In this document: positions 1-61,473 of the stretch, piece after piece
Layout of the letters: each line of letters opens with the position of its first letter
Numbering within the stretch: position 1 is the first letter of the stretch
NCBI GenBank assembly: GCA_937899835.1
Contig: CALCCE010000040.1
Coordinates: 1-61,473 of the forward strand
Length of the DNA: 61,473 bases
Source of the DNA: an uncultured Flavobacteriales bacterium
GTDB lineage: Bacteria > Bacteroidota > Bacteroidia > Flavobacteriales_G > Salibacteraceae
Direction of reading: 5' to 3'
Notes under the pieces: model-generated
Databases searched by the model: none
Seen by the model: the letters and a program-made list of their open reading frames with translations, nothing else
Told to the model about the DNA's origin: nothing
Program-made: the position numbers and the translations under genes

Positions 1-1706
1 TAGGCAATGCACCCGCCAATGTGATCAGCTACAACTGGACGGTGAGCGCACAGAATACGAGTCCAACGATTCAGCCGAATGCAGGTGCCGCCATGATTGG
101 CATCAGCCCCCTGGAAACGGGAGTGCACACCATTTGTGTAACCGTGACCTGGACCGATGGAGCAGATACTTGTAGGGAGCGCCTTTGCTTCCGCGAGGAA
201 CTGAAACGCTGCACTGATCCTTGTGAATACAGCGGAGAAATTGGTTTAGCGATTGATCGCGAAACCTGCGAGCACAAGATTTGGTTGCAACCCGTGCCCA
301 ATGCCAGTAATGTAAGTTATGCCTGGACGGTCCGTGGACCAAATAGTTTGCCAGTGGCCTTGAATGGTCCAGGGAACCAACAGAGCGATAGCTTCTTCCC
401 TCAACTGACGGGCACTTACGAGATATGTGTGTTAGTATCGTGGGTAATAGATGGCGAAAAGTGTGAGCGTGAAATTTGTCAGAAATTTCGCCTGGCCGCC
501 TGCGGCCGCCCGGATTGTGAGACCAATGCAAAGGTCAGCTACCGCTTCGACGAGGAGCGCTGCCTCCATACCTTTAGCGTGGGGAATGCACCGGCCAATG
601 TCATTGGTTTTTTCTGGGAAGCTGCTGGTCCAAGCAGTTCACCTGCATGGTCGCCCAACAACAGTAGTCCTATGGTTAATCTGCTGGCATCGGAAGACGG
701 AGTCCACAAGGTGTGTGTAACCCTTACCTGGCTGAGTGGTGGCGATACCTGTACCCAACGTATTTGCGATGAGTTTGAAATCAAAAAATGCGAGACTAAA
801 GGCTGTGAGCAGGAGTGGAAAATGCAGCGCACCTTCTTTGAAGACGACTGCCTCTACCGCTTCGACATTACCCCCGATCCGACTACTTTCCCTGGGGTGA
901 GCTTCTTGTGGAAGGTGACCGATCCGGCGGGCAATACGGTGAACAGCATTGCTTTCCCAACCCAAAGCTTTGCCGCAGTGCGGCCGGTGATCGAAGGCAA
1001 CCACCGAGTGTGCGTGTTGCTTACTTGGGTGGAAGATGGACAAAGCTGCAGCCGTGAAATCTGCTGCACCTTTTACCTGAAGGATTGTAGCCGAGAAGAT
1101 TGCGCTTTCGAGGGCAACATTCAATTGGAGGTGAACCCCGATGATTGTTTGCATCAATTGTGGGTGGCACCTTTGCCAGCAGCGATTGGCCCCATTCAAT
1201 ACGATTGGAATGTGCAGCAGCCAGACGGTACTCAGTTGCCCTTGGGCAACCAGAGCTCACAACCCAGTGTAGCCTTTGTGCCTAATCCTCCGGGTGGTCA
1301 ATGTCCGGTATGTGTCACCTTGCAATGGGATACTCCTGAAGGCCGCTGCGAAACCACTCTTTGCCAGACCATAGAGTTGAAAGCCTGCGAAGAAAAGGCG
1401 GAAGCTTGCCTTATGGAAGGGCGTATTGCGTGGGATTACCAAGCAGAAAACTGTGAATACCAGTTGAATTTCAGCGATGCGGATGCCTACAACAACCTGC
1501 ACTATAGCTGGCGCGTGATTGAACAGGGAGGAGGCACCTACGGTACTCCAGTGGAGCTGAAGCAAGGGCCCAATGCTCCGGAAGTCAGTTTTGCTCAGCG
1601 ATCGGGACGCATTTACCGGGTTTTCCTCATCCTGCAATGGAGCGAAGAGGGCCAAACGTGTGAAGCGTTGTTAGAGCTTAACTTACGAGGAGATTTTTGC
1701 CGCTAA
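1..1706 (+). CDS. Cysteine-rich tandem Ig-like/PKD-like repeat protein (5' end outside window)
   Basis: The reading frame is open to the left edge (the codons before the GTG at 21 read G-N-A-P-A-N and match later repeats), so this is the C-terminal part of a larger protein; the start is not visible. It consists of about six repeats of roughly 90 residues. Each has an early Cys (D/E-x-C-x-H or Y), a central W in a Y/F-x-W strand, a VCVTLTW-like strand, a G-x-x-C strand, then C-x-x-F-x-L-x-x-C. Six or more Cys per repeat suggest disulfides and an exported location. The fold looks like the PKD/Ig-like beta-sandwiches common in Bacteroidota surface proteins. The protein ends in D-F-C-R with no recognisable T9SS sorting domain. 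Function unknown. Confidence 0.75.
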   Translation, partial: GNAPANVISYNWTVSAQNTSPTIQPNAGAAMIGISPLETGVHTICVTVTWTDGADTCRERLCFREELKRCTDPCEYSGEIGLAIDRETCEHKIWLQPVPNASNVSYAWTVRGPNSLPVALNGPGNQQSDSFFPQLTGTYEICVLVSWVIDGEKCEREICQKFRLAACGRPDCETNAKVSYRFDEERCLHTFSVGNAPANVIGFFWEAAGPSSSPAWSPNNSSPMVNLLASEDGVHKVCVTLTWLSGGDTCTQRICDEFEIKKCETKGCEQEWKMQRTFFEDDCLYRFDITPDPTTFPGVSFLWKVTDPAGNTVNSIAFPTQSFAAVRPVIEGNHRVCVLLTWVEDGQSCSREICCTFYLKDCSREDCAFEGNIQLEVNPDDCLHQLWVAPLPAAIGPIQYDWNVQQPDGTQLPLGNQSSQPSVAFVPNPPGGQCPVCVTLQWDTPEGRCETTLCQTIELKACEEKAEACLMEGRIAWDYQAENCEYQLNFSDADAYNNLHYSWRVIEQGGGTYGTPVELKQGPNAPEVSFAQRSGRIYRVFLILQWSEEGQTCEALLELNLRGDFCR

Positions 1707-1729
1707 GGCTTCGCACCTCACTACATTGT

Positions 1730-1770
1730 AAAAAGCGCACTGGTCTCTGCCGGTGCGCTTTTTGTTTTTA
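1730..1770 (+). terminator. Rho-independent terminator after the repeat protein
   Basis: An AAAAAGCGCAC arm pairs with GTGCGCTTTTT across a short loop and is followed by further T-rich sequence. It lies about 25 bases after the stop codon at 1704-1706. Confidence 0.8.
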
Positions 1771-1795
1771 TATTACTCAAATGTGCAGGAAATCC

Positions 1796-1803
1796 TATTT
1801 TTG
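1796..1803 (+). promoter_or_regulatory. -7-like box of tRNA-Ser
   Basis: TATTTTTG matches the Bacteroidota -7 consensus TAnnTTTG exactly and ends 4 bases before the tRNA 5' end. I see no good TTTG -33 box at the usual spacing, so this is tentative. Confidence 0.4.
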
Positions 1804-1807
1804 CCGC

Positions 1808-1894
1808 GGAAAGGTGCCGGAGTGGTCGAACGGGCCTGACTCGAAATCAGGTGTACCCTTCGGGGTACCGGGGGTTCGAATCCCTTCCTTTCCG
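1808..1894 (+). tRNA. tRNA-Ser(CGA)
   Basis: An 87-base class II tRNA. The acceptor arms GGAAAGG (1808-1814) and CCTTTCC (1887-1893) pair fully, with G as discriminator. The anticodon arm is CCTGA / loop CTCGAAA / TCAGG, giving anticodon CGA at 1842-1844. The long variable arm (1853-1868) is a perfect GTACCC-TTCG-GGGTAC hairpin, as expected for serine tRNA. The T loop is TTCGAAT. CCA is not encoded. Confidence 0.97.
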
Positions 1895-1902
1895 CCCATC
1901 CT

Positions 1903-1930
1903 CCCCAGGCGATGCCTGGGGATTTTTATT
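1903..1930 (+). terminator. Terminator after tRNA-Ser
   Basis: CCCCAGGC - GAT - GCCTGGGG followed by ATTTTTATTT, eight bases downstream of the tRNA. Confidence 0.85.
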
Positions 1931-1932
1931 TC

Positions 1933-2000
1933 CAGCAAGGAAGCAAAGTTGACTTTGCTGCGTGAATGGGAATAAAAATCCAGGAGGTCGCACCGCGACC
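1933..2000 (+). repeat. 68-bp direct repeat, copy 1
   Basis: Runs from CAGCAAGGAAGCAAAG to CGCACCGCGACC and is nearly identical to 2184-2251. Each copy holds two small inverted repeats: GCAAAGT/ACTTTGC and GGTCGC-n3-GCGACC. A shorter related piece (AAGGAAGCAAAGTTTAC) lies near 2084. No gene is supported here; the predicted reading frames across this strip also run through the tRNA or the repeats. Confidence 0.8.
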
Positions 2001-2120
2001 GGAGGGAGGATTGCAGCACCACCTCTAAAAGGGATCACGCAGGGCGCAGTAATCCCGACCCCAAGCTCATGGATTGCTCATAAAGGAAGCAAAGTTTACC
2101 CCAGTAGTTTACTTAGATCT

Positions 2121-2143
2121 GATCGTAGTTTGCAACTACGATC
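2121..2143. repeat. Palindromic element (dispersed copy)
   Basis: Perfect 10-bp stem GATCGTAGTT / AACTACGATC with loop TGC. It is the reverse complement of the palindromes at 57899-57921 and 58281-58303, more than 55 kb away, so this is a dispersed repeat family and not a one-off hairpin. Confidence 0.85.
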
Positions 2144-2183
2144 CGGTATTTTGTGCATGTTTTATTGGAGTCGTAGGATAATT

Positions 2184-2251
2184 CAGCAAGGAGGCAAAGT
2201 TGACTTTGTTGCGCGAATGGAAATAAAAATCCAGGAGGTCGCCCCGCGACC
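2184..2251 (+). repeat. 68-bp direct repeat, copy 2
   Basis: Second copy of the element at 1933-2000, same length and orientation with a handful of substitutions. Those in the CTTTG(C/T)TGCG(T/C)GAATGG stretch and in the loop of the GGTCGC hairpin leave both inverted repeats intact. Confidence 0.8.
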
Positions 2252-2323
2252 GATAGAGCCATTGATAAGAAAATAGACGATAAAATATCATTTGGTTAAT
2301 TTAACCTTTGAAAAAGTCCTTCC

Positions 2324-2665
2324 ATGAGAGCGATCCATAACTTTATTGCAGTGCTATGTTTTGCCCTACTTGTTTCCTGTAGCGGCTCCTATCATTTGAT
2401 AGGTGAGCAAGAAGTTCAGCAAGCGTTTATTCTCCATTCCTCACCGACATTCAAAGGATACTATTATCACGGTTGTGATGCTGAATTTCACTATTTTACC
2501 AGCCGGTGGAAATGGAAGAAAGATGAACGTTTTAAGCTAAAAAAAGAAACATTGAAAGTACGTGAAACCGTTGATTTAGGTAAAACAACCGTTCCATTAA
2601 CCTTGATGAAAACCAGCCTGAAATTTGGAAGTAATAGCTATGTTCAGTTGTATGTAGTGGAATAG
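2324..2665 (+). CDS. Small putative lipoprotein, unrecognised
   Basis: 113 residues. The N-terminus is a lipoprotein signal: a hydrophobic stretch then LLVSC-S, with the lipobox Cys at residue 19, so the mature form should sit in an envelope membrane. The rest is a short mixed alpha/beta-looking domain with no motif I recognise (a YYYHGCD patch, then K/E-rich strands, ending LQLYVVE-like). The ATG is chosen because it gives a clean signal peptide. It is the first of four small AT-rich genes downstream of tRNA-Ser, none with a known family. Confidence 0.6.
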   Translation: MRAIHNFIAVLCFALLVSCSGSYHLIGEQEVQQAFILHSSPTFKGYYYHGCDAEFHYFTSRWKWKKDERFKLKKETLKVRETVDLGKTTVPLTLMKTSLKFGSNSYVQLYVVE

Positions 2666-2740
2666 AAAAGCTCATGGGGCAACTTCTCTTACCTCATATT
2701 CTACGATAAAGCCTAAAAGGGCTAAATTGCCTGTGTCTAA

Positions 2741-3184
2741 ATGAAAAAATCAGATCATTCCCTCAAGCACATTTGTATTGCCAAAATTGAACGGTCTTAC
2801 ATACCTCCCTTTGACTTTTCATACACAGGGATTTTTAAGGACTCCTATGCCAATTTCCCCAACGATACGCTCAGTAATATCTCACTTGAGGAAGGGGAGG
2901 AGTTAATCTGCTCAACTTTTATCAACCGTGAAACATGGACCTTGCTTACAACCCGTAGGGTCTTTTCAATGGAAGGATCTGTTGAATTTGTTCATGCTAT
3001 GAACGGGGTTAAGCATAAGAATTTTGGTGATTTCAAAAGATCGGCTTCACAACTCTATACAAAAGGGAAACTCTTGTTTAGTGACGGAACCGAAATGCCA
3101 ATTATCATAGAAACCGGCCGGGCGTCAATGGTTTTGATCAATGGAATTATGACACTGGATCAGCTGGTGCGTGAAAAAGAATGA
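2741..3184 (+). CDS. Hypothetical protein, 147 aa
   Basis: No signal peptide or membrane segment, so probably cytoplasmic. A central stretch (about residues 58-105: EELICSTFINRETWTLLTTRRVFS, interrupted by short loops) resembles the strand pattern of small PH-like domains that carry a 'T-x-x-R-V/L' strand, but this is only a resemblance. The ATG directly follows a short A-rich leader. Codon use is AT-rich compared with the genes after 5 kb. The function is not known. Confidence 0.55.
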   Translation: MKKSDHSLKHICIAKIERSYIPPFDFSYTGIFKDSYANFPNDTLSNISLEEGEELICSTFINRETWTLLTTRRVFSMEGSVEFVHAMNGVKHKNFGDFKRSASQLYTKGKLLFSDGTEMPIIIETGRASMVLINGIMTLDQLVREKE

Positions 3185-3230
3185 AGGGGTTAATTAATTT
3201 AAATTCTTTTGGAGCCTTTAAACACAAAAC

Positions 3231-3824
3231 ATGAAAAAGTTCGACCTATGGTTGGAATTTGAGGAAACGGAGGGTTGGGAGGACTTAACCAATGATTTTG
3301 CCAATATTCAAGTCTCTTTGCCAGACGGGAGAAAGTATGGTATTAATGTTTGGACATTTAACTTTCTCACGGAGGTTCAAAAAAGTGAATCCTCCATTTA
3401 TATTTTGCCTCCCGATTTGTTCGTGGCTGAGCTCACCAGAAAATGTATCGACCAAACGGTTTCTCAACTATTGGAAATAGGCGACTTGGAACAGGTGCTT
3501 AATCCCACTGTTTTTTCTTTGAATTTCTTGGCACCTTGGGAAGACACTATGTTGACCCATGATTTAGGGGAAGCATTGGAAATGGAATTGACCAAAGAGT
3601 TGCACCCTACACATCCGCTGTACAATTCTCAATTTGAAATACAAGCGAAACGGCAAGATAAAGATGATATACTCATTGAAATAGTTGGTGGTGGACTGGC
3701 CGTAGTTCACCTGACCTGGAGTGGGAAAGAAGAGCGAGGTATTTTTCCATCTACTACATTTTACCGCACTCCCGAAGACTTTTGGAAAAGGGCACTAAAG
3801 AAGGATATTATTGACTGGCAATAG
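3231..3824 (+). CDS. Hypothetical protein, 197 aa (possible immunity-like fold)
   Basis: A soluble acidic protein without signal peptide. The N-terminus (MKKFDLWLEFEE, then DGRKYGINVWTFNFL near residue 40) and the C-terminal FYRTPEDFWKRAL have the look of the small cytosolic proteins that accompany toxin loci, but I cannot assign a family. It lies 46 bases after the preceding unknown gene and about 90 bases before the next. The AT-rich composition and lack of a recognisable domain are shared with its neighbours. Function unknown. Confidence 0.55.
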   Translation: MKKFDLWLEFEETEGWEDLTNDFANIQVSLPDGRKYGINVWTFNFLTEVQKSESSIYILPPDLFVAELTRKCIDQTVSQLLEIGDLEQVLNPTVFSLNFLAPWEDTMLTHDLGEALEMELTKELHPTHPLYNSQFEIQAKRQDKDDILIEIVGGGLAVVHLTWSGKEERGIFPSTTFYRTPEDFWKRALKKDIIDWQ

Positions 3825-3917
3825 GAATTCTGATTGATCCATTTTTTGCGCGTTTATGGTGTGAAGAAAGCCTGTTTTTGGTGTGCTTTTTAGGCCTTTT
3901 TTCCGTATCTTCAATAG

Positions 3918-4592
3918 ATGGAAAAACAACAAAAGTTTATTGAATTAATAGAAGGATTATGTAGGCGTCCGGGTATGTATACTGGAGGTTCCGTAAGAGA
4001 AACTATAGCTTATATTGATGGTTACCGACAGGGGCATTCCTGCCCGATCAGTGGGCGAAATTTTGATCGATATGTATCCCTCAGCAACCGTATCCCTACC
4101 AATTATGTTTGGGGCTATTGCATTATAAATTGCACAAAAGATGATGCAGATGCCTTTAAGCTGATCGAGAAAACAATTGTAGAGTATGTGCAATTGAAGG
4201 AGCGGTTTTCTGAAGCTGAAATTTTGGAAATGGCAGCGAAGCAGGCACCCGAAGAAACGGAAGCGGAAATTGCTTTTCGAAAGTTGGACAGTGCGCTACT
4301 TACCGGGAAACAAGAATTAATCCAACCGCTCATAGAGGCACACAAAGATGCCCATGTATTGTGGCAAGGCGCCTACCCAATTGAGGTAGCTGGAATATTG
4401 GAAGGGATGGCTACTGTTCAACGTGTCAAAAGTATTCCCTTGTCCAGTGATGGGAAAAAGGTGAAGGTTATCGCACCAGGGTGGCCTTTTCCAATTGAAA
4501 TGAATTGTTTGGACGGCCGATGGATCGTGAATGCCGAAAAGATAATCGAACTAAGAAAGGCACAACGGAAAAGTTCTCAAGCAGGGAAATAG
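3918..4592 (+). CDS. Hypothetical protein, 224 aa, with RPGMY motif
   Basis: The N-terminus contains CRRPGMYTGG followed by a helix ending in IDGY (residues 15-36). I associate an 'RP-x-MY-x-G ... GY' opening with uncharacterised small cytosolic proteins often found near toxin and immunity genes; this is from memory and not checked. The C-terminal part (from about 110) is a separate alpha/beta region ending in a WIVNAEKIIELRK strand-helix. There is no signal peptide. It is the last gene of the AT-rich strip beside tRNA-Ser. Confidence 0.55.
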   Translation: MEKQQKFIELIEGLCRRPGMYTGGSVRETIAYIDGYRQGHSCPISGRNFDRYVSLSNRIPTNYVWGYCIINCTKDDADAFKLIEKTIVEYVQLKERFSEAEILEMAAKQAPEETEAEIAFRKLDSALLTGKQELIQPLIEAHKDAHVLWQGAYPIEVAGILEGMATVQRVKSIPLSSDGKKVKVIAPGWPFPIEMNCLDGRWIVNAEKIIELRKAQRKSSQAGK

Positions 4593-4843
4593 AATAATCC
4601 AAGTATTTCCCAATAAATTTCCAACCAACAGAGCCCAATAGTATCAAAGCTATAACACATCAAAAAGTTTCTTAAGGCAGGTCGATAATTTATGAAGCTT
4701 GAACCTATTCTGAATTTCTCTACGATAAAAATTGAAAGGAGGAAAGGTAGAACATTCGCTCTTTTTTACAATAAGTTATTGCGCTACAAAAATCATTGTG
4801 GTAGTTTGTGGTAAAATAAAACGAGCCGATAAAACCACTTGGC
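4593..4843. other. Intergenic stretch without visible features
   Basis: About 250 AT-rich bases. I see no open frame, strong hairpin or repeat. It separates the orphan genes from the conserved block and presumably holds the promoter for the gene at 4844, but no clear TAnnTTTG box stands out. Confidence 0.4.
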
Positions 4844-5905
4844 ATGGGCGATGAATTAGTCTCAAAAAAGAAAAAAATCTTTCCAATTACTCCTGCGCTA
4901 TCAGACTATCTGGTGACACAAGGACGTACCATTAAAATGCCAATTTTTTACGATGATTTATTGCGGTTTTCGGGGACTATGGAGATCTACGATGACAACG
5001 GCCAGGATACCCTGTGGGTCAATTGCATTTATGCTCCGCAAGACATTGAGGAAATCAACCAGAGTTTAAAACGCGTGTATTCTATTTTACACGCTGATGG
5101 CAGCGATTCCATTTTACCCTACCTCACCATCGACAGTATTTGCTATTGCACCTTTGGCAATACCAGGCCCTTTCGCGTCAAGGTGCGCAACATCATCAAC
5201 GACAACTATATTTTTCTCTACATCAAGCGGGCGGACGCTTCCCGGATTTACGGTCTGGAATTGGAACATCTGCTTTCCCCCAACCTCATCAACTTTTTGG
5301 TGTACCGCGATACCTTGATCGAGGAACACATCATTGGCATACCGGGAGACGTATTCATAGAGCAAAACTTGAAAGACCTTTCCCAGCAAGACCAGCGGGC
5401 CCTGGCCAAAGAATTTGTAAAGTTCAACGAGCGTTGCTTTATCCGTTTGTTGGCCGATATGCGCTCCTATAATTACGTGATTGTCATTACTCAGGACTTT
5501 GATCGGGTGCAATACCGCATCCGTGCTATTGATTTTGACCAACAGAGCTACGAAGGAAATTCGAAGGTGTACAAACCCCAATTTTTAAAGGAAAACAATG
5601 CGTTGGTGGAAATGACACTCGAAGTATTGCCCAGAGAATCCATCGATCAATACATCAAAGAAGAACGATCGCTCTTGGCCAAACGTGCCACGAGCGAAAG
5701 CGAACGCCTGTTTGATTTAATGCGGTGCATGCAGGAAGATACCCTTTCACTGCCCGAGAAAGTCCGTCAGCTGAAAACCGATCTTTACGACCTGACCAAA
5801 GACGTCAACTTTAAAAAATCGAAACGCATGGGGCACGTAGTGCAGGCGGCACTCGATTTCGTGATTCGGAATTACAACAGCGAGAATCCTTTTATTATTC
5901 GGTAA
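4844..5905 (+). CDS. Conserved-looking cytosolic protein, unrecognised (353 aa)
   Basis: No signal or membrane segment. Roughly three parts can be seen: an N-terminal beta-rich region (residues 25-115), a middle region with a YVIVITQDF...YRIRAIDFDQQSYEG stretch (about 210-240) and a C-terminal helical region with charged heptads (260-340). The A-I-D-F-D sequence recalls the DFD metal-binding motif of kinase-like folds such as HipA or APH, but no matching catalytic loop is obvious, so this is a weak lead. Codon use is normal for the genome and contrasts with the AT-rich genes before it. It precedes ppsA on the same strand with about 100 bases between. Confidence 0.7.
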   Translation: MGDELVSKKKKIFPITPALSDYLVTQGRTIKMPIFYDDLLRFSGTMEIYDDNGQDTLWVNCIYAPQDIEEINQSLKRVYSILHADGSDSILPYLTIDSICYCTFGNTRPFRVKVRNIINDNYIFLYIKRADASRIYGLELEHLLSPNLINFLVYRDTLIEEHIIGIPGDVFIEQNLKDLSQQDQRALAKEFVKFNERCFIRLLADMRSYNYVIVITQDFDRVQYRIRAIDFDQQSYEGNSKVYKPQFLKENNALVEMTLEVLPRESIDQYIKEERSLLAKRATSESERLFDLMRCMQEDTLSLPEKVRQLKTDLYDLTKDVNFKKSKRMGHVVQAALDFVIRNYNSENPFIIR

Positions 5906-6008
5906 GCGGTTGTTTGTCTAAAAAGTAAAAATCTTTCCCCTTACCCGGTTGGTGGAGAACTTTTGGTTCTGGAATAGTGTTTCATGCCATTGATCCATAA
6001 CCACTAGC

Positions 6009-8444
6009 ATGTATACTGTAGACCTTTCTGAAATTCGACTAAAAGATTTGGACCTCGTTGGAGGAAAAAATGCCTCTCTGGGGGAAATGATTCAAAGCTT
6101 GAGCGGCCTTGGGGTCAACATTCCCGGAGGTTTTGCCGTTACCGTGAAGGCTTATGAAAAATTCATTGCTCACAACGGATTTGATGAAAAAATTAAAAAC
6201 CTCATTGGGTCAATGGAGAAAGATGATCTGGTGTCTCTCCGAAAGACGGGTTCAGAAGTGCGCCAAATCATTCGAAACGGGGAGTGGCCCATTGAATTGC
6301 GGAACGAAATAACTGAGAAATACCAGGAACTCTCCGGCCGATATGAGCAAGAAGCAACAGATGTTGCGGTGCGATCTTCCGCTACAGCCGAAGACCTGCC
6401 CGATGCTTCATTTGCAGGGCAGCAAGAAACCTACCTCAACGTAAGGGGGCCACGACAAATCTTGATATCCATTCGAAACTGCTTTGCCTCTCTTTTTACC
6501 GACCGCGCCATTTCCTATCGTGAAAGCTTCAACTTCGACCATTTTGAGGTCGGTTTGTCAGTGACCATTCAAAAAATGGTTCGGTCAGATTTGGCGGCTT
6601 CTGGTGTGGCGTTTTCCATCGATACCGAAAGTGGATTCAAAGATGTGGTGCTGATCAATGGCTCGTATGGCTTGGGCGAAAGCGTGGTGCAGGGAACGGT
6701 TTCTCCGGATGAGTTTTTGATTTTTAAACCCAACTTAAAAAAGGGCTATTCCTCCATTATTGAGAAAAAAATGGGCCGGAAAGAATCGAAGATGATTTAT
6801 TCCACCGATTCGAGCCGACTGATCAAAACAGTACAGGTGAACGACCACCTGCGCAGTAAATTTTGTATTGACGACGAGCAGGCCCTTAAATTGGCCAACT
6901 GGGTGTGTATCATCGAAGATCACTATACGAAACTCAAAGGCGCGTGGTGCCCGATGGATACCGAATGGGCTTTGGACGGCTTGTCTGGAGAATTATTCAT
7001 TGTACAGGCCCGTCCTGAAACCATTCATTCCCGCAAAAGGGACAACGATCTGGTAGAGTATAAAATTGATCAATCGAGTGGGGCCAACGTGCGCTTAACC
7101 GGCATTGCGGTGGGCGATAAAATCGGACAAGGGAAAGTGCAAAAAATGTTTTCAATTGACGGTAGAGATGGATCTTTCGATGGTTCTGACTTTCAGGAAG
7201 GTGATATTCTGGTGACCGAAATGACCGATCCAGATTGGGAGCCGATCATGAAAAAGTCGTCGGCCATCATTACCAACAAAGGCGGCAGAACTTGTCATGC
7301 GGCCATTGTAGCACGTGAAATGGGGATTCCTGCCATTGTAGGAACCAGAAATGGCACCGAAACGTTGAAAGATGGAGAGGAGTTTACAGTTTCGTGTGCC
7401 GAAGGCGATGTGGGTAAAATCTACGAGGGCAAGGTGCCCTTCAAGCTCAATCGGGTAAAGCTGGATAACCTCCCAACCACAAAAACTCCAATCATGCTCA
7501 ATGTCGCGTCACCCGACCTGGCCTTTAAGTTTGCCCAAATTCCCAACGAAGGGGTGGGCCTTGCGCGTGAGGAATTCATCATCAACAATTACATTCAGGC
7601 GCATCCACTGGCTTTGTTGAAACATTGGGAACTGAAGGATGCGGAGCTCACCAGGCGCATTGAGGAGCTGACCCACGGCTATGAAAACGAAGAACAGTTT
7701 TTCATCAAGCGACTGTCTTATGGCATCGCCAAAATTGCCTCGGCTTTTTATCCCAAAAACGTTATCGTAAGGCTGTCAGACTTCAAATCCAATGAATATT
7801 ACAACCTGTTGGGCGGAAGCTACTTTGAGCCTTCAGAAGAAAATCCGATGATTGGTTGGCGCGGTGCCTCTCGCTACTATTCCAAAGAATACAAACATGC
7901 CTTTGGCATGGAATGCAAGGCCATTAAGCGGGTACGTGAAAAAATGGGTCTGTCCAACGTTACGGTAATGATCCCCTTTTGTCGAACGGTGGAAGAGCTG
8001 CTGGAAGTATACAGGGTGATGGCCGAATATGGCTTGGAGCGCGGTAAAGAAGGCCTGTTGATTTATTTGATGGCCGAGTTGCCCTCGAATATTTTGATGG
8101 CCGAAGAATTTGCTGAACACATCGATGGTTTTAGCATTGGCTCCAACGATCTAACGCAATTGACCTTGGGCTTGGATAGGGATTCCTCTTTGGTGGCGCA
8201 CATTTACAATGAACGCAACCCTGCGGTGAAACGCTCCATTTCCAACTTGATCGAAGTGGCCAAGAAAACCAACACCAAGGTGGGCATTTGTGGTCAGGGG
8301 CCTTCCGATTATCCGGATTTTGCGCAGTTTTTGGTTGAAGAAGGTATCGACACCATTTCGGTAACGCCCGATTCCATGCTGAAAACCATTTGGGCCATTG
8401 CAGATGTAGAGCAAAAAATTGATGCTGGAAAAACGGATAGTTGA
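6009..8444 (+). CDS. ppsA: Phosphoenolpyruvate synthase
   Basis: Converts pyruvate + ATP + water to PEP + AMP + phosphate, the entry step of gluconeogenesis from pyruvate, in the cytoplasm. All three modules are present: the N-terminal ATP-binding domain (GGKNASLGEM near residue 18, RSSATAEDLPDASFAGQ near 122), the swivelling phosphohistidine domain (GGRTCHAAIVAREMGIPA, catalytic His about 430) and the C-terminal PEP-binding barrel with GICGQGPSDYPDF containing the active-site Cys at about 761. At 811 residues it is close to the usual ~790-800. The ATG at 6009 gives the normal start (YTVDLSEIRLKDLDLVGGKN). Confidence 0.95.
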   Translation: MYTVDLSEIRLKDLDLVGGKNASLGEMIQSLSGLGVNIPGGFAVTVKAYEKFIAHNGFDEKIKNLIGSMEKDDLVSLRKTGSEVRQIIRNGEWPIELRNEITEKYQELSGRYEQEATDVAVRSSATAEDLPDASFAGQQETYLNVRGPRQILISIRNCFASLFTDRAISYRESFNFDHFEVGLSVTIQKMVRSDLAASGVAFSIDTESGFKDVVLINGSYGLGESVVQGTVSPDEFLIFKPNLKKGYSSIIEKKMGRKESKMIYSTDSSRLIKTVQVNDHLRSKFCIDDEQALKLANWVCIIEDHYTKLKGAWCPMDTEWALDGLSGELFIVQARPETIHSRKRDNDLVEYKIDQSSGANVRLTGIAVGDKIGQGKVQKMFSIDGRDGSFDGSDFQEGDILVTEMTDPDWEPIMKKSSAIITNKGGRTCHAAIVAREMGIPAIVGTRNGTETLKDGEEFTVSCAEGDVGKIYEGKVPFKLNRVKLDNLPTTKTPIMLNVASPDLAFKFAQIPNEGVGLAREEFIINNYIQAHPLALLKHWELKDAELTRRIEELTHGYENEEQFFIKRLSYGIAKIASAFYPKNVIVRLSDFKSNEYYNLLGGSYFEPSEENPMIGWRGASRYYSKEYKHAFGMECKAIKRVREKMGLSNVTVMIPFCRTVEELLEVYRVMAEYGLERGKEGLLIYLMAELPSNILMAEEFAEHIDGFSIGSNDLTQLTLGLDRDSSLVAHIYNERNPAVKRSISNLIEVAKKTNTKVGICGQGPSDYPDFAQFLVEEGIDTISVTPDSMLKTIWAIADVEQKIDAGKTDS

Positions 8445-8624
8445 ATTGCCTGTGGGTATTCCAATCAGGACAGCCCCCTGACGAGTAAATAGTTTGGTAA
8501 TCGCAAGGTAAGTTTATAGGAAACGATAGGTTTTTTTATAAAAGATGCGGTCTCCAATCAACGCGCTTTTCCATTTTTCATAGCTTTCAGGTACCACTGT
8601 GAGATGAGGTGAAAATTGCGATCA

Positions 8625-10112
8625 ATGAAAAATATCATCTTTTTAATTGTTGGTATTATAGCCATTTCCTGCCACCAGCAGTCCGATTCTAAAACCGTTA
8701 TCGCAGGTAATTTTGCCAACCTGTATGTCGATTCGATCTTCATTGTACCGGTCGGCGAATACTTTCCGGGAAAGAAACTTCTCCCCAAAGCCTATTACCA
8801 TACCGTTGCTGATAGCACAGGAAACTACAGGTTTGAAATACCCAAACTGACCACCGGGTTTTACCAAATCGTGAACCGAAAGTATCCCCTGTTGCCTTAC
8901 GATCTTTTTGTGGAACAGGGAGATTCATTGTACATAAAAAGGCCCGCATGGAATTCTAAAGATCATTTGAGTATCGTTGGTAAAGGCGCTGAAAAGTTGA
9001 ATTACTTAAATGTAGATGGTAAAACCTATGCGCTAAAAGACTTGATTTATGATACCATCGGAACCAATGGATTTGCTTCTGAATTGATTTTTAAAAGCTA
9101 TTTGGATAGCATCTATACTCAAAGGCTGCATACTTTGATGCAAGACGAGGGAGCGCCCGATTGGGTGAAATCACATTTTGAAATTGCGTTAATAGCTGAA
9201 AAGTCAAAGCTCCTTTTAGAGCATTTGGAACGGAGGAAATACCTTATGAATGGCGATTATGGCTACTTTTATCCCGATCCAAAGTATTATCATTTTAAAC
9301 GTGAACTGGCCCAAACGGATTCTAATGTAGGCAATACTCAGTTGTATAAACTGGCCAATGCTATATTAAACCACAGGGCTCAATTGGCCTTAAGAGATGT
9401 ATCCGAAGAGGATCAATGGAAAGCGACTCCTTTTTGGAAAATGGCTTATCTAAAAGCCCAATCAAGTAGTATTTGGAAAGATATTTTAATGATCGCCTCT
9501 ACGAACGATTATTCATTGGAGCTTGCTTTACCTGGCTTTTTTGATAGTCTGAGTACGATGCAAGAGCACTTCAATACTTCCCATACCGCTATTCCTTTTC
9601 ACACCATTGCCAACCGCGAAATTGAATCATTTTTAGGGTTAGCTCCGGGGGAAAAAGCCCCCGATATTGCGCTACCCGATGCCCAAGGTAAAATGCACCG
9701 TTTAAGTGATTATGTGGGCAACGTTCTTTACGTAGATTTTTGGGGAACATGGTGTTACCCATGCATTAAAGAGATTCCTGATGCCCTTAAATTGCAGGAA
9801 AAGTATACAAATCAGCCGGTGAAATTTGTTTACATCTCAATGGAATACAGTGAGGAGGAAATAGCAAACTGGAAGCAATTCATTGCTGGAAAAGATGAAA
9901 GGTTTGGAAACTTACTCGACCATAAGCCATTTCCCGGCATCCATTTGGTGGCGGACAAACAAATGCGAAACCTTCAAATTAGTCCTTACAAGATACGGTT
10001 TGCACCAACTCACGTTTTGATTGATGCCGAAGGAAACCTGGTACAAGCCAGGGCCGACAGGTCCAATAAAATTTCAACGCAAATTGATTCTTTGCTCCAC
10101 ACGATGCATTGA
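8625..10112 (+). CDS. TlpA-like thioredoxin-fold lipoprotein
   Basis: A periplasm-facing lipoprotein of 495 residues. I use the ATG at 8625 instead of the upstream TTG at 8616; it starts MKNIIFLIVGIIAIS-C, with a lipobox Cys near residue 17. The N-terminal domain (about 25-120) resembles the DUF4369-type domain that often precedes thioredoxins in Bacteroidota; a long helical linker follows. The C-terminal TlpA/AhpC-TSA-like domain (about 345-495) carries PDIALPDAQGK and the redox site W-C-Y-P-C (Cys about 376 and 379). It probably exchanges disulfides of envelope proteins; the substrate is unknown. It stands alone between ppsA and a membrane protein gene. Confidence 0.88.
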   Translation: MKNIIFLIVGIIAISCHQQSDSKTVIAGNFANLYVDSIFIVPVGEYFPGKKLLPKAYYHTVADSTGNYRFEIPKLTTGFYQIVNRKYPLLPYDLFVEQGDSLYIKRPAWNSKDHLSIVGKGAEKLNYLNVDGKTYALKDLIYDTIGTNGFASELIFKSYLDSIYTQRLHTLMQDEGAPDWVKSHFEIALIAEKSKLLLEHLERRKYLMNGDYGYFYPDPKYYHFKRELAQTDSNVGNTQLYKLANAILNHRAQLALRDVSEEDQWKATPFWKMAYLKAQSSSIWKDILMIASTNDYSLELALPGFFDSLSTMQEHFNTSHTAIPFHTIANREIESFLGLAPGEKAPDIALPDAQGKMHRLSDYVGNVLYVDFWGTWCYPCIKEIPDALKLQEKYTNQPVKFVYISMEYSEEEIANWKQFIAGKDERFGNLLDHKPFPGIHLVADKQMRNLQISPYKIRFAPTHVLIDAEGNLVQARADRSNKISTQIDSLLHTMH

Positions 10113-10339
10113 AAAAGTGGCGGGCCAACTTAGAAATTCCGATGCTGGTTTTTTGAGGCCTGAAAAGTACGCATTGGCCATTGAGTCTTTCACACCCTAA
10201 ATAGGTGGGCGGCTAAAGTCCCATCAAATGGATGCTATCGGCTGGAATCCAACCGTAGGCGGTGTTTGCTAAACAATTGTGCTCAAGTGCGGTTAGGTCT
10301 ACATCAACCACCTGATAGAATCACCACTACCTAAGTGTA

Positions 10340-11227
10340 ATGCGCTTATTGAGTCGAATTTACCAGTTTTTTCTATCCGAATACGCAAAGAAGCGCATTG
10401 AAATAGTGATACTTTATGTGGCCTTAGCCGGTTTTTTTATCCACCTGCTTTTCATTTACCTGTCCAAATTTGGCATCGTTAGCCTTCTTGGTAAAGCTGA
10501 ATTGTTTACCAATCCAATTTTTGCCATTTATACCCCATTCTCTTTCATTCTTATTTATGAGGTATATCTACTTATCTATTACTTACCGAAGTCATTTACC
10601 ACCTACATTACCAAGCAATACGAGATCATTACGTTGATCATCATTCGAAAGCTGTTCAAAGACCTTTCGGCCATTGAGTTTTCTTCCAACTGGTTTGACA
10701 TCAAAGGCGACCTGCAATTCACCTACGACCTACTGGCCTCGTTAGTACTATTCTACCTGATCTTTCAGTTTCAAAAGCAAGGCAAATTAAAGCGAAAGCT
10801 TTTAGAAAGTGAAAAGCCAATCATTGAACGGTTTATTTATCGAAAAAAGATTATTGCAGTAATCTTAGTTCCACTGTTCTTTCTCATGGCCTCGGCAACC
10901 CTCATTACATGGCTTTCGGGTGTTACTTTTTCCACCCATGAAGTGCCTGATTTTGGCACCATCAACGATTTATTTTTTGATGAGTTTTTTACTGTGTTGA
11001 TTCTGGTGGATGTGGTCCTGCTCCTCATTTCTTTTTTCTACACCGACAAATTCCATAAAATCATCCGAAACTCTGGTTTTGTGGTGTCCACCATCTTGAT
11101 CCGTTTGTCTTTCGGAGTAAGTGGATTGATCAGTACGGTTTTGATTGTTACGGCCGTACTTTTTGGATTGGCCATGATTCTTATTCACAATCAATACGAA
11201 AAGCAGGTCATGGTTGAAAACGAATAG
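10340..11227 (+). CDS. Multi-pass inner membrane protein, unrecognised
   Basis: 295 residues with about seven hydrophobic segments (approximately 22-46, 58-82, 128-146, 170-192, 212-234, 245-262, 264-282) and a basic K/R-rich loop at 146-170. The N-terminus starts in the cytoplasm and is basic (KKRIE). No transporter or enzyme signature is visible. The gene is monocistronic: 227 bases separate it from the thioredoxin gene and it converges on the PfkB kinase gene downstream. Function not assigned. Confidence 0.7.
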   Translation: MRLLSRIYQFFLSEYAKKRIEIVILYVALAGFFIHLLFIYLSKFGIVSLLGKAELFTNPIFAIYTPFSFILIYEVYLLIYYLPKSFTTYITKQYEIITLIIIRKLFKDLSAIEFSSNWFDIKGDLQFTYDLLASLVLFYLIFQFQKQGKLKRKLLESEKPIIERFIYRKKIIAVILVPLFFLMASATLITWLSGVTFSTHEVPDFGTINDLFFDEFFTVLILVDVVLLLISFFYTDKFHKIIRNSGFVVSTILIRLSFGVSGLISTVLIVTAVLFGLAMILIHNQYEKQVMVENE

Positions 11228-11368
11228 TTGGCGTCAATCGTTGGAGAGCGTCTAATCGAGGAAGGAAAGGTGCATTTTTAAGCCAGTAACATCGGAATTG
11301 GAGATTGCCCTTAAAAACCTCTCCAATTGGATGCGCTTCATTTCAAATAAAAACGCTTTCTATTTTTT

Positions 11369-12388
11369 TTACCCCTTCAAGGCATAGAACTGCGTTTCAA
11401 TGGCAGCTTTCTCAGCATAGAATTCATCGATCATGGCTTGTGTTTCGGCAATGGGTTTAAACACCTCGAAGGTTTTGCCCTGAGTACGTTGGGCTCCCAT
11501 GGCATTGGCATATTTAGCTGCACCGATATAGTCAAAATGATTGGCGAGCAAGCCGTAGGCCAAACCACCGGCAAATGAGTCGCCACAACCAGTGGTATCG
11601 ACCACCGTGTTTACTGGAATGGATTTGATCCAATCTTCGCGCAATTGCCCGTTTTCTACCGTGTATACCAATACTCCTTTTTCGTCAAGTGTTACGCAGA
11701 GGCAGCGCAAACCATGGTGGAGGCAATGCCGGGCAAAATCTGGAATTTCATGCCGTTCGATGCGTCTTTCTCCATTCAGCTCTTCCATTTGGTATTCCTT
11801 TTTGAACCAACTGCAACCCGCCTCTTCGAGGTTCATTTTCAACACATCGAGGTAAGGCAACCATTGATCGCGGGTCACCCACAGTTTCATGAAACGATCC
11901 CCTTGGTGCGACAACCCATTGGTAGGGCCATGCGCATCAAACACCACTGTTGCTTTAGAATATTCCTTGATGAACTTGATTGTTTCCAGCGGCACTTCAT
12001 AGTCCGTCACTGGCACACATACAAACACATCTGCATCCAATACCGCTTTCACATCGTTTGGTAAAATGGGCGACATGGCCGATGTCTGCTTCTCCAGGCG
12101 GTTGTTTTGGTCCACAAACCGCAATTGAATCACGTCTCCACTGTCGAATTCGTTGCTGATGTGCTCAGTATTGATGTTGGGATATGCTTTAAAAATTTCG
12201 AGTATTGGTTCAGTATCGCTCTTGCGGATATGGGTGACAGGAACGATTTCACCTTTACCATTCATCAGGTTGGCTAAAGCAATTGCGGTGTGGGTAACAC
12301 AACCGTATTTTTCAATGGTTTCACCACGGTGTGAGATAATTGTATCGCGCGGTATAGGGCCCAAAACGGCCACTTTATTGTGCTGCAT
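11369..12388 (-). CDS. PfkB-family carbohydrate/nucleoside kinase
   Basis: Phosphorylates a sugar or nucleoside using ATP, in the cytoplasm. The diagnostic second PfkB signature is present near residue 265: DTTGCGDSFAGGLAYG, whose Asp in GCGD is the catalytic base and whose glycines form the anion hole. The N-terminus (VAVLGPIPRDTII) matches the start of the ribokinase-like fold, but the usual early G-G-N sugar-binding motif is replaced by YGCVTHTAIALANLM. The length, 339, is typical. Substrate cannot be told from sequence: adenosine, ribose or a hexose phosphate are all possible. Monocistronic, converging with the membrane protein gene. Confidence 0.88.
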   Translation of the reverse strand: MQHNKVAVLGPIPRDTIISHRGETIEKYGCVTHTAIALANLMNGKGEIVPVTHIRKSDTEPILEIFKAYPNINTEHISNEFDSGDVIQLRFVDQNNRLEKQTSAMSPILPNDVKAVLDADVFVCVPVTDYEVPLETIKFIKEYSKATVVFDAHGPTNGLSHQGDRFMKLWVTRDQWLPYLDVLKMNLEEAGCSWFKKEYQMEELNGERRIERHEIPDFARHCLHHGLRCLCVTLDEKGVLVYTVENGQLREDWIKSIPVNTVVDTTGCGDSFAGGLAYGLLANHFDYIGAAKYANAMGAQRTQGKTFEVFKPIAETQAMIDEFYAEKAAIETQFYALKG

Positions 12389-12791
12389 GGTTGATCGGCT
12401 TTACGCTTTGAAAATCAATACTCAAAAAATACCTGGCGAGTAAATTTAGGTTGGGCATAGGGCCTGTAAAATAATGGATAATGAGCCAGTAGGCCATGCG
12501 GTCGCCAGGAGCAAATTCGTTGGGAAAAGGCGAGGGGCTCCGCTCACGGAGAGGTACAAACGGGTATGCTCCTTTGTGAAAATAAAGAGCCGGACAAGTG
12601 CTTATTGATAGCATATTGTACTTTGGACACTAAGCTATGCAAAAGCATTGAATTAATGAAGCACAACGAAGGCAGAAGAAGCCCCATCGTTTTAGCTTTC
12701 GTAGCCCAATCAATGGATTTTTGAAGACCCTGTTGCGGTAGCTAAGCCTGATAAAAGACGCACTTTCTTAGGATAAATGAACCGGATCAAT
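12389..12791. other. Intergenic, no gene seen
   Basis: About 400 bases. A minus-strand frame at 12375-12614 overlaps the kinase start and looks non-coding. Nothing else is convincing apart from a short inverted repeat around the GGGGCTCCGCTCACGGAG stretch near 12534, which has no T-tract. Confidence 0.4.
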
Positions 12792-13232
12792 TTAGGTAGA
12801 TGCCTTTCGAAGCTTTACCTGGCCGGAGCTCGTATGCACCCAAGCGGTAAACGAACGGCTTAGGGTTATCTTGCCAGCTTCACTTACGTTGACGAACTCG
12901 AGCAAACAGTGCACCTTGCCATCCAATTCGCTTTCGATATTGATCTTTATAAATGCGGGTTGATGATGAAAAAAAAGCACCTTGTTAGGCCACACAAATA
13001 CGGTATGAGTTGGTGTAGAAAACTCGATTCGTTCCCCACCAACTAAATGTGGGGATGGTGCATTGAAATAGATTTTACCGGGAGTGGCTGCTAAATAATT
13101 AGAGCAATGCTTAAGGAAACGGGTATCAGCCGTTAGGATTTCTACGGTGCTTTTTAGCAAAACATTCCCAAGGACAAATTGGGGAGCCGCAACAAGAAGT
13201 GTAAAGGAAAAAACCAGTAGGAGTCGAGTCAT
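12792..13232 (-). CDS. Small secreted protein, unrecognised
   Basis: 146 residues beginning with a standard Sec signal peptide (MTRLLLVFSFTLLVAAPQFVLG). The mature part is beta-rich with alternating hydrophobics and two Cys; no T9SS sorting domain is visible. It lies about 70 bases downstream of the T9SS glycine-rich protein gene on the same strand, so co-transcription is possible. Nothing indicates the function. Confidence 0.6.
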   Translation of the reverse strand: MTRLLLVFSFTLLVAAPQFVLGNVLLKSTVEILTADTRFLKHCSNYLAATPGKIYFNAPSPHLVGGERIEFSTPTHTVFVWPNKVLFFHHQPAFIKINIESELDGKVHCLLEFVNVSEAGKITLSRSFTAWVHTSSGQVKLRKAST

Positions 13233-13302
13233 TCTGCAAAAGGAGCAACTTTCTTGCCGAAATCAGTAAGGTGCTTTGTGCCTCCGTAAACAATAGGTTA
13301 GC

Positions 13303-15174
13303 CTATTGTTTGATGAGCTTCCGCTGATAAGTAGGGGTCGTAAAAGTGTAGACCCCCGGAGTTAGGTTTTGAAGCGAAACCGTCATCCGGTTAACCGATA
13401 GTGGAGTAGGAGAGATCATCAAAGTCATTTCCTGGCCCATGGCATTGAAAACCCGTAACTGTTTTAATTCTGCGGCACTGCTTTCTACCAAAACATAGTC
13501 AGTAGTTGGATTGGGATATACCAGTAGGGGAATGTTAGCCTCCTCTTCCAGGTTGATCACCCGGGTGGGTGAAATGCTTTGAGTTCCATCATAGTCAGTT
13601 TGAATGAGCCGATAGTAGGTAAGCCCTTGATATGGAGCTGCATCAATGGCGTTGTATTGCAATACTTTATTGGAATTGCCGGCACCAGGTACCAGGGCTA
13701 CTGGGTCCCATTTTTGGCCGTCAACCGATTTTTCTACTTCAAAAAAGTCGTTGTTGATTTCGGTAGCGGTCAGCCACATCAGGCTTACGATATCGCCTTC
13801 CAGAACGGCGACAAATGAAAGCAGTTCTACCGGTAGCGGACCGCCCGGGGTAGTCACCACCCCATCGCTATTGGTGGTGCCTCCTCCAGGATTGGCCAGA
13901 CCACAGGTATAGCAATTGGCGCCACCAACTCCCCAGTTGGTAGTCGCGGTCACGTTGTTTCCGGGTACGGTATTGGCATAAATGATTGTGCCCATTCCGC
14001 CACCACCACCGCCACCATGAATGTTCCCATGGGCTACATTGCCACCGTTTCCACCACTGGCCTCAACGTTGAGTGAACAGCTGGTAGGAACGTTCCAATT
14101 GTTTGCTTCAAATACGATAGACCCACCTGCGCCTCCACCGCTGTTGCCGTCTTGAGGTGATCCACTGGTTACTGAATGGCCACTGGCTGAGATACCGATA
14201 CCACTGCATCCACCAGATGAGGTTCTGATCTCATCCGCTTTTATTAAGATAATGCCACCACCATTGGCAGCAGCCTGCGCTCCGGCATTATTGCCCTCAC
14301 CAGCGCCTCCGCCTCCACCCATGAATACCCTATTGGCCGAAATGTAGGTGGAAAGATCAATGCCTCCTATACCTCCGGCAGAAGGGCTACAGTTGGGCCA
14401 CCCCGGGCCTCCTTCACCACCAATGGTGAAATTGCTGCCGCCACCGCCACCTCCATTGTGACTTCCGCCACCGCCACCGCCATTCAAGAGGTGCCCTTGG
14501 CCGGCCGCATGAGAAGAGTCGGTATAGCGAAAAATTCCTTCGCCCTTGTCGCCTTGGTTGGCCCCGGTTGGCACCCGGTAATTGGTGGCACCGATACAGC
14601 CCAGGCTGCCGTTGCCATTGGCGGCTGCGCCACGAAAGCCCAAGCCGTCAACGTTCATATTGTGGGCTATGGTTAAGGTGCCCGCTACAGAAAAGGCCAA
14701 AACACCACCAATGTTACCGTCCCAGGCCAATGCAGTTAAGTCGCTGGTAGTGGTGTAATCCGGACTTCCCAACTCAGGATAGGTAATGATTTGCACTTGT
14801 GTATTCACTCCTATTTTGTAAGGATTGGCCAAACTTCCAGATACCGTGATGGTAGTAGGTAAGCCTCCGGATTCAGTATGGGAAGCAATGGTGACCCTTT
14901 CAAAAAGTCCGGCCGATCGAATGGTACCCAAATTTCCAAAAGAGGCATTATTTCCGGTATTAGTACCAATTACGCTGTCCTGCATTTGCATGATGATGAG
15001 TTCTTCACCGTCTTCGAAGGTGTCGCCCATTTCATTGACGTTACTTAAAGTCAGTACACTTCCTGAAATTCCGGTTACGGTAGCGTATCCATTAATAACG
15101 GTTTGTCCTTGAACCGTTAGCCCTGCCAGTAAACAAATGGCAATAGTAAAAATTGGCTTTAGCAAGTGAGGCAT
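13303..15174 (-). CDS. Glycine-rich surface protein with T9SS type A sorting domain
   Basis: 623 residues from the ATG at 15174 (a TTG lies three codons earlier). Starts with a signal peptide ending near LLAGLTVQGQT. Residues about 195-435 are glycine-rich with repeated GGGGG runs alternating with short polar stretches, and contain single Cys residues; this resembles the Gly-rich beta-helix or adhesin-like regions of Bacteroidota exoproteins. A fibronectin-like segment (VELLSFVAVLEGD...TEINNDFFEVEKSVDG) follows, a very common module before the sorting domain. The last ~75 residues are a type A T9SS domain: YPNPTTDYV, then VFNAMGQEM, then LTPGVYTF and a final K-L-I-K-Q. Exported through the outer membrane and surface-attached or released. 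Confidence 0.88.
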   Translation of the reverse strand: MPHLLKPIFTIAICLLAGLTVQGQTVINGYATVTGISGSVLTLSNVNEMGDTFEDGEELIIMQMQDSVIGTNTGNNASFGNLGTIRSAGLFERVTIASHTESGGLPTTITVSGSLANPYKIGVNTQVQIITYPELGSPDYTTTSDLTALAWDGNIGGVLAFSVAGTLTIAHNMNVDGLGFRGAAANGNGSLGCIGATNYRVPTGANQGDKGEGIFRYTDSSHAAGQGHLLNGGGGGGSHNGGGGGGSNFTIGGEGGPGWPNCSPSAGGIGGIDLSTYISANRVFMGGGGGAGEGNNAGAQAAANGGGIILIKADEIRTSSGGCSGIGISASGHSVTSGSPQDGNSGGGAGGSIVFEANNWNVPTSCSLNVEASGGNGGNVAHGNIHGGGGGGGMGTIIYANTVPGNNVTATTNWGVGGANCYTCGLANPGGGTTNSDGVVTTPGGPLPVELLSFVAVLEGDIVSLMWLTATEINNDFFEVEKSVDGQKWDPVALVPGAGNSNKVLQYNAIDAAPYQGLTYYRLIQTDYDGTQSISPTRVINLEEEANIPLLVYPNPTTDYVLVESSAAELKQLRVFNAMGQEMTLMISPTPLSVNRMTVSLQNLTPGVYTFTTPTYQRKLIKQ

Positions 15175-15306
15175 GGTGGCCAAAGAGATTAAATTAAAAT
15201 TTGAGTAGTTCGTTTGATAGTTTCCAACGGGGGAGAGAAACGATGAGTTACGTCAACTTTATGACAATTCTTACACTTAAAGAACCTCTTAGTTTATGGC
15301 GTCTGG

Positions 15307-15549
15307 ATGGACTTAAATCAAGCTTTAGTGCTGATTAAGGACAGAAAAGGTTTACCCGCAATAGAAAGAATTTCAGGTAAAAGGAAAGGGGGATTCGGCC
15401 TGAAATATGATGCGATTTCGTATTTAGAAAACAACCTTACCTCATCGGTCGGTGAGCGACTTTGCGATGAATTGGTATTTGCGGTTCGTTTCTACCAAAC
15501 TTGGGAGTTGGAACGCTTAAGAACCGGATTGCTGAGTGCCGGATTGTAG
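15307..15549 (+). CDS. Possible small gene or gene fragment, 80 aa
   Basis: A complete ATG-to-stop frame (MDLNQALVLIKDRKGLP...). The composition looks coding, with a basic loop (SGKRKGGFG) and a helical C-terminus, but I recognise no family. It lies between two leftward genes and is transcribed the other way. It may be a remnant of a longer gene. Weak call. Confidence 0.3.
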   Translation: MDLNQALVLIKDRKGLPAIERISGKRKGGFGLKYDAISYLENNLTSSVGERLCDELVFAVRFYQTWELERLRTGLLSAGL

Positions 15550-15593
15550 GGGTACCCCTTAGTGATATAGAAGGTAGTAGTCTTCGCTTGTTA

Positions 15594-16250
15594 TCAGCTT
15601 TCAACGCTGATTCTATCAAATGACTTAGTTCCAAAACCAGTCATATTTGCCTTCTCCAAGGCGTCCTTCAACCGTTCACTGATCAGGGGGATGTAAAATT
15701 GATCCGTGATCTCGATGAGGTCAAAATTTTTCGTTTCAGGACGGAAAACAGCTTCTTTTAAAAGAAGGCCTTTCTCAAAATTCAATCCTTTTTTTAGTGC
15801 CTTTAAATCGGATGGAGAACCAAACGAATGGCTTTGTATCACCTTATAGCCTACTTTTCGAATTTCATTTACTTGTGACGCTTCTGCGTTGAGGTAGTGC
15901 CACATATCGAAAATGAAATGAAACCAATAGTAGGGTAGTGCCTCTTCGTTTTGAAACACCTTCACGGGGTAGGCTTTGAAGGGAGGCATTCGGTGGCTTT
16001 CTAAAATCGAAAGAAATGCCTCGTCAACCAGAAAACCAAAAGATAAAGGCGACCGATTGATGAAGTTAGTCGGTTGAGCTTTTTTTGAAAGGTTGATTTC
16101 AAAAAGGGGGTCGAAATCGGGAAACTCGTCCCAGAACACTTGGGTGAAAGAATGAGCAACAGTTGGATTGAATGCTAAACGGCCTTCGGTTTGCGGATAG
16201 TTTCCAATGGTTTTCGGATCATCCGATGCACTGATGGTGTAGTAGTTCAT
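15594..16250 (-). CDS. Imm11-like candidate immunity protein (distal copy)
   Basis: 218 residues, no signal peptide, cytoplasmic. It is a distant paralogue of the protein at 17034-17648: both open with M-x-YYT-x-x-A-S, both carry a central aromatic stretch (YYWFHF versus YYFLQI) and both end with ISERLK-x-x-x-E-x-AN-x-TG. That C-terminal ISERLK...NLTG pattern is what I associate with the DUF1629/Imm11 immunity family. It is the third gene after the toxin, separated from the SMI1-like gene by about 195 bases. Likely a spare or acquired immunity gene against a related toxin tip; the target toxin is not proven. Confidence 0.6.
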   Translation of the reverse strand: MNYYTISASDDPKTIGNYPQTEGRLAFNPTVAHSFTQVFWDEFPDFDPLFEINLSKKAQPTNFINRSPLSFGFLVDEAFLSILESHRMPPFKAYPVKVFQNEEALPYYWFHFIFDMWHYLNAEASQVNEIRKVGYKVIQSHSFGSPSDLKALKKGLNFEKGLLLKEAVFRPETKNFDLIEITDQFYIPLISERLKDALEKANMTGFGTKSFDRISVES

Positions 16251-16445
16251 CGTTTAAATATATCACCATTGATGCATGCTTGCTAAGCTTGAAGTGAAAA
16301 AGCCACCAATATCCCCTCTTCAATTACAGAATAGTCACCACTTATTCCAAAAGTTGTAATAAGGATAAAACTGAGGCGGGTGCCCAAGAGCGGAGAGAGT
16401 AGGTGACTAACAATTCCTTTTTTATTGGTTTAATGGAGAAATTTA

Positions 16446-16895
16446 TTATTCATCTTCCGGCTGTAAACCATTTATAAAAGACTCAAAGGAGGGCGCCACA
16501 AATTCCATTGTTTCTTTTTCTCCACTATCAAACTTGTTTACCCAGACTTGACCATAAGTATCATTATTGATAGAAACATTAAAATCCCATCCACCGGAAT
16601 CAATGGCAAAAGGGATAAAGCCGAGAATATTAGCTTCTTGATGGCCTTCCAGGATAGCTTCTATCGAGGCTAATCCATCTTTCTTTCGAAGAAATAATAT
16701 TTTGTTTACTTCAAACAAATTTGATCCTTCTCCATAATAGGACTCATCCTCGTCTAAATAAAGCCCTTCATAAATCAATAAAAATTCAGACAGTTCGGAA
16801 GGCAACTTAATACTGTAAGCTTCTTCGAAAGCATTGATATCTCCAGCAGACTTTACCAACTTATTGTCTTTATTTACCGTGAGGTTTCTCATCAT
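16446..16895 (-). CDS. SMI1/KNR4-like candidate immunity protein
   Basis: 149 residues, soluble and acidic. It shows the SMI1/KNR4 pattern: E-x-x-x-x-x-x-LP-x-x-x-x-x-F-L/I near residues 24-42 (EEAYSIKLPSELSEFLLIYEG), then L-x-x-V-N-K-I-L-F, then GFIPFAIDSGGWDFNVSIN and a closing FESFINGL. Small SMI1/KNR4 proteins are a major class of immunity proteins in polymorphic toxin loci. Two adjacent ATGs (16895 and 16892) could serve as start. It sits between the two Imm11-like genes. Confidence 0.7.
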   Translation of the reverse strand: MMRNLTVNKDNKLVKSAGDINAFEEAYSIKLPSELSEFLLIYEGLYLDEDESYYGEGSNLFEVNKILFLRKKDGLASIEAILEGHQEANILGFIPFAIDSGGWDFNVSINNDTYGQVWVNKFDSGEKETMEFVAPSFESFINGLQPEDE

Positions 16896-17033
16896 TTACC
16901 GTGCGTAAATAAGCCATTGGGAGCTTTTGACGAATTACCATAAAAGCTTTCTGTTGTGCAACTGATCCACTTTGTGCCATTCCAGGAATTCTTATAAGAG
17001 GTAGTTGTCGAAATTGAGTTTCTACTTTTATTA

Positions 17034-17648
17034 TTAATGTAATTCATACATGCCATCAAATAGAAGTAGCTCTTTGTGTCCTGTAAGGTTAGCTGATTCT
17101 ATTGTTTTTTTGAGTCGCTCACTTATAAACAGCTCTCCGTCATAAGGGTGTTTAAAAAGGTCAAACTCTTCAATTATTTTGATATCAATAGGATATAGCT
17201 CATCGTTGTAGTTCTCATGGTTGTTGATCTTAACCTCTTTATCCGATAGTTGATTTTCAAAAACTGTCACAGAGTAATCGACTATTTCTTTAGATTCTAA
17301 AATTTGCAGAAAATAGTACTTCTTCAAGGTTTCCTTACTCTGTATTAAAATCGGGTGAAACCTGTGAGAAGTAAATTTATATCCACCTTGAAGCGCTTCT
17401 TCGAATATTTTTTTAGCTTGATCGGAAACAACAATTCCACTTGTGGAATTAAAATGACTTATGGTGCAAAAGTCAGTGTCGATGAACCCGTCATTGAATT
17501 TAAAAAAGTCAAATTCAATTTCCGTATCCCATAATGCATCTAAATTTAAATTGTGAACATACCCTTCCTTCGAGTAATCGGATAGTGTTATTTGAGGATA
17601 ACAACCATTTTGTGCTGTTTCAGCAGATGCTTCTAAAGTATAATACAT
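17034..17648 (-). CDS. Imm11-like cognate immunity protein
   Basis: 204 residues. Begins only two bases after the toxin stop codon, the position expected for the cognate immunity gene and consistent with translational coupling. It has the C-terminal FISERLKKTIESANLTGH motif shared with the gene at 15594-16250 and with DUF1629/Imm11 proteins as I know them. No signal peptide. It would bind and neutralise the C-terminal nuclease of the neighbouring protein in the cytoplasm. The coding DNA is distinctly AT-rich, like the 3' end of the toxin gene. Confidence 0.72.
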   Translation of the reverse strand: MYYTLEASAETAQNGCYPQITLSDYSKEGYVHNLNLDALWDTEIEFDFFKFNDGFIDTDFCTISHFNSTSGIVVSDQAKKIFEEALQGGYKFTSHRFHPILIQSKETLKKYYFLQILESKEIVDYSVTVFENQLSDKEVKINNHENYNDELYPIDIKIIEEFDLFKHPYDGELFISERLKKTIESANLTGHKELLLFDGMYELH

Positions 17649-17650
17649 GT

Positions 17651-20600
17651 TTATCCGTTTAGTGCTTGAAGATAAAGTTTTCTTGTTTCTCTGTAAAAAG
17701 CTTTAGGGTTTATTTGCTCCTTAAAGAGGTCATCAATTTTTGTGGACTTGCCAGGTCCAGAGATGTTGTCAATCATTTTGGAAAGTTTCTTATTGAAGAC
17801 ATCTAACCAAAGCTCCGGTTTATAACGGTCGCCTCTAAATTCTCTTCTAAAATTGTCATGTAGTTTGGAAACTTCTTGTGTGTAATTCGGATGACTGGCA
17901 TGAGTACCTTGAGAAACAGGGTTCCCATTCACATCATGTGTAGGGTTTTTAGAGCTATATGGTTCAACATTTGACCCCGTTTTATTTATGTCGTAACCAT
18001 TTTCAACAGCATCTTGTACAGTTTTATTGCGTCCTAATAATTCTATTGGTGTGGGATGGTGTGCTTGTTGTCCATCGGGTGTATTTAGATTTTGTCTTAG
18101 CTTTTGACGGTTGTCGTAGGCTGCTTTTCTTTCCGCTGATGCAGTTTCATACCAATCTGGTTTTTTATTTGGAGTTACATTTGGGTCTCTAAAATGTCCT
18201 GTTTCTGTAAGAGTTTTACCTGAATCAAATTGGGCTATTGCAGTTTCTATCGACCTAACTCCATTAGGGTTTTTAGCATTGTATTCCATTAAGTTTTTGG
18301 CCATACTTTCATCTATTTCGCCCTTTCTTAATTTTGCTAAAATTTCTTCATGGAATTTTCTTTGCCGAGATGTTGTGTATTGATTAGTGTATTTCTTTGC
18401 ATCAAAAGTTACATTGCTCTCTCCTTCAACTTCGTTAGCCTTGGAGCCTGTTTCATCTCCTTCAAAGCTATTGTTCTCAGGTTCTCCTTTATCAGGAATA
18501 TCTTCGCCTTTTTTGTTGTTCAACTCTGGTTGATCAGTTCTGTTGGGTTGCTGGATGTCTGCGTCACTTGTACTACCAGATTGTCGCCCTCGAGTGGCAG
18601 CATCGGCAATTTCATCCACAGCGCCAGCTTGTTCTGCCCTCACAATGTCATCGTCTAACTGCTTCAGGAAATCCGAGACATAATCAAAAGTCTTTTTAGA
18701 CAAATTCTTCAGCTTGGGCAAGGCTGTTTTAAGCATCTTAGCCATGGATTTGGCCAGTGCCGGCATTTGGTAAATGAACAGGCCCATACCCACCAGATTG
18801 ACGAAGAAATCGATCGTATCCCAATACTTGAGAAAGGTCGGCCCCCAGTCGGTAGCTTCGATCTTGTCGCGGAAATCGTTGACCAAAGTGGTTGCCACAC
18901 TCCAAACGGTAAAAGCTACATCTGCAACAAATAGAAATCCAGTTCCCGGAGCAAGAATACTCAGTGCGACACCAAGAATGATCACCCCGGCATCGATCCA
19001 TTTAGACAGTTGTCGGTCCCATTGCTGGTCTTCCACCATTTCCAGCGCAATGGCCGGCATAAAAACCGGCATGGTAGTGACCGATTGGTATTCATCTGGA
19101 ACCAACACTTCAAGGGCAACGATGTCAAACGGCTTAAAGGTGCCGCTCTTGGTGTACTGACCTAAATTATCAAACCAGGCAAGTCCTGGAAATAACTCTA
19201 ATGGAGTATAGTCTGAGGATACTTTTACGTGTACCTGGCCATCTTTTAGCTCGATGTCATAAGAGTGGGTGATGTCGGCAAATTGGCGAAACAGGCCTGG
19301 AGAAGCGTAGGGAAAAAGGTGAGTACCGTTGCCAAACCGATGTGGTTCATCTGCTTTGCCAAAAACCTGAAGGATAGAATTGATTTGCCGCTGCGATTCT
19401 TCATGGCCCAATGCTTGAAAAGAAAGTTTAAGTGAAAATGTCATCCACTCGGCAGCATAATCCTCTAAGAAGTTGTTCAGGTTGGTGTATAGTTGGTATT
19501 CTTTCTCTTTTACCCGGTCCAACAATGCTTCCATATCACCATCTGGCGTGGTCATCAACAATTGGAGTACGGCCAATTGAGCCGCTTTTCTTGTATTGTC
19601 TTCGATCAAGATGGCATGGATCAATGCCATGCGTTGCTCAAAGGTGAGCAATTGATAATCTGGTGGATCAAATTGCTTCACGTAGAGGTAAAGCGGAAAA
19701 GCATTGTCTACATCACCTCCACTGTTGAACTGCTCTAAAATATTTTGGGCAATGATATTGGCGTTACTGAAGTTTTCTGCCGATGTTTTTCGGTAACGCT
19801 CCACCGCTTTTGCATAATCTTCTACGGAGCTAAAATCCATTGCCTTCTCATCCACTATGCTGTGGAATTGGGGATGGAGCTCGTCATAGGTGAAGTGTTT
19901 CTCACCTTCTGCCACGTAGTACTGCGCCCTTTCGGGAGGCATTTCTTGTAGCTCATCAGCAATAGCGAAGTGGTATTTTGCATCTTCACCCGTAAGCTCA
20001 CGCCAGTGGTTTTCCAGGTAGACAGCTGCTGAACCATCATACTTTTTAATTTTTTCCTGGTGCCTCCGCATGGCTTCTTCTTTGGCAGAAGGAATTCCAA
20101 AGCGATCAGGATCTGCCTCTTTCGGCTGTGGCCCCAACTGGTATTCAACCATTACTTGATCCGCAATCTGCCAATACAAATCAATGTCTCTTCTTTGGGC
20201 CTGGTTATTTTCATCCACTACCTTGGTTGATTCTGCATTGGCAGAGAAAATATCATCAACCCGGCCCCAGATTTCTTTTTTTTGTTCTCCAGTTAAGGCC
20301 AGGAACAGGGCTTTCCGTTCTTCTGCACCATCTTTTTTTCCTGTTACCAAATCATAGTGAACACCGGTGTAGCGCTCTACAGTAGCTACATTCCACCGAA
20401 ACCGGTAGGGATCGTTACCATCGCCTTGGTAGTAAGACCATCCGCTTTTCCACCGGATACGCCCGTGGAGCGATTCCAAATCATCGAAGATGTAGGTTGC
20501 CTCTTGTTTATCTACCTCAAAACAATGCATGATCACATAAATCTGTGAATCGCGATAGCCCATCGGATAGCCTGGGCGTGGCACCACAAAAGCTATTTTG

Positions 20601-20776
20601 GGGGCTGGCGTATCGTCAATAGGATGATTTCTAAAGTTGTTTTGATTGTGTTTTGAGGCCGAATCGGTAGTAGAGTTTTGACTACCTCCGGTCATGGCCT
20701 TTTTTTCACCTTCCAGGCGATCGTGGTCATCGTCTGGAAAAGCGGGTAGTGTCAATGTGGCGAATTCAAATCCCAT
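17651..20776 (-). CDS. Polymorphic toxin with C-terminal AHH-like nuclease
   Basis: 1041 residues from the ATG at 20776; the frame stays open to a TTG at 20863 just after a stop, so the start is uncertain. No Sec signal is visible. The N-terminal ~590 residues are a hydrophilic, helical body. Hydrophobic segments occur at about 595-635 and 655-675, like the membrane or entry segments of other polymorphic toxins. A low-complexity polar linker (about 700-800) precedes the tip. In the last ~160 residues the motif QQAHHPTP (His about 905-906), then YDINKTGSNVEPYSS, then GTHASHPNYTQEV match the AHH/HNH-like nuclease pattern (paired His, N-x-x-x-L/V-P, H-x-x-H-x-x-Y). Likely cleaves nucleic acid in competitors. 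Delivery route unknown: no T9SS domain, PAAR or RHS repeats are seen. Confidence 0.75.
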   Translation of the reverse strand: MGFEFATLTLPAFPDDDHDRLEGEKKAMTGGSQNSTTDSASKHNQNNFRNHPIDDTPAPKIAFVVPRPGYPMGYRDSQIYVIMHCFEVDKQEATYIFDDLESLHGRIRWKSGWSYYQGDGNDPYRFRWNVATVERYTGVHYDLVTGKKDGAEERKALFLALTGEQKKEIWGRVDDIFSANAESTKVVDENNQAQRRDIDLYWQIADQVMVEYQLGPQPKEADPDRFGIPSAKEEAMRRHQEKIKKYDGSAAVYLENHWRELTGEDAKYHFAIADELQEMPPERAQYYVAEGEKHFTYDELHPQFHSIVDEKAMDFSSVEDYAKAVERYRKTSAENFSNANIIAQNILEQFNSGGDVDNAFPLYLYVKQFDPPDYQLLTFEQRMALIHAILIEDNTRKAAQLAVLQLLMTTPDGDMEALLDRVKEKEYQLYTNLNNFLEDYAAEWMTFSLKLSFQALGHEESQRQINSILQVFGKADEPHRFGNGTHLFPYASPGLFRQFADITHSYDIELKDGQVHVKVSSDYTPLELFPGLAWFDNLGQYTKSGTFKPFDIVALEVLVPDEYQSVTTMPVFMPAIALEMVEDQQWDRQLSKWIDAGVIILGVALSILAPGTGFLFVADVAFTVWSVATTLVNDFRDKIEATDWGPTFLKYWDTIDFFVNLVGMGLFIYQMPALAKSMAKMLKTALPKLKNLSKKTFDYVSDFLKQLDDDIVRAEQAGAVDEIADAATRGRQSGSTSDADIQQPNRTDQPELNNKKGEDIPDKGEPENNSFEGDETGSKANEVEGESNVTFDAKKYTNQYTTSRQRKFHEEILAKLRKGEIDESMAKNLMEYNAKNPNGVRSIETAIAQFDSGKTLTETGHFRDPNVTPNKKPDWYETASAERKAAYDNRQKLRQNLNTPDGQQAHHPTPIELLGRNKTVQDAVENGYDINKTGSNVEPYSSKNPTHDVNGNPVSQGTHASHPNYTQEVSKLHDNFRREFRGDRYKPELWLDVFNKKLSKMIDNISGPGKSTKIDDLFKEQINPKAFYRETRKLYLQALNG

Positions 20777-21151
20777 GTAGCAGCAGTTTTTTAGGGAGCC
20801 AACACTTACCCATTGAACCAAAAGCTTTTTCCCGCGTGTCTCAAGGGGAATTGGCTGCAACAACTAACCGGTAAGCCAAGGCATTAAAGGCTAAATGAGC
20901 AAGTTTTAAGGTTCATTTTAAGTGGTCAAACAGAGCAATTGCATAGCATTGATCCGTAGGCAGTGGTAGCTTATCAAACCTTTAAAATAACCGACAAATG
21001 AGTAGGACGCTACTAAGAGTTTACCACCGGACAGCCTGAACCATTACCGGGAGGTTTGGGTTTGTTAACGGGAAAGAAAAAGGTTGTTTAGCTGGTTCGT
21101 TTACCGAGCAATAAACTAGCTACGAAAAGCATCCAATCGGTATACTGGCAA
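20777..21151. other. Intergenic, toxin upstream region
   Basis: About 375 bases. It should contain the toxin promoter on the minus strand, but I cannot pick one out. Part of the 20777-20863 stretch may be coding if a non-ATG toxin start is used. No RNA gene or strong hairpin is seen. Confidence 0.35.
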
Positions 21152-21561
21152 TCAATACAACACTACTTGCTGGTGATCTACTCCAAATTCAGGTTGTGTT
21201 TCTACCAAATACATCCCGCGGGCTTCACCACTGAAGCGGAATAGTGTCTGTGGGTGTTGATTGGGAGTCGGTTTGGTGCTGCTAAAAACCTGTCGGCCGG
21301 AGAGGTCATAAATACGCACCTGTACGGTTGCAATTGACAGCAACGACCGTATTAGAAACATGAGATACATGGGCCAGGTATTTTTACCGTCTCTTCTTTT
21401 ACACATTTGTAGGAACTAATACCGGCAGTGTAAGTAAGTCTATAGGTGCCAGCATTTAGATAAGAAAGGTGGCGGTTAGTGGCTCCGTTGAACCATTCAA
21501 ACGATGCTTGTTGGTGTTGTATTACCGCTACCGTTTGAATTGTGCCATCGGTAGCACCCAA
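21152..21561 (-). pseudogene. Remnant of a T9SS surface protein (SprB-like repeat + type A sorting domain)
   Basis: Two minus-strand frames out of register make up the end of one protein. The upstream frame (21561-21352) carries FEWFNGATNRHLSYLNAGTYRLTYT, split by substitutions, which has the W-S/F-NGAT...L-x-AGTY pattern of SprB repeats. The downstream frame (21406-21152) has VRIYDLSGRQVF, then ARGMYLVE and V-VLY at the end, a type A T9SS domain. There is no signal peptide or N-terminal body. I read this as the decayed 3' end of a cargo gene with a frameshift at about 21350-21410. Confidence 0.6.
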
Positions 21562-21584
21562 GCTTGAAACAGAACAGGCTACCT

Positions 21585-21628
21585 AAAAACAAACCAGGGG
21601 CACTTGCTACGTAGGCCCCTGGTTTGTT
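21585..21628 (-). terminator. Terminator of the porP/sprF-like gene
   Basis: Perfect 14-bp inverted repeat, AACAAACCAGGGGC (21588-21601) against GCCCCTGGTTTGTT (21615-21628). Read leftward it is followed by a run of T (TTTTT), 122 bases after the stop of the gene at 21750. Confidence 0.8.
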
Positions 21629-21749
21629 TCGCTCTCACCCGACTACGTCGGATGGTAATAATCATGTCATTAAAAAGTGTTCTTCATTGGCATATTTGGT
21701 TTTGGGTGAATACAATCTATGTTCGTTGCTGAATCTCAAATTATTAAGG

Positions 21750-22706
21750 TCAAAAGACCGGGCAAGGCAGGCGTTTCCTTTTGAATTTGCGCTGCCATTG
21801 TTTTCGCACCGGATGCACGTAGCGCAGGCTGAGTTCGTGTGCCCCACGCGATCCGGCAAAAGGCAAAAAAGTGAAATCGTAGCTGTAGCCAATGCGCAGT
21901 TTTTCCAGGCTGAGTCCAAAAAGGCCTACCAAACCAATGTTGTGGCGGTACCAGGCCCCAAAGCTCAAATGCTCGTTTTCGGCGTACCATCCTACATTGA
22001 GAAAGGTAAACGGCCCTTGCTGTTGCCAAACCACATTGGGCATCCAGTACCAACCCTTTGGGTCATCATCGCTAAACGAAAACCGACCCGAAAGGTGAGA
22101 GGTCCATTTGCGCAAGGGTGTTCCATTGGTGGTGGTGGCATCGTTTGTTGCCGGTACCAGGTGTTGGCCACTCCAACCGATGAGCCATCGGGTTGAATGC
22201 AACAAACCACCTACCGACCAATCGGGATACACCACCGACCAACCTGCTCGGTTTTCTGCCGAGGAATAAATAGAGCCATAATATGGATCAAGCTGATCAG
22301 CATAAGTGAGCTGAGAAGGGTCCAATGACTGCGTCACCAAATCGCCATTCATGCCCAGGTGAAACCACCAATCTTCGCCCAGCTGCACCCCTTTGGCAAA
22401 TCCTAAACGTATCGTAGATCGTTGCAGCGCTCTTTTGGCGTGGCTGTCGTGTACCACCTTGCTCATCCAGCCGGCACCCCAGCGTTGTATGGGGCCTTGG
22501 GCCGCTGCCACCTGTGTTCGGTAAGCTTTGCGCAGTGCAGGCCACTGGTCGCGGTGCAACAGCCCGAAGGCCAGGTGTAGTTTGGCCGAGGCAAAGGCAG
22601 GGTTTAACAGCACCGGAACTGCATGCCATTGGCTCAAACCTGGATCTTGGCCAAGGCACAAGGCCGGCAAGAGGAGTAAGAGCAATATGAATCCAACGAA
22701 GTGCAT
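21750..22706 (-). CDS. PorP/SprF family T9SS outer membrane protein
   Basis: 318 residues with a signal peptide (LLLLLLPALCLGQ). The mature N-terminus D-P-x-L-S-Q-W-H-x-x-P-x-x-x-NPA(F) is the hallmark of PorP/SprF proteins, and the rest alternates as in an outer membrane beta-barrel, ending in ...YSYDFTFLPF...HELSLRY before a basic tail. Family members work with T9SS type B cargo, helping it reach or stay on the cell surface. The SprB-repeat protein gene lies just upstream (39 bases), probably its partner or an associated factor. Confidence 0.88.
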   Translation of the reverse strand: MHFVGFILLLLLLPALCLGQDPGLSQWHAVPVLLNPAFASAKLHLAFGLLHRDQWPALRKAYRTQVAAAQGPIQRWGAGWMSKVVHDSHAKRALQRSTIRLGFAKGVQLGEDWWFHLGMNGDLVTQSLDPSQLTYADQLDPYYGSIYSSAENRAGWSVVYPDWSVGGLLHSTRWLIGWSGQHLVPATNDATTTNGTPLRKWTSHLSGRFSFSDDDPKGWYWMPNVVWQQQGPFTFLNVGWYAENEHLSFGAWYRHNIGLVGLFGLSLEKLRIGYSYDFTFLPFAGSRGAHELSLRYVHPVRKQWQRKFKRKRLPCPVF

Positions 22707-22745
22707 TTTCCGGTGCTGATTGAGGTGAGGTAAAGTCGATTGTGA

Positions 22746-24041
22746 TCAATAGGTAAGTACGCCCAACAGCTGTGATGGATTAGAAACCGGATACCGGTTA
22801 TTTCCCACGTATACTTCGTAGTGGCACTCCTCCCAAATCATTGAATTTTCGAGCTTTAGTTTTATGGTTTTTCCCGGCTTGCAGGTAAAGGCTTGTATGG
22901 CTACCTCCTGATCTAAATGGTCTTTGACCACCAGTTCTACTTTTTGCTTTTCGGGCAAATCGTGCACCAGAAAAACCTTGTCGTTGTGAAATCGCAATTG
23001 AAAGGTGATGCCATCAGGCAAGATGTAGTTGTTGGCTTCATTGGTGTGAAAGCTTCCCAGCGATTGACCGGCAAATTGGGCCACCCCGCTTTTTTCGGGC
23101 GTTTCTTCTACCGAAAGTTGCAGTGCCATTTGGCTTTTGCATTGCCGGGAATCGGTTACGGTAACCTGATAGGCTCCGGCTTTTAAATCTTTTACCTGAG
23201 CGGTTGCTTCGCCCGAACTCCAGGCATAGGTGTATGGAGCCAACCCATTGGCCACCTCCAATTGAATAGAACCGTCAGAGCTATCGGCAGCAATCGGTGT
23301 ACTTAGCGAGGCCATCAGGTCCAGGGGTTTGGGACTTACGGTAAACGTCACCGGTTCGATGGCTCCGTAGTCGTTGCCTGCATACAACGTATAGTCTCCT
23401 GCGGCTAAATTTCGTAAGGTATCCACTTCATTCACCTCTTGACACACCTGCAAAATATTGCCTGAAGCATCTGCCAGTAGGTAATTCCAATTGGTGTTAC
23501 CAATATCAGAAACCACCACCGTGCCGTCTTTTGAGCTGCCACACGGGGCCAATACCGTTTCTGCCTTCACCGGCAGGCTAAACACCAGGCTAAACCGGTC
23601 TTTGTCAGAAGGGTCCAACTCCAGAGTTAGTGGAAAGGTGTAAACAATTGGATAAGACTTCTGGGTTTGTAGGTCCATGAGATAGATGCGCGCATAGAAG
23701 GGGAGCGGCTCTAAAAAGTCATAGTTGAAAACGTATTTTCCACGTTTTTGTACTTCTACTTCTAATGGAATCCGTTGATCGTGCTTCAAACTGGGCAAAG
23801 CATTCACTTGCAGGGCGCTACCTTCCTCACTACGCGTAAAAATGGACAGAGGCGTGTTTTGATGGCTCAAAATATCGAGGTTGGGATCAATGGATGTACT
23901 GGCATGGTCCGAAAAACGAACAATGGCTGCTTGAGTTTGGTCCAAAGTCGGGTCGTGCAAAAGCAACTGTAAGCTCCCGTTTTGGGCCTGTATGCTTAGG
24001 CCAGAAAGGGCAAACAAAAGTAAAAGTGCAAAGCGAGTCAT
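22746..24041 (-). CDS. Secreted SprB-repeat protein
   Basis: 431 residues from the ATG at 24041, which begins a clear signal peptide (MTRFALLLLFALSGLSIQAQ); the frame is open further upstream but the extra part is not signal-like. Residues about 75-175 are an unassigned beta-rich domain. Two SprB-type modules follow: one partial around CGSSKDGTVVVSD...LAAGDYTLY and one canonical, DGSIQLEVANGLAPYTYAWSSG then LKAGAYQVTVTDSRQC. The C-terminal ~110 residues form another beta domain ending QLLGVLTY. No T9SS type A or B sorting domain is recognisable. It is co-oriented with the PorP/SprF gene. Confidence 0.78.
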   Translation of the reverse strand: MTRFALLLLFALSGLSIQAQNGSLQLLLHDPTLDQTQAAIVRFSDHASTSIDPNLDILSHQNTPLSIFTRSEEGSALQVNALPSLKHDQRIPLEVEVQKRGKYVFNYDFLEPLPFYARIYLMDLQTQKSYPIVYTFPLTLELDPSDKDRFSLVFSLPVKAETVLAPCGSSKDGTVVVSDIGNTNWNYLLADASGNILQVCQEVNEVDTLRNLAAGDYTLYAGNDYGAIEPVTFTVSPKPLDLMASLSTPIAADSSDGSIQLEVANGLAPYTYAWSSGEATAQVKDLKAGAYQVTVTDSRQCKSQMALQLSVEETPEKSGVAQFAGQSLGSFHTNEANNYILPDGITFQLRFHNDKVFLVHDLPEKQKVELVVKDHLDQEVAIQAFTCKPGKTIKLKLENSMIWEECHYEVYVGNNRYPVSNPSQLLGVLTY

Positions 24042-24203
24042 GTCGGTGAATTTTAAGTGTTTTGATAATGTAAAAGTAGCCGCAACCTCAGGCCTGTACG
24101 AACCGATAGAGGGGTTGGGATAACAGGCGTAAGATTTTTCCCATTTTGACCCAGAATGGTGCTTTTGAATCATTTCTGTCTTTTAGAAAGACGCATTAGG
24201 GCA

Positions 24204-24238
24204 TAAAAAAAGAGGACCGCCCGTAGGGGCGTCCTCCT
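24204..24238 (-). terminator. Terminator of the signalling/PKD operon
   Basis: Read leftward: GAGGACGCCC, loop CTAC, GGGCGGTCCTC (one mismatch), then TTTTTTTA. It lies about 25 bases after the response regulator stop codon, closing the operon that begins near 34.4 kb. Confidence 0.82.
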
Positions 24239-24263
24239 TTCACCTTTTCCACACTAAAAACTT

Positions 24264-24710
24264 CTATGCTGCCATTTCTTCACCTTGTGCAAACTGGACA
24301 GTAACCACTTCCAGATCTTCTTCTGTTAGCGGTTTGCTGAAAAATGCACGAATCGATTCATCTTCTTCGCTCCGCATCAGGTCTACCGGATTCGAAGAAG
24401 TGGAGAGCATGTAAATCTTCGTGTGGGCGCGAAAAGCCTCGTCGAATTTTCGATACTCCTCCAAAAATTGAAAGCCATCCATCATAGGCATGTTGATGTC
24501 CAGGAAAATGACGTTGGGAATCATCACCTTGGGGATGGTGTTAATGTTACGGGCCAGGTTGCTCAGAAACTCAAGCGCACTCCGGCTACTGGAATTGATG
24601 TGTACACGTTCGCAAAAGCCGCAGCCCAGCATCATGCGTTCGTTGATAATGTTGTCGATTGGATTGTCATCGATTAGTAAAACAGTTGGAATTTTTGATT
24701 GGTCTGCCAT
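24264..24710 (-). CDS. Single-domain response regulator (CheY/Rcp1-like)
   Basis: 148 residues from the ATG at 24710. It is a stand-alone receiver domain: acidic pair in LLIDDNPID (about 12-17), phosphoacceptor Asp in VIFLDINMPMMDG (about 71), Thr/Ser in LSTSS (about 103) and the conserved Lys in FFSKPL (about 126). The spacing in the first half, with an extended loop, is like the Rcp1 group that pairs with phytochrome-type or soluble kinases. No output domain, so it likely acts by protein-protein contact. It is 46 bases downstream of the kinase gene, its probable partner. Confidence 0.9.
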   Translation of the reverse strand: MADQSKIPTVLLIDDNPIDNIINERMMLGCGFCERVHINSSSRSALEFLSNLARNINTIPKVMIPNVIFLDINMPMMDGFQFLEEYRKFDEAFRAHTKIYMLSTSSNPVDLMRSEEDESIRAFFSKPLTEEDLEVVTVQFAQGEEMAA

Positions 24711-24756
24711 AATGGAAGAGGTGTTTTGGTTGTTTGTTGATTTGTGATGTTTGATT

Positions 24757-25470
24757 CTAATTTGGAAAGCTTTTGGGCAGGCGAAGAATGAAAGTAGATC
24801 CGATGCCCACAGTGGATTCAAATTCGATGGTACCTCCCAGGCGCTGGGCTGAAAGGTGGGTGAGGTACAACCCAAGGCCATGCCCTTGAAATTGGTCATT
24901 CCCCCTGAAAAAAGCGTTGAAAAGCTTGGCTTGTGCCGCTGACTCGATGCCAATTCCATTGTCGATGATGGTAAAGGTCCATTCCGAGGGGGTAGTGGCC
25001 ACCATGATGTCCACCGTTGGGGCATTGCTGTTCGCATCGTGATACTTCACGGCGTTTTGTACCAGGTTGAGCATGCAATTTCTCAACAGGCGGTGGTCGC
25101 CATACCAGCTGGCGTCTTCCGGTAGCGAAACATTGATGTTTACATGCTTGCGCTCCAACGGTGTAGCGTCTATTATTTCAGCTATAAAGTCCTGCAGGTC
25201 TATCCAGGCCGATTGGGCTTCGATTGCCCCGGTTTTGGATACTTCCAGCAGGTCGGTCACCAGTTTTTTCAAAATGCCCGCTGCATCTGCTACCATCGTA
25301 AAATATTCGATGGCCTCTGCATCTTTAATTTGCTTTTTGGCCATGGTGCACACCCCCTGGATGGTTGAAATGCCACCTTTCATGTTGTGTGCCGTCTGAT
25401 ATACCAAATGCTCCGTATCAGGGCGGTTCGGGGGAGCAGACACAAGCACATTCTTATTCTGGATTTTCAT
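24757..25470 (-). CDS. Soluble histidine kinase without sensor domain
   Basis: 237 residues from the ATG at 25470. The phosphoacceptor His sits in YQTAHNMKGG (about residue 28), so the protein consists of just the HisKA dimerisation helices and the HATPase domain: N box NCMLNLVQNAVKYHD, G1 box IDNGIGIE, F box LFNAFFRG, G2 box GHGLGLYL. No membrane segment or input domain; input must come through another protein, perhaps the interrupted helical protein encoded just upstream. It would phosphorylate the response regulator downstream. Confidence 0.88.
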   Translation of the reverse strand: MKIQNKNVLVSAPPNRPDTEHLVYQTAHNMKGGISTIQGVCTMAKKQIKDAEAIEYFTMVADAAGILKKLVTDLLEVSKTGAIEAQSAWIDLQDFIAEIIDATPLERKHVNINVSLPEDASWYGDHRLLRNCMLNLVQNAVKYHDANSNAPTVDIMVATTPSEWTFTIIDNGIGIESAAQAKLFNAFFRGNDQFQGHGLGLYLTHLSAQRLGGTIEFESTVGIGSTFILRLPKSFPN

Positions 25471-25484
25471 CTGGGAGTTTATTT

Positions 25485-26951
25485 TTAGAATTGGGTATTG
25501 AGTTGTCGGTCGCTTAGGCGCAATAATTTGCCAGCTGTATTTTTGCCCCATTCAATAAAGGGAAGCACAGCTTTGGGGCCTTGGTTCAGGCGTTGAAAGT
25601 GTTGCAGTAAGTGCAGCACTTGTTCCGGAGCATTGTCTTCTACTCCGTTGATGCTGACCTTGAGGGCTTTTACCAATATCACCACATTTTCGTAGCTCAA
25701 ATCTTTGTTGAGCGGCCGCACTTTTCATGAAATGGCGCGCAGTAGATTCCAGGCCAGTTCAAACCGGCTATCGTGAATGTAGCACATCGCCAAAAGCAAT
25801 CGGACCTCCAACTCAAAGTGAGGATGATTTTTCAAACTCACTGAGTTGAGCAATTTGTGACAAAGCTGGGTAGCGCGGGAAACGTTGCCCGCCAGCCATT
25901 CACACACCACCATGTATTTGATCCAATTGCAATAGTTGGGCAGGTCAAATAAATCGGGTTCATCCCAGGGCACCAAAGTGTTTTCAGCTGCTAACTGATC
26001 AGCATCACCTTTGGTTTGGCGGTGTTTTAGTTCGGTGAGCAGGGTGTTGGAAACAAAGGCAAAGCTTCGGTAGCCCCACAAATCGTTTTTAAGTGCCGCC
26101 ACGTCCGATAAGTATTGGTCGGCCTTTTTGTGCAGCCCTAATTGAGAATAGTATTCAAACCACAATAACGGGATCACCTTTTGCAAGTAAGAGTATTGCA
26201 GGTCTTTCGGATATTTCACAATGATGTCTTCGATCTCGCGCAGGTTGTCTTCCACCGGTTGATCATCCTTGGAAAACCCTTTCTCAGGAATGTTGAGGGC
26301 CACATTAATTTCCGCCAGATTCTTGAACACTTGGAGGTGATGCGATTGGTAAAGGCGGTGGTGGTTGTTGAGTTCTTCCTTCAGCAGTGGGATGCTCGTC
26401 AAAAACTGTGGATCTCTGGAGGCCATATACCCGGCAAGTTCTGCCACCAGGCGGGCCAGCAACTCTTCTGCCTTGTCCAAGGCCAGTGAATAAGCTACAT
26501 GTTTGTTGTACAACTGATCGTAGTGGTAATATTTATCGGTGTGTTGGTGTAGCCTGCGCAAGGTGCTGTAAATACTGATCAGCTCGCGTGGTAAATCCAT
26601 TTCGAGATAATCCCTCTCAAGCTTGGTTAAAATAGCCATGGCTTTGGCTCTTGGCATCTCAAAAACCACCTGTGGAATCAGTAGGCTTTGATTGGGACGT
26701 CCTTTGGGCACCTGACTCATAAACTCGATCAACAAGCCTTGTAACTTTTGGAAAAGCCGCGACTTCAAAACGTAAAAGGCATTTTGATTGAGCCCAAGGG
26801 TTTGCATGAGTTTTCCCTCATTGAGCGCACCACTTCTGTAAAAGTGGAGTAGTTGTAAAAACTTGTGCGCCTTTCCGGAGGACAATTGCTTTTCGGCAAA
26901 GCTGAACTCTTCAGCAGTCAACTGGCGAACGAATGTATCGATGTGTAGCAT
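25485..26951 (-). pseudogene. Helical (TPR-like) protein gene interrupted by an in-frame TGA
   Basis: The frame from ATG 26951 encodes 408 residues, stops at TGA (25727-25725), and continues in the same frame for 80 more codons to a second stop at 25485. Helix-rich sequence continues across the stop (ELAWNLLRAIS - stop - KVRPLNKDLSYENV), so the two parts look like one protein of about 488 residues. The N-terminus (LTAEEFSFAEKQLSSG...KLLQLLHFYRSG) and regular amphipathic helices suggest a repeat-helical scaffold; no enzyme motif. The downstream part could also be restarted at GTG 25721. A single C-to-T change (CGA to TGA) would explain the stop. It lies between the giant PKD gene and the histidine kinase. 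Confidence 0.65.
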
Positions 26952-26990
26952 ATTCGTTTTTTAAACCTCCGATAGAGGTTGTTTCTGATA

Positions 26991-29900
26991 TCAGGGGCGG
27001 GCGATATCGATGGATAACTCACCCGGACCAGCTTGATCAATCGGTACCCAAATTCCCTGTTCGTTGAGAAATTCGATGCGATAGCCTTCCACTTGGCCAG
27101 ACCAAGGTTCGTAAGGCGTCCATTCTAAGTGGACTTGCTCATCGACCCATTCGCCTTTGAGGTGCAAGGATTGACCATTATTACTTACCAGGGCAGGTAA
27201 ATCGCAAGGATTATTTATTTCGATTCGATAGTCGTAGAAGTTGCGGTGTACATCAACCTCACAATCGAGAAACTCAAGTTTACTGGGCGGCAGTGCAGCG
27301 ATGAATTCGAATGCACCTCCGTTGGTTGAACGGTAAACATGGTAAGCATTCACATAGGCCGAAAGTTGGACGGGGGGAGTCCATTCAGTGACTACGCAAG
27401 AATCACGCGAAACAGTAGAACGCCTGATAGTAGCAAATTGTTCACGAAAAGGGTTTTTTATCATACGAATCTGGCAAGTATCGCTCCATGCTTCATAGCC
27501 TTGTAGACCGATGTTGCGCACCTTTAGCACGTAAGAATACCTTCCAGGGCATAATACAGCGCTTTCTTTGAAAGTATTTTGGTGGGCATCGATCAAAGCA
27601 ATCGATTGAAATTGTGGGTCACCTTCAGCCATTCGAAAAAGCTCATATCCTTCAATTCTACTGCTGCTGTAGGAGTTCCACTGAAGGCCCCATCCGTTGC
27701 TGTCGGCCCTGGCCGACAACTCTACCGAATTGTAAATGGGTAGTGCTTCCAAAGAAGGTTCAGGAGCACATTCGCCCGATTTACTTACCCGGAATTCATA
27801 GACCTCTTGCAGCGCATCAAGGCCAGAGGAAACCAAATGCGTATTGAAGGGATCGTTGCTGCGAAACACCGGCAAAAACGCGCTATCGCTGCGAGCAGTC
27901 CGCCAAACCTGAAAATCGGTAAAGTTGGGTTCAGAAGCTGCATCCCACAGCAAGGCTACGGTGCTATCGTCTACCACATTCACCGTGAGCACTTCTGCCA
28001 CCGGTAAAGCCAGGGTGTCAAATACCTGAAAAGCCGCCGGAATACTTAATGAATCCCGGCATCCGCCACGGCCATTGGTTACCCGGAGTTGCAAGGCATA
28101 AGTACCAGCCAGATCAACCAACAAGGTAGTATCCAAACAAGTGAATTGTCCCAAAGCGCCCAGGTCCCATCGAAACGAGGCACTGTCCAATTGGCTCGAT
28201 GCATTGCGCAACTCCAACAGAACCGGTAGACACGTACTGTCGGTCGTCCAGCTAAAATCGGCCTTAGGAGTTGAAAAAACTTCGATATCGCTCATGCTAA
28301 AAACCATGGAACATCCATTGATGTCGGTCGCTACCAAATGAGGTGTGAAGGTGCCAGGGCTTTGGTATTGATGCAAGGGAGCTACCTGCTGACTGCTGAT
28401 GCCATCACCGAAATACCAATCGTAGCTGGTTGCATTTTGTGACAGGTTTTGAAATTGAACGTCCAAAGGATGACAACCGACCGTATCGCTAGGTTGGGCT
28501 TGCACCAGTGGGCCTTGCACCTGAATCAGTGCAGGTTTGGTTAAGGTGTCACTACATCCGTTGGAATCGGTAGCGACCAAAGTAACCGGATAGCTGCCGG
28601 GAGTAGCGTAGAGGTGTTGTGGTTGCGCCTGCGTAGAGTAGGTGCCATTGCCCAAATCCCAATTGAAGCCAACCGCCTTTGTACTGGTGCTCTGAAAGCT
28701 CACTTGCAGTGGTGCACATCCGGGCACATAGGTTTCTGAAAAACTGGCTTCGAGTCCCTGAACGAACACCGGAGCAGCCAACTGCACCGTATCCCAGCAT
28801 CCTGCGGGAGAAGGTGTTGCAAAGCGCACCGTGTAACTTCCGGTATCCTGATAAGTGTACATCGGATTGTTGGTGTTGCTCGTCATTCCATTTCCGTAGT
28901 CCCACCATTGAGGCAGGTTGGTGGCTACCGAATTGCTAAACTGAATGGGTAAAGGGCGACAACCCGACCAGGCGGAGGCATTGGCCTGCGCTTGAAAAAC
29001 GTTGAGTGGCGGAAGGTTCACCGTGTCTGTACAACCATTGGTGTCTACCACTGCAAAACGCGGAGCGGTCGTTGGTATCCCCTGGTATTGGTGCATTGGG
29101 GACGGTAGGTTGGAAGTAGTACTATCGCCAAAATCCCACCAACAGGAACTACCTGCGGAGGCACTGGATTGAAATTGAGCATGGATAGGCAAACAATCTT
29201 GATTTTGCAGGTAAATGCCCAAGGCGTTAGCAGTTAACACCTGTACGGTGTCCATTAACTGCACCGTATCGGAGCAAAAGTTGCGGGTGGCAATGAGGGT
29301 AATGTCATAGCTGCCGGGCACGGTGTACGTAGCGCTTGGCGAATGGACCAGCGAAGTATCGCCATTGCCAAAAGCCCAGAGGTATTGACTGGCCAGCGAA
29401 CTCTGATTTTGTAATTGTACCACTATCGAATCGCAGCCGGTGGTAGCACTGGTAAAGGAAAAATTAGCTTCGGGCCGATGAACAACAACAGGTTGCGGCA
29501 AACTATACTGAGCAGCACAACCGTTACTGTCGGTTACCGACACGGTAATGGCAAAACTACCCGGCATTCCAAATGCATGTTGGGGCAACGGAAGGTTTGA
29601 AAAGGAACCATCACCAAAATCCCAATTGTAAGTAGTGTAACCAATCAGGTTGTGTTGAATGCCGAATGAATCGTTGCTACATACTTCCAAGGGGTAATAA
29701 AAACTTGGATTGGGCGTGCCGACGGATACAAAACGCGAAAAATGATCGTAACATCCCAGGCTATCCTGAACCGTGAGTTTCACGCGGAAATTTCCTGTTC
29801 CAAAAGATTGAATAGGGTTGGGAATGGTATCGCTAAGACCATTTCCGAAATCCCATAAATGGTCAACGGCCCGCTGAGACGAGTCGGTAAATGTCGCCCA

Positions 29901-32252
29901 ACCTCCATTGCAGGATGGGTTGGTGCTCAAGGTATAATATGCCTCCGGTGCAGATATCTGTATGAGCTGCGGCCAATGAAGCGTATCCCATTGTCCCAAT
30001 ACGTTGCGGTGACGCAACATAACATCATAGATTCCAGGTGATGTGTAGCTATGAGCGGTGTGCGCCAAGGAAGAACTGTCGCCGTCTCCAAAATACCATC
30101 GGTAGCTGATAGCGGTGTCCACCGGATTGGTAAAATGCATGGTAAAAGGGCCGCATCCGATCAAAGGTTGCGGAACAAAATTGGTGAGGGAGGTAATATT
30201 GCTGGTGCCATTGGAAGGCGGGCCAGTACTGGTTTGACAAGGCGGGAAAAACAAGGGAAATAAACTGGTTTCGTCTGTGCATCCCAAACTGTCGCTTACC
30301 TTCAGTTTTACGGTATAAATACCAGCATTTGCATAGGTATGGGTTGGATTGGGCAGCGAAGAAGTATCTCCATCTCCAAATTCCCATATTTGAGAAACCG
30401 CTCCGGGACTTTGGTTGGAAAATACGCCCAACATGTTGGGACATACGATTTTTGAATGGTTGAGCTTCGCCTCCAAAGCGGATACTACCACGGTTTGATA
30501 GGGAATTGAAAGCGCACAACCTTGTGCGGTTGAAGTTTGCAGTTGCACATGGTAAGTGCCGGGAGCCTGAAAGTGATGAACGGGCTGTGCAGCATTGGAG
30601 GTATCACCGTCGTCAAAATCCCAGGTCCAAGGGCCCAAGCCCACCACCGTAGCATCAAAACCTACATTGCCTGGATGGCAAAGCACCTCATCGGGCAAAC
30701 TCGAAAACTGCAGGGAAGGTGCGGCCAAACGAAAAAAGGCGGTTTGAGTCAAAGTATCGGTGCAACCCAGAGGTGAAGTAACCACCATGGTAACATCATA
30801 GTTGCCATTGTTGGCGTATTGCACCACCGGATGTTTTTGATTGGAAAATTGACCGTTGCCCAAATCCCACCAATAGCTGGGAGCATTCACCAGCGCATTG
30901 ATGGTACCCTGAAAAGGCGCACAACCAGTGTCTTGCCCGGTTGAAAAATTGGCTTGAATGGATTGTACCGAAACCGCTCCCGCGATGGAGAGGGTATCTT
31001 TGCAACCGTTGGAGCCTTCTACCCGCAAGGTTACCGTATGATTGCCCGGCGTGTTGAACACAAAAGAAGGGGTAAGGCCAGTAGCGGTTCCTAAAGTGTC
31101 AAAAGTCCAGGAGTGGTTCATCGCCAACTGCGAACTGTCGGAAAAGGTAACGGCCAATGGACTGCAACCGCTGGCATTGGAAAGCCCAAAATGGGCAGTA
31201 GGTTTGGTGTGAGCCACCAGGTTGAAAGGCAAAGTATCCACCGCAAGGCATTGGTTGGAATCGGTAAGTGCAACCACCACGGTATAAGATCCAGGGTTGG
31301 TGTAGGTTTTTGTTGGCTCTGCCGCACTACCAGTAGTGCCATCGCCAAAATTGAAGTTAACCGAAGCTACCGGCGGGTGCTGAAAGGTGGTGGTAAAGGG
31401 TGCGCAGCCCGCGGAATCGCTCACCGTAGTTTGTGGTTGAAATGCGGGATATATCGTAACCGAAAGGGTATCGCTCCGGCTGCAGCCCGCCAAATTGGTA
31501 CCAGTTACGGCCACGGGATAAACGCCGGTTGAGCCGAAAGCTTGGGTCCACTGAGAAGAACCGTTTTGTGAAGTAGTACCAAGGTGCCACTGATAGCTAT
31601 TTAAGGTAGAATCGGAGACATTGAATTGAAACCCATAATTGGCCTGACAACTAAACGAGGTGTCGACCGTTAAATCAACTGCAGGAGCTGCGCTTACAAC
31701 AACTGGTGCTGAAGCCGTGGCCAATTGCGAACAGCCTGCAGCAGAGGTTACCAACAAAGCGATGGTATAGCTCCCGGCACTGTCGTAAGCATAGGTGGGG
31801 AATTCATCGGTAGAAAAAGTACCGTCTCCCAAATCCCACAAATAAGTGCTGCCTCCGGTAGCCGTATGGGCCAACGAAAAGCTATCGCCACTGCAAACGG
31901 AGGAAAGACTGGAAAAACTTACCGTAGGGGAAGGGTGCACCATAATGAGGTTGCTCGCCACCAAGGTGTCGGTTTGCTGACCGTTTACCGCCACCAGCGC
32001 AACGGTATAGTTGCCGGGTGTAGCGTAGAGGTGAACCGGATTGAGTTGCGTGGAGGTGTTGCCATCGCCAAAGGTCCAATAGTAGGTTTGACCATTGGTG
32101 GAGGTATTGGTAAAATTTACAGCAAGTGGGCCGCAGCCACTGGTAGCATTAGTAGAGAAATTAGCTACCGGAGCTTGTGCGCTCAAAAGGCTGCCGCAAC
32201 CACTTGCCATAAATAACCCAACAATCCAGGCCTTGTATAAGAATTGAAACAT
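26991..32252 (-). CDS. Giant multi-PKD/fibronectin surface protein lacking its own sorting domain
   Basis: 1753 residues with a signal peptide (about 1-26, ending LLSAQ). I count 17 PKD-like domains of about 80 residues in tandem, each with a W-x-F/L-G-D/N-G turn, a P-x-H-x-Y and a G-x-Y-x-V strand, and a C near each end. Four fibronectin-III-like domains follow (from about residue 1390). The last one breaks off after GYRIEFLNEQG...GELSIDIARP at a TGA, without its final strands. T9SS type B proteins of this architecture normally continue into a 'PNAFTPNGDGLND' sorting domain; here that segment is in the gene at 32255-32710, two bases upstream. Probably a cell-surface adhesin or gliding-type filament. 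Confidence 0.88.
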   Translation of the reverse strand: MFQFLYKAWIVGLFMASGCGSLLSAQAPVANFSTNATSGCGPLAVNFTNTSTNGQTYYWTFGDGNTSTQLNPVHLYATPGNYTVALVAVNGQQTDTLVASNLIMVHPSPTVSFSSLSSVCSGDSFSLAHTATGGSTYLWDLGDGTFSTDEFPTYAYDSAGSYTIALLVTSAAGCSQLATASAPVVVSAAPAVDLTVDTSFSCQANYGFQFNVSDSTLNSYQWHLGTTSQNGSSQWTQAFGSTGVYPVAVTGTNLAGCSRSDTLSVTIYPAFQPQTTVSDSAGCAPFTTTFQHPPVASVNFNFGDGTTGSAAEPTKTYTNPGSYTVVVALTDSNQCLAVDTLPFNLVAHTKPTAHFGLSNASGCSPLAVTFSDSSQLAMNHSWTFDTLGTATGLTPSFVFNTPGNHTVTLRVEGSNGCKDTLSIAGAVSVQSIQANFSTGQDTGCAPFQGTINALVNAPSYWWDLGNGQFSNQKHPVVQYANNGNYDVTMVVTSPLGCTDTLTQTAFFRLAAPSLQFSSLPDEVLCHPGNVGFDATVVGLGPWTWDFDDGDTSNAAQPVHHFQAPGTYHVQLQTSTAQGCALSIPYQTVVVSALEAKLNHSKIVCPNMLGVFSNQSPGAVSQIWEFGDGDTSSLPNPTHTYANAGIYTVKLKVSDSLGCTDETSLFPLFFPPCQTSTGPPSNGTSNITSLTNFVPQPLIGCGPFTMHFTNPVDTAISYRWYFGDGDSSSLAHTAHSYTSPGIYDVMLRHRNVLGQWDTLHWPQLIQISAPEAYYTLSTNPSCNGGWATFTDSSQRAVDHLWDFGNGLSDTIPNPIQSFGTGNFRVKLTVQDSLGCYDHFSRFVSVGTPNPSFYYPLEVCSNDSFGIQHNLIGYTTYNWDFGDGSFSNLPLPQHAFGMPGSFAITVSVTDSNGCAAQYSLPQPVVVHRPEANFSFTSATTGCDSIVVQLQNQSSLASQYLWAFGNGDTSLVHSPSATYTVPGSYDITLIATRNFCSDTVQLMDTVQVLTANALGIYLQNQDCLPIHAQFQSSASAGSSCWWDFGDSTTSNLPSPMHQYQGIPTTAPRFAVVDTNGCTDTVNLPPLNVFQAQANASAWSGCRPLPIQFSNSVATNLPQWWDYGNGMTSNTNNPMYTYQDTGSYTVRFATPSPAGCWDTVQLAAPVFVQGLEASFSETYVPGCAPLQVSFQSTSTKAVGFNWDLGNGTYSTQAQPQHLYATPGSYPVTLVATDSNGCSDTLTKPALIQVQGPLVQAQPSDTVGCHPLDVQFQNLSQNATSYDWYFGDGISSQQVAPLHQYQSPGTFTPHLVATDINGCSMVFSMSDIEVFSTPKADFSWTTDSTCLPVLLELRNASSQLDSASFRWDLGALGQFTCLDTTLLVDLAGTYALQLRVTNGRGGCRDSLSIPAAFQVFDTLALPVAEVLTVNVVDDSTVALLWDAASEPNFTDFQVWRTARSDSAFLPVFRSNDPFNTHLVSSGLDALQEVYEFRVSKSGECAPEPSLEALPIYNSVELSARADSNGWGLQWNSYSSSRIEGYELFRMAEGDPQFQSIALIDAHQNTFKESAVLCPGRYSYVLKVRNIGLQGYEAWSDTCQIRMIKNPFREQFATIRRSTVSRDSCVVTEWTPPVQLSAYVNAYHVYRSTNGGAFEFIAALPPSKLEFLDCEVDVHRNFYDYRIEINNPCDLPALVSNNGQSLHLKGEWVDEQVHLEWTPYEPWSGQVEGYRIEFLNEQGIWVPIDQAGPGELSIDIARP

Positions 32253-32254
32253 GG

Positions 32255-32710
32255 TTAAATAGCGTTTTCGCGATGAAGCATCACCGTTCCCCGGCGAACC
32301 ATGCGCGGAGTACCATGTCCTGATGCAATAATTTCGTAGATGTAGCTGCCAGTAGGCACCTCACGGCCTTGATACCGTCCGTTCCAGGTGTCGCCGGCAT
32401 TTGGAGATTCATAAAGCAACTCGCCCCAGCGGTTGAAAATGCGGAGGTAAAACCGGTTGACGCCTTGTCCTACCGGACCAAACTCATCGTTTAAACCATC
32501 GCCGTCGGGCGTAAAGGCATTGGGAACGAAAAGCCGCAAGGGAAGTGCTAAAGTGACCGAGTTGGAAACACTTTCGATACCGGGTTGAGTAGGGTGGAGG
32601 GCCACTACACGGTATTGAAGCTGATCGGTGGAGATGGAGGATTGTCCGAAGAGTAAACCTGTGTGCAGGCACACGAAAATCGTTGTAAGAAGGTAGAGAG
32701 AAAGTTTCAT
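32255..32710 (-). CDS. Stand-alone T9SS type B (gliding-motility C-terminal) sorting domain protein
   Basis: 151 residues from the ATG at 32710 (another ATG at 32716). A signal peptide (MKLSLYLLTTIFVCLHTGLLFGQ in two halves) is followed by about 40 residues that look like the last strands of a fibronectin-III domain (QYRVVALHP, then SNSVTLALPL). The type B sorting domain comes next: LFVPNAFTPDGDGLNDEFGP, IFNRWGELLYES, TWNGRYQGREVPTGSYIY and a final V-M-L-H-R. Its TAA stop is followed by CC and then the ATG of the 17-PKD gene, so the two are translationally coupled. Confidence 0.85.
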   Translation of the reverse strand: MKLSLYLLTTIFVCLHTGLLFGQSSISTDQLQYRVVALHPTQPGIESVSNSVTLALPLRLFVPNAFTPDGDGLNDEFGPVGQGVNRFYLRIFNRWGELLYESPNAGDTWNGRYQGREVPTGSYIYEIIASGHGTPRMVRRGTVMLHRENAI

Positions 32711-32841
32711 AAGCATCAACGTCAAAAGGTTGATACAAATGTGGCACCTCTCTTCCCCAGTACCGCTCCAACCAAGGGCTTCAGCTTGCAACAAGAAGAA
32801 AAAGGGCGGTTTTGGTATCGCTAAACCCTGTAGGAGAAGAT

Positions 32842-32876
32842 AAAGGCCATTTCTTTTTCTACAGGTGGCCTTTTTT
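32842..32876. terminator. Weak bidirectional hairpin
   Basis: AAAGGCCA / TGGCCTTT arms with a 16-base loop and TTTTTT on the plus side. It lies between the kinase gene and the sorting-domain gene. Read in the direction of those genes its T-tract is poor (TTTA), so it may not end transcription. Confidence 0.35.
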
Positions 32877-32959
32877 CATGATAGAAATCGGCAGTTTGTG
32901 GCGTATTTCCCTAAGTTTAGCGGTTGTCCTTACAAGCCGTAACTGGCTGATCCTATCAA

Positions 32960-34405
32960 TTACCGTTCTACCGGTAGTACCATGGATACAATGGTTCCTT
33001 CGCCCTTCTCGCTTTCCAGGTGAATGGTGCCGTTCATTTTCTCGGTAATTAGTTTGGAAAGGTACAGTCCAAAGCCTGGACCTGTACTGTGCATGTCTCC
33101 TTTGAAAAACAGTTTAAAAACATGGGGAAGCAAACGCTTGGGGATGCCAATACCTTTGTCGGAAATGGTGATCCAAATGCTACTGTCTTTCTCTTCAATC
33201 ACTACAAGAACCGGCTCGATGGTCTTAGAGCGTTGATACAACAGTGCGTTTTCCAATAAATGAGCCACCAGTTGCGTCAATAAGCCGATGTCTAATACCA
33301 CCTTTGGTACAGTGGTCTCAATTTTCTAAATGATCGATTCTCTTTTGTAGTTGGGCTTGTCTACCAACAATTTGGTGACACCAAAAGGCAGGCGCTGCAA
33401 ATCACAACGGTGATTACTCAATTGATATTGATGCAGGTGTGAGATGGCTTGAAAATTAGTGAGCAGCTGCTTTTGCCGGTCGAGGTTGGTTGCCATAAGC
33501 TCTACCAAATCGGCTACGCCATCGCATTTGGTAGCTTTTACTGCATTGAGCAGGCCTTCGAAGGTAGAAACCGGAGCTTTTAAATCGTGCGAAAGGCGGT
33601 ACAAGAGATTTTCCAGATCCGCTTGTTTCACCGCGAGTTCCAGATCTGCACGCTTGCGCAACGTAATGTCGTGAAAGACCAGGACCTGCGAATGGTTGAA
33701 ATGAAACGACTGGCTCACCGTGAACTGCAAATGCTGCTTTCGTTTTGAAATCAGTTCATATTCCAGCTGTTGGAAACGAGCTCTTGGACCAAGCAAGCGT
33801 TTCTTAGCATCTTTCCCTTGCTTTTTGGTAACGAAAACCAACTCCCACCAGTTTTCGTCCAAGAGCTCTTTGGGTTCGTATCCCAGTACCAACCTTACCA
33901 CCGAATTCACAAATTCTACGGCACCAAACCGATCGATCACCAATACAATGTCTTGAATGTGATCCAGAATGCCCACGTGAAATTTTAGCTCATCACTCAG
34001 AGATTGTAGCTGGCTTTTCAAGCTGCTGCGTTCGATGGCGAAAGAGAGCGACTTCTCAATAGTCTCTGTGGTGAGTTGATCGGGGGTGAGAAAATCGTCG
34101 GCCCCTTCGTGTAGCAAGGTGATGCCAAGTGCCCGGTCGGAACTGTTGGTTAACAAGATGCAAGGAAGACTTGGAAAGAGTTGTCGAAACTTGCGATAGG
34201 TCTCCAAGCCTTTTGAATCCGGTAGATTCAAGTTGAGCATGACCGCACTGGGAATGAAATTGGCGGTACTTTCTACGGCTTCTTGTAGTGAATTGGCGGT
34301 TTGAATGAGCTTTTCTCCCCAATCTTCATCCGAAAGGCATTGGAGAATATGGTGTTGTTGGGCAACATCGGCTTCTACCAACAAAATTTTAAGAATGTGA
34401 CTCAT
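32960..34405 (-). pseudogene. REC-PAS histidine kinase gene interrupted by an in-frame TAG
   Basis: From the ATG at 34405 the protein has a receiver domain (about 1-120; LLVEAD acidic site, AVMLNLNLPDSKG where the usual phosphoacceptor Asp is replaced by Asn), a PAS domain (about 150-270; ILDHIQDIVLVIDRFGAVEFVNS) and a HisKA segment with YRLSHDLKAP. The frame then meets TAG at 33328-33326 and continues in the same frame into a full HATPase domain: LLENALLY, SDKGIGIP, FKLFFKG, GPGFGLYLSK. With CAG in place of TAG it would be one 481-residue hybrid kinase. As read, the His and the ATP-binding parts are separated. Confidence 0.75.
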
Positions 34406-35333
34406 AGGTGGTGTGTAGCATGTAGAACTTTGCGCGCGCAATACTTTAAAGGCATAAATATCCCTTAGTGGTTGTTTTTTTAATACAGACTTCTCCAAGC
34501 CTTATTTTAAAGTTTCAGGGAACTCTATTGGCTGATGTGAACAAAGCAAAACGCATCTGTGCTGCTCAATGAGCAACGCAGGGAGATTCTGACTGCAGTA
34601 AAACCTGAGCTGAGATTTTAATTTTTTTTGTTATCAATGGTTACCACTCCTCCTCATTTTTGTACGGTTGCTGTGTTTAAATGCCAAATATTGTTGTTGA
34701 AGGTTACGCTTTTTACTGAGGTAAAGCAGGTAGGCATACGGTTGCGCAGTTGATGATATCCAAGGAATATTCCTACCACCCTGCATTGGAGAATATACTT
34801 TTCTTCAAGCCTGTTGCTTGTATTTAGGGTAACGTATGGTCCGACATTTCCTGCTCCTTTCCGCATGGTCTATGAACGTTCCTACCTCTTAGCCAAGATA
34901 ATAAGCCCATGAGAATAGAAAGAAAATGGGTTTGGGTATCCCTTTCATTGGGGTCTTATGCAATGTTTGGGTATTGGATTGGCGCAAGGTAAGCCCCCAG
35001 GTATTCGAGCAAAGTCGGAAAGCTTGAGGGAGCGGAAAAGTAAAATCCGAAAACAATAGAAGACGGTATAGCATAGGAGTTTGGAAGCATTCACCTTTCG
35101 GCTTTTTTACATTTCCGCGATGCCTGACTCTCAAATGCCGACCACCGAAGACAAATTCTTTTTTTCTCTTTCTATTATAAATAGGTCAGAATTTTTTTTT
35201 GGAGGAAGGTCCAAACTAAGGTGCTTTCTTACATCCCATAGAAAGCCATTCGCCCTGGTTATACCCTGCCAAGGGGGCAAGATAGATTTGTGTTGTTCAG
35301 ATTTTTATTCAACCACCCACAAATACTAAAAGC
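34406..35333. other. Long intergenic region before the polysaccharide operon
   Basis: About 930 bases between divergent transcription units. Small frames are present on both strands but none has convincing codon use or a recognisable product. The stretch is AT-rich with T runs (34620-34637, 35158-35210) and should hold promoters in both directions. Confidence 0.5.
35283..35290 (+). promoter_or_regulatory. -7-like box before the EPS operon
   Basis: TAGATTTG matches the Bacteroidota TAnnTTTG box and lies about 44 bases before the first gene's ATG. A small TGCC-AAGGG-GGCA hairpin sits just upstream. No clear TTTG -33 box, so the call is tentative. Confidence 0.4.
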
Positions 35334-36827
35334 ATGAAAACCGTTCGCTTATTTGATCTTCCAGTAGCAAGTGGGAATTTAAACGATCTGGTGCAACACA
35401 TTCACCAGGCAATTCTCCACCGTCGTCAGCTTTTCCAGGTCAGTCTCAATGCCTCCAAAATCACTGCTTTACAAACCAACTCCCTGTTGGCCGATAGTGT
35501 GAAAGATGCCGATCTGCTTACCGCAGACGGTCATTCTGTAGTGTTGGCCTCCCGCCTTTTGGGGGTGCCTCTACCAGCAAGAGTACCTGGCATCGATCTT
35601 TTTCAGCAACTGATGAAATTGGCCCATCAAAAGGGCTATAAGGTCTACTTGTTAGGTGCCAAGCCGCACATTGTGGAGCAATTGGCAGCCAATTTTAAGC
35701 AGGCTTACCACCCGCAAGTAATTGCTGGTTACCACCACGGTTATTTCACGCCTGAGGAGGAAGACCACATCGTGCAGGAAATCAATCAGAGTGGGGCACA
35801 GATGCTGTTTGTGGGCATGACCTCCCCGCGAAAAGAGTTGTTTCTCAAGCGCAACCGGCAACGATTGCAACGATTGAACCTTATTATGGGTGTAGGAGGG
35901 AGCTTTGATGTGTTTGCCGGAAAGGTGCAACGGGCACCGCAATGGATGCAGCAAAATGGTTTAGAATGGTTTTTTCGTTTCATACAAGAGCCCCAGCGAC
36001 TGTGGAAGCGCTACCTCACGACCAACCTGAGTTTTTTTGGGCTTACCTTTTCCCATTTCTATCACCAACAAAGCCCGGGATGGCGCAATTGGTGGGGCTT
36101 TGGCAAAGGCTATGTAGACCGGGGCAAACGCCGTATTGACTTGCTTTTGTCCTCTCTGGCCATCGTGTTGGTTTTTCCGTGGCTGTTCCCCATTCTGGCT
36201 TTGGCGGTTAAGATCAGTTCACCCGGCCCCGTATTCTTCAAGCAAGTGCGCACCGGCCGCAACGGTAAAACCTTTAACTGCTATAAGTTTCGAACCATGC
36301 GCGTAAACGGTGAAGCCGATACCCGTCAGGCACGAGCCAACGATGAACGCATTACCCGGATTGGGTATTTTCTTAGAAGGTCGTTTTTAGATGAAACACC
36401 GCAGTTGCTCAACGTATTTGGCGGCTCTATGTCCATCATTGGTCCAAGGCCGCACATGCTCAAACACACTCAAGATTATTCCCGCCTGATACCCCATTAC
36501 CGTCAACGGTTGACCACCAAGCCCGGCATCACCGGGTTGGCACAAATCATGGGCTTTTTCGGCTCTACTGAGACCTTGCCTTTAATGAAGGCCCGCATCA
36601 AATACGATTTGGCTTATAACCAGCAGTTGGATCTTGAGATGGACCTGCGCATCATTGGCAATACTTTTCAGCTCATTTTTTCAGAAGGATTATCGGCTAT
36701 AGGCCTCTTTAAAACCACTTCTAAGGCCGAAAAGGCAATGGAAATGCCCATTCTCATTACCGATTGGGAAGCGCGAAAGACCACCGCTCCGGTATTGAAA
36801 TACGAAGCCTTGAATCAGGCATCTTAA
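35334..36827 (+). CDS. Fused WecG/TagA-type glycosyltransferase and priming sugar-phosphate transferase
   Basis: 497 residues, two enzymes in one chain. Residues 1-235 are a WecG/TagA/CpsF glycosyltransferase: SLNASKITAL, LTADGHSVV, ARVPGIDLF, LLGAKP, VGMTSPRKELF, MGVGGSFDVFAGK. Residues about 262-460 are a bacterial sugar transferase of the undecaprenyl-phosphate glycosylphosphotransferase type: one membrane segment (267-293), KISSPGPVFFKQVRTGRNG, CYKFRTM, RRSFLDETPQLLNV, MSIIGPRPH, KPGITGLAQ. The C-terminal half loads the first sugar phosphate on undecaprenyl phosphate; the N-terminal half probably adds the second sugar. First gene of the exopolysaccharide operon. Confidence 0.92.
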   Translation: MKTVRLFDLPVASGNLNDLVQHIHQAILHRRQLFQVSLNASKITALQTNSLLADSVKDADLLTADGHSVVLASRLLGVPLPARVPGIDLFQQLMKLAHQKGYKVYLLGAKPHIVEQLAANFKQAYHPQVIAGYHHGYFTPEEEDHIVQEINQSGAQMLFVGMTSPRKELFLKRNRQRLQRLNLIMGVGGSFDVFAGKVQRAPQWMQQNGLEWFFRFIQEPQRLWKRYLTTNLSFFGLTFSHFYHQQSPGWRNWWGFGKGYVDRGKRRIDLLLSSLAIVLVFPWLFPILALAVKISSPGPVFFKQVRTGRNGKTFNCYKFRTMRVNGEADTRQARANDERITRIGYFLRRSFLDETPQLLNVFGGSMSIIGPRPHMLKHTQDYSRLIPHYRQRLTTKPGITGLAQIMGFFGSTETLPLMKARIKYDLAYNQQLDLEMDLRIIGNTFQLIFSEGLSAIGLFKTTSKAEKAMEMPILITDWEARKTTAPVLKYEALNQAS

Positions 36828-36848
36828 GCCATTAAAAATTATAAAACG

Positions 36849-38126
36849 GTGTCCACACTACAGTTCACAACCGACCGCACCAAACACCTGTGGATCATCG
36901 CCTTGGTGGTGGTCCCGGTGGTGGTCGACTTGTTCAACGGGCTGGTGTTTTTTGCAGCTTCGACCAATCCGGGCATCGGTACGGGCTACCGGAGTTTACT
37001 GCTCTTGTTAGGTGTGCCCTTTGTTTTGCTAACTCGCCGGGCATGGTTGCGCAACTACCTGTTGTTACTAATTGCTGGTTTTGTTTGCTCCGGTGTATTT
37101 TGGGCACTTTTTGCGCATCCGTTCTCCTTCTTGCGGGAGGTGGAACAGTTTTCCCGATGCCTTTTCCCCGTCATTCTTTTGGCCATACTGTTTTATTTTG
37201 AAGACCGTTACCGTTATCCATCTAACCGACAGTTATTGCATTTTGGTGCCCTTTTTGGAACCATCATGGGCTCTTGTTTGGTCTTTTCGGGCCTCACGGG
37301 GATTGGTATCTCCACCTATGGTGAATGGAGCTATGGCGTAAAATCATTTTTCATTGCCGCCAACGATATTGGGCTGGCGTTGCTACTTACCCTGGTGGTT
37401 GCTTTTTACCGCTTGCTCGATGAGTTTTCACTTGCACGACTTTTCTCAGTAACGGTAATCGCCCTGGGACTGCTTTTCCTGGCCTCCAGAGCTGCCACAT
37501 TAGGAGCTGTAGGTGTATTTGTAATCTACTTGTTTGCCAGCATTTTTTATGGTCGCCGGCAGGTACGGATGCATCCTTTGTATAAAATCTTATTGATCAC
37601 CGGCCTACTCATTGTCGGAGCCATCGGCATCAAGTTAATGGCAGATTTCATTTCAAAATACCCCTATTTGATGGCCAAGTTGGAGAGCCTGCAGGAAGAA
37701 AGCCCAAGGGCACTGTTGGAGTCTGCTGCCGAACAGCGGCTCTTTACCCGTGAGTGGATATTTCAACTGTTTGGAGAAGGCACCTATTCATTTCACAAAT
37801 GGGTAGAAACTTACCTCAACTCAGGAAAAACCTATACCTACGGTAAATTCGTAGAGCAAGACCTGCTCGATTTTATTGGAGGCTACGGTTGGGGGCTGGG
37901 TGGCGCTTTACTTCTGCTGCCCATTATCGTTTTTTTAAAATCGGTTTACCGCTTTTTTCAATCTCCGGGTTTGTTGCAACTCACCATTGCGCTGGGCCTG
38001 TTTTTGTTCCTTGGTCATTCCTTTTCAGCCGGCCACGCTTTGAACAGTCCCACCGTTTCTACCGTCATCATTTTGTTTTACCGGGTGGCTTTCCAGCCAC
38101 AAACAACAGTGGAAACTCATGTTTAA
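36849..38126 (+). CDS. O-antigen ligase/polymerase-like membrane protein (Wzy candidate)
   Basis: 425 residues from a GTG start at 36849. Ten or more hydrophobic segments with a large loop around residues 270-340 (KLESLQEESPRALLE...FGEGTYSFHKWVE...GKFVEQDLLDFIGGYG), the topology of Wzy polymerases and WaaL-type ligases, where the big periplasmic loop carries the activity. Position between the priming transferase and other glycan genes favours a polymerase joining repeat units in the periplasm. It overlaps the next gene by 8 bases. Family sequences are too divergent for a firm symbol. Confidence 0.75.
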   Translation: MSTLQFTTDRTKHLWIIALVVVPVVVDLFNGLVFFAASTNPGIGTGYRSLLLLLGVPFVLLTRRAWLRNYLLLLIAGFVCSGVFWALFAHPFSFLREVEQFSRCLFPVILLAILFYFEDRYRYPSNRQLLHFGALFGTIMGSCLVFSGLTGIGISTYGEWSYGVKSFFIAANDIGLALLLTLVVAFYRLLDEFSLARLFSVTVIALGLLFLASRAATLGAVGVFVIYLFASIFYGRRQVRMHPLYKILLITGLLIVGAIGIKLMADFISKYPYLMAKLESLQEESPRALLESAAEQRLFTREWIFQLFGEGTYSFHKWVETYLNSGKTYTYGKFVEQDLLDFIGGYGWGLGGALLLLPIIVFLKSVYRFFQSPGLLQLTIALGLFLFLGHSFSAGHALNSPTVSTVIILFYRVAFQPQTTVETHV

Positions 38127-39162
38127 GCATTGGAGAAAATACCTGGCATGGCTGTTTGCGGTGGTATTCATTTATGCTGTTACGCTGGCTTACCGTTCGT
38201 GGAACATTCACCGTACCAGCAACGGGGCCGTGCAGCTTGAAAACCAACAAGATCCTTTTACCTACTATGCTTTCACCTTTGGCCATGTAAAAGAAAAAGC
38301 GGCCATAGCGTTGGACAGTACATTGGTGTATACGGTAGATTACGGGCGCATCAAATCCTGGAACAACCACTCCGGGCGCTACTACAACCCCGTTACCATT
38401 GCACTAAACGCCCTTAGGGCCTGGCAAGACTTTCAATACAACCAATCTGCTCAGGGGCGGGCCATCTTTTTGGCCAATGCCCGTTGGCTGCGCGACCATC
38501 AAACCACAACCGGTAGTTGGTCAATACCTTGTAGCAATGTAGTAGAAGGGCAGGTGTTAAAAGCCAATTGGACCTCGGCCCTGAGCCAGGGTTTAGGCCT
38601 TTCGGTGTTGTGCCGGGCATGGCACTTAGAAAAAGATTCCAATTATCTATTCGTAGCCGAGAAAGCCCTCTTGCCGTTGGCAAAGAGCATTGATCTGGGA
38701 GGAGTTGCCTTCGCAACCGGTGGAGGGCTTTTTTTCGAGGAATACCCCGTGGGCCCGCAGGGGTCGCACGTTTTGAATGGCCACCTCTACACCTTGTTTG
38801 GTCTCTACGATTATTGGCAAGCCAGTCAATCTTCTTTAGCCGGCCATTTGTTTGCCATGGGCCTCAAAGGCCTCGATCAGCATTTACCAGAATTTGACGC
38901 CGGAACCTGGTCGCGTTACTCCCTTTTGGGTGAAGCTAACTGGAGAAACCATTACCATTACAGCTCGCCCTGGTATCAAAAACTACACGCCACTCAGCTT
39001 CAGGCCCTGGCCCACCTTACCGGTGAAATCCGCTACCAGCAGTATGCCGAGCGGTTTAGAAATCAACATCAAAAAAGTCCAGTAGCCTGGGGCCTGTTTC
39101 CGGCCTATGTAGCCTACACCGACCTGGTTCGCTGCCGCCAACTGCTATCCTTCTACCCCTAA
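38119..39162 (+). CDS. D-glucuronyl C5-epimerase-like protein
   Basis: 347 residues with an N-terminal membrane anchor (about 7-27), so the catalytic part faces the periplasm. The body is an alpha/alpha-barrel-type domain with the C5-epimerase C-terminal pattern: GGLFFEEYP, VLNGHLYTLFGLYDYW, DAGTWSRYSLL, HYHYSSPWYQKLHATQLQALAHLTG. This is the region conserved in heparosan-glucuronyl epimerases (GLCE C-terminal family). It would turn glucuronate residues of a polymer or lipid-linked glycan into iduronate. It implies a uronic-acid-containing polysaccharide. Overlaps the genes on both sides. Confidence 0.85.
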   Translation: MFKHWRKYLAWLFAVVFIYAVTLAYRSWNIHRTSNGAVQLENQQDPFTYYAFTFGHVKEKAAIALDSTLVYTVDYGRIKSWNNHSGRYYNPVTIALNALRAWQDFQYNQSAQGRAIFLANARWLRDHQTTTGSWSIPCSNVVEGQVLKANWTSALSQGLGLSVLCRAWHLEKDSNYLFVAEKALLPLAKSIDLGGVAFATGGGLFFEEYPVGPQGSHVLNGHLYTLFGLYDYWQASQSSLAGHLFAMGLKGLDQHLPEFDAGTWSRYSLLGEANWRNHYHYSSPWYQKLHATQLQALAHLTGEIRYQQYAERFRNQHQKSPVAWGLFPAYVAYTDLVRCRQLLSFYP

Positions 39163-40265
39163 TGCAAGCCATGAAAACCCTGATCATTACCAACATGTAT
39201 CCCTCACGGGATTTGCCCTATTCGGGTATTTTCATCCAAAACCAATACCGGTGGATGAACCGCAAAATAGCCGATAACGAAACTGTTGAGATCTTTTTCA
39301 TGCGGCAGCGCCTTACCTCGTTGTGGGGCAGCATTCGAAAATACACCTTGACCTACCTGCGCTTTTTTCCCTTTTTATTTCAACCTTTCGACAACCTGCA
39401 TGTGCACTACATGGGATGGCTCTTGCCTTTGGCAGTAGCCTACAAATTAGTACACCCCAAGGCACGCCTGATTCTTACCCTGCACGGTGGTGATATCAAC
39501 GAAGATTTGCCCGAAAAAGGATGGCAACGCCGTTTTTTTCAGAAGTTGACACGAAGAGTAGATGTGTTGATTTCTGTCGGGCGAAGCCTCAACACCACCA
39601 TTACCAGCAAGCTCAACCGACACGTAGATTACAATTTGTGTGCGGGCATTTCCAAACGCACATTTCACCCCATTCCCTACATCAGCAAACGTTACGATTT
39701 TTTATTCGTGGGCTCTTTTTTACCCATCAAAGGGCTTGATATTTTATTGCAATCTATGGACCACTACCTCAGCCGTGGTGCTCGCTACTGTTTTGTGGGC
39801 AATGGTCCTATGGAAATGGACATTCGTGAAAAGATCAACGATTACCCGGAACAAATTCAAATTTTGGGCAACCTCAACCAGGAAGAGCTCCGCGAAATCT
39901 ACAATGCCAGTTATTTTCTATTGTTTCCCTCTTTGGGCGATGCTTTTGGGCTGGTGGTGACCGAAGCTATGTTTTGCGGCACTCCGGCAGTGATTTTTCG
40001 TGGAGGAGGAGCCGATGAGCAAGTAGAAGACCATCAAAATGGTTTGATTGCCCATCAAACCAACATCATGCAATGGTACATCGCCAAAGAGCGGGCCTGG
40101 ATGCTCATCGGGTCACCCGAGTACCTCAAAATGGCCAAAGTCGCATCCGGTGCCAACCGGCAGTTTTCTTTGGAAAAAGTGGTGAACGAATCCCTGAAAA
40201 TATACCGCCGACAAGAGCAGGAAATAGAACAAGACTACCGTGCCAACCTGATGCGGGTGGCCTAA
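39162..40265 (+). CDS. Glycosyltransferase family 4 protein
   Basis: 367 residues; ATG at 39162 overlaps the previous stop (another ATG three codons on, at 39171). The GT-B fold is recognisable: ITNMYPSRDLPYSGIFI at the N-terminus, LTLHGGDIN, and the donor-binding half with FVGSFLPIKGLDILLQ, GNGPMEMDI, LGNLNQEELREIYNASYFLLFPSLGDAFGLVVTEAM, where the E-x7-E pair is replaced by the GDAFGLVVTEAM form. Adds one sugar from a nucleotide donor to the lipid-linked unit on the cytoplasmic face. Linkage cannot be read from sequence. Confidence 0.92.
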   Translation: MQAMKTLIITNMYPSRDLPYSGIFIQNQYRWMNRKIADNETVEIFFMRQRLTSLWGSIRKYTLTYLRFFPFLFQPFDNLHVHYMGWLLPLAVAYKLVHPKARLILTLHGGDINEDLPEKGWQRRFFQKLTRRVDVLISVGRSLNTTITSKLNRHVDYNLCAGISKRTFHPIPYISKRYDFLFVGSFLPIKGLDILLQSMDHYLSRGARYCFVGNGPMEMDIREKINDYPEQIQILGNLNQEELREIYNASYFLLFPSLGDAFGLVVTEAMFCGTPAVIFRGGGADEQVEDHQNGLIAHQTNIMQWYIAKERAWMLIGSPEYLKMAKVASGANRQFSLEKVVNESLKIYRRQEQEIEQDYRANLMRVA

Positions 40266-40816
40266 TGCCTGGAACTATGATGATATCGATGGAAAAGCGC
40301 ATGAGCTATGGCTTGTACTACCTGTTGGTAGATAAGCTGCCTAACTCCCGATACGGGGCATTTTTCAACCGCATTCGCCTGTTTTTTGCCAGCCGTTTGA
40401 TGGGCGTAGTGCAAGCGGGAAACGGCAGTTTCCTGGAGGAGCGGGTATACCTCGGTAGTCCTGGTCAGGTGCAAATCGGCAGTGGATGCCACATCAACGA
40501 AGGCGTATTTCTTCAAAGTGCCCGCATCGGCAACCATGTAATGATTGCTCCCGGAGTATCCCTGTTGAGCAAAACCCACCATACGGCCCGCACCGATATT
40601 CCAATGACCCAGCAAGGTGCCAGTGCCCATGCTCCGGTAGTGATTGAAAACGATGTGTGGATTGGCCGCAATGCGGTGATCATGCCGGGTGTGCACATTG
40701 CCAGTGGAGCCATTGTTGGAGCCGGTGCAGTAGTAACCCGCGATGTAAAACCTTTTGAAATAGTCGGTGGTGTGCCGGCCCGAACTTTAAAATTTAGAAC
40801 GCCATGTGTGGAATAG
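40265..40816 (+). CDS. Hexapeptide-repeat acyltransferase
   Basis: 183 residues. The start is the ATG at 40265 that overlaps the preceding TAA (TAATG); the frame is open further upstream inside the glycosyltransferase gene, but that part is out-of-frame shadow. It is a left-handed beta-helix acyltransferase: I-G-x-x-C-H-I-N-E-G-V, IGNHVMIAPGVSLLSKTHH (catalytic His), IENDVWIGRNAVIMPGV, GAIVGAGAVVTRDVKPFEIVGGVPAR. Most likely an O-acetyltransferase decorating the glycan. Ends overlapping the asnB-like gene by 13 bases. Confidence 0.92.
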   Translation: MPGTMMISMEKRMSYGLYYLLVDKLPNSRYGAFFNRIRLFFASRLMGVVQAGNGSFLEERVYLGSPGQVQIGSGCHINEGVFLQSARIGNHVMIAPGVSLLSKTHHTARTDIPMTQQGASAHAPVVIENDVWIGRNAVIMPGVHIASGAIVGAGAVVTRDVKPFEIVGGVPARTLKFRTPCVE

Positions 40817-42702
40817 GAGGAACCGTTAACCTGCCCTTACAAAAAGAAATTTTCTCCTTGCTGCGGCACCGGGGGCCAGATTCGCAAGGGTATACCATCA
40901 CCAACGTAAACGATGAGCAGGTGATGATTGCGCACACGCGCCTCGCCATTCAAGATTTGAGTGCCAATGGTCATCAACCGATGGTAGACGACCAGGAGCG
41001 GTATGTTTTGGCTTTCAACGGCGAGATATACAACCATCTGGAATTGCGGAAAAAGCTAACCGGGGTTTCATTTAAAGGACATTCGGATACCGAAACCTTG
41101 TTTCATTTTTTGATGCGCTTCGGCACCGAAAAGCTGAACGAACTCAACGGTATTTTTGCTTTTGCCTTTCTCGATAAACAGCAGGGCACGCTTACCCTGG
41201 CACGCGATCGCTTTGGAGTAAAACCACTTTATTACTGCCAAACACGCGATAGCTTGTCGTTTGGCTCAGAACTGAAGTGGATTCTGCATACCATGCCCAG
41301 CACTTCCATCAACCGGCAAGCCCTGTACAACTTTTTGCGCTTGCGTTACTGCCCTTCGCCACAAACCTTGATGGACAATGTATATAAGGTAAGTCCGGGA
41401 GAAGTGGTGCAATGGCGCCTGACGAAGTTGCCCTTTGAAACCACCAGTTGGCTCATGAGTGAGAAAAACACCATTAATGCACCTACCAATGCCTCCAAAG
41501 CCTTGGATGCCTACGATCAGGTGCTTGGCCAGGCGGTGGAACGGCAAATGTTGGCCGATGTGCCACTGGCCTTGTTGCTTAGTGGGGGAGTAGATTCAGG
41601 CTTGTTGGCCCATTACCTCAAAGGCCACGACCCAGAAAATTTAGTGGCCTACACCGCTGGTTTTGCCAAAGCCACGGCAGCCGACGAACTGGATGAGGCC
41701 CGTGAAACGGCCCATCATTTAGGGCTGGAACACCGACCGGTAATCATGACGGTTCGCGACTTTTTTGCCACGATGCGCAAAATGGTTTCTATTGTAGAAG
41801 AGCCCCTGGGCTCATCGTCCTTGTTGCCCCTCTACTTTTTGACTCGCGCCATCAGAAGAGATGGCTATAAAGTAGCACTTAGTGGCCAGGGGGTAGACGA
41901 GCTGTGGGGCGGTTATTTTCGCTATCAGGCGCAACAGTTGATGCACTATTTACCTCCGGTGCGGCCTTCGGGGCTGGGGCTGTTGAAAAAGGTAGTGCCT
42001 GGCGAAAGCTTTCGCAGAGGTATCAATGGATGGTTGCAAACCGATCCATTCGACCGCTTGATTGAAACTTATGCAGTGTTTGACCAACCGTCACTAAATT
42101 CTTTGTTTCGAGGCGGTTTTAACCCCAACCGGCAACGCGATTTACGCACTTTGCTCGACCAACGGGCACAACAGTTCAATTTGAAGAACACCAATTCTTC
42201 AGGGTTGATGATGGGATTGGATTTGCGCATGGGGCTTGCCGACGAGTTGTTGCTCTACACCGACAAGATTTCTATGCACCATTCTATCGAAGTGCGGGTG
42301 CCCTTCTTGGATCATCGTCTGGTGCAATTGGTGGAAGCCTTGCCACAAAACCATAAACTGGGCTTAGGTAGAAGTAAGATTTTACACAAACGCCTCGCTA
42401 CCCGTCACCTGCCCACCAAGATCGTACATCGAAAAAAGAAGGGCTTCAATATCCCATTAAAGGACTGGTTTCGAACCCCTGTGGCGCAAAATGTTGTGGA
42501 GGATATGTGTTCTGACCGGGGCTGGTTTGGGCAGCATTTTGATCAACGCTACGTGCGACAACTCTTTTTACAGCACCAAAGTGGTAAACACGATTTTTCG
42601 AAACAGCTCTTTTTGTTGAGCACCTTATTTTATTGGTTGGTAGAAATGGAAGTGAAGAGTGAGCATTTTTTAGTGCCGCCTGCGTGGGAGCATGCCGCAT
42701 AA
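40804..42702 (+). CDS. Glutamine-dependent asparagine synthetase-like amidotransferase
   Basis: 632 residues. The protein starts M-C-G-I-G-G, so Cys2 is the glutaminase nucleophile after Met removal; RHRGPDSQGY, LAIQDLS and FNGEIYNHLELRKKL complete the N-terminal glutamine amidotransferase domain. The synthetase half has the PP-loop LLLSGGVDSGLLAHYL and SGQGVDELWGGYFRY. Inside a polysaccharide operon next to an epimerase acting on uronate, amidation of a sugar carboxylate is more likely than asparagine synthesis; this is inference from context. Last gene before a terminator and a new promoter region. Confidence 0.9.
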   Translation: MCGIGGTVNLPLQKEIFSLLRHRGPDSQGYTITNVNDEQVMIAHTRLAIQDLSANGHQPMVDDQERYVLAFNGEIYNHLELRKKLTGVSFKGHSDTETLFHFLMRFGTEKLNELNGIFAFAFLDKQQGTLTLARDRFGVKPLYYCQTRDSLSFGSELKWILHTMPSTSINRQALYNFLRLRYCPSPQTLMDNVYKVSPGEVVQWRLTKLPFETTSWLMSEKNTINAPTNASKALDAYDQVLGQAVERQMLADVPLALLLSGGVDSGLLAHYLKGHDPENLVAYTAGFAKATAADELDEARETAHHLGLEHRPVIMTVRDFFATMRKMVSIVEEPLGSSSLLPLYFLTRAIRRDGYKVALSGQGVDELWGGYFRYQAQQLMHYLPPVRPSGLGLLKKVVPGESFRRGINGWLQTDPFDRLIETYAVFDQPSLNSLFRGGFNPNRQRDLRTLLDQRAQQFNLKNTNSSGLMMGLDLRMGLADELLLYTDKISMHHSIEVRVPFLDHRLVQLVEALPQNHKLGLGRSKILHKRLATRHLPTKIVHRKKKGFNIPLKDWFRTPVAQNVVEDMCSDRGWFGQHFDQRYVRQLFLQHQSGKHDFSKQLFLLSTLFYWLVEMEVKSEHFLVPPAWEHAA

Positions 42703-42742
42703 ATGAAATGCATTGTGAAGCAGATAAGTAGAGAGACGAGGG

Positions 42743-42772
42743 AAAAAATGCGGGCAAGTCCCGCATTTTTTT
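42743..42772 (+). terminator. Terminator within the EPS locus
   Basis: AAAAAATGCGGG, loop CAAGT, CCCGCATTTTTT: 12-bp stem with T-tract, 40 bases after the amidotransferase stop. It splits the locus into two transcription units. By its A-rich left arm it could act in both directions. Confidence 0.85.
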
Positions 42773-43082
42773 TGCTTTCTTCCTTGGCTTGATAGCCAAG
42801 CCGGTGGGTCGCTTCGGAACGCACAAAGACCTTGGGGCAAAACATCCCCGAACATTGCGTACAGACAAAATGAGTGGGTGAAAAAAACGGGTTTCAATTG
42901 GAGAAATCTTTCGTCGAAAAGTGCTTTGGTTTTGTCATGGTTGTTTTGAAAAGAGACCATCAATAGAATTTAAGAGCCGATTGAAGGGAAAGAGGGGAGC
43001 CGCTTACTACCAAAACTTACATCGCTAAGAAGGGCGGTTTTTCCGGTTCGGTGCGGCCTTTAGTTCTTGCCACCTTAGCACC
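42773..43082. other. Intergenic region before the export genes
   Basis: About 310 bases. No gene is supported; minus-strand frames here run into the amidotransferase gene and look like shadows. It should contain the promoter of the OPX-wzc unit. Confidence 0.4.
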
Positions 43083-43895
43083 ATGAAAAGGAAGATAACA
43101 GGATGGAGACTCCTGCTTCCGGTGCTCTCGCTCATCGGAATATTACTGGCCAATACCAGTTGTGTACAACGCAAACAGCTGGTCTATGCCCGGGTGAAAA
43201 CCGAGGCGGGCCGGTTGGCTTCCCAAGATACACTGATGCCGGTCAATCCTTTGATCCGGCAAACCTACCGGGTTCAACCGGGCAACTACCTCATGGTGCA
43301 ATTCACTTCGCGCGATGCGGCCTTTAGTGAGTTGGTCAACGGTAAAGCCATGGAGTTTCAGCAAACCGATGTAGAATCAACGGTCTATTACAAAAGCTAT
43401 CCGGTCAACCACCAGGGCAACATTCATTTATACCTCTTGGGAGATTTCCAGGTATCTGGCATGACCACGGCCGAAATTGCCGCCCGGCTCGAAGCCTACT
43501 ATTCCAAATATGTAAAAGACCCCTCGGTAAAGGTCCACCTGGCCAACCACCGCATTTTCGTGCTTGGTGAGGTGCGCAACCCGGGGGTGAAGTTAGTATA
43601 CGACGAAAAAGTGACCATTTTTCAGGCTTTGGCCCTGGCGGGTGACCTCACCATGTTTGGCCGTAGAGACCGGGTGCGCATCATCCGCGAAAGCCCTTTG
43701 GGCATGCGCGTGATTACCGTTGACCTCAGTGCTCCGGAAACCCTTTCATCAGAGCATTATTACCTCGTTCCTGGCGACATTGTATATGTAGAACCAGCGA
43801 GGGCGAGGGCCGCTGATCAAAACCGGGGCTGGATTCAAGTATTGCTCTCAGGCCTTAGTGTAACCCTTCTGGCCATCAACATTTTATCTCAATGA
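43083..43895 (+). CDS. Polysaccharide export lipoprotein (OPX/Wza family)
   Basis: 270 residues. Lipoprotein signal ending NTSC (Cys about 27). The polysaccharide export domain follows (YRVQPGNYLMVQFTSRD, YPVNHQGNIHLYLLGDFQVSGMTTAEIAARL) and one SLBB-like domain (HRIFVLGEVRNPGV, TIFQALALAGDLT). The C-terminus has a hydrophobic helix (VLLSGLSVTLLAINIL), as in Bacteroidota OPX proteins that may span the outer membrane. It forms the exit path for the glycan and is coupled to the next gene by a 4-base ATGA overlap. Confidence 0.92.
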   Translation: MKRKITGWRLLLPVLSLIGILLANTSCVQRKQLVYARVKTEAGRLASQDTLMPVNPLIRQTYRVQPGNYLMVQFTSRDAAFSELVNGKAMEFQQTDVESTVYYKSYPVNHQGNIHLYLLGDFQVSGMTTAEIAARLEAYYSKYVKDPSVKVHLANHRIFVLGEVRNPGVKLVYDEKVTIFQALALAGDLTMFGRRDRVRIIRESPLGMRVITVDLSAPETLSSEHYYLVPGDIVYVEPARARAADQNRGWIQVLLSGLSVTLLAINILSQ

Positions 43896-46324
43896 ATCCG
43901 CTGCAAACACCTTCCCATTCGGCCGATGGGCTCAACATCGTTTCGCTGTGGAGCCGCCTCAGGCGAAACTGGTGGTGGTTTGCCATTACCACCTGCATTG
44001 CCATAGCGGCTTCCTGGTTAATAATCCGCTACCAGGCGCCCCGTTTCGCCCTGGAATCTACCATCGTAGTACGCGACAACAACAACCGAAAAGTAGGGGC
44101 CGAAAACTTGATCGAGGGCATGGAGTTGTTCAGCTACAATACCAACCTCGAAAACGAAATGGCCATTCTCAAATCGTATCGGTTGGCCAAAGAAGCTTTG
44201 AAAAGCATTCCCTCAGCGGTGAGCTACTATTCCGAAGGCCGATTTAGAAAGCTGGAACGCTACCAAAACTTTCCTTTTCGGGTGGAGCTGGACAGCCATC
44301 ACCTGCAATTGAGTGGGGTGCCGATGAAGGTAGAAATAGTGAACCGCGATTCATTTCTATTGTCGTTTGCTTGTAAGGGCTATCGCTTATACCATCCTGC
44401 CAAGGAAAAAAGTGGAGAAAAAAATAAACTCACATGGTCGTTTGCGCAGCGGTACCGATTTGGGGAATGGTGCCGCACCGACGGTTTCGCCTTTCGTTTG
44501 ACGACTACCGGATTCGACTCCAAGGCCATCCGGCCGGGAGATGAACTCTCCTTTAAAATAAACGACCTCAACCAGCTGGCGCAACGCTACCGTGGGAGGG
44601 TCAACGTGTTGCCCCTCAACAAAGATGCTTCTATTGTGCGGCTGGGTATGGAAACTGAACTGGTAGAAAAGGAGGTGGCCTATTTGAACGCTTTGTCGTT
44701 TGCCTACCTCCAAAATAGCCTCGATCAAAAAAACCGGGTGGCGGCCAATACCATCACCTTCATTGGGGAACAACTCGACCATCTCAAAATAGCCCTGGTT
44801 CAAACCGAGGGACGCCTCAAAGATTTTAGAAGCACCCGCCAATACCTGGAACCGGAATACGTATCGGAGCAAACCTCCAAGGAGTTGGAAGAAATCACCC
44901 GCTTGAAGGCCGAAATGCAGGTGAGACACCATTACTACGAATACTTGTCCAACACCTTGCGCATCAAATCCGACTTGTCGGGACTCATTGCGCCTTCGGC
45001 CATGGACATCGACGATTTTCTATTGAATTCGGAGATCCAAAACCTTATGGAACTCTACAAAGACAAGGCGGCCCGCGACTACTTTGCCGGAACAGATAAC
45101 CCGGAACTAAAAATCATCAACCTCAAAATTGAGCAGACCCGGAAAATTCTGGAAGAAAACGTTAAAAATATCCTTCAGGCTTCAGATATCGGCCTGAAAG
45201 ACCTTAGTGAACGGGAGCAGGGCCTGCGTGGCAGGCTCACCCGTTTACCCGACGAACAGCAAGACCTGGTGCGCATTGAACGCCGGTACAACCACCTGGA
45301 GCAGATGCACAATTATTTGCAACGCAAATTGGCCGAAGCCAACATTGCCCTGGCCTCCAATACTTCCGACAATTACATTCTTGATCTGGCCCGGCCGGTA
45401 GGCGAGGGGCCAGTATTTCCCCGGAAGAAAACCATTTACCTCCTCTTGCTGCTGGTGGCACTGCTGCTGCCCTTTTTTGGCCTGTTGGTCATTGAACTAA
45501 ATGATTCGACCATTTACCTTAAGGAGCAGTTGCCCTACACGGATGGTATGCCAGTGATCGGCCAGATTGGGCACAGTCCTAACGCTTCCACCTTTCCGGT
45601 GGGCGCCTTTCCACATTCGCCCATTGCAGAGGCTTTTCGGTTGCTTCGGGTAGAAGTACAGCGCATCACTCGTGGCAAAGACCATAGCGTGATTGGAATA
45701 TCTTCTTACAAACACAGTGAAGGAAAATCATTTTGTGCCCTCAATTTGGCCACCGCATTGGCGCAAGCCGGTAAACGGGTGGTGTTGGTAGAAATCGATT
45801 TGCGCAAAGCCGGTAGCCTCGATTGGCTCAGCCGAAAGGCGGTGCCCGATGGGGTGGGACTCAGCAGCTACTTGCAAGGTTTGTTTCCGCTTTCTTCTTG
45901 CTTGCTCGAAACCAAAGTTGCCAACCTGCACATTTTGCCCGGAGGACCCAAACCGAAGTTTCCAACGGAACTACTACAACCAGTACGCATTGATCAATTG
46001 CTCGATGAGCTCTCCGCCTATTACGATTACGTTTTGCTGGACGGTCCACCGGTGAGCATGATTGCCGACTACCTGCTGTTTGCGCCCCGCATCGACCGGC
46101 ATTTGCTGGTAGGACGCTGTGGGGTCACTACCCAGGAAGAATACCGGGAACTTGTTCGCATGCCTTTCTTTCAGGAGTTGAACGACCAACGCTTTTTCGT
46201 TTTGAACGATTTGCGAGGCGGCTACGGACGCTACGCTACCTACGGATATCCGGTAAAGCCCCGAGCCTGGTGGCGGCAACCCGTGCAGGGTTTGCTGCCG
46301 GGCAATAAAGTATTACTGAAATAA
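43892..46324 (+). CDS. Wzc-like polysaccharide copolymerase with BY-kinase domain
   Basis: 810 residues. The N-terminal Wzz domain has a first membrane helix (about 30-48), a long periplasmic coiled-coil region (about 270-480) and a second helix (about 510-535). The cytoplasmic kinase domain (from about 575) has a Walker A variant (ISSYKHSEGKSF), Walker A' (VLVEIDLRKAG) and Walker B (YVLLDGPP). Both the usual PG of Walker A (here HS) and the D-A-D of Walker A' (here E-I-D) are changed. A tyrosine-rich tail (GGYGRYATYGYP) is the expected autophosphorylation cluster. It sets chain length and couples synthesis to export with the OPX protein. Confidence 0.92.
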   Translation: MNPLQTPSHSADGLNIVSLWSRLRRNWWWFAITTCIAIAASWLIIRYQAPRFALESTIVVRDNNNRKVGAENLIEGMELFSYNTNLENEMAILKSYRLAKEALKSIPSAVSYYSEGRFRKLERYQNFPFRVELDSHHLQLSGVPMKVEIVNRDSFLLSFACKGYRLYHPAKEKSGEKNKLTWSFAQRYRFGEWCRTDGFAFRLTTTGFDSKAIRPGDELSFKINDLNQLAQRYRGRVNVLPLNKDASIVRLGMETELVEKEVAYLNALSFAYLQNSLDQKNRVAANTITFIGEQLDHLKIALVQTEGRLKDFRSTRQYLEPEYVSEQTSKELEEITRLKAEMQVRHHYYEYLSNTLRIKSDLSGLIAPSAMDIDDFLLNSEIQNLMELYKDKAARDYFAGTDNPELKIINLKIEQTRKILEENVKNILQASDIGLKDLSEREQGLRGRLTRLPDEQQDLVRIERRYNHLEQMHNYLQRKLAEANIALASNTSDNYILDLARPVGEGPVFPRKKTIYLLLLLVALLLPFFGLLVIELNDSTIYLKEQLPYTDGMPVIGQIGHSPNASTFPVGAFPHSPIAEAFRLLRVEVQRITRGKDHSVIGISSYKHSEGKSFCALNLATALAQAGKRVVLVEIDLRKAGSLDWLSRKAVPDGVGLSSYLQGLFPLSSCLLETKVANLHILPGGPKPKFPTELLQPVRIDQLLDELSAYYDYVLLDGPPVSMIADYLLFAPRIDRHLLVGRCGVTTQEEYRELVRMPFFQELNDQRFFVLNDLRGGYGRYATYGYPVKPRAWWRQPVQGLLPGNKVLLK

Positions 46325-46337
46325 AAACCACAGGAAA

Positions 46338-48065
46338 ATGAAACTTGCCAAAGCGCTCTTGTTTGTTTGTGTTCCATTGATGGCCATTGCAGGTTTTTGC
46401 ACCCATGCAGCCGCTCAGTGCAACAGCCGGGTTAACCTTTTTGATTGGAAGGTGGTAGGCGCACCCGCCAACGGCCAGTGGCAGGTGCAAAGCAACGGCC
46501 AGGCAGTGGAACAGCTTATCAACGGCCAACCCACCTTTTTCATTAGTCCGGTAGACTACATCGATGTAAAAATAACCGGTAGCCTGTTGGTGGATACTTC
46601 CTCCTGGGACGACGACTACATCGGTTTTGTGCTGGGGCACCAGGCCCCGCTGAAAACCTATATTGGGCCCACGGCCGTGAAAAATGTATTGATCGACTGG
46701 AAGAAACGCACCCAAACCTCGGGCCAGGAAGGCTACACCTTGGTGGATGTAGAAGGAGAATTTGATTTTTCTAACGACAGCACCTACGCTTTAAACTACT
46801 GGACGCACAAACCCTCGGAGAACTTTCAAATCCTGTCCACCGACACGGGCGCCAACCGGGGTTGGCGCAACGGTATTACCTACGATTTTGTGATTGTGTA
46901 CACCAGCAAAAAGATTGAGGTGGTAATGGACGGCGACACGCTTTTTCAGGAAGAAGGGTGCTTTGAGCCCGGTCGATTTGGGTTTTACAATTACTCTCAA
47001 AACCTGGTTACCTATTCGAATTTTAGCTACCAATTGTTGCCCGATTTTCAGGTGCCCGAATCCATTTGTACGGGCACACCCACCCAGTTTAAGCTGTGGG
47101 GGGCGTGTGCCGGCGACAGTGTTGCACCAAGTATCATTGCCGAGGCCATTTGGGATTTTGGCGATGGAAATACTACTACCGGGTGGGCACCCGAGCACAG
47201 CTTTGCCCAGCCGGGTAATTTTCCGGTCACCCTCACGCTGAGGGATGCCCTGGGTTGTGTGGACTCGGTAGTGAAATGGGTTTCGGTGGCACCCAAAACC
47301 ATCAAAGCCGATTTTTCGGCAGCAACGGTGTGTGCCGGATTGCCCACCCGCCTCACCGACCTTTCCAATTCGGTTTCTTCTTCCATTCAATCGTGGGCCT
47401 GGGAGGTCGACAGCATTCCCGGACCAGACGATTTTACCACCGACCTGGAATATGTTTTTCCGGCTCCGGGCAGCTATCCGGTGCAGCTCACCGTGGCCGA
47501 TGAGCAATGCCTCGACTCCATTGTGAAAATCGTAGAGGTGCTGGCCCCGCCCACTGCTGATTTTACTGCCGATCCACTGCAGGTGAGTGTACAAAACGCC
47601 AACATACAATTTACCAATGCTTCGCAGGGAGCTACTCAATTTTTATGGCGCTTTGGCGATGGCAACACCTCCGATGCGCCCGATCCCGAGCATACCTACG
47701 AGCAGGAGGGAAGCTACCCGGTACAGTTGCTATGCTGGGACAATAGCGGATGCGCGGATAGTTTGGCCCGTGAAGGCTATATCACCGTGCAGCGCAACTT
47801 ATTTTTTCCCACCCTTTTTAGTCCGAACCAAGACGGCAACAACGACTTTTTTCGCCCTCGGGGCGATGGTATCACTGCCTTAGACCTCTACATTTTCAAC
47901 CAATGGGGCGAAGTGATTGCCCACATTACCGACCCTGAAGTGGGATGGGACGGCACAGCCAAAAATGGAGTGGCCGAGCAAGGTACCTACGTTTATTCCG
48001 GAGCAGTCATTCGCCTGCCCGATCAACGCTTGCCAGTAAATGGACACATCACCTTAATCCGCTAA
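46338..48065 (+). CDS. T9SS type B surface protein with thrombospondin-C-like head and PKD repeats
   Basis: 575 residues with signal peptide ending AAAQ. Residues about 30-235 resemble the thrombospondin C-terminal lectin-like domain: DDYIGFVLG, LIDWKKRTQ, WRNGITYDFVIVYTSKKIEVVMDGD, FGFYNYSQ. Three PKD-like domains follow (IWDFGDGNTTTG, a degenerate middle one with SWAWEVDSI, and FLWRFGDGNTSD). The C-terminus is a type B sorting domain: FFPTLFSPNQDGNNDFFRP, IFNQWGEVI, GWDGTAKNG, GTYVYSG. It sits between wzc and the PorP-OmpA gene, four bases from the latter. Secreted by T9SS and held at the surface; it may bind the exported glycan. Confidence 0.88.
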   Translation: MKLAKALLFVCVPLMAIAGFCTHAAAQCNSRVNLFDWKVVGAPANGQWQVQSNGQAVEQLINGQPTFFISPVDYIDVKITGSLLVDTSSWDDDYIGFVLGHQAPLKTYIGPTAVKNVLIDWKKRTQTSGQEGYTLVDVEGEFDFSNDSTYALNYWTHKPSENFQILSTDTGANRGWRNGITYDFVIVYTSKKIEVVMDGDTLFQEEGCFEPGRFGFYNYSQNLVTYSNFSYQLLPDFQVPESICTGTPTQFKLWGACAGDSVAPSIIAEAIWDFGDGNTTTGWAPEHSFAQPGNFPVTLTLRDALGCVDSVVKWVSVAPKTIKADFSAATVCAGLPTRLTDLSNSVSSSIQSWAWEVDSIPGPDDFTTDLEYVFPAPGSYPVQLTVADEQCLDSIVKIVEVLAPPTADFTADPLQVSVQNANIQFTNASQGATQFLWRFGDGNTSDAPDPEHTYEQEGSYPVQLLCWDNSGCADSLAREGYITVQRNLFFPTLFSPNQDGNNDFFRPRGDGITALDLYIFNQWGEVIAHITDPEVGWDGTAKNGVAEQGTYVYSGAVIRLPDQRLPVNGHITLIR

Positions 48066-48068
48066 ACC

Positions 48069-49697
48069 ATGAAAACCCTTTTATCCATTTGCGTAGCGTG
48101 TTTGCTTTGGGGGATGGCTACCGGACAAGATGGCCATTTTTCACAATTTTCAAGGGCAGGAGCCTTCATCAACCCGGCCGAGCTGGCCATTGCACCCAAC
48201 ACTTTTCAACTGCACTACAACCACCGGAAGCAGTGGCAACCCATTGTAGCGCCCTACACCACCAATTTCATTGGCCTGCAAAAAACATTTAAATCCCTGG
48301 GCCTTGGCTTGCAATGGTCAGACAATCAAGCGGGACCGGGTAGCTTGGAACGCCGACGACTCATGCTCGGTTTCGGTTATCGCATTCCCATCACTGCCCA
48401 TCAGCACCTAAGTATTGGCTACCGCGGAGGCTTGCATTTTTTGCAAGTAGATCCGAGCGGATGGCAAACCGATGCGCAATACCGCGATGAAGCGGGGTAT
48501 AACGCTGCGCTGGGCAATGGAGAATCGCTGGAAACCTTGAGCCGAACCTCTACTGATATTGATGCCGGCGTGGCCTGGACCTTAAAAAGAGCCCATTGGA
48601 GGGCGCATGTGGGCTTGGCCGTTCACCATTTGCTGGAACCGGACCAATCCCTCACCGCACAGGGAGCGGCACTGTTGCCCCGGCGGTATAGTCTTGATAC
48701 CCGATGGCAATTTCGCCTCCTTAAAAGTGGGTTTTCCCTTGCACCAGGAGGATTCTTGGCCTGGCAAGGACATGCCGTAGAATCCATTTTGGGGCTTACC
48801 ACGCTATATCGGGGCAAAGGCAAGGGCCAATTTTCGGTAGGCTTGCACAACCGCACCGGCGATGCATTACTCTTTTCCATCGGTTTTGCGGTGCCCAAAT
48901 GGCAGATAGGCCTCAGCTATGATTCGAACTACTCGCGGTTGCGGCCCGCCACTCGTGGTCGGGGTGCCATGGAGTTGAGCTTTAGTTTGCGCTTGGGTGC
49001 CAAGGCCAAACCAGAAGCACCCGAAACCCCCGCCCCACAGGCGGTGACGGCAGCCATCAACGACCGGGATAAAGACGGTATTCCCGACGAGGAAGACCAG
49101 TGCCCCGATGTGTTTGGTTGGAAACAGTGGCAAGGCTGTAGCGATTCGGACCGCGACCGGGTGCCCGATCATTTGGATGCTTGCCCCATGATGCCGGGCC
49201 AGGCAGCTTTTGCCGGTTGTCCGGACAGCGATGCCGACGGGGTAGCCGATTCGCAGGATGCTTGTCCCTACATAGCCGGAGTGGCCGAAAACGACGGTTG
49301 TCCCGTGCAGGTAGAGCCCACCCGCGCCATTGAATTCCCCACCGAAGTATTGCGCACCATTGTACACTTCGAAATAGATAAGTCGGTGCTTACTCCCCAC
49401 GAAAAGGCCAAACTGCGCCAGCAGGTAGACTTTTTGAAAGAGCATCCTGAAGCCACTCTGCTCATTACCGGACATACCGATGCTTCGGGCTCGGATGCCT
49501 ACAACGTGGCGTTGAGCCAAAAAAGGGTGGCAGCGGTACGTGCCTATTTGCAAGAATTGGGAGTGGGAACCGATCGGCTCTATGGTGCCTTTTATGGCGA
49601 AGACCAGCCGGTAGCCAGCAACACTACCGATAAAGGCAAAGCCCTCAACCGTCGGGTGGAGGTAAGCATCATGAACCTGTTATCCTATACCCAATGA
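48069..49697 (+). CDS. PorP/SprF - thrombospondin-3 - OmpA fusion protein
   Basis: 542 residues with signal peptide (LLWGMATGQ). Residues 20-315 are a PorP/SprF barrel (D-G-H-F-S-Q-F...AFINPAELA at the start; IGLSYDSNYSRLRPATRGRGAMELSFSLRL at the end, in parts). Residues about 335-425 hold calcium-binding thrombospondin type 3 repeats (DRDKDGIPDEEDQCP, DSDRDRVPDHLDACP, DSDADGVADSQDACP). Residues about 430-535 are an OmpA-like peptidoglycan-binding domain (VHFEIDKSVLTP, ITGHTDASGSDAYN, LSQKRV, NRRVEV). So a type B cargo partner in the outer membrane is tied to peptidoglycan. The cargo gene is directly upstream; the flippase gene overlaps by 4 bases. Confidence 0.92.
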   Translation: MKTLLSICVACLLWGMATGQDGHFSQFSRAGAFINPAELAIAPNTFQLHYNHRKQWQPIVAPYTTNFIGLQKTFKSLGLGLQWSDNQAGPGSLERRRLMLGFGYRIPITAHQHLSIGYRGGLHFLQVDPSGWQTDAQYRDEAGYNAALGNGESLETLSRTSTDIDAGVAWTLKRAHWRAHVGLAVHHLLEPDQSLTAQGAALLPRRYSLDTRWQFRLLKSGFSLAPGGFLAWQGHAVESILGLTTLYRGKGKGQFSVGLHNRTGDALLFSIGFAVPKWQIGLSYDSNYSRLRPATRGRGAMELSFSLRLGAKAKPEAPETPAPQAVTAAINDRDKDGIPDEEDQCPDVFGWKQWQGCSDSDRDRVPDHLDACPMMPGQAAFAGCPDSDADGVADSQDACPYIAGVAENDGCPVQVEPTRAIEFPTEVLRTIVHFEIDKSVLTPHEKAKLRQQVDFLKEHPEATLLITGHTDASGSDAYNVALSQKRVAAVRAYLQELGVGTDRLYGAFYGEDQPVASNTTDKGKALNRRVEVSIMNLLSYTQ

Positions 49698-50983
49698 TTA
49701 CCCGCAAATCGATTATTGCGCGCAAACGCACCTTAGCCCTTCCTCACTTGTTGGGCAATGGCCTTTCGTTGGGTGCAACTTTTGCTATGCGATGGCTAAT
49801 GAATATGGGTTTTGCACGCCTGTTGCCCGCAGCAGCTTTCGGCACCTTCTCCATCTGGTTTTCACTGGTTAATTTGCTAACCCCCCTTTTCTCTTTCGGT
49901 GCCAACCTGCACTTGCTTCAAAAATCGGGCAAAGCCACCGAACAAAGCTATCGGCTGCTGGCCCACGCATTTGTGCTATTGATTGTAGGCTGGCTGTTGG
50001 GCATGGGTATCATGGCCACCGCCTGGATTTTCGGTGTAGCGATTGGTGTTGTCTCCTGGGCGTTGGTGATTTCCATTGCGTCCCTATTTGCCGCCAACAG
50101 CATGTTTTACTCCTTTTTCAAAGGCCTGGGCGATTTTCGAATCGAAGCCCGCTTACAACTTATGGGTGGTTTGTTTTTGGCCGCCTTTACTTTGGGACTT
50201 GCCGCCGTTGGGGGTATTTCGCTGGTGCAAATTGCATTGTTGGTTGTTTTTTGCTGGCAATTGCTGCTGTTCATCCTGGGCGCGCGTCACTTACACCAAC
50301 GCCTTCCTGTCACCCTGCATTGGCGGGATTACTGGCCCAACCGGCAAACCTTTTTGGCCCAATTGGGCGAACGTTCTGCTTTTGGTTTGCACGAGTGGTT
50401 GAGCCATGCCTACACCCATTTGTCCTTTTTGTTGTTGGGCATGATGGTGCTGCCAGCGCAACTGGCCACCTATCGAAGCGCCTACCTGCTGGTAATTCCG
50501 GTTGGAATTATACCCGCCATGGTATCGCAGGTGCTGCTGCAAAAGCTATCGCGACAGGCGCGAATTACTGCAGGAGAACGCTACCGTTTTCGGCAGTTTT
50601 TACAATTGTCTTTCTTCATTGGCGGGGCAGTCGTGCTTTTTTATCAAATTCTTGGTGTTCCTCTGGCCGATGCCCTGTTGGGGGCACAATACGACCCTTT
50701 AGTCATTGCTCAATTGAGCCAGTGGCTCAGTGTGGTTTTTGGCTTGCAACTCCTCAGTAGCCTCTACGGAGTATTGATCACGGCTTGTGGCTACCAGGCC
50801 TATCGGGTGAAAATTACCCTGGGTGCTATAGCCGTGCAAGTATCGGGCACCTGGATCGGGGCCCAGGCTTACGGACTACAAGGCGCTTTGTTTGCACACC
50901 TTGCTGCAGTTGCCTTCATTTTAATTGGCTACGCCACTTTTTCAGAATTGAAAATTCTAAAAACAAAATCACCGATATGTTAA
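49694..50983 (+). CDS. Wzx-like polysaccharide flippase
   Basis: 429 residues and about 12 hydrophobic segments, in the MOP/polysaccharide transport superfamily pattern: basic N-terminus, LGNGLSLGATFAMRWLMNMGFARLLPAAAFGTFS in the first two helices, and a long helix-rich body ending with LIGYATFSELKIL. It would move the undecaprenyl-linked unit across the inner membrane. It overlaps the PorP-OmpA gene (ATGA) and the following P-loop kinase gene. With the Wzy-like and Wzc-like proteins this gives a full Wzx/Wzy-dependent pathway. Confidence 0.85.
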   Translation: MITRKSIIARKRTLALPHLLGNGLSLGATFAMRWLMNMGFARLLPAAAFGTFSIWFSLVNLLTPLFSFGANLHLLQKSGKATEQSYRLLAHAFVLLIVGWLLGMGIMATAWIFGVAIGVVSWALVISIASLFAANSMFYSFFKGLGDFRIEARLQLMGGLFLAAFTLGLAAVGGISLVQIALLVVFCWQLLLFILGARHLHQRLPVTLHWRDYWPNRQTFLAQLGERSAFGLHEWLSHAYTHLSFLLLGMMVLPAQLATYRSAYLLVIPVGIIPAMVSQVLLQKLSRQARITAGERYRFRQFLQLSFFIGGAVVLFYQILGVPLADALLGAQYDPLVIAQLSQWLSVVFGLQLLSSLYGVLITACGYQAYRVKITLGAIAVQVSGTWIGAQAYGLQGALFAHLAAVAFILIGYATFSELKILKTKSPIC

Positions 50984-51534
50984 TAGTAGTGCTCGGGCCG
51001 GACGGCTCTGGAAAAACTACTTTGGCCAAAGGCCTGGCCAATGCTTTAGAGCAGGGTGAATACCGCTACCTGGGTCACAATACCAACCGCCACTACCGGG
51101 TAGGGCAACACTGGATGGCAAGCCTGCCCAATCGTTGGTTTTGGGTGCGTGGCGTAAGAAAACTGTTGGTGTTGTGGAACGATTGGCTCGATCACCGTAC
51201 CACACCCACCGAATTGACCATTGCCGACCGCTGCTCGGTAGACTGGGTAGTGGGCAATCGCCTTTTCGGGCGCAAAAGCTGGCGGATGTACCAATGGCTG
51301 GTGCGGTGGTTTCCCAAACCCGATTTGGTGTTGTTGCTGGAAGGTGATCCGGAGCTGATTCACCGCCGGAAACCCGAACATCCGCCGGCACGCCTCACCA
51401 CCCTCATGCGCCTTTACCACCACTACCTGTTGCAGGAAAAAATTCCCTTTCGAACCATCGATACTACACAAAACAATGTTTCCGAAGCCCTGGGCATCGG
51501 AACAAAATACATTCACCAACTCATAACACGATGA
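50977..51534 (+). CDS. P-loop kinase (thymidylate-kinase-like) of the EPS operon
   Basis: 185 residues. The start is the ATG at 50977 overlapping the flippase stop; the frame is open further up, but that part is shadow. It starts MLIVVLGPDGSGKTTLAKGL, a textbook Walker A for the thymidylate kinase group, followed by LTIADRCSVDWVVGNRLFG and a lid-like HRRKPEHPPARL. The true dTMP kinase DRY/H motif and length are not matched, so the substrate may be a sugar or glycan-linked group and not dTMP. First of three overlapping genes with phosphotransfer-type folds. Confidence 0.8.
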   Translation: MLIVVLGPDGSGKTTLAKGLANALEQGEYRYLGHNTNRHYRVGQHWMASLPNRWFWVRGVRKLLVLWNDWLDHRTTPTELTIADRCSVDWVVGNRLFGRKSWRMYQWLVRWFPKPDLVLLLEGDPELIHRRKPEHPPARLTTLMRLYHHYLLQEKIPFRTIDTTQNNVSEALGIGTKYIHQLITR

Positions 51535-52253
51535 AAAATGTGATTACCAACACCCTCGACCTTATGCAGGCTGGAGGCATTCGTTATTATTTGCTGCGGC
51601 CGGTCGACCTTCGGGAAGAACTGCCCGCCGAAATAGACCTGATTGTTCCTAAAGAAGACCTGCCTGCCTTGTGCGATTTGTTGCGAAAAAAAGAACAAGG
51701 CGTTCGCATCAACACCTTTATCGCCAAAAACACAGTGCAAATTCATTTGGGCCAGCTCACGCTGGACGTCAAAACCAAATTGTGTTTTTTGCCCACCAAA
51801 ACCTTAGAATTTTTTGCCCTTCCGCCATTTTGCGGTTACCGCATTACCGATGAGCAGCTGCTGATTCCCGATACCGGGCACGCCTACCTTTTTACTTTTT
51901 GGTCGTTGCATTTGTTTTTGGACAAACACCGGGTAGAAGACAGCAGCAGCTTTCACATTTACCTCCAATTCTTTGCCAATCAACAAAAGTGGGTGCGCCA
52001 CCACCATTTTGAACATTGGGCCGAGCGAGTGTTTGGTGAAAATGCCAAACACTTCATTTTTCTGGTGGATTTGCTGATTACCGATGGCCCCGATGGATTG
52101 CCTTTGGGCTACCAACACAGCGTGAAATCGTGGTGGAAAGAAACCCACCCGCTACAAAACTTTAGTTATTACCCTCAAAAATGGAAATATGGAATTTACA
52201 GAAGACTTGGGCTCAGCACTTTCCAACAGCTTCCGGCAGCTCAATCTGCCTAA
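51531..52253 (+). CDS. Nucleotidyltransferase-like protein
   Basis: 240 residues, start overlapping the P-loop kinase stop (ATGA). Residues 17-50 (IRYYLLRPVDLREELPAEIDLIVPKEDLPAL in parts) resemble the start of minimal nucleotidyltransferase folds, where a G-S or R-x-x-D and a D/E-I-D-L pair bind metal; here E-I-D-L is present. The remainder is helical with an H-rich patch (VRHHHFEHWAERVFG). Such proteins occur beside glycan genes and are poorly characterised. It overlaps the next gene by 65 bases. Confidence 0.65.
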   Translation: MKNVITNTLDLMQAGGIRYYLLRPVDLREELPAEIDLIVPKEDLPALCDLLRKKEQGVRINTFIAKNTVQIHLGQLTLDVKTKLCFLPTKTLEFFALPPFCGYRITDEQLLIPDTGHAYLFTFWSLHLFLDKHRVEDSSSFHIYLQFFANQQKWVRHHHFEHWAERVFGENAKHFIFLVDLLITDGPDGLPLGYQHSVKSWWKETHPLQNFSYYPQKWKYGIYRRLGLSTFQQLPAAQSA

Positions 52254-53199
52254 GGGAGAATACTTTGTATTACCGAATCAATCGGAGCCGGCCTTTTTGT
52301 TGCCGGCTCATGATGCATTGGTATTTAAGAAATCGTTGAATTATTTGGTGCCGCGTTCGGCGGCTGCCCGTTGGAAGAAGAGGGCTTTGAGTTACGCTCC
52401 GTGGACTACCTTGCAACGGCATTTACCTAAATGCTATGTGGAGGGGGCTAACACCACTCACCCGCACTTGCCACGACTCATTATGCCATGGAATCAGGGG
52501 CCAGCCGAAAAGCTCACCTGGATAGAGGAGGAAGAAAAACAAACGGTGGTGCGAAAAGCTGCACTGAGCGAACGCTCTCGAAAACTAATCCGGCAAGAAA
52601 AACGCACCCTTGCCCAATTGGCGAATACTGAGTTGCCCAATGGCATTGGCGTGCCCGAAGTGTTGGACTATACCCGCAGGCCGGGCTTTGATTTGCTCAC
52701 TACCCGCTACTATTCCGGGAAACCGGTGAAGCGGGTACCTTTTAAGGTACTGGCCTTTTTTACTGAGCTACATTCGGGGGAAATGATTCCCCTTCGGGAG
52801 CACCCTTACGTAGAAAATGCCTTGGCCCAATTGTACTTCAAATTACGGTCTTTGGGGTTTGAAAAATTGATTAAAGATTGCAGCAATGCAGCGATGTTTT
52901 TTCGATCGCGTGAATTGCCCGTTGGTTTTCAACACGGTGATTTTACGGTTTCGAACCTGATTAAAACCCATGCGGGCCACTACGTGATTTTAGATTGGGA
53001 AGATGCAGTCTCGAACAGTTTACCGGTGGATACGGCCTACTTTAAGTTGCGCCAGGTGATCGATGGTAGAAAGAAACTTTCCATTGTAGGCGTTTGGGAC
53101 TTTTTGGCGGTGCTCCATTATTTTCATTTTCAGACCAAAAAAGGCAACTACACCCAAATAAGACGGGTGGCCGATCAAATTGAGTGGCGCTACTGCTAA
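52189..53199 (+). CDS. APH-like phosphotransferase of the EPS operon
   Basis: 336 residues. Kinase-like fold of the aminoglycoside/choline phosphotransferase group: the catalytic loop QHGDFTVSNLIK (about 243-254, H-G-D...N) and the metal-binding VILDWEDAV (about 264-272) are intact. The N-terminal lobe is divergent but has a lysine-bearing strand (ALVFKKSLNYLV). A small molecule or lipid-linked sugar is the likely substrate. The start at 52189 is inside the previous gene. Last gene of the operon; a terminator follows 28 bases later. Confidence 0.8.
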   Translation: MEFTEDLGSALSNSFRQLNLPKGEYFVLPNQSEPAFLLPAHDALVFKKSLNYLVPRSAAARWKKRALSYAPWTTLQRHLPKCYVEGANTTHPHLPRLIMPWNQGPAEKLTWIEEEEKQTVVRKAALSERSRKLIRQEKRTLAQLANTELPNGIGVPEVLDYTRRPGFDLLTTRYYSGKPVKRVPFKVLAFFTELHSGEMIPLREHPYVENALAQLYFKLRSLGFEKLIKDCSNAAMFFRSRELPVGFQHGDFTVSNLIKTHAGHYVILDWEDAVSNSLPVDTAYFKLRQVIDGRKKLSIVGVWDFLAVLHYFHFQTKKGNYTQIRRVADQIEWRYC

Positions 53200-53226
53200 C
53201 CTTATCAAGCTACTAACAGATGTAAG

Positions 53227-53253
53227 AAGGGCCGCGGAAGTGGCCCTTTTTTA
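53227..53253 (+). terminator. Terminator of the EPS operon
   Basis: AAGGGCC / GGCCCTT stem with an 8-base loop, then TTTT, 28 bases after the APH-like gene stop. Confidence 0.8.
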
Positions 53254-53307
53254 TTGGGTTGATATTCTACTTTTCCATTCTGAAACTTGACCAATTACTA
53301 AAATATC

Positions 53308-56300
53308 ATGAGACAAAATTTACTGAAAATAAGAGCTGCGTTATTGCTCTTAATCGTGGCCTGTTTTTCGTATCCTCAAACAACGATCGCCCAGGTAATT
53401 CATGTAGTGAGCACTTACAATTTTAGAGGAGTGCCAGACAACTTAGATCCAACCAACGATGTAATTGACGAACTTTTTCTAGATGACATCAACCTTTCAT
53501 TGCCTGAAAGGAAACCGGTACCTACCTATAATTCTCACTACCTGGCCAATGGAAACGAAACCAATGTAGTGATGGCACAAACCGGAGAAGTAATTGTCAC
53601 GTTTGTGCACGAAGGTGCGGGTTGGAAAAATACCTTGGGTTATTATACATACGATACGGCCAGTCCTCCGGCAACTTCTGCAGACATTGACACTATCCAT
53701 ATCATTTACCCCAACTCTTCTTACCTCTATGGAGGTGGTGGTTTGCGCTCGGGCAACCGAGTAAACTTGGGCTCTTTTACCGCCGGAACCGGCATAGGTT
53801 GGGTGTTGATTGCCCGGGGGTGGAACCGGGGAGTAACCAGCGGTATTTACCGGGTGTATTCGGAACCAGATTTCAACCCGGAGACCAATCCAAGTTTGCG
53901 TCAACACAATGTGATGTTGCGCGACCCCAACCGTAACCTGATATTGATGGGTTTTGAAGACATCAACCGGGAGTGGGGCTCGTGTGATAACGACTTTAAT
54001 GATGCTATTTTTTACATAAAAACGGATCCGGTTACTGCTTTGGGTACCGACAATTATCCGAGGGTAGCCACCACTAATTTTCCTTGCAATTCGGTACCGG
54101 AGAACCTGCAGATCACCGAAGTGGGTAAGTTTAGGGTCAATGCTTGTTGGAACACCATTCCCGGTGCCTCAACGTATCGCTTTCGATTTCGCGAAGCCGA
54201 TGGCCCAGGGCCTTGGCAAACCCGTACCGTCAATGCTCCCGATACTTGCATCGACTTGCGGCACGCCATTGAATGGTGCAACTCGCTGAGCCCATGTACG
54301 GATTATGAATGGCAAGTGAGTGTGGCCTGCAACAATGGGGTGCAAACCGCCAATTCCTTGTCGCACCGCTTTATTACATTGTGCGATTGCTATGAGCCAA
54401 CCGGCCTCACTACGATTAACATCAGTGATGATTCAGCTACTTTGAATTGGAGCTTGTCTACCAATGGGGAATACTACAAAATTCGATACCGCGAGAAAAA
54501 CGGGCCGGGTGCCTGGGAGTTTCGTACCCTGTCGAATGTTTCGTCCCACATCATTACCGGGCTGCAGCCCAACACCACTTATGAGTGGAACGTGAGCGTG
54601 GTGTGTGAAGATGGCTTGTTTTCGGGCAATGCGCCAGCAGGCGGATTCCAAGAGTTTACTACCACTAACGTGGGCGGCCAGCGCCTTGGCCAATGGGCCG
54701 ATAGCCATTGCTTTTCGGACCTGAATGAAATTGATTTTAGTGCTCACCAGGGCATCAGCACCTTGGAAGGAGAAGAAAAGCGGGTGTTGCTCAAAGATTT
54801 GAACAAAGATGAATTGCCCGACTTGGTGGTGGCCTATGGCGAGGATCAATCGAAGGTGTCGATCTTCCTCAACGAGAGCCAGAGCGACCGCACACGCTTC
54901 AGCAATCCGGTACACTTGGATGCGGTGGCTGGCATTCAATTCATCGATGTGGGCGACCTCAACGGCGATGGCTTGCCCGACTTGTTTTATTCGGACTACA
55001 AAGGTTCTTCGTTGCATTACCACCTAAATGCCAGTGGTGCGGGTAACATTGCGTTTGGTCCTGCATTGGAGTTGTATACCGGTATCGCCCCCAAAGGAAT
55101 TGGTGCAGCAGATTTTGACGACGATGGAAAAGTAGATTTTGCCATTGTGCATTTTGGCAACGATCGCCTTACCACTTTGATGAACACGACGGAAGGAGCA
55201 TCCTTAGCATTTGAGCTGCGCAAAAGTTTCAAAACCAGCCTTATGCCAGAGCAATTGTTGCTGTCTGACTTTGACCAGGATGGCCTGACCGATATTGCGG
55301 TGATTGGGGCAGAAGAGGCCTTGCTTACCGTTTTCAAAAACCGCTGTACCGCAGATACGGTGCTGTTTCACGGAGGTAACTTCCGATTGGAAGGATTGCC
55401 GGTAGCCATGGGCCACGGAGATTTTAACCAAGACGGAAAGCCCGACCTCGCCGTGGTAAGCGGAGAAGGCAAGCTCTTGCAATTGTTTGAAAACAAAGGC
55501 CAGCCCGGTAACAACATGTTTGTGAATGTGCATTCTTATCTGCTAAACGAGCAAGCCAGTGGCGTGAGCATGGCCGATGTGAACTTTGACGGCTACACCG
55601 ATTTGATGGTGAGCTACGAAGACGCTTCCGGCGTAGCAGTGTTTCAACAGCTCTTGGGCCAGGAAGGCGACTTCTCGGCACCTCGCGAAATTAGTGTGAG
55701 CCAGGCGCCTTATGCGGCCTTGCCCTTGCAGTGGGAAAACAAGACTACAACCGATCTGCTGGTGGCCAACCAATCGGCTTCGGCCCTGGGGATTCTCAAA
55801 AACACTACTCCCGAAACAGTACTAACTCAGCCCGAAGATGCCAAGGTGAATTCAGGCAGCAATGCCTATTTCCACATCGAAACTTCTACCGGGTTGTGGA
55901 CCTATCAATGGCAAGCCAAAGAAGGGGAACACTTCTATGATTTGACCGACGATCAACGCTATCAAAATGCCACCACACCAGAACTCACCGTGCTGGAAGC
56001 CGATGCCGATATGGACGAGACGGTTTACCGTTGCCTGGTTTTGATGGACGGTTGTGTTTATAAAATCTCGGAGCAGGCACGGCTCAATGTGGCCTCTGCC
56101 TTGGCCGATGCTGCCGATGCCTGGATGGTATACCCCAACCCAAGTTTGGACAATGCTTACCTCGTAATTCCCGCCGACGTACTGACCGAATCGGTGTTGC
56201 GGGTGGAGCTGCTCGATCAGGAAGGCAAGCAAGTGTTCCTTGAAAGTTGGAATTTGTCGGAGGAAGGCAACCACAAAGCCTTGCCCATCAGTGGGTTTGC

Positions 56301-56376
56301 CAAGGGCAACTATTTCTTGAAAGTATACAACGAAGACGGCAAACTGCTGTATTCAGAAAAAGTGGTAGCCCTTTAA
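53308..56376 (+). CDS. T9SS type A surface protein with DUF4114-like, Fn3 and FG-GAP/VCBS domains
   Basis: 1022 residues with a long signal peptide (ending TTIAQ). The first domain (about 30-245) contains FEDINREWGSCDNDFNDAIFYI, the conserved end of DUF4114-type domains. Two fibronectin-III domains follow (about 260-360 and 365-455; VACNNGVQ, SVVCEDGLF). Then seven or so FG-GAP/VCBS repeats (about 485-830) with D-x-N/D-x-D-x-x-D-x-x calcium loops such as DLNKDELPD, DLNGDGLPD, DFDDDGKVD, DFNQDGKPD, forming a beta-propeller. An Ig-like domain precedes the final type A sorting domain (VYPNPSLDNAYLV, LLDQEGKQVF, FAKGNYFLKVYN, KVVAL). Surface-exposed calcium-binding adhesin-like protein. Confidence 0.9.
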   Translation: MRQNLLKIRAALLLLIVACFSYPQTTIAQVIHVVSTYNFRGVPDNLDPTNDVIDELFLDDINLSLPERKPVPTYNSHYLANGNETNVVMAQTGEVIVTFVHEGAGWKNTLGYYTYDTASPPATSADIDTIHIIYPNSSYLYGGGGLRSGNRVNLGSFTAGTGIGWVLIARGWNRGVTSGIYRVYSEPDFNPETNPSLRQHNVMLRDPNRNLILMGFEDINREWGSCDNDFNDAIFYIKTDPVTALGTDNYPRVATTNFPCNSVPENLQITEVGKFRVNACWNTIPGASTYRFRFREADGPGPWQTRTVNAPDTCIDLRHAIEWCNSLSPCTDYEWQVSVACNNGVQTANSLSHRFITLCDCYEPTGLTTINISDDSATLNWSLSTNGEYYKIRYREKNGPGAWEFRTLSNVSSHIITGLQPNTTYEWNVSVVCEDGLFSGNAPAGGFQEFTTTNVGGQRLGQWADSHCFSDLNEIDFSAHQGISTLEGEEKRVLLKDLNKDELPDLVVAYGEDQSKVSIFLNESQSDRTRFSNPVHLDAVAGIQFIDVGDLNGDGLPDLFYSDYKGSSLHYHLNASGAGNIAFGPALELYTGIAPKGIGAADFDDDGKVDFAIVHFGNDRLTTLMNTTEGASLAFELRKSFKTSLMPEQLLLSDFDQDGLTDIAVIGAEEALLTVFKNRCTADTVLFHGGNFRLEGLPVAMGHGDFNQDGKPDLAVVSGEGKLLQLFENKGQPGNNMFVNVHSYLLNEQASGVSMADVNFDGYTDLMVSYEDASGVAVFQQLLGQEGDFSAPREISVSQAPYAALPLQWENKTTTDLLVANQSASALGILKNTTPETVLTQPEDAKVNSGSNAYFHIETSTGLWTYQWQAKEGEHFYDLTDDQRYQNATTPELTVLEADADMDETVYRCLVLMDGCVYKISEQARLNVASALADAADAWMVYPNPSLDNAYLVIPADVLTESVLRVELLDQEGKQVFLESWNLSEEGNHKALPISGFAKGNYFLKVYNEDGKLLYSEKVVAL

Positions 56377-56419
56377 AAGGGGCTGCCGCCTTACATCAAC
56401 TATTAAAACACACACGCAC

Positions 56420-57643
56420 ATGAAAAGGCTCGCTCGTAGAATCATGATGGTCGTTGGTACACGGCCCAACTTTGTGAAAATCTCGCAATTCGAAAAGGCA
56501 TTCAAGCAGTATCCCGGTTTGTTTGAGTATACCCTGGTACACACCGGACAACATTACGACGACAACATGTCGACCTCCTTTTTTAGGCAGTTGGGCATTC
56601 GAAAACCCGATTTTCAATTGGGGGTAAAACAAACCGAGCCTACCTTACAAACCGCTGAGATTTTGTGTCGCTTGCAGCCCGTAGTGCGCTCGTGGAAACC
56701 CGATTTGATTCTTTCGCCGGGAGATGTAACCTCTACTTTGGCAGCAGCACTCACGGCCAACAAGATGGGCGTGCCCTTTGCACATTTGGAGAGCGGTTTG
56801 CGCAGTTTCGACAAAAGCATGCCGGAAGAACACAACCGGCTGATGGCCGACACTTTAGCCGAATACCACTTTGTGAGCGAAGCCAGCGGAGCGGTGAACC
56901 TATCGAAGGAAAACAAGGCCAGCGCCAACATGGTATTCGTGGGCAACACGATGATCGATACCCTGGTGGCTTTTGACGATGAGATTTTGGCCAATCCGAT
57001 TTTGGAAGAGCTGGGACTGGAAGAAAAGGGCTATGCTCTGCTCACCATGCACCGGCCCGGTAACGTAGATAACTATGAAGGACTTACGTTTTTGAACCAA
57101 TTGATCGATCGTTTGACGCGAGATATGACGGTAGTTTTTCCCGTGCATCCACGCACCCAAAAACAACTGGAAAAGGCTGGCCTCTGGGATTTGTTGCAAG
57201 CCCGTGAACGGGTGGTGATTACCCCGCCCAAAGATTATTTTGGGTTTCAAAAGTTGATTGCCAGCAGCAAAGTGGTGCTCACCGACAGTGGTGGCATTCA
57301 AGAAGAAACCACTTTTCGAAAAGTACCTTGCCTCACGTTGCGCAACAACACCGAGCGGCCTTCGACCATTCGGTGGGGAACCAACCAACTGGTGGGACAA
57401 GATTTTAAACTGCTGGATAAATACCTGGAGGAAATAGAAGAAGGCACCTTTAAAACGGGTTCCATTCCACGTATGTGGGATGGCAAATCGACCGAACGGA
57501 TTGTGAAATGGCTTTACAGCCCCAACCGTTACCTGGAGTTTTATCCAGAGGAAGTGGCCCTGCCGCGCCAGCCGGAGAAAACACATTTGAAAATTGCCAA
57601 AAGCAAAACCCGGCAGTTGCAACATGTAATGCGGGTAAGCTAA
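56420..57643 (+). CDS. wecB: UDP-N-acetylglucosamine 2-epimerase (non-hydrolysing)
   Basis: 407 residues. Interconverts UDP-GlcNAc and UDP-ManNAc in the cytoplasm, supplying ManNAc for WecG-type transferases, which fits the WecG-like domain at 35.3 kb. Hallmarks: VVGTRPNFVKI, HTGQHYDDNMS, HLESGLRSFDKSMPEEHNR, LTMHRPGNVDNYEGL, FPVHPRTQKQL, LTDSGGIQEETTF and LRNNTERPST. The length matches the family with a ~30-residue basic tail. It stands outside the main operon, after a T9SS cargo gene (43 bases), with its own terminator. Confidence 0.95.
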   Translation: MKRLARRIMMVVGTRPNFVKISQFEKAFKQYPGLFEYTLVHTGQHYDDNMSTSFFRQLGIRKPDFQLGVKQTEPTLQTAEILCRLQPVVRSWKPDLILSPGDVTSTLAAALTANKMGVPFAHLESGLRSFDKSMPEEHNRLMADTLAEYHFVSEASGAVNLSKENKASANMVFVGNTMIDTLVAFDDEILANPILEELGLEEKGYALLTMHRPGNVDNYEGLTFLNQLIDRLTRDMTVVFPVHPRTQKQLEKAGLWDLLQARERVVITPPKDYFGFQKLIASSKVVLTDSGGIQEETTFRKVPCLTLRNNTERPSTIRWGTNQLVGQDFKLLDKYLEEIEEGTFKTGSIPRMWDGKSTERIVKWLYSPNRYLEFYPEEVALPRQPEKTHLKIAKSKTRQLQHVMRVS

Positions 57644-57717
57644 GCACAGAACGATTGATTGGATAGAGTAGACGCGGATGCAAAGCACCGCGACTGAAGA
57701 CAGGGTAGTTGAATGAT

Positions 57718-57764
57718 ACCGCCGGGAATGCAGTAAAACTGTGTTCTCGGCGGTTTGGTTTTTT
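57718..57764 (+). terminator. Terminator after wecB
   Basis: ACCGCCG / CGGCGGT outer arms with an inner GAAtgCAG / CTGtgTTC extension, followed by TTGGTTTTTT, about 75 bases after the wecB stop. Confidence 0.75.
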
Positions 57765-57844
57765 ACAGTTCACACCACTATGTCATCGGACTAAAGGTGG
57801 TATCCTTATCAGCACGAAAAGCAACCACCTCCTCGGGCGGGATG

Positions 57845-58325
57845 GTTTTTTTGTAAAAGCCGTTTATGCAGGTTATCTGCAGCATGTCATCGATAGTGGA
57901 TCGTAGTTGCAAACTACGATCAGATTTCGGCCATGGGAGGTCACTGCAGGGTGTAGTTTGCAACTACACCCGGTTATTATTTCTCATTGGTAACGCATTG
58001 AACGGTATATCGATTAACGTTCAGTCCTCTTAGTTGCCGGTTGAGTTTTTTGCAAATGCTGTTTGTGCATGTCATCGGCAGCATGTCATCGATAGCGGAT
58101 CGTAGTTGCAAACTACGCTCTGTCCACTGCAGGGTGTAGTTTGCAACTACACCCAGTTATTATTTCTCATTGGTAATGCTTTGAACAGAATATCGGTCAA
58201 CGTTCAGCTCACTTTGTTACCGGTTGAGTTTTCTGCAAATGCTGTTTGCGCGTGTCACATGCAGCATGTCATAAATAGCGGATCGTAGTTGCAAACTACG
58301 ATCAGGTTTCGGCCATGGAAGGTCT
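57845..58325. repeat. Tandem array of palindrome-bearing units
   Basis: About 2.4 units with spacings of 199 and 183 bases. Each unit begins TTTT(T/C)TG(C/T)AAA, passes GCAGCATGTCAT, then palindrome P1, then CACTGCAGG and palindrome P2, then GTTATTATTTCTCATTGG. P1 (stem GATCGTAGTT, loop GCA) is at 57899-57921, 58098-58120 (one arm altered) and 58281-58303. P2 (stem GGGTGTAGTT, loop TGC) is at 57949-57971 and 58132-58154. The third unit is partial. A P1 copy in the opposite orientation is at 2121-2143. No gene is supported in 57644-58505. Confidence 0.88.
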
Positions 58326-58505
58326 CATCTTATTGGGTCAAATATTCCCATATCCATCCGTTCCTGAATTAATCAGGCCGTTGCTGAACTTTACTTTCAG
58401 GTTCGTGCACAAGGTTGAATACTTGTGGTGAAGCCGATTACCCACCGGCCTGCGGGAAAGCCGAAAACCGAAGACAACAGTAGGCCAACCAATTACCCAA
58501 ATCTT

Positions 58506-60296
58506 ATGAAAAAAGTTTTATTCGGATGCATGGGCGTCCTGTTCGCTGCCACGGCACTGGCACAACCTTTCAACAGCTCTTATACTTACAGCAGAACAAT
58601 CAATGACAATTCTGAAGGGCATCAGCTCATAGTAGAAGGTACCCAATTCAACACCATTGGTGTAGCCACACAAATTTTAGAACCGGGAAGCACCAATAAA
58701 TACGACCTGCTCATCACCCATACCGAACCCGACGGCACGGTCATCTGGTCGAAATCGTATGGCGTGTTTGGCCGAAATGAGAAAATTGGTGCCCTGGTAG
58801 AGTCTGACGATCAAAGTCTTTTTGTGTTGGTTGGTACTGCCGAGAATGCCCAGGGAAACGAAGATTTGTTGGTGCTGGGCGTAGAAATCGCTACGGGCAA
58901 CATTGCCTGGGAGCACGTTTATGGCAATGCATTTTCCATCGAACGTGGAACGGCCATTCTTTCTACCGGAAACGAACAAGGCTATCTGGTAGCTGGCACC
59001 ACCACCAACGGACCTAATGGCTTCCAAAGGGCTTATCTACTGCGCATTGATGCACAGGGAGGGGTGATTTGGGAAAAACGTTACGATCAAACACAAGGCT
59101 ACCAGACGCTTAGCCAACAAACGCCCTTGCAAATAATTCGTGCGGTGGGCGGTCCGGTTCGTCCGTCTTTTTCCTACGAAGGGTGCTTCTATGATGGAAA
59201 ACCGCACGATTACATTGTAGTGGGGAATTACCGTGACCTTACAAATCCCTACATCAACATCGACATTTTTGCTTTTGCCTTTAGTGGAGACGATGGTGCC
59301 ATGCAATCGCCATACTACACCTACAACCTGAGGCAAGACAAGATGAGTACCCGCCCCAAAATCCTGGCGCACAACGATGAATATTACATCACTTTTGACA
59401 GTGAAGATTACTTGCCCGGTTTTCATGGACAAACGGCTGGTTTCTTAAAGCTGAATGCACAGCTTTTCCCATTGCTGGGCAACCACTATTTTTCCATGAC
59501 CAACCATCGAGACTTTAGAACCCTGGGCGCTTTTGTGAATCCCAATGGGCAACAATTGGACATTGCCATTCAACTGGATGATCAAATCACCCAATCCAAC
59601 TACACGGCATCCACCGGATTTTTCTCAGTGGATTTGAATGGCGATGTTGTCAACTCTAATTTTTTGCTCCACTACAATGTGGGGGAAGAAATGGGAGGCG
59701 AGTTTTTTGCCCGTAAAAGCAATGGCTACCTCATCGGCGGTTTAGGCAACCACAGTTCCAGCGCCACCCCATCAGGAGGTCTTTTCATCTATTCCACCGA
59801 TTTTTCTGGCAATTCCAACAACTTGTGCGATGGCATCAATTTTATCGACAATGTTCGTGGGCCGTTGTTTTGCAGTTCGGAGGTGTTCACCGACAATAAT
59901 TTTAGTGTCCGCATGCCCATTAGTCTTGATGTGACCAACGAGACCGGCGATATTTCCAATTGCTTGCAAGGTGATTTTTACCAGTTTCGCAAAGCTGCTG
60001 TGGCTGACGAGGAAAACGCAGCGGCCGCTCTTGCGGACCAAATATCACTTTTTCCCAATCCCTTGGTGAACGGAGGAGCCGTTACCCTTACATGGCAAGA
60101 TATGGCAACCCAGCCCCGTAGTGTTGAAATTACCAATGCCTTGGGCCAAGCGGTAGCTCGCATCAACCTACTTAGTGCTTCTACAAGTGGTTCAGAGCGC
60201 TTAGATGCTAAGTGGTTTACCCCGGGGTTGAACATCGTGATGGTAAAGGATGATGCCGGACAAATTATTTTTTCTGAGCGGGTGATTTTGCAATAA
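58506..60296 (+). CDS. T9SS type A secreted beta-propeller-like protein
   Basis: 596 residues from the ATG at 58506 (an in-frame GTG at 58425 would add a non-signal leader). Signal peptide MKKVLFGCMGVLFAATALA. The body (about 25-500) has repeated blades of the form L-I-V-E-G-T/S...G-x-x-x-W-x-K/H-x-Y-G, e.g. GTVIWSKSYGVFG, GNIAWEHVYG, GGVIWEKRYD, and GYLVAGTTT/GYLIGGLGN strands, as in PQQ-like or Kelch-like propellers. The end is a type A sorting domain: LFPNPLVNGGAV, ITNALGQAVARI, TPGLNIVMVKDD, RVILQ. Secreted or surface-bound; ligand unknown. Confidence 0.88.
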   Translation: MKKVLFGCMGVLFAATALAQPFNSSYTYSRTINDNSEGHQLIVEGTQFNTIGVATQILEPGSTNKYDLLITHTEPDGTVIWSKSYGVFGRNEKIGALVESDDQSLFVLVGTAENAQGNEDLLVLGVEIATGNIAWEHVYGNAFSIERGTAILSTGNEQGYLVAGTTTNGPNGFQRAYLLRIDAQGGVIWEKRYDQTQGYQTLSQQTPLQIIRAVGGPVRPSFSYEGCFYDGKPHDYIVVGNYRDLTNPYINIDIFAFAFSGDDGAMQSPYYTYNLRQDKMSTRPKILAHNDEYYITFDSEDYLPGFHGQTAGFLKLNAQLFPLLGNHYFSMTNHRDFRTLGAFVNPNGQQLDIAIQLDDQITQSNYTASTGFFSVDLNGDVVNSNFLLHYNVGEEMGGEFFARKSNGYLIGGLGNHSSSATPSGGLFIYSTDFSGNSNNLCDGINFIDNVRGPLFCSSEVFTDNNFSVRMPISLDVTNETGDISNCLQGDFYQFRKAAVADEENAAAALADQISLFPNPLVNGGAVTLTWQDMATQPRSVEITNALGQAVARINLLSASTSGSERLDAKWFTPGLNIVMVKDDAGQIIFSERVILQ

Positions 60297-60330
60297 GGAA
60301 TTACAACAAATCTTCAATGATTTGATCGGG

Positions 60331-60378
60331 AAGGGGAGGGCATGGGCACAAGAGGCTGGCCCTCCCCTTAATTGTTTT
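60331..60378 (+). terminator. Terminator after the propeller protein
   Basis: AAGGGGAGGGC (60331-60341) pairs with GCCCTCCCCTT (60359-60369), followed by AATTGTTTT. Confidence 0.82.
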
Positions 60379-60395
60379 AGAATTTTCCCGCTTCA

Positions 60396-60425
60396 TTTGA
60401 AAAGCGTTAATATTTTTTACCTTTA
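60396..60425 (+). promoter_or_regulatory. Bacteroidota-type promoter for the GG-leader peptides
   Basis: TTTG at 60396-60399, an 18-base spacer, then TACCTTTA at 60418-60425. This differs by one base from the -33/-7 pattern TTTG-N19-TAnnTTTG. It would give a 5' leader of about 190 bases before the first peptide ATG. Confidence 0.5.
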
Positions 60426-60545
60426 TCAACATCATTTACATCAAAATCTGCACCTCATGATCATTTCTCAGCATCTTTCTCCTTAGTCCTGGGCATACGC
60501 TTCGGATTAGCGGTCTCAGCACCGTTTGTAAACCTTATTGATCGT

Positions 60546-60595
60546 AAAAAGACGCCCACCAACCAATCAAACGAATGGTGGGTTGTTGCTTTTTG
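60546..60595 (+). terminator. Terminator-like hairpin in the leader of the peptide genes
   Basis: CCCACC (60555-60560) pairs with GGTGGG (60577-60582); the flanks AAAAAG and CTTTTT can extend the stem imperfectly, ending in TTTTTG. It lies after the putative promoter and about 30 bases before the first ATG, so it could be an attenuator instead of an end point. Confidence 0.4.
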
Positions 60596-60623
60596 TGGCA
60601 CTCACCAACACCCCTAATTCACC

Positions 60624-60851
60624 ATGAAGTCTTTGAACTTAAACCATCAGAAAATTACCACCCTTACCAAAGCCGAACTCACCAATATCAAAGGAGGCGG
60701 AGAAAAAAACTCGAACCGGAAGATGGGCAATTGCGGATATTCCCGCAAACATCCAGGACGTCCAAATACCGCTGACCCGTATTGCCTACCCAAAAATGCT
60801 GCCGCTGTTGGGTTTCAGCCCGCAAGAAACGGATCTGCCTCTGGAAATTAA
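60624..60851 (+). CDS. GG-leader ribosomal natural-product-type peptide, copy 1
   Basis: 75 residues. The leader (MKSLNLNHQKITTLTKAEL, ending TNIKGGG at about 26) has the Bacteroidota GG-type form: an N-terminal LNL or LKL, a K-x-T-T-L-T/S-K-x-E helix and cleavage after Gly-Gly, typically by a peptidase-ABC transporter. The core of about 48 residues is basic with two Cys, in RKMGNCGYSRKHPG and PYCLPKNAAA, then a G/S/N-rich tail. Two Cys could make a disulfide or a thioether. It shares leader and core layout with the gene 60 bases downstream. No modification enzyme is in view. Confidence 0.82.
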   Translation: MKSLNLNHQKITTLTKAELTNIKGGGEKNSNRKMGNCGYSRKHPGRPNTADPYCLPKNAAAVGFQPARNGSASGN

Positions 60852-60911
60852 ACACTCGCTTACAAAAGCCATTTTTAATCCTTTTTTATTCATCCTTTAA
60901 TTTGTGACGAC

Positions 60912-61121
60912 ATGTTAAAATTGCACAAACAAAACATCACCACCCTTAGTAAAAGCGAAATGAACACCGTACAAGGTGGTGGCTACAAACGTTCGCAACG
61001 CAAAACCGGACACTGTGCGTATTCTTACAACCATACTAATAATACCGCCACCAGCTGTAAGCCAAGGCGTGCAGCTGCTCCTGGTCCCGTTTCACCCACT
61101 CCGGTAACGCCGGGTTCCTAA
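60912..61121 (+). CDS. GG-leader ribosomal natural-product-type peptide, copy 2
   Basis: 69 residues and a clear paralogue of the gene at 60624. The leader reads MLKLHKQNITTLSKSEM then NTVQGGG; the core keeps R-K-x-G-x-C-x-YS-x-x-H, then C-x-P-x-x-AAA, with a P/T-rich tail (PVSPTPVTPGS) in place of the G/S/N-rich one. Only the leader, the Cys spacing and the AAA are kept, which is what selection on a processed, bridged core would leave. It may be co-transcribed with copy 1 (60 bases between). Confidence 0.82.
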   Translation: MLKLHKQNITTLSKSEMNTVQGGGYKRSQRKTGHCAYSYNHTNNTATSCKPRRAAAPGPVSPTPVTPGS

Positions 61122-61169
61122 GGGGAAATTTAATTGCCTGTGCTAAACAAAGCAGGGAAAACCACTTGC

Positions 61170-61206
61170 AAGGGCCTACCCGAATTTCGGGTAAGGCCCT
61201 TTTTTG
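61170..61206 (+). terminator. Terminator after the GG-leader peptides
   Basis: AAGGGCC-TACCCGA pairs with TCGGGTA-AGGCCCTT around loop ATT (one bulge), with TTTTTTG following. 48 bases after the second peptide stop. Confidence 0.88.
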
Positions 61207-61473
61207 CTTTTGTAGCGCATCATTAGTTGGCCTTCATTACTACTTCTGAGTATCGGGAAATAAAAATTGAAACCCCATGTTGCGTTGTTCAAGAGTCTTC
61301 AAATTTCCCTTGAATGGTTTAACGTTTTAAGACGCAATGCCTTTTGAACAAAACATTTTGAGTCAAAACGGGATGAGAAATAAAAAAACATGGCAGTATA
61401 AAATCGGACCACTCACTGAAGAGCAGTCCGATTACCGTTGAGCTTAAAGCTCCTGTAACAATTCAATATGCAG
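61207..61473. other. Right-edge intergenic stretch
   Basis: No gene is supported. A hairpin AATCGGAC (61402-61409) / GTCCGATT (61426-61433) with a 16-base loop is followed, read leftward, by TTATA, so it may terminate a leftward gene lying beyond the window. Confidence 0.35.

Follow-up and report, generated by a model that had tools for sequence, protein, structure and literature searches.

A pair of GG-leader peptides in an uncultured Flavobacteriales bacterium as probable satellite precursors of a class I lanthipeptide system

Two short open reading frames lie near the right end of contig C40 of an uncultured Flavobacteriales bacterium. The window analysed here is this entire contig of 61,473 nucleotides; its source genome (G000) is a 6.9 Mb draft in 307 contigs. 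Both frames encode small peptides with a double-glycine leader, and no modification or export gene was found adjoining them within the window. To which class of peptides do they belong, and which enzymes would act on them? We favour, with a probability of about 0.78 for the explanation as a whole, that they are satellite LanA precursors of a class I lanthipeptide system.

The peptide pair and its surroundings

Peptide 1 (60624-60851, 75 aa) and peptide 2 (60912-61121, 69 aa) are encoded on a common strand and separated by 60 nt. A sequence-only reading had proposed that they are paralogues, and this is borne out by local alignment. The full-length score is 137 against a shuffle mean of 27.1 (sd 5.4), the cores score 72 (shuffled 25.4, sd 5.3) and the leaders 67 (shuffled 19.1, sd 4.3); none of 2000 shuffles reached the real score for the full peptide, the core or the leader. 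A window peptide used as query in its own genome retrieves its partner with an E-value of about 3e-11. All the motifs quoted in that reading are present in both peptides: leaders with KITTLTKAE and NITTLSKSE followed by GGG, cores with RKMGNCGYSRKH and RKTGHCAYSYNH, and C-x-P-x-x-AAA tails reading CLPKNAAA and CKPRRAAA (peptides 1 and 2, respectively).

The two genes form a unit bounded by hairpins (Table 1).

Table 1. Coordinates of the features of the peptide pair within the window.
Feature	Position	Strand	Remarks
Terminator-like hairpin between upstream gene (58425-60296) and pair	60331..60369	+	fold z -3.18
Precursor peptide 1, leader	60624..60701	+	26 aa, LxLxHx5L...GGG
Precursor peptide 1, core and stop	60702..60851	+	charge +6; Ser30, Cys37, Ser40, Cys54 conserved
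Precursor peptide 2, leader	60912..60983	+	24 aa, exact LxLxKx5L...GGG
Precursor peptide 2, core and stop	60984..61121	+	charge +7; tree partner is array member c10 (C103)
Intrinsic terminator closing the two-gene unit	61170..61205	+	bulged GC-rich hairpin then six T; -24.8 kcal/mol, z -5.24

The consensus terminator scan misses the hairpin that closes the unit, probably owing to its bulge. Positions 61158-61201 recur as a 91% copy on contig C284 of the same genome. A scan for sigma-70 promoters around the pair returned two promoter-like sites against 2.4 expected, and the TAnnTTTG pattern is absent from 60281-61130, a search run with no control. A possible attenuator hairpin just ahead of peptide 1 (60554-60583) was discarded, its fold z being only -1.6.

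A dispersed repeat fills the window from about 61310 onwards (61310-61473). Eight further copies lie on C251, C263, C155, C289, C196, C41, C278 and C134; for six of these a contig end is no more than about 200 bases away. Probably the repeat is a multi-copy element at which the assembly broke off. On its minus strand it reads like the end of a protein (...HIELLQEL stop). The sequence-only reading had suggested that the maturation enzymes might lie beyond the right edge. Because a strong terminator closes the unit and the contig ends in a repeat, enzymes of the same operon are unlikely to follow there; the enzymes were found instead on contigs C103 and C281.

A precursor family and its enzymes in the same genome

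When the genome was searched with each peptide, eleven more members were found on C103, arranged head-to-tail in one orientation (C103:27783-31568), which brings the family in G000 to 13. Matches on C21, C290 and C150 (E 0.13 to 0.84) were too weak to count as family. Terminator-like hairpins follow array members c9, c10 and c11, and a terminator scan of the array stretch on both strands gave 13 hits against 7.1 expected.

The alignment of the 13 members has 14 invariant columns. With three members from two other genomes (G004 and G406, see below) it has 16 rows, one of which lacks its N-terminus at a contig edge; positions are numbered after peptide 1. Ser30, Gly35, Cys37, Ser40 and the final Cys are present in 16 of 16 members, so that the two conserved core cysteines have possible serine partners throughout. 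Position 32 is Arg or Lys in all 16, position 33 is basic in 14, and Thr34 occurs in nine. A basic residue stands directly ahead of Ser30 in 13 members; peptide 1 has none there. The description of the peptides as two-cysteine holds for the window pair and fails for the family, in which two to five Cys follow the leader, two of them invariant. The tails are variable but fall into types: CCGEP..LGC in c1, c5 and c7, VCDCVGKNG..VVGC in c4 and c9, and TATSCKPR in c10 and peptide 2. The net charge of the core ranges from +3 to +10 in the G000 members. A cationic core is not a family trait, since the three members from G004 and G406 have core charges of 0, -1 and -1.

Phylogenetic analysis groups peptide 2 with c10 (support 91/82), while peptide 1 sits on a long branch and is weakly placed near c4, c7 and c9. 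This topology bears on a rather unlikely alternative, namely that these satellites have decayed or fallen out of use, being what is left of a duplicated array block and no longer modified. Peptide 1 resembles c7 and c9, peptide 2 resembles c10, c9 adjoins c10 within the array, and the pair lies off the array beside a dispersed repeat, all of which would fit such an origin. Against decay, both frames are open, every position invariant in the 16 members is kept, and the pair has a strong terminator of its own.

Profile searches place the peptides below every curated threshold. Pfam gave nothing over cut-off, with no weak match for peptide 1 and three for peptide 2, and only weak matches for the 13 paralogues (best E 0.011). 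The NCBIfam model of lanthipeptide leaders NF038153 (lant_leader_L1a) scores both window peptides at 17.3 bits and the G406 and G004 members at 19.5 and 17.7 bits, under a cut-off of 22. The statement of the sequence-only reading that the core pattern fits no named class agrees with this result, the core passing no curated cut-off. The leader is of a described type, that of the LxLxKx5L...GG class I precursors of Bacteroidetes. Model TIGR04149 for radical SAM-modified peptides gives 13.7 and 18.5 bits for peptides 1 and 2, below its cut-off of 25. The sub-threshold score of peptide 2 is what speaks for products of that kind; with the score under cut-off, and with the genes tested at the array and on C281 being LanC, LanB and S9, we regard this reading as very improbable.

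A LanC-type cyclase gene (C103:31684-32883; PF05147, 124 bits; WCHG and CHG motifs) begins 115 nt past the last array precursor and ends 14 nt short of the end of C103. The sole match to PF04738 in the genome is a LanB at the very start of C281, a contig of 6374 bases. It is a single protein with both dehydratase domains (PF04738, 347 bits; PF14028, 197 bits) and aligns to NisB residues 64-985, about 60 N-terminal residues being missing at the contig edge. Thus LanC adjoins the paralogue array, LanB is on another contig and neither adjoins the window pair. C103 and C281 are separate contigs; from the gene order in G406 and G004, and from where each contig breaks, we infer that C281 follows C103 in the genome. 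The sequence-only reading had named LanB, LanC and a peptidase-ABC transporter as genes to look for near the peptides. LanC and LanB exist on C103 and C281 and again in G004 and G406, with a C39 peptidase-ABC transporter in G004, and none of them stands beside the pair.

No C39 transporter adjoins the C103 array, and G000 has four C39 matches. The one most similar to the G004 transporter (62% identity) lies on C16, with an HlyD-like gene after it; it adjoins other GG peptides, not the array. In that stretch (L152:113-6028), two Cys-rich GG peptides have the C39 ABC transporter/HlyD-like gene on one side and a weakly C39-matching protein on the other, and by its gene content this appears to be another peptide export system of G000. 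The second LanC-like gene of the genome, on C290, belongs to a different cluster. There (C290:31485-35313; L031:6986-10814) an ORF of 106 aa carries four repeats of [DE][DN]CCW[IA][AV][VI]ATTSC; next come an APH-like kinase, a HopA1-family protein and LanC. This arrangement resembles a class V-type lanthipeptide cluster whose precursor is multicore.

Relatives in other genomes and the S9 fusion protease

The peptide profile was searched against sets of genomes which overlap, and some searches scored no more than 15 candidates per genome. Matches were found in two of 60 relatives (G000 included), in nine of 395 genomes of the class at 0.001, in four of 395 genomes of the phylum at 1e-4, in two of 42 genomes of the order and in two of 46 genomes of the family of G406 (G406 itself and a cousin, G763). 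In the class set the core occurs in G000, G004 and G406 only, and in the phylum set in G000 only. The core is present in these three genomes only among those searched. Weak profile matches in G091, G229, G239, G312, G325 and G333 were rejected, none having the R-S-x-R-R/K...G-x-C-x-Y/F-S core.

Both other genomes are Flavobacteriales MAGs in which precursors, LanC and a separate LanB share one contig. In G004 (contig C35, DNTB01000059.1), 13.7 kb contain two precursors, of which the contig edge truncates the first, then LanC, LanB, a C39-peptidase ABC transporter, HlyD and one unassigned gene, together with an S9 fusion gene on the opposite strand. In G406 (contig C35, CAJQOH010000035.1), precursor, LanC, S9 fusion and LanB lie on one strand, and reading the ORFs of the 19.9 kb stretch revealed no C39 peptidase. 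In the cousin G763 (E 2.5e-8) the order is precursor, LanC, LanB, C39 transporter, HlyD. Its core has only C-x-Y-S...G-C in common with the family, the R-S-x-R-R/K head is absent, and no S9 match was found in 19.8 kb. A further LanB-like ORF and two further LanC-like ORFs were read by eye upstream of the family member in G406 (L064:112-7300), and a second lanthipeptide system may therefore be present on this contig.

With LanB as bait, 141 stretches were confirmed and 80 loci kept; the family core occurs in two of the 80, those of G004 and G406. Other features of these loci were noted in passing. The LanB locus of Flavobacterium supellecticarium (L092:14251-22221) has 28 GG-leader ORFs, many near-identical and many with one Cys or none past GG. 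Bacteroidota-like LanB loci also occur in MAGs titled Limnohabitans and Neobacillus (L102 and L104), whose contigs are possibly mis-binned.

The broad idea of the sequence-only reading, an exported, bridged, ribosomally made and modified peptide of Bacteroidota, is upheld by the paralogue array beside LanC and by the LanC and LanB genes of G004 and G406. Because the array adjoins LanC in G000, and the same core occurs with LanC, LanB and S9 in G004 and G406, the window peptides are very probably class I lanthipeptide precursors. They could instead be class II-type GG-leader bacteriocins, unmodified or with a Cys37-Cys54 disulfide: there are two invariant Cys and a GG leader, and matches to bacteriocin models occur below threshold. 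We consider this improbable: LanC adjoins the paralogues in G000, LanC together with LanB accompanies them in G004 and G406, and Ser30 and Ser40, from which lanthionines could form, are conserved without exception, like the two Cys.

On C281 the ATG of an S9 gene overlaps the LanB stop by one base. The encoded protein of 1146 residues comprises a signal-peptide-like start (judged by eye), a CarbopepD_reg_2 domain, some 350 residues without Pfam match and an S9 peptidase domain. The best solved structures for this domain are those of oligopeptidase B (E 4.4e-76). The alignment has GTSAGG, HDQ, GHRG and EYDEWGNP in common, and the catalytic Ser, Asp and His as well as the acidic stretch of oligopeptidase B are all present. 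We take the acidic pair in the EYDEWGNP stretch to confer specificity for basic residues. The oligopeptidase B equivalog model NF007511 scores the C281 and G004:C35 proteins at 312.5 and 388.2 bits, below its cut-off of 1313; as judged by sequence, they are relatives of oligopeptidase B and not the equivalog itself. A structural model of the fusion (L072, two-row alignment) had a mean pLDDT of 28.6 and was set aside.

The middle region of the fusion was compared with the 395 genomes of the class, no more than five candidates per genome being scored. At 1e-5, 54 genomes match. Strong matches (E <1e-50) are confined to four genomes and five places (G000:C281, G406:C35, G004:C35, G004:C79 and G369:C12), and the remaining 50 genomes have weak ones. 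No precursor or LanC was found near G004:C79 and G369:C12 within the 8.3 and 16 kb read, and these two homologues weaken the idea that the fusion is specific to lanthipeptide loci. In the S9 tree the G000 protein pairs with that of G406, and that of G004:C35 groups with G369:C12. By gene order and tree, the protease is firmly linked to the lanthipeptide operon in G000 and G406. The link is loose in G004, where its gene lies on the opposite strand and groups with the G369:C12 homologue.

Is the fusion then a maturation protease? We put this forward tentatively, at somewhat less than even odds. A competing role, as a general exported peptidase or as an immunity or nutrient-uptake partner degrading peptides, comes close to an even chance. 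The homologues at G004:C79 and G369:C12, with neither precursor nor LanC in the stretches read, and the cousin cluster of G763 without an S9 match point that way. The position of the gene argues for maturation: in G406 it is flanked by LanC and LanB, all on one strand, and in G000 it overlaps the LanB stop. In addition, the G763 precursor lacks the R-S-x-R-R/K head, as would be expected if the protease serves this head, although this is a single contrast.

An S9 gene adjoining LanB is not peculiar to this precursor family: 16 more of the 80 LanB loci, mostly from Chryseobacterium, have near LanB an S9 gene that is shorter and lacks the EYDEWG stretch. A prolyl-oligopeptidase-like identity was considered for those of Chryseobacterium, but the four tested score best, if weakly, with the model of oligopeptidase B (144 to 165 bits); we claim no contrast in specificity with the fusion. 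At seven loci with the shorter gene near LanB (L094, L096, L107, L118, L134, L149 and L151), the GG-leader ORF alongside has no Cys after GG, and so the LanB products there may be free of lanthionine.

Proposed maturation and comparison with known systems

In the pathway that we propose, LanB would dehydrate the invariant Ser30 and Ser40, to which LanC would then couple Cys37 and the final conserved Cys. The N-terminal ring, spanning S-x-R-R/K-x-G-x-C, would be constant and the C-terminal ring variable. One LanB/LanC pair would serve 13 different substrates, and modification of the window pair in trans by the C103 and C281 enzymes is probable. During export, a C39 transporter would cut the leader after GG(G). 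The S9 protease might then trim after a basic residue, either the Arg/Lys ahead of Ser30 or the basic residue at 33; the former is the more plausible site, because a Ser30-Cys37 ring would enclose residues 32-33. The expected outcome is a limited number of two-ring peptides that have the head in common and differ in the tail. Those of G000 would be cationic and most likely serve against competitors, an antimicrobial role being slightly favoured over that of a signal. Taken as a single scheme, a combinatorial class I set of 13 substrates that share a constant head ring and differ in the tail ring, two being encoded at a distance from the enzymes, combined with two-step proteolysis by C39 at GG and then by an exported oligopeptidase B-like S9-CarbopepD_reg protein after a basic residue, is a speculative proposal with odds clearly against it.

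The favoured reading assigns a defined set of enzymes to two peptides that had looked like orphans. It implies an unusual class I layout, in which one LanB/LanC pair would act on 13 distinct precursors with fixed head and varied tail, two of them encoded elsewhere. The occurrence of the core in three searched genomes only makes the family a fresh test bed for the substrate tolerance of LanB and LanC. If the S9 protease does mature the peptides, it would add to class I a second step specific for basic residues, which could be useful for peptide engineering.

Class I precursors of Bacteroidetes have been described with LxLxKx5L leaders that end in GG, and with C39 proteases often but not always in their clusters (Walker et al. 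2020, PMC7268733). Our family shares the leader, exactly in peptide 2 and with His for Lys in peptide 1, as well as the GG end and separate LanB and LanC. A C39 transporter is encoded in the clusters of G004 and the cousin G763, and none was seen in the G406 stretch or beside the array of G000. Compared with the main description of that group, its own features are the core S-x-R-R/K-x-G-x-C-x-Y/F-S-...-C, the 11 distinct precursors in an array plus two elsewhere, and the oligopeptidase B-like S9 gene by LanB; the supplementary precursor list of the survey may contain a relative. Within its span of seven genes either side of LanC, that survey singles out a cluster of 10 distinct class I precursors as a notable exception (PMC7268733).

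According to the same description, pinensins are the only lanthipeptides isolated from Bacteroidetes (PMC7268733). The family is like them in phylum and enzyme class. Pinensin clusters carry a split LanB, whereas the family's LanB is one protein with both domains. Prochlorosins and other one-enzyme lanthipeptides have many precursors, some of them encoded at a distance, and rely on a class II LanM synthetase. The likeness lies in one modifying set with many precursors, some encoded away; the difference is that the family would use LanB and LanC.

In the sections consulted of the two works cited here, two-step leader removal after a C39 transporter is described for class II (cytolysin, lichenicidin and mersacidin; PMC10885120), and S9 oligopeptidases for classes III and IV (PMC10885120), with FlaP (PMC10885120) and LanPB (PMC7268733) as S9 proteases of class III. 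Among open-licence papers, none on oligopeptidase B together with lanthipeptides was found by title. Our system would resemble these cases in having a C39 transporter followed by a second protease, and an S9 enzyme in maturation. It would differ in that the context is class I and the protease, in a putative role, is an oligopeptidase B-like S9 domain fused to CarbopepD_reg. As far as the literature and genome searches reach, the family would be a new variation on known class I lanthipeptides.
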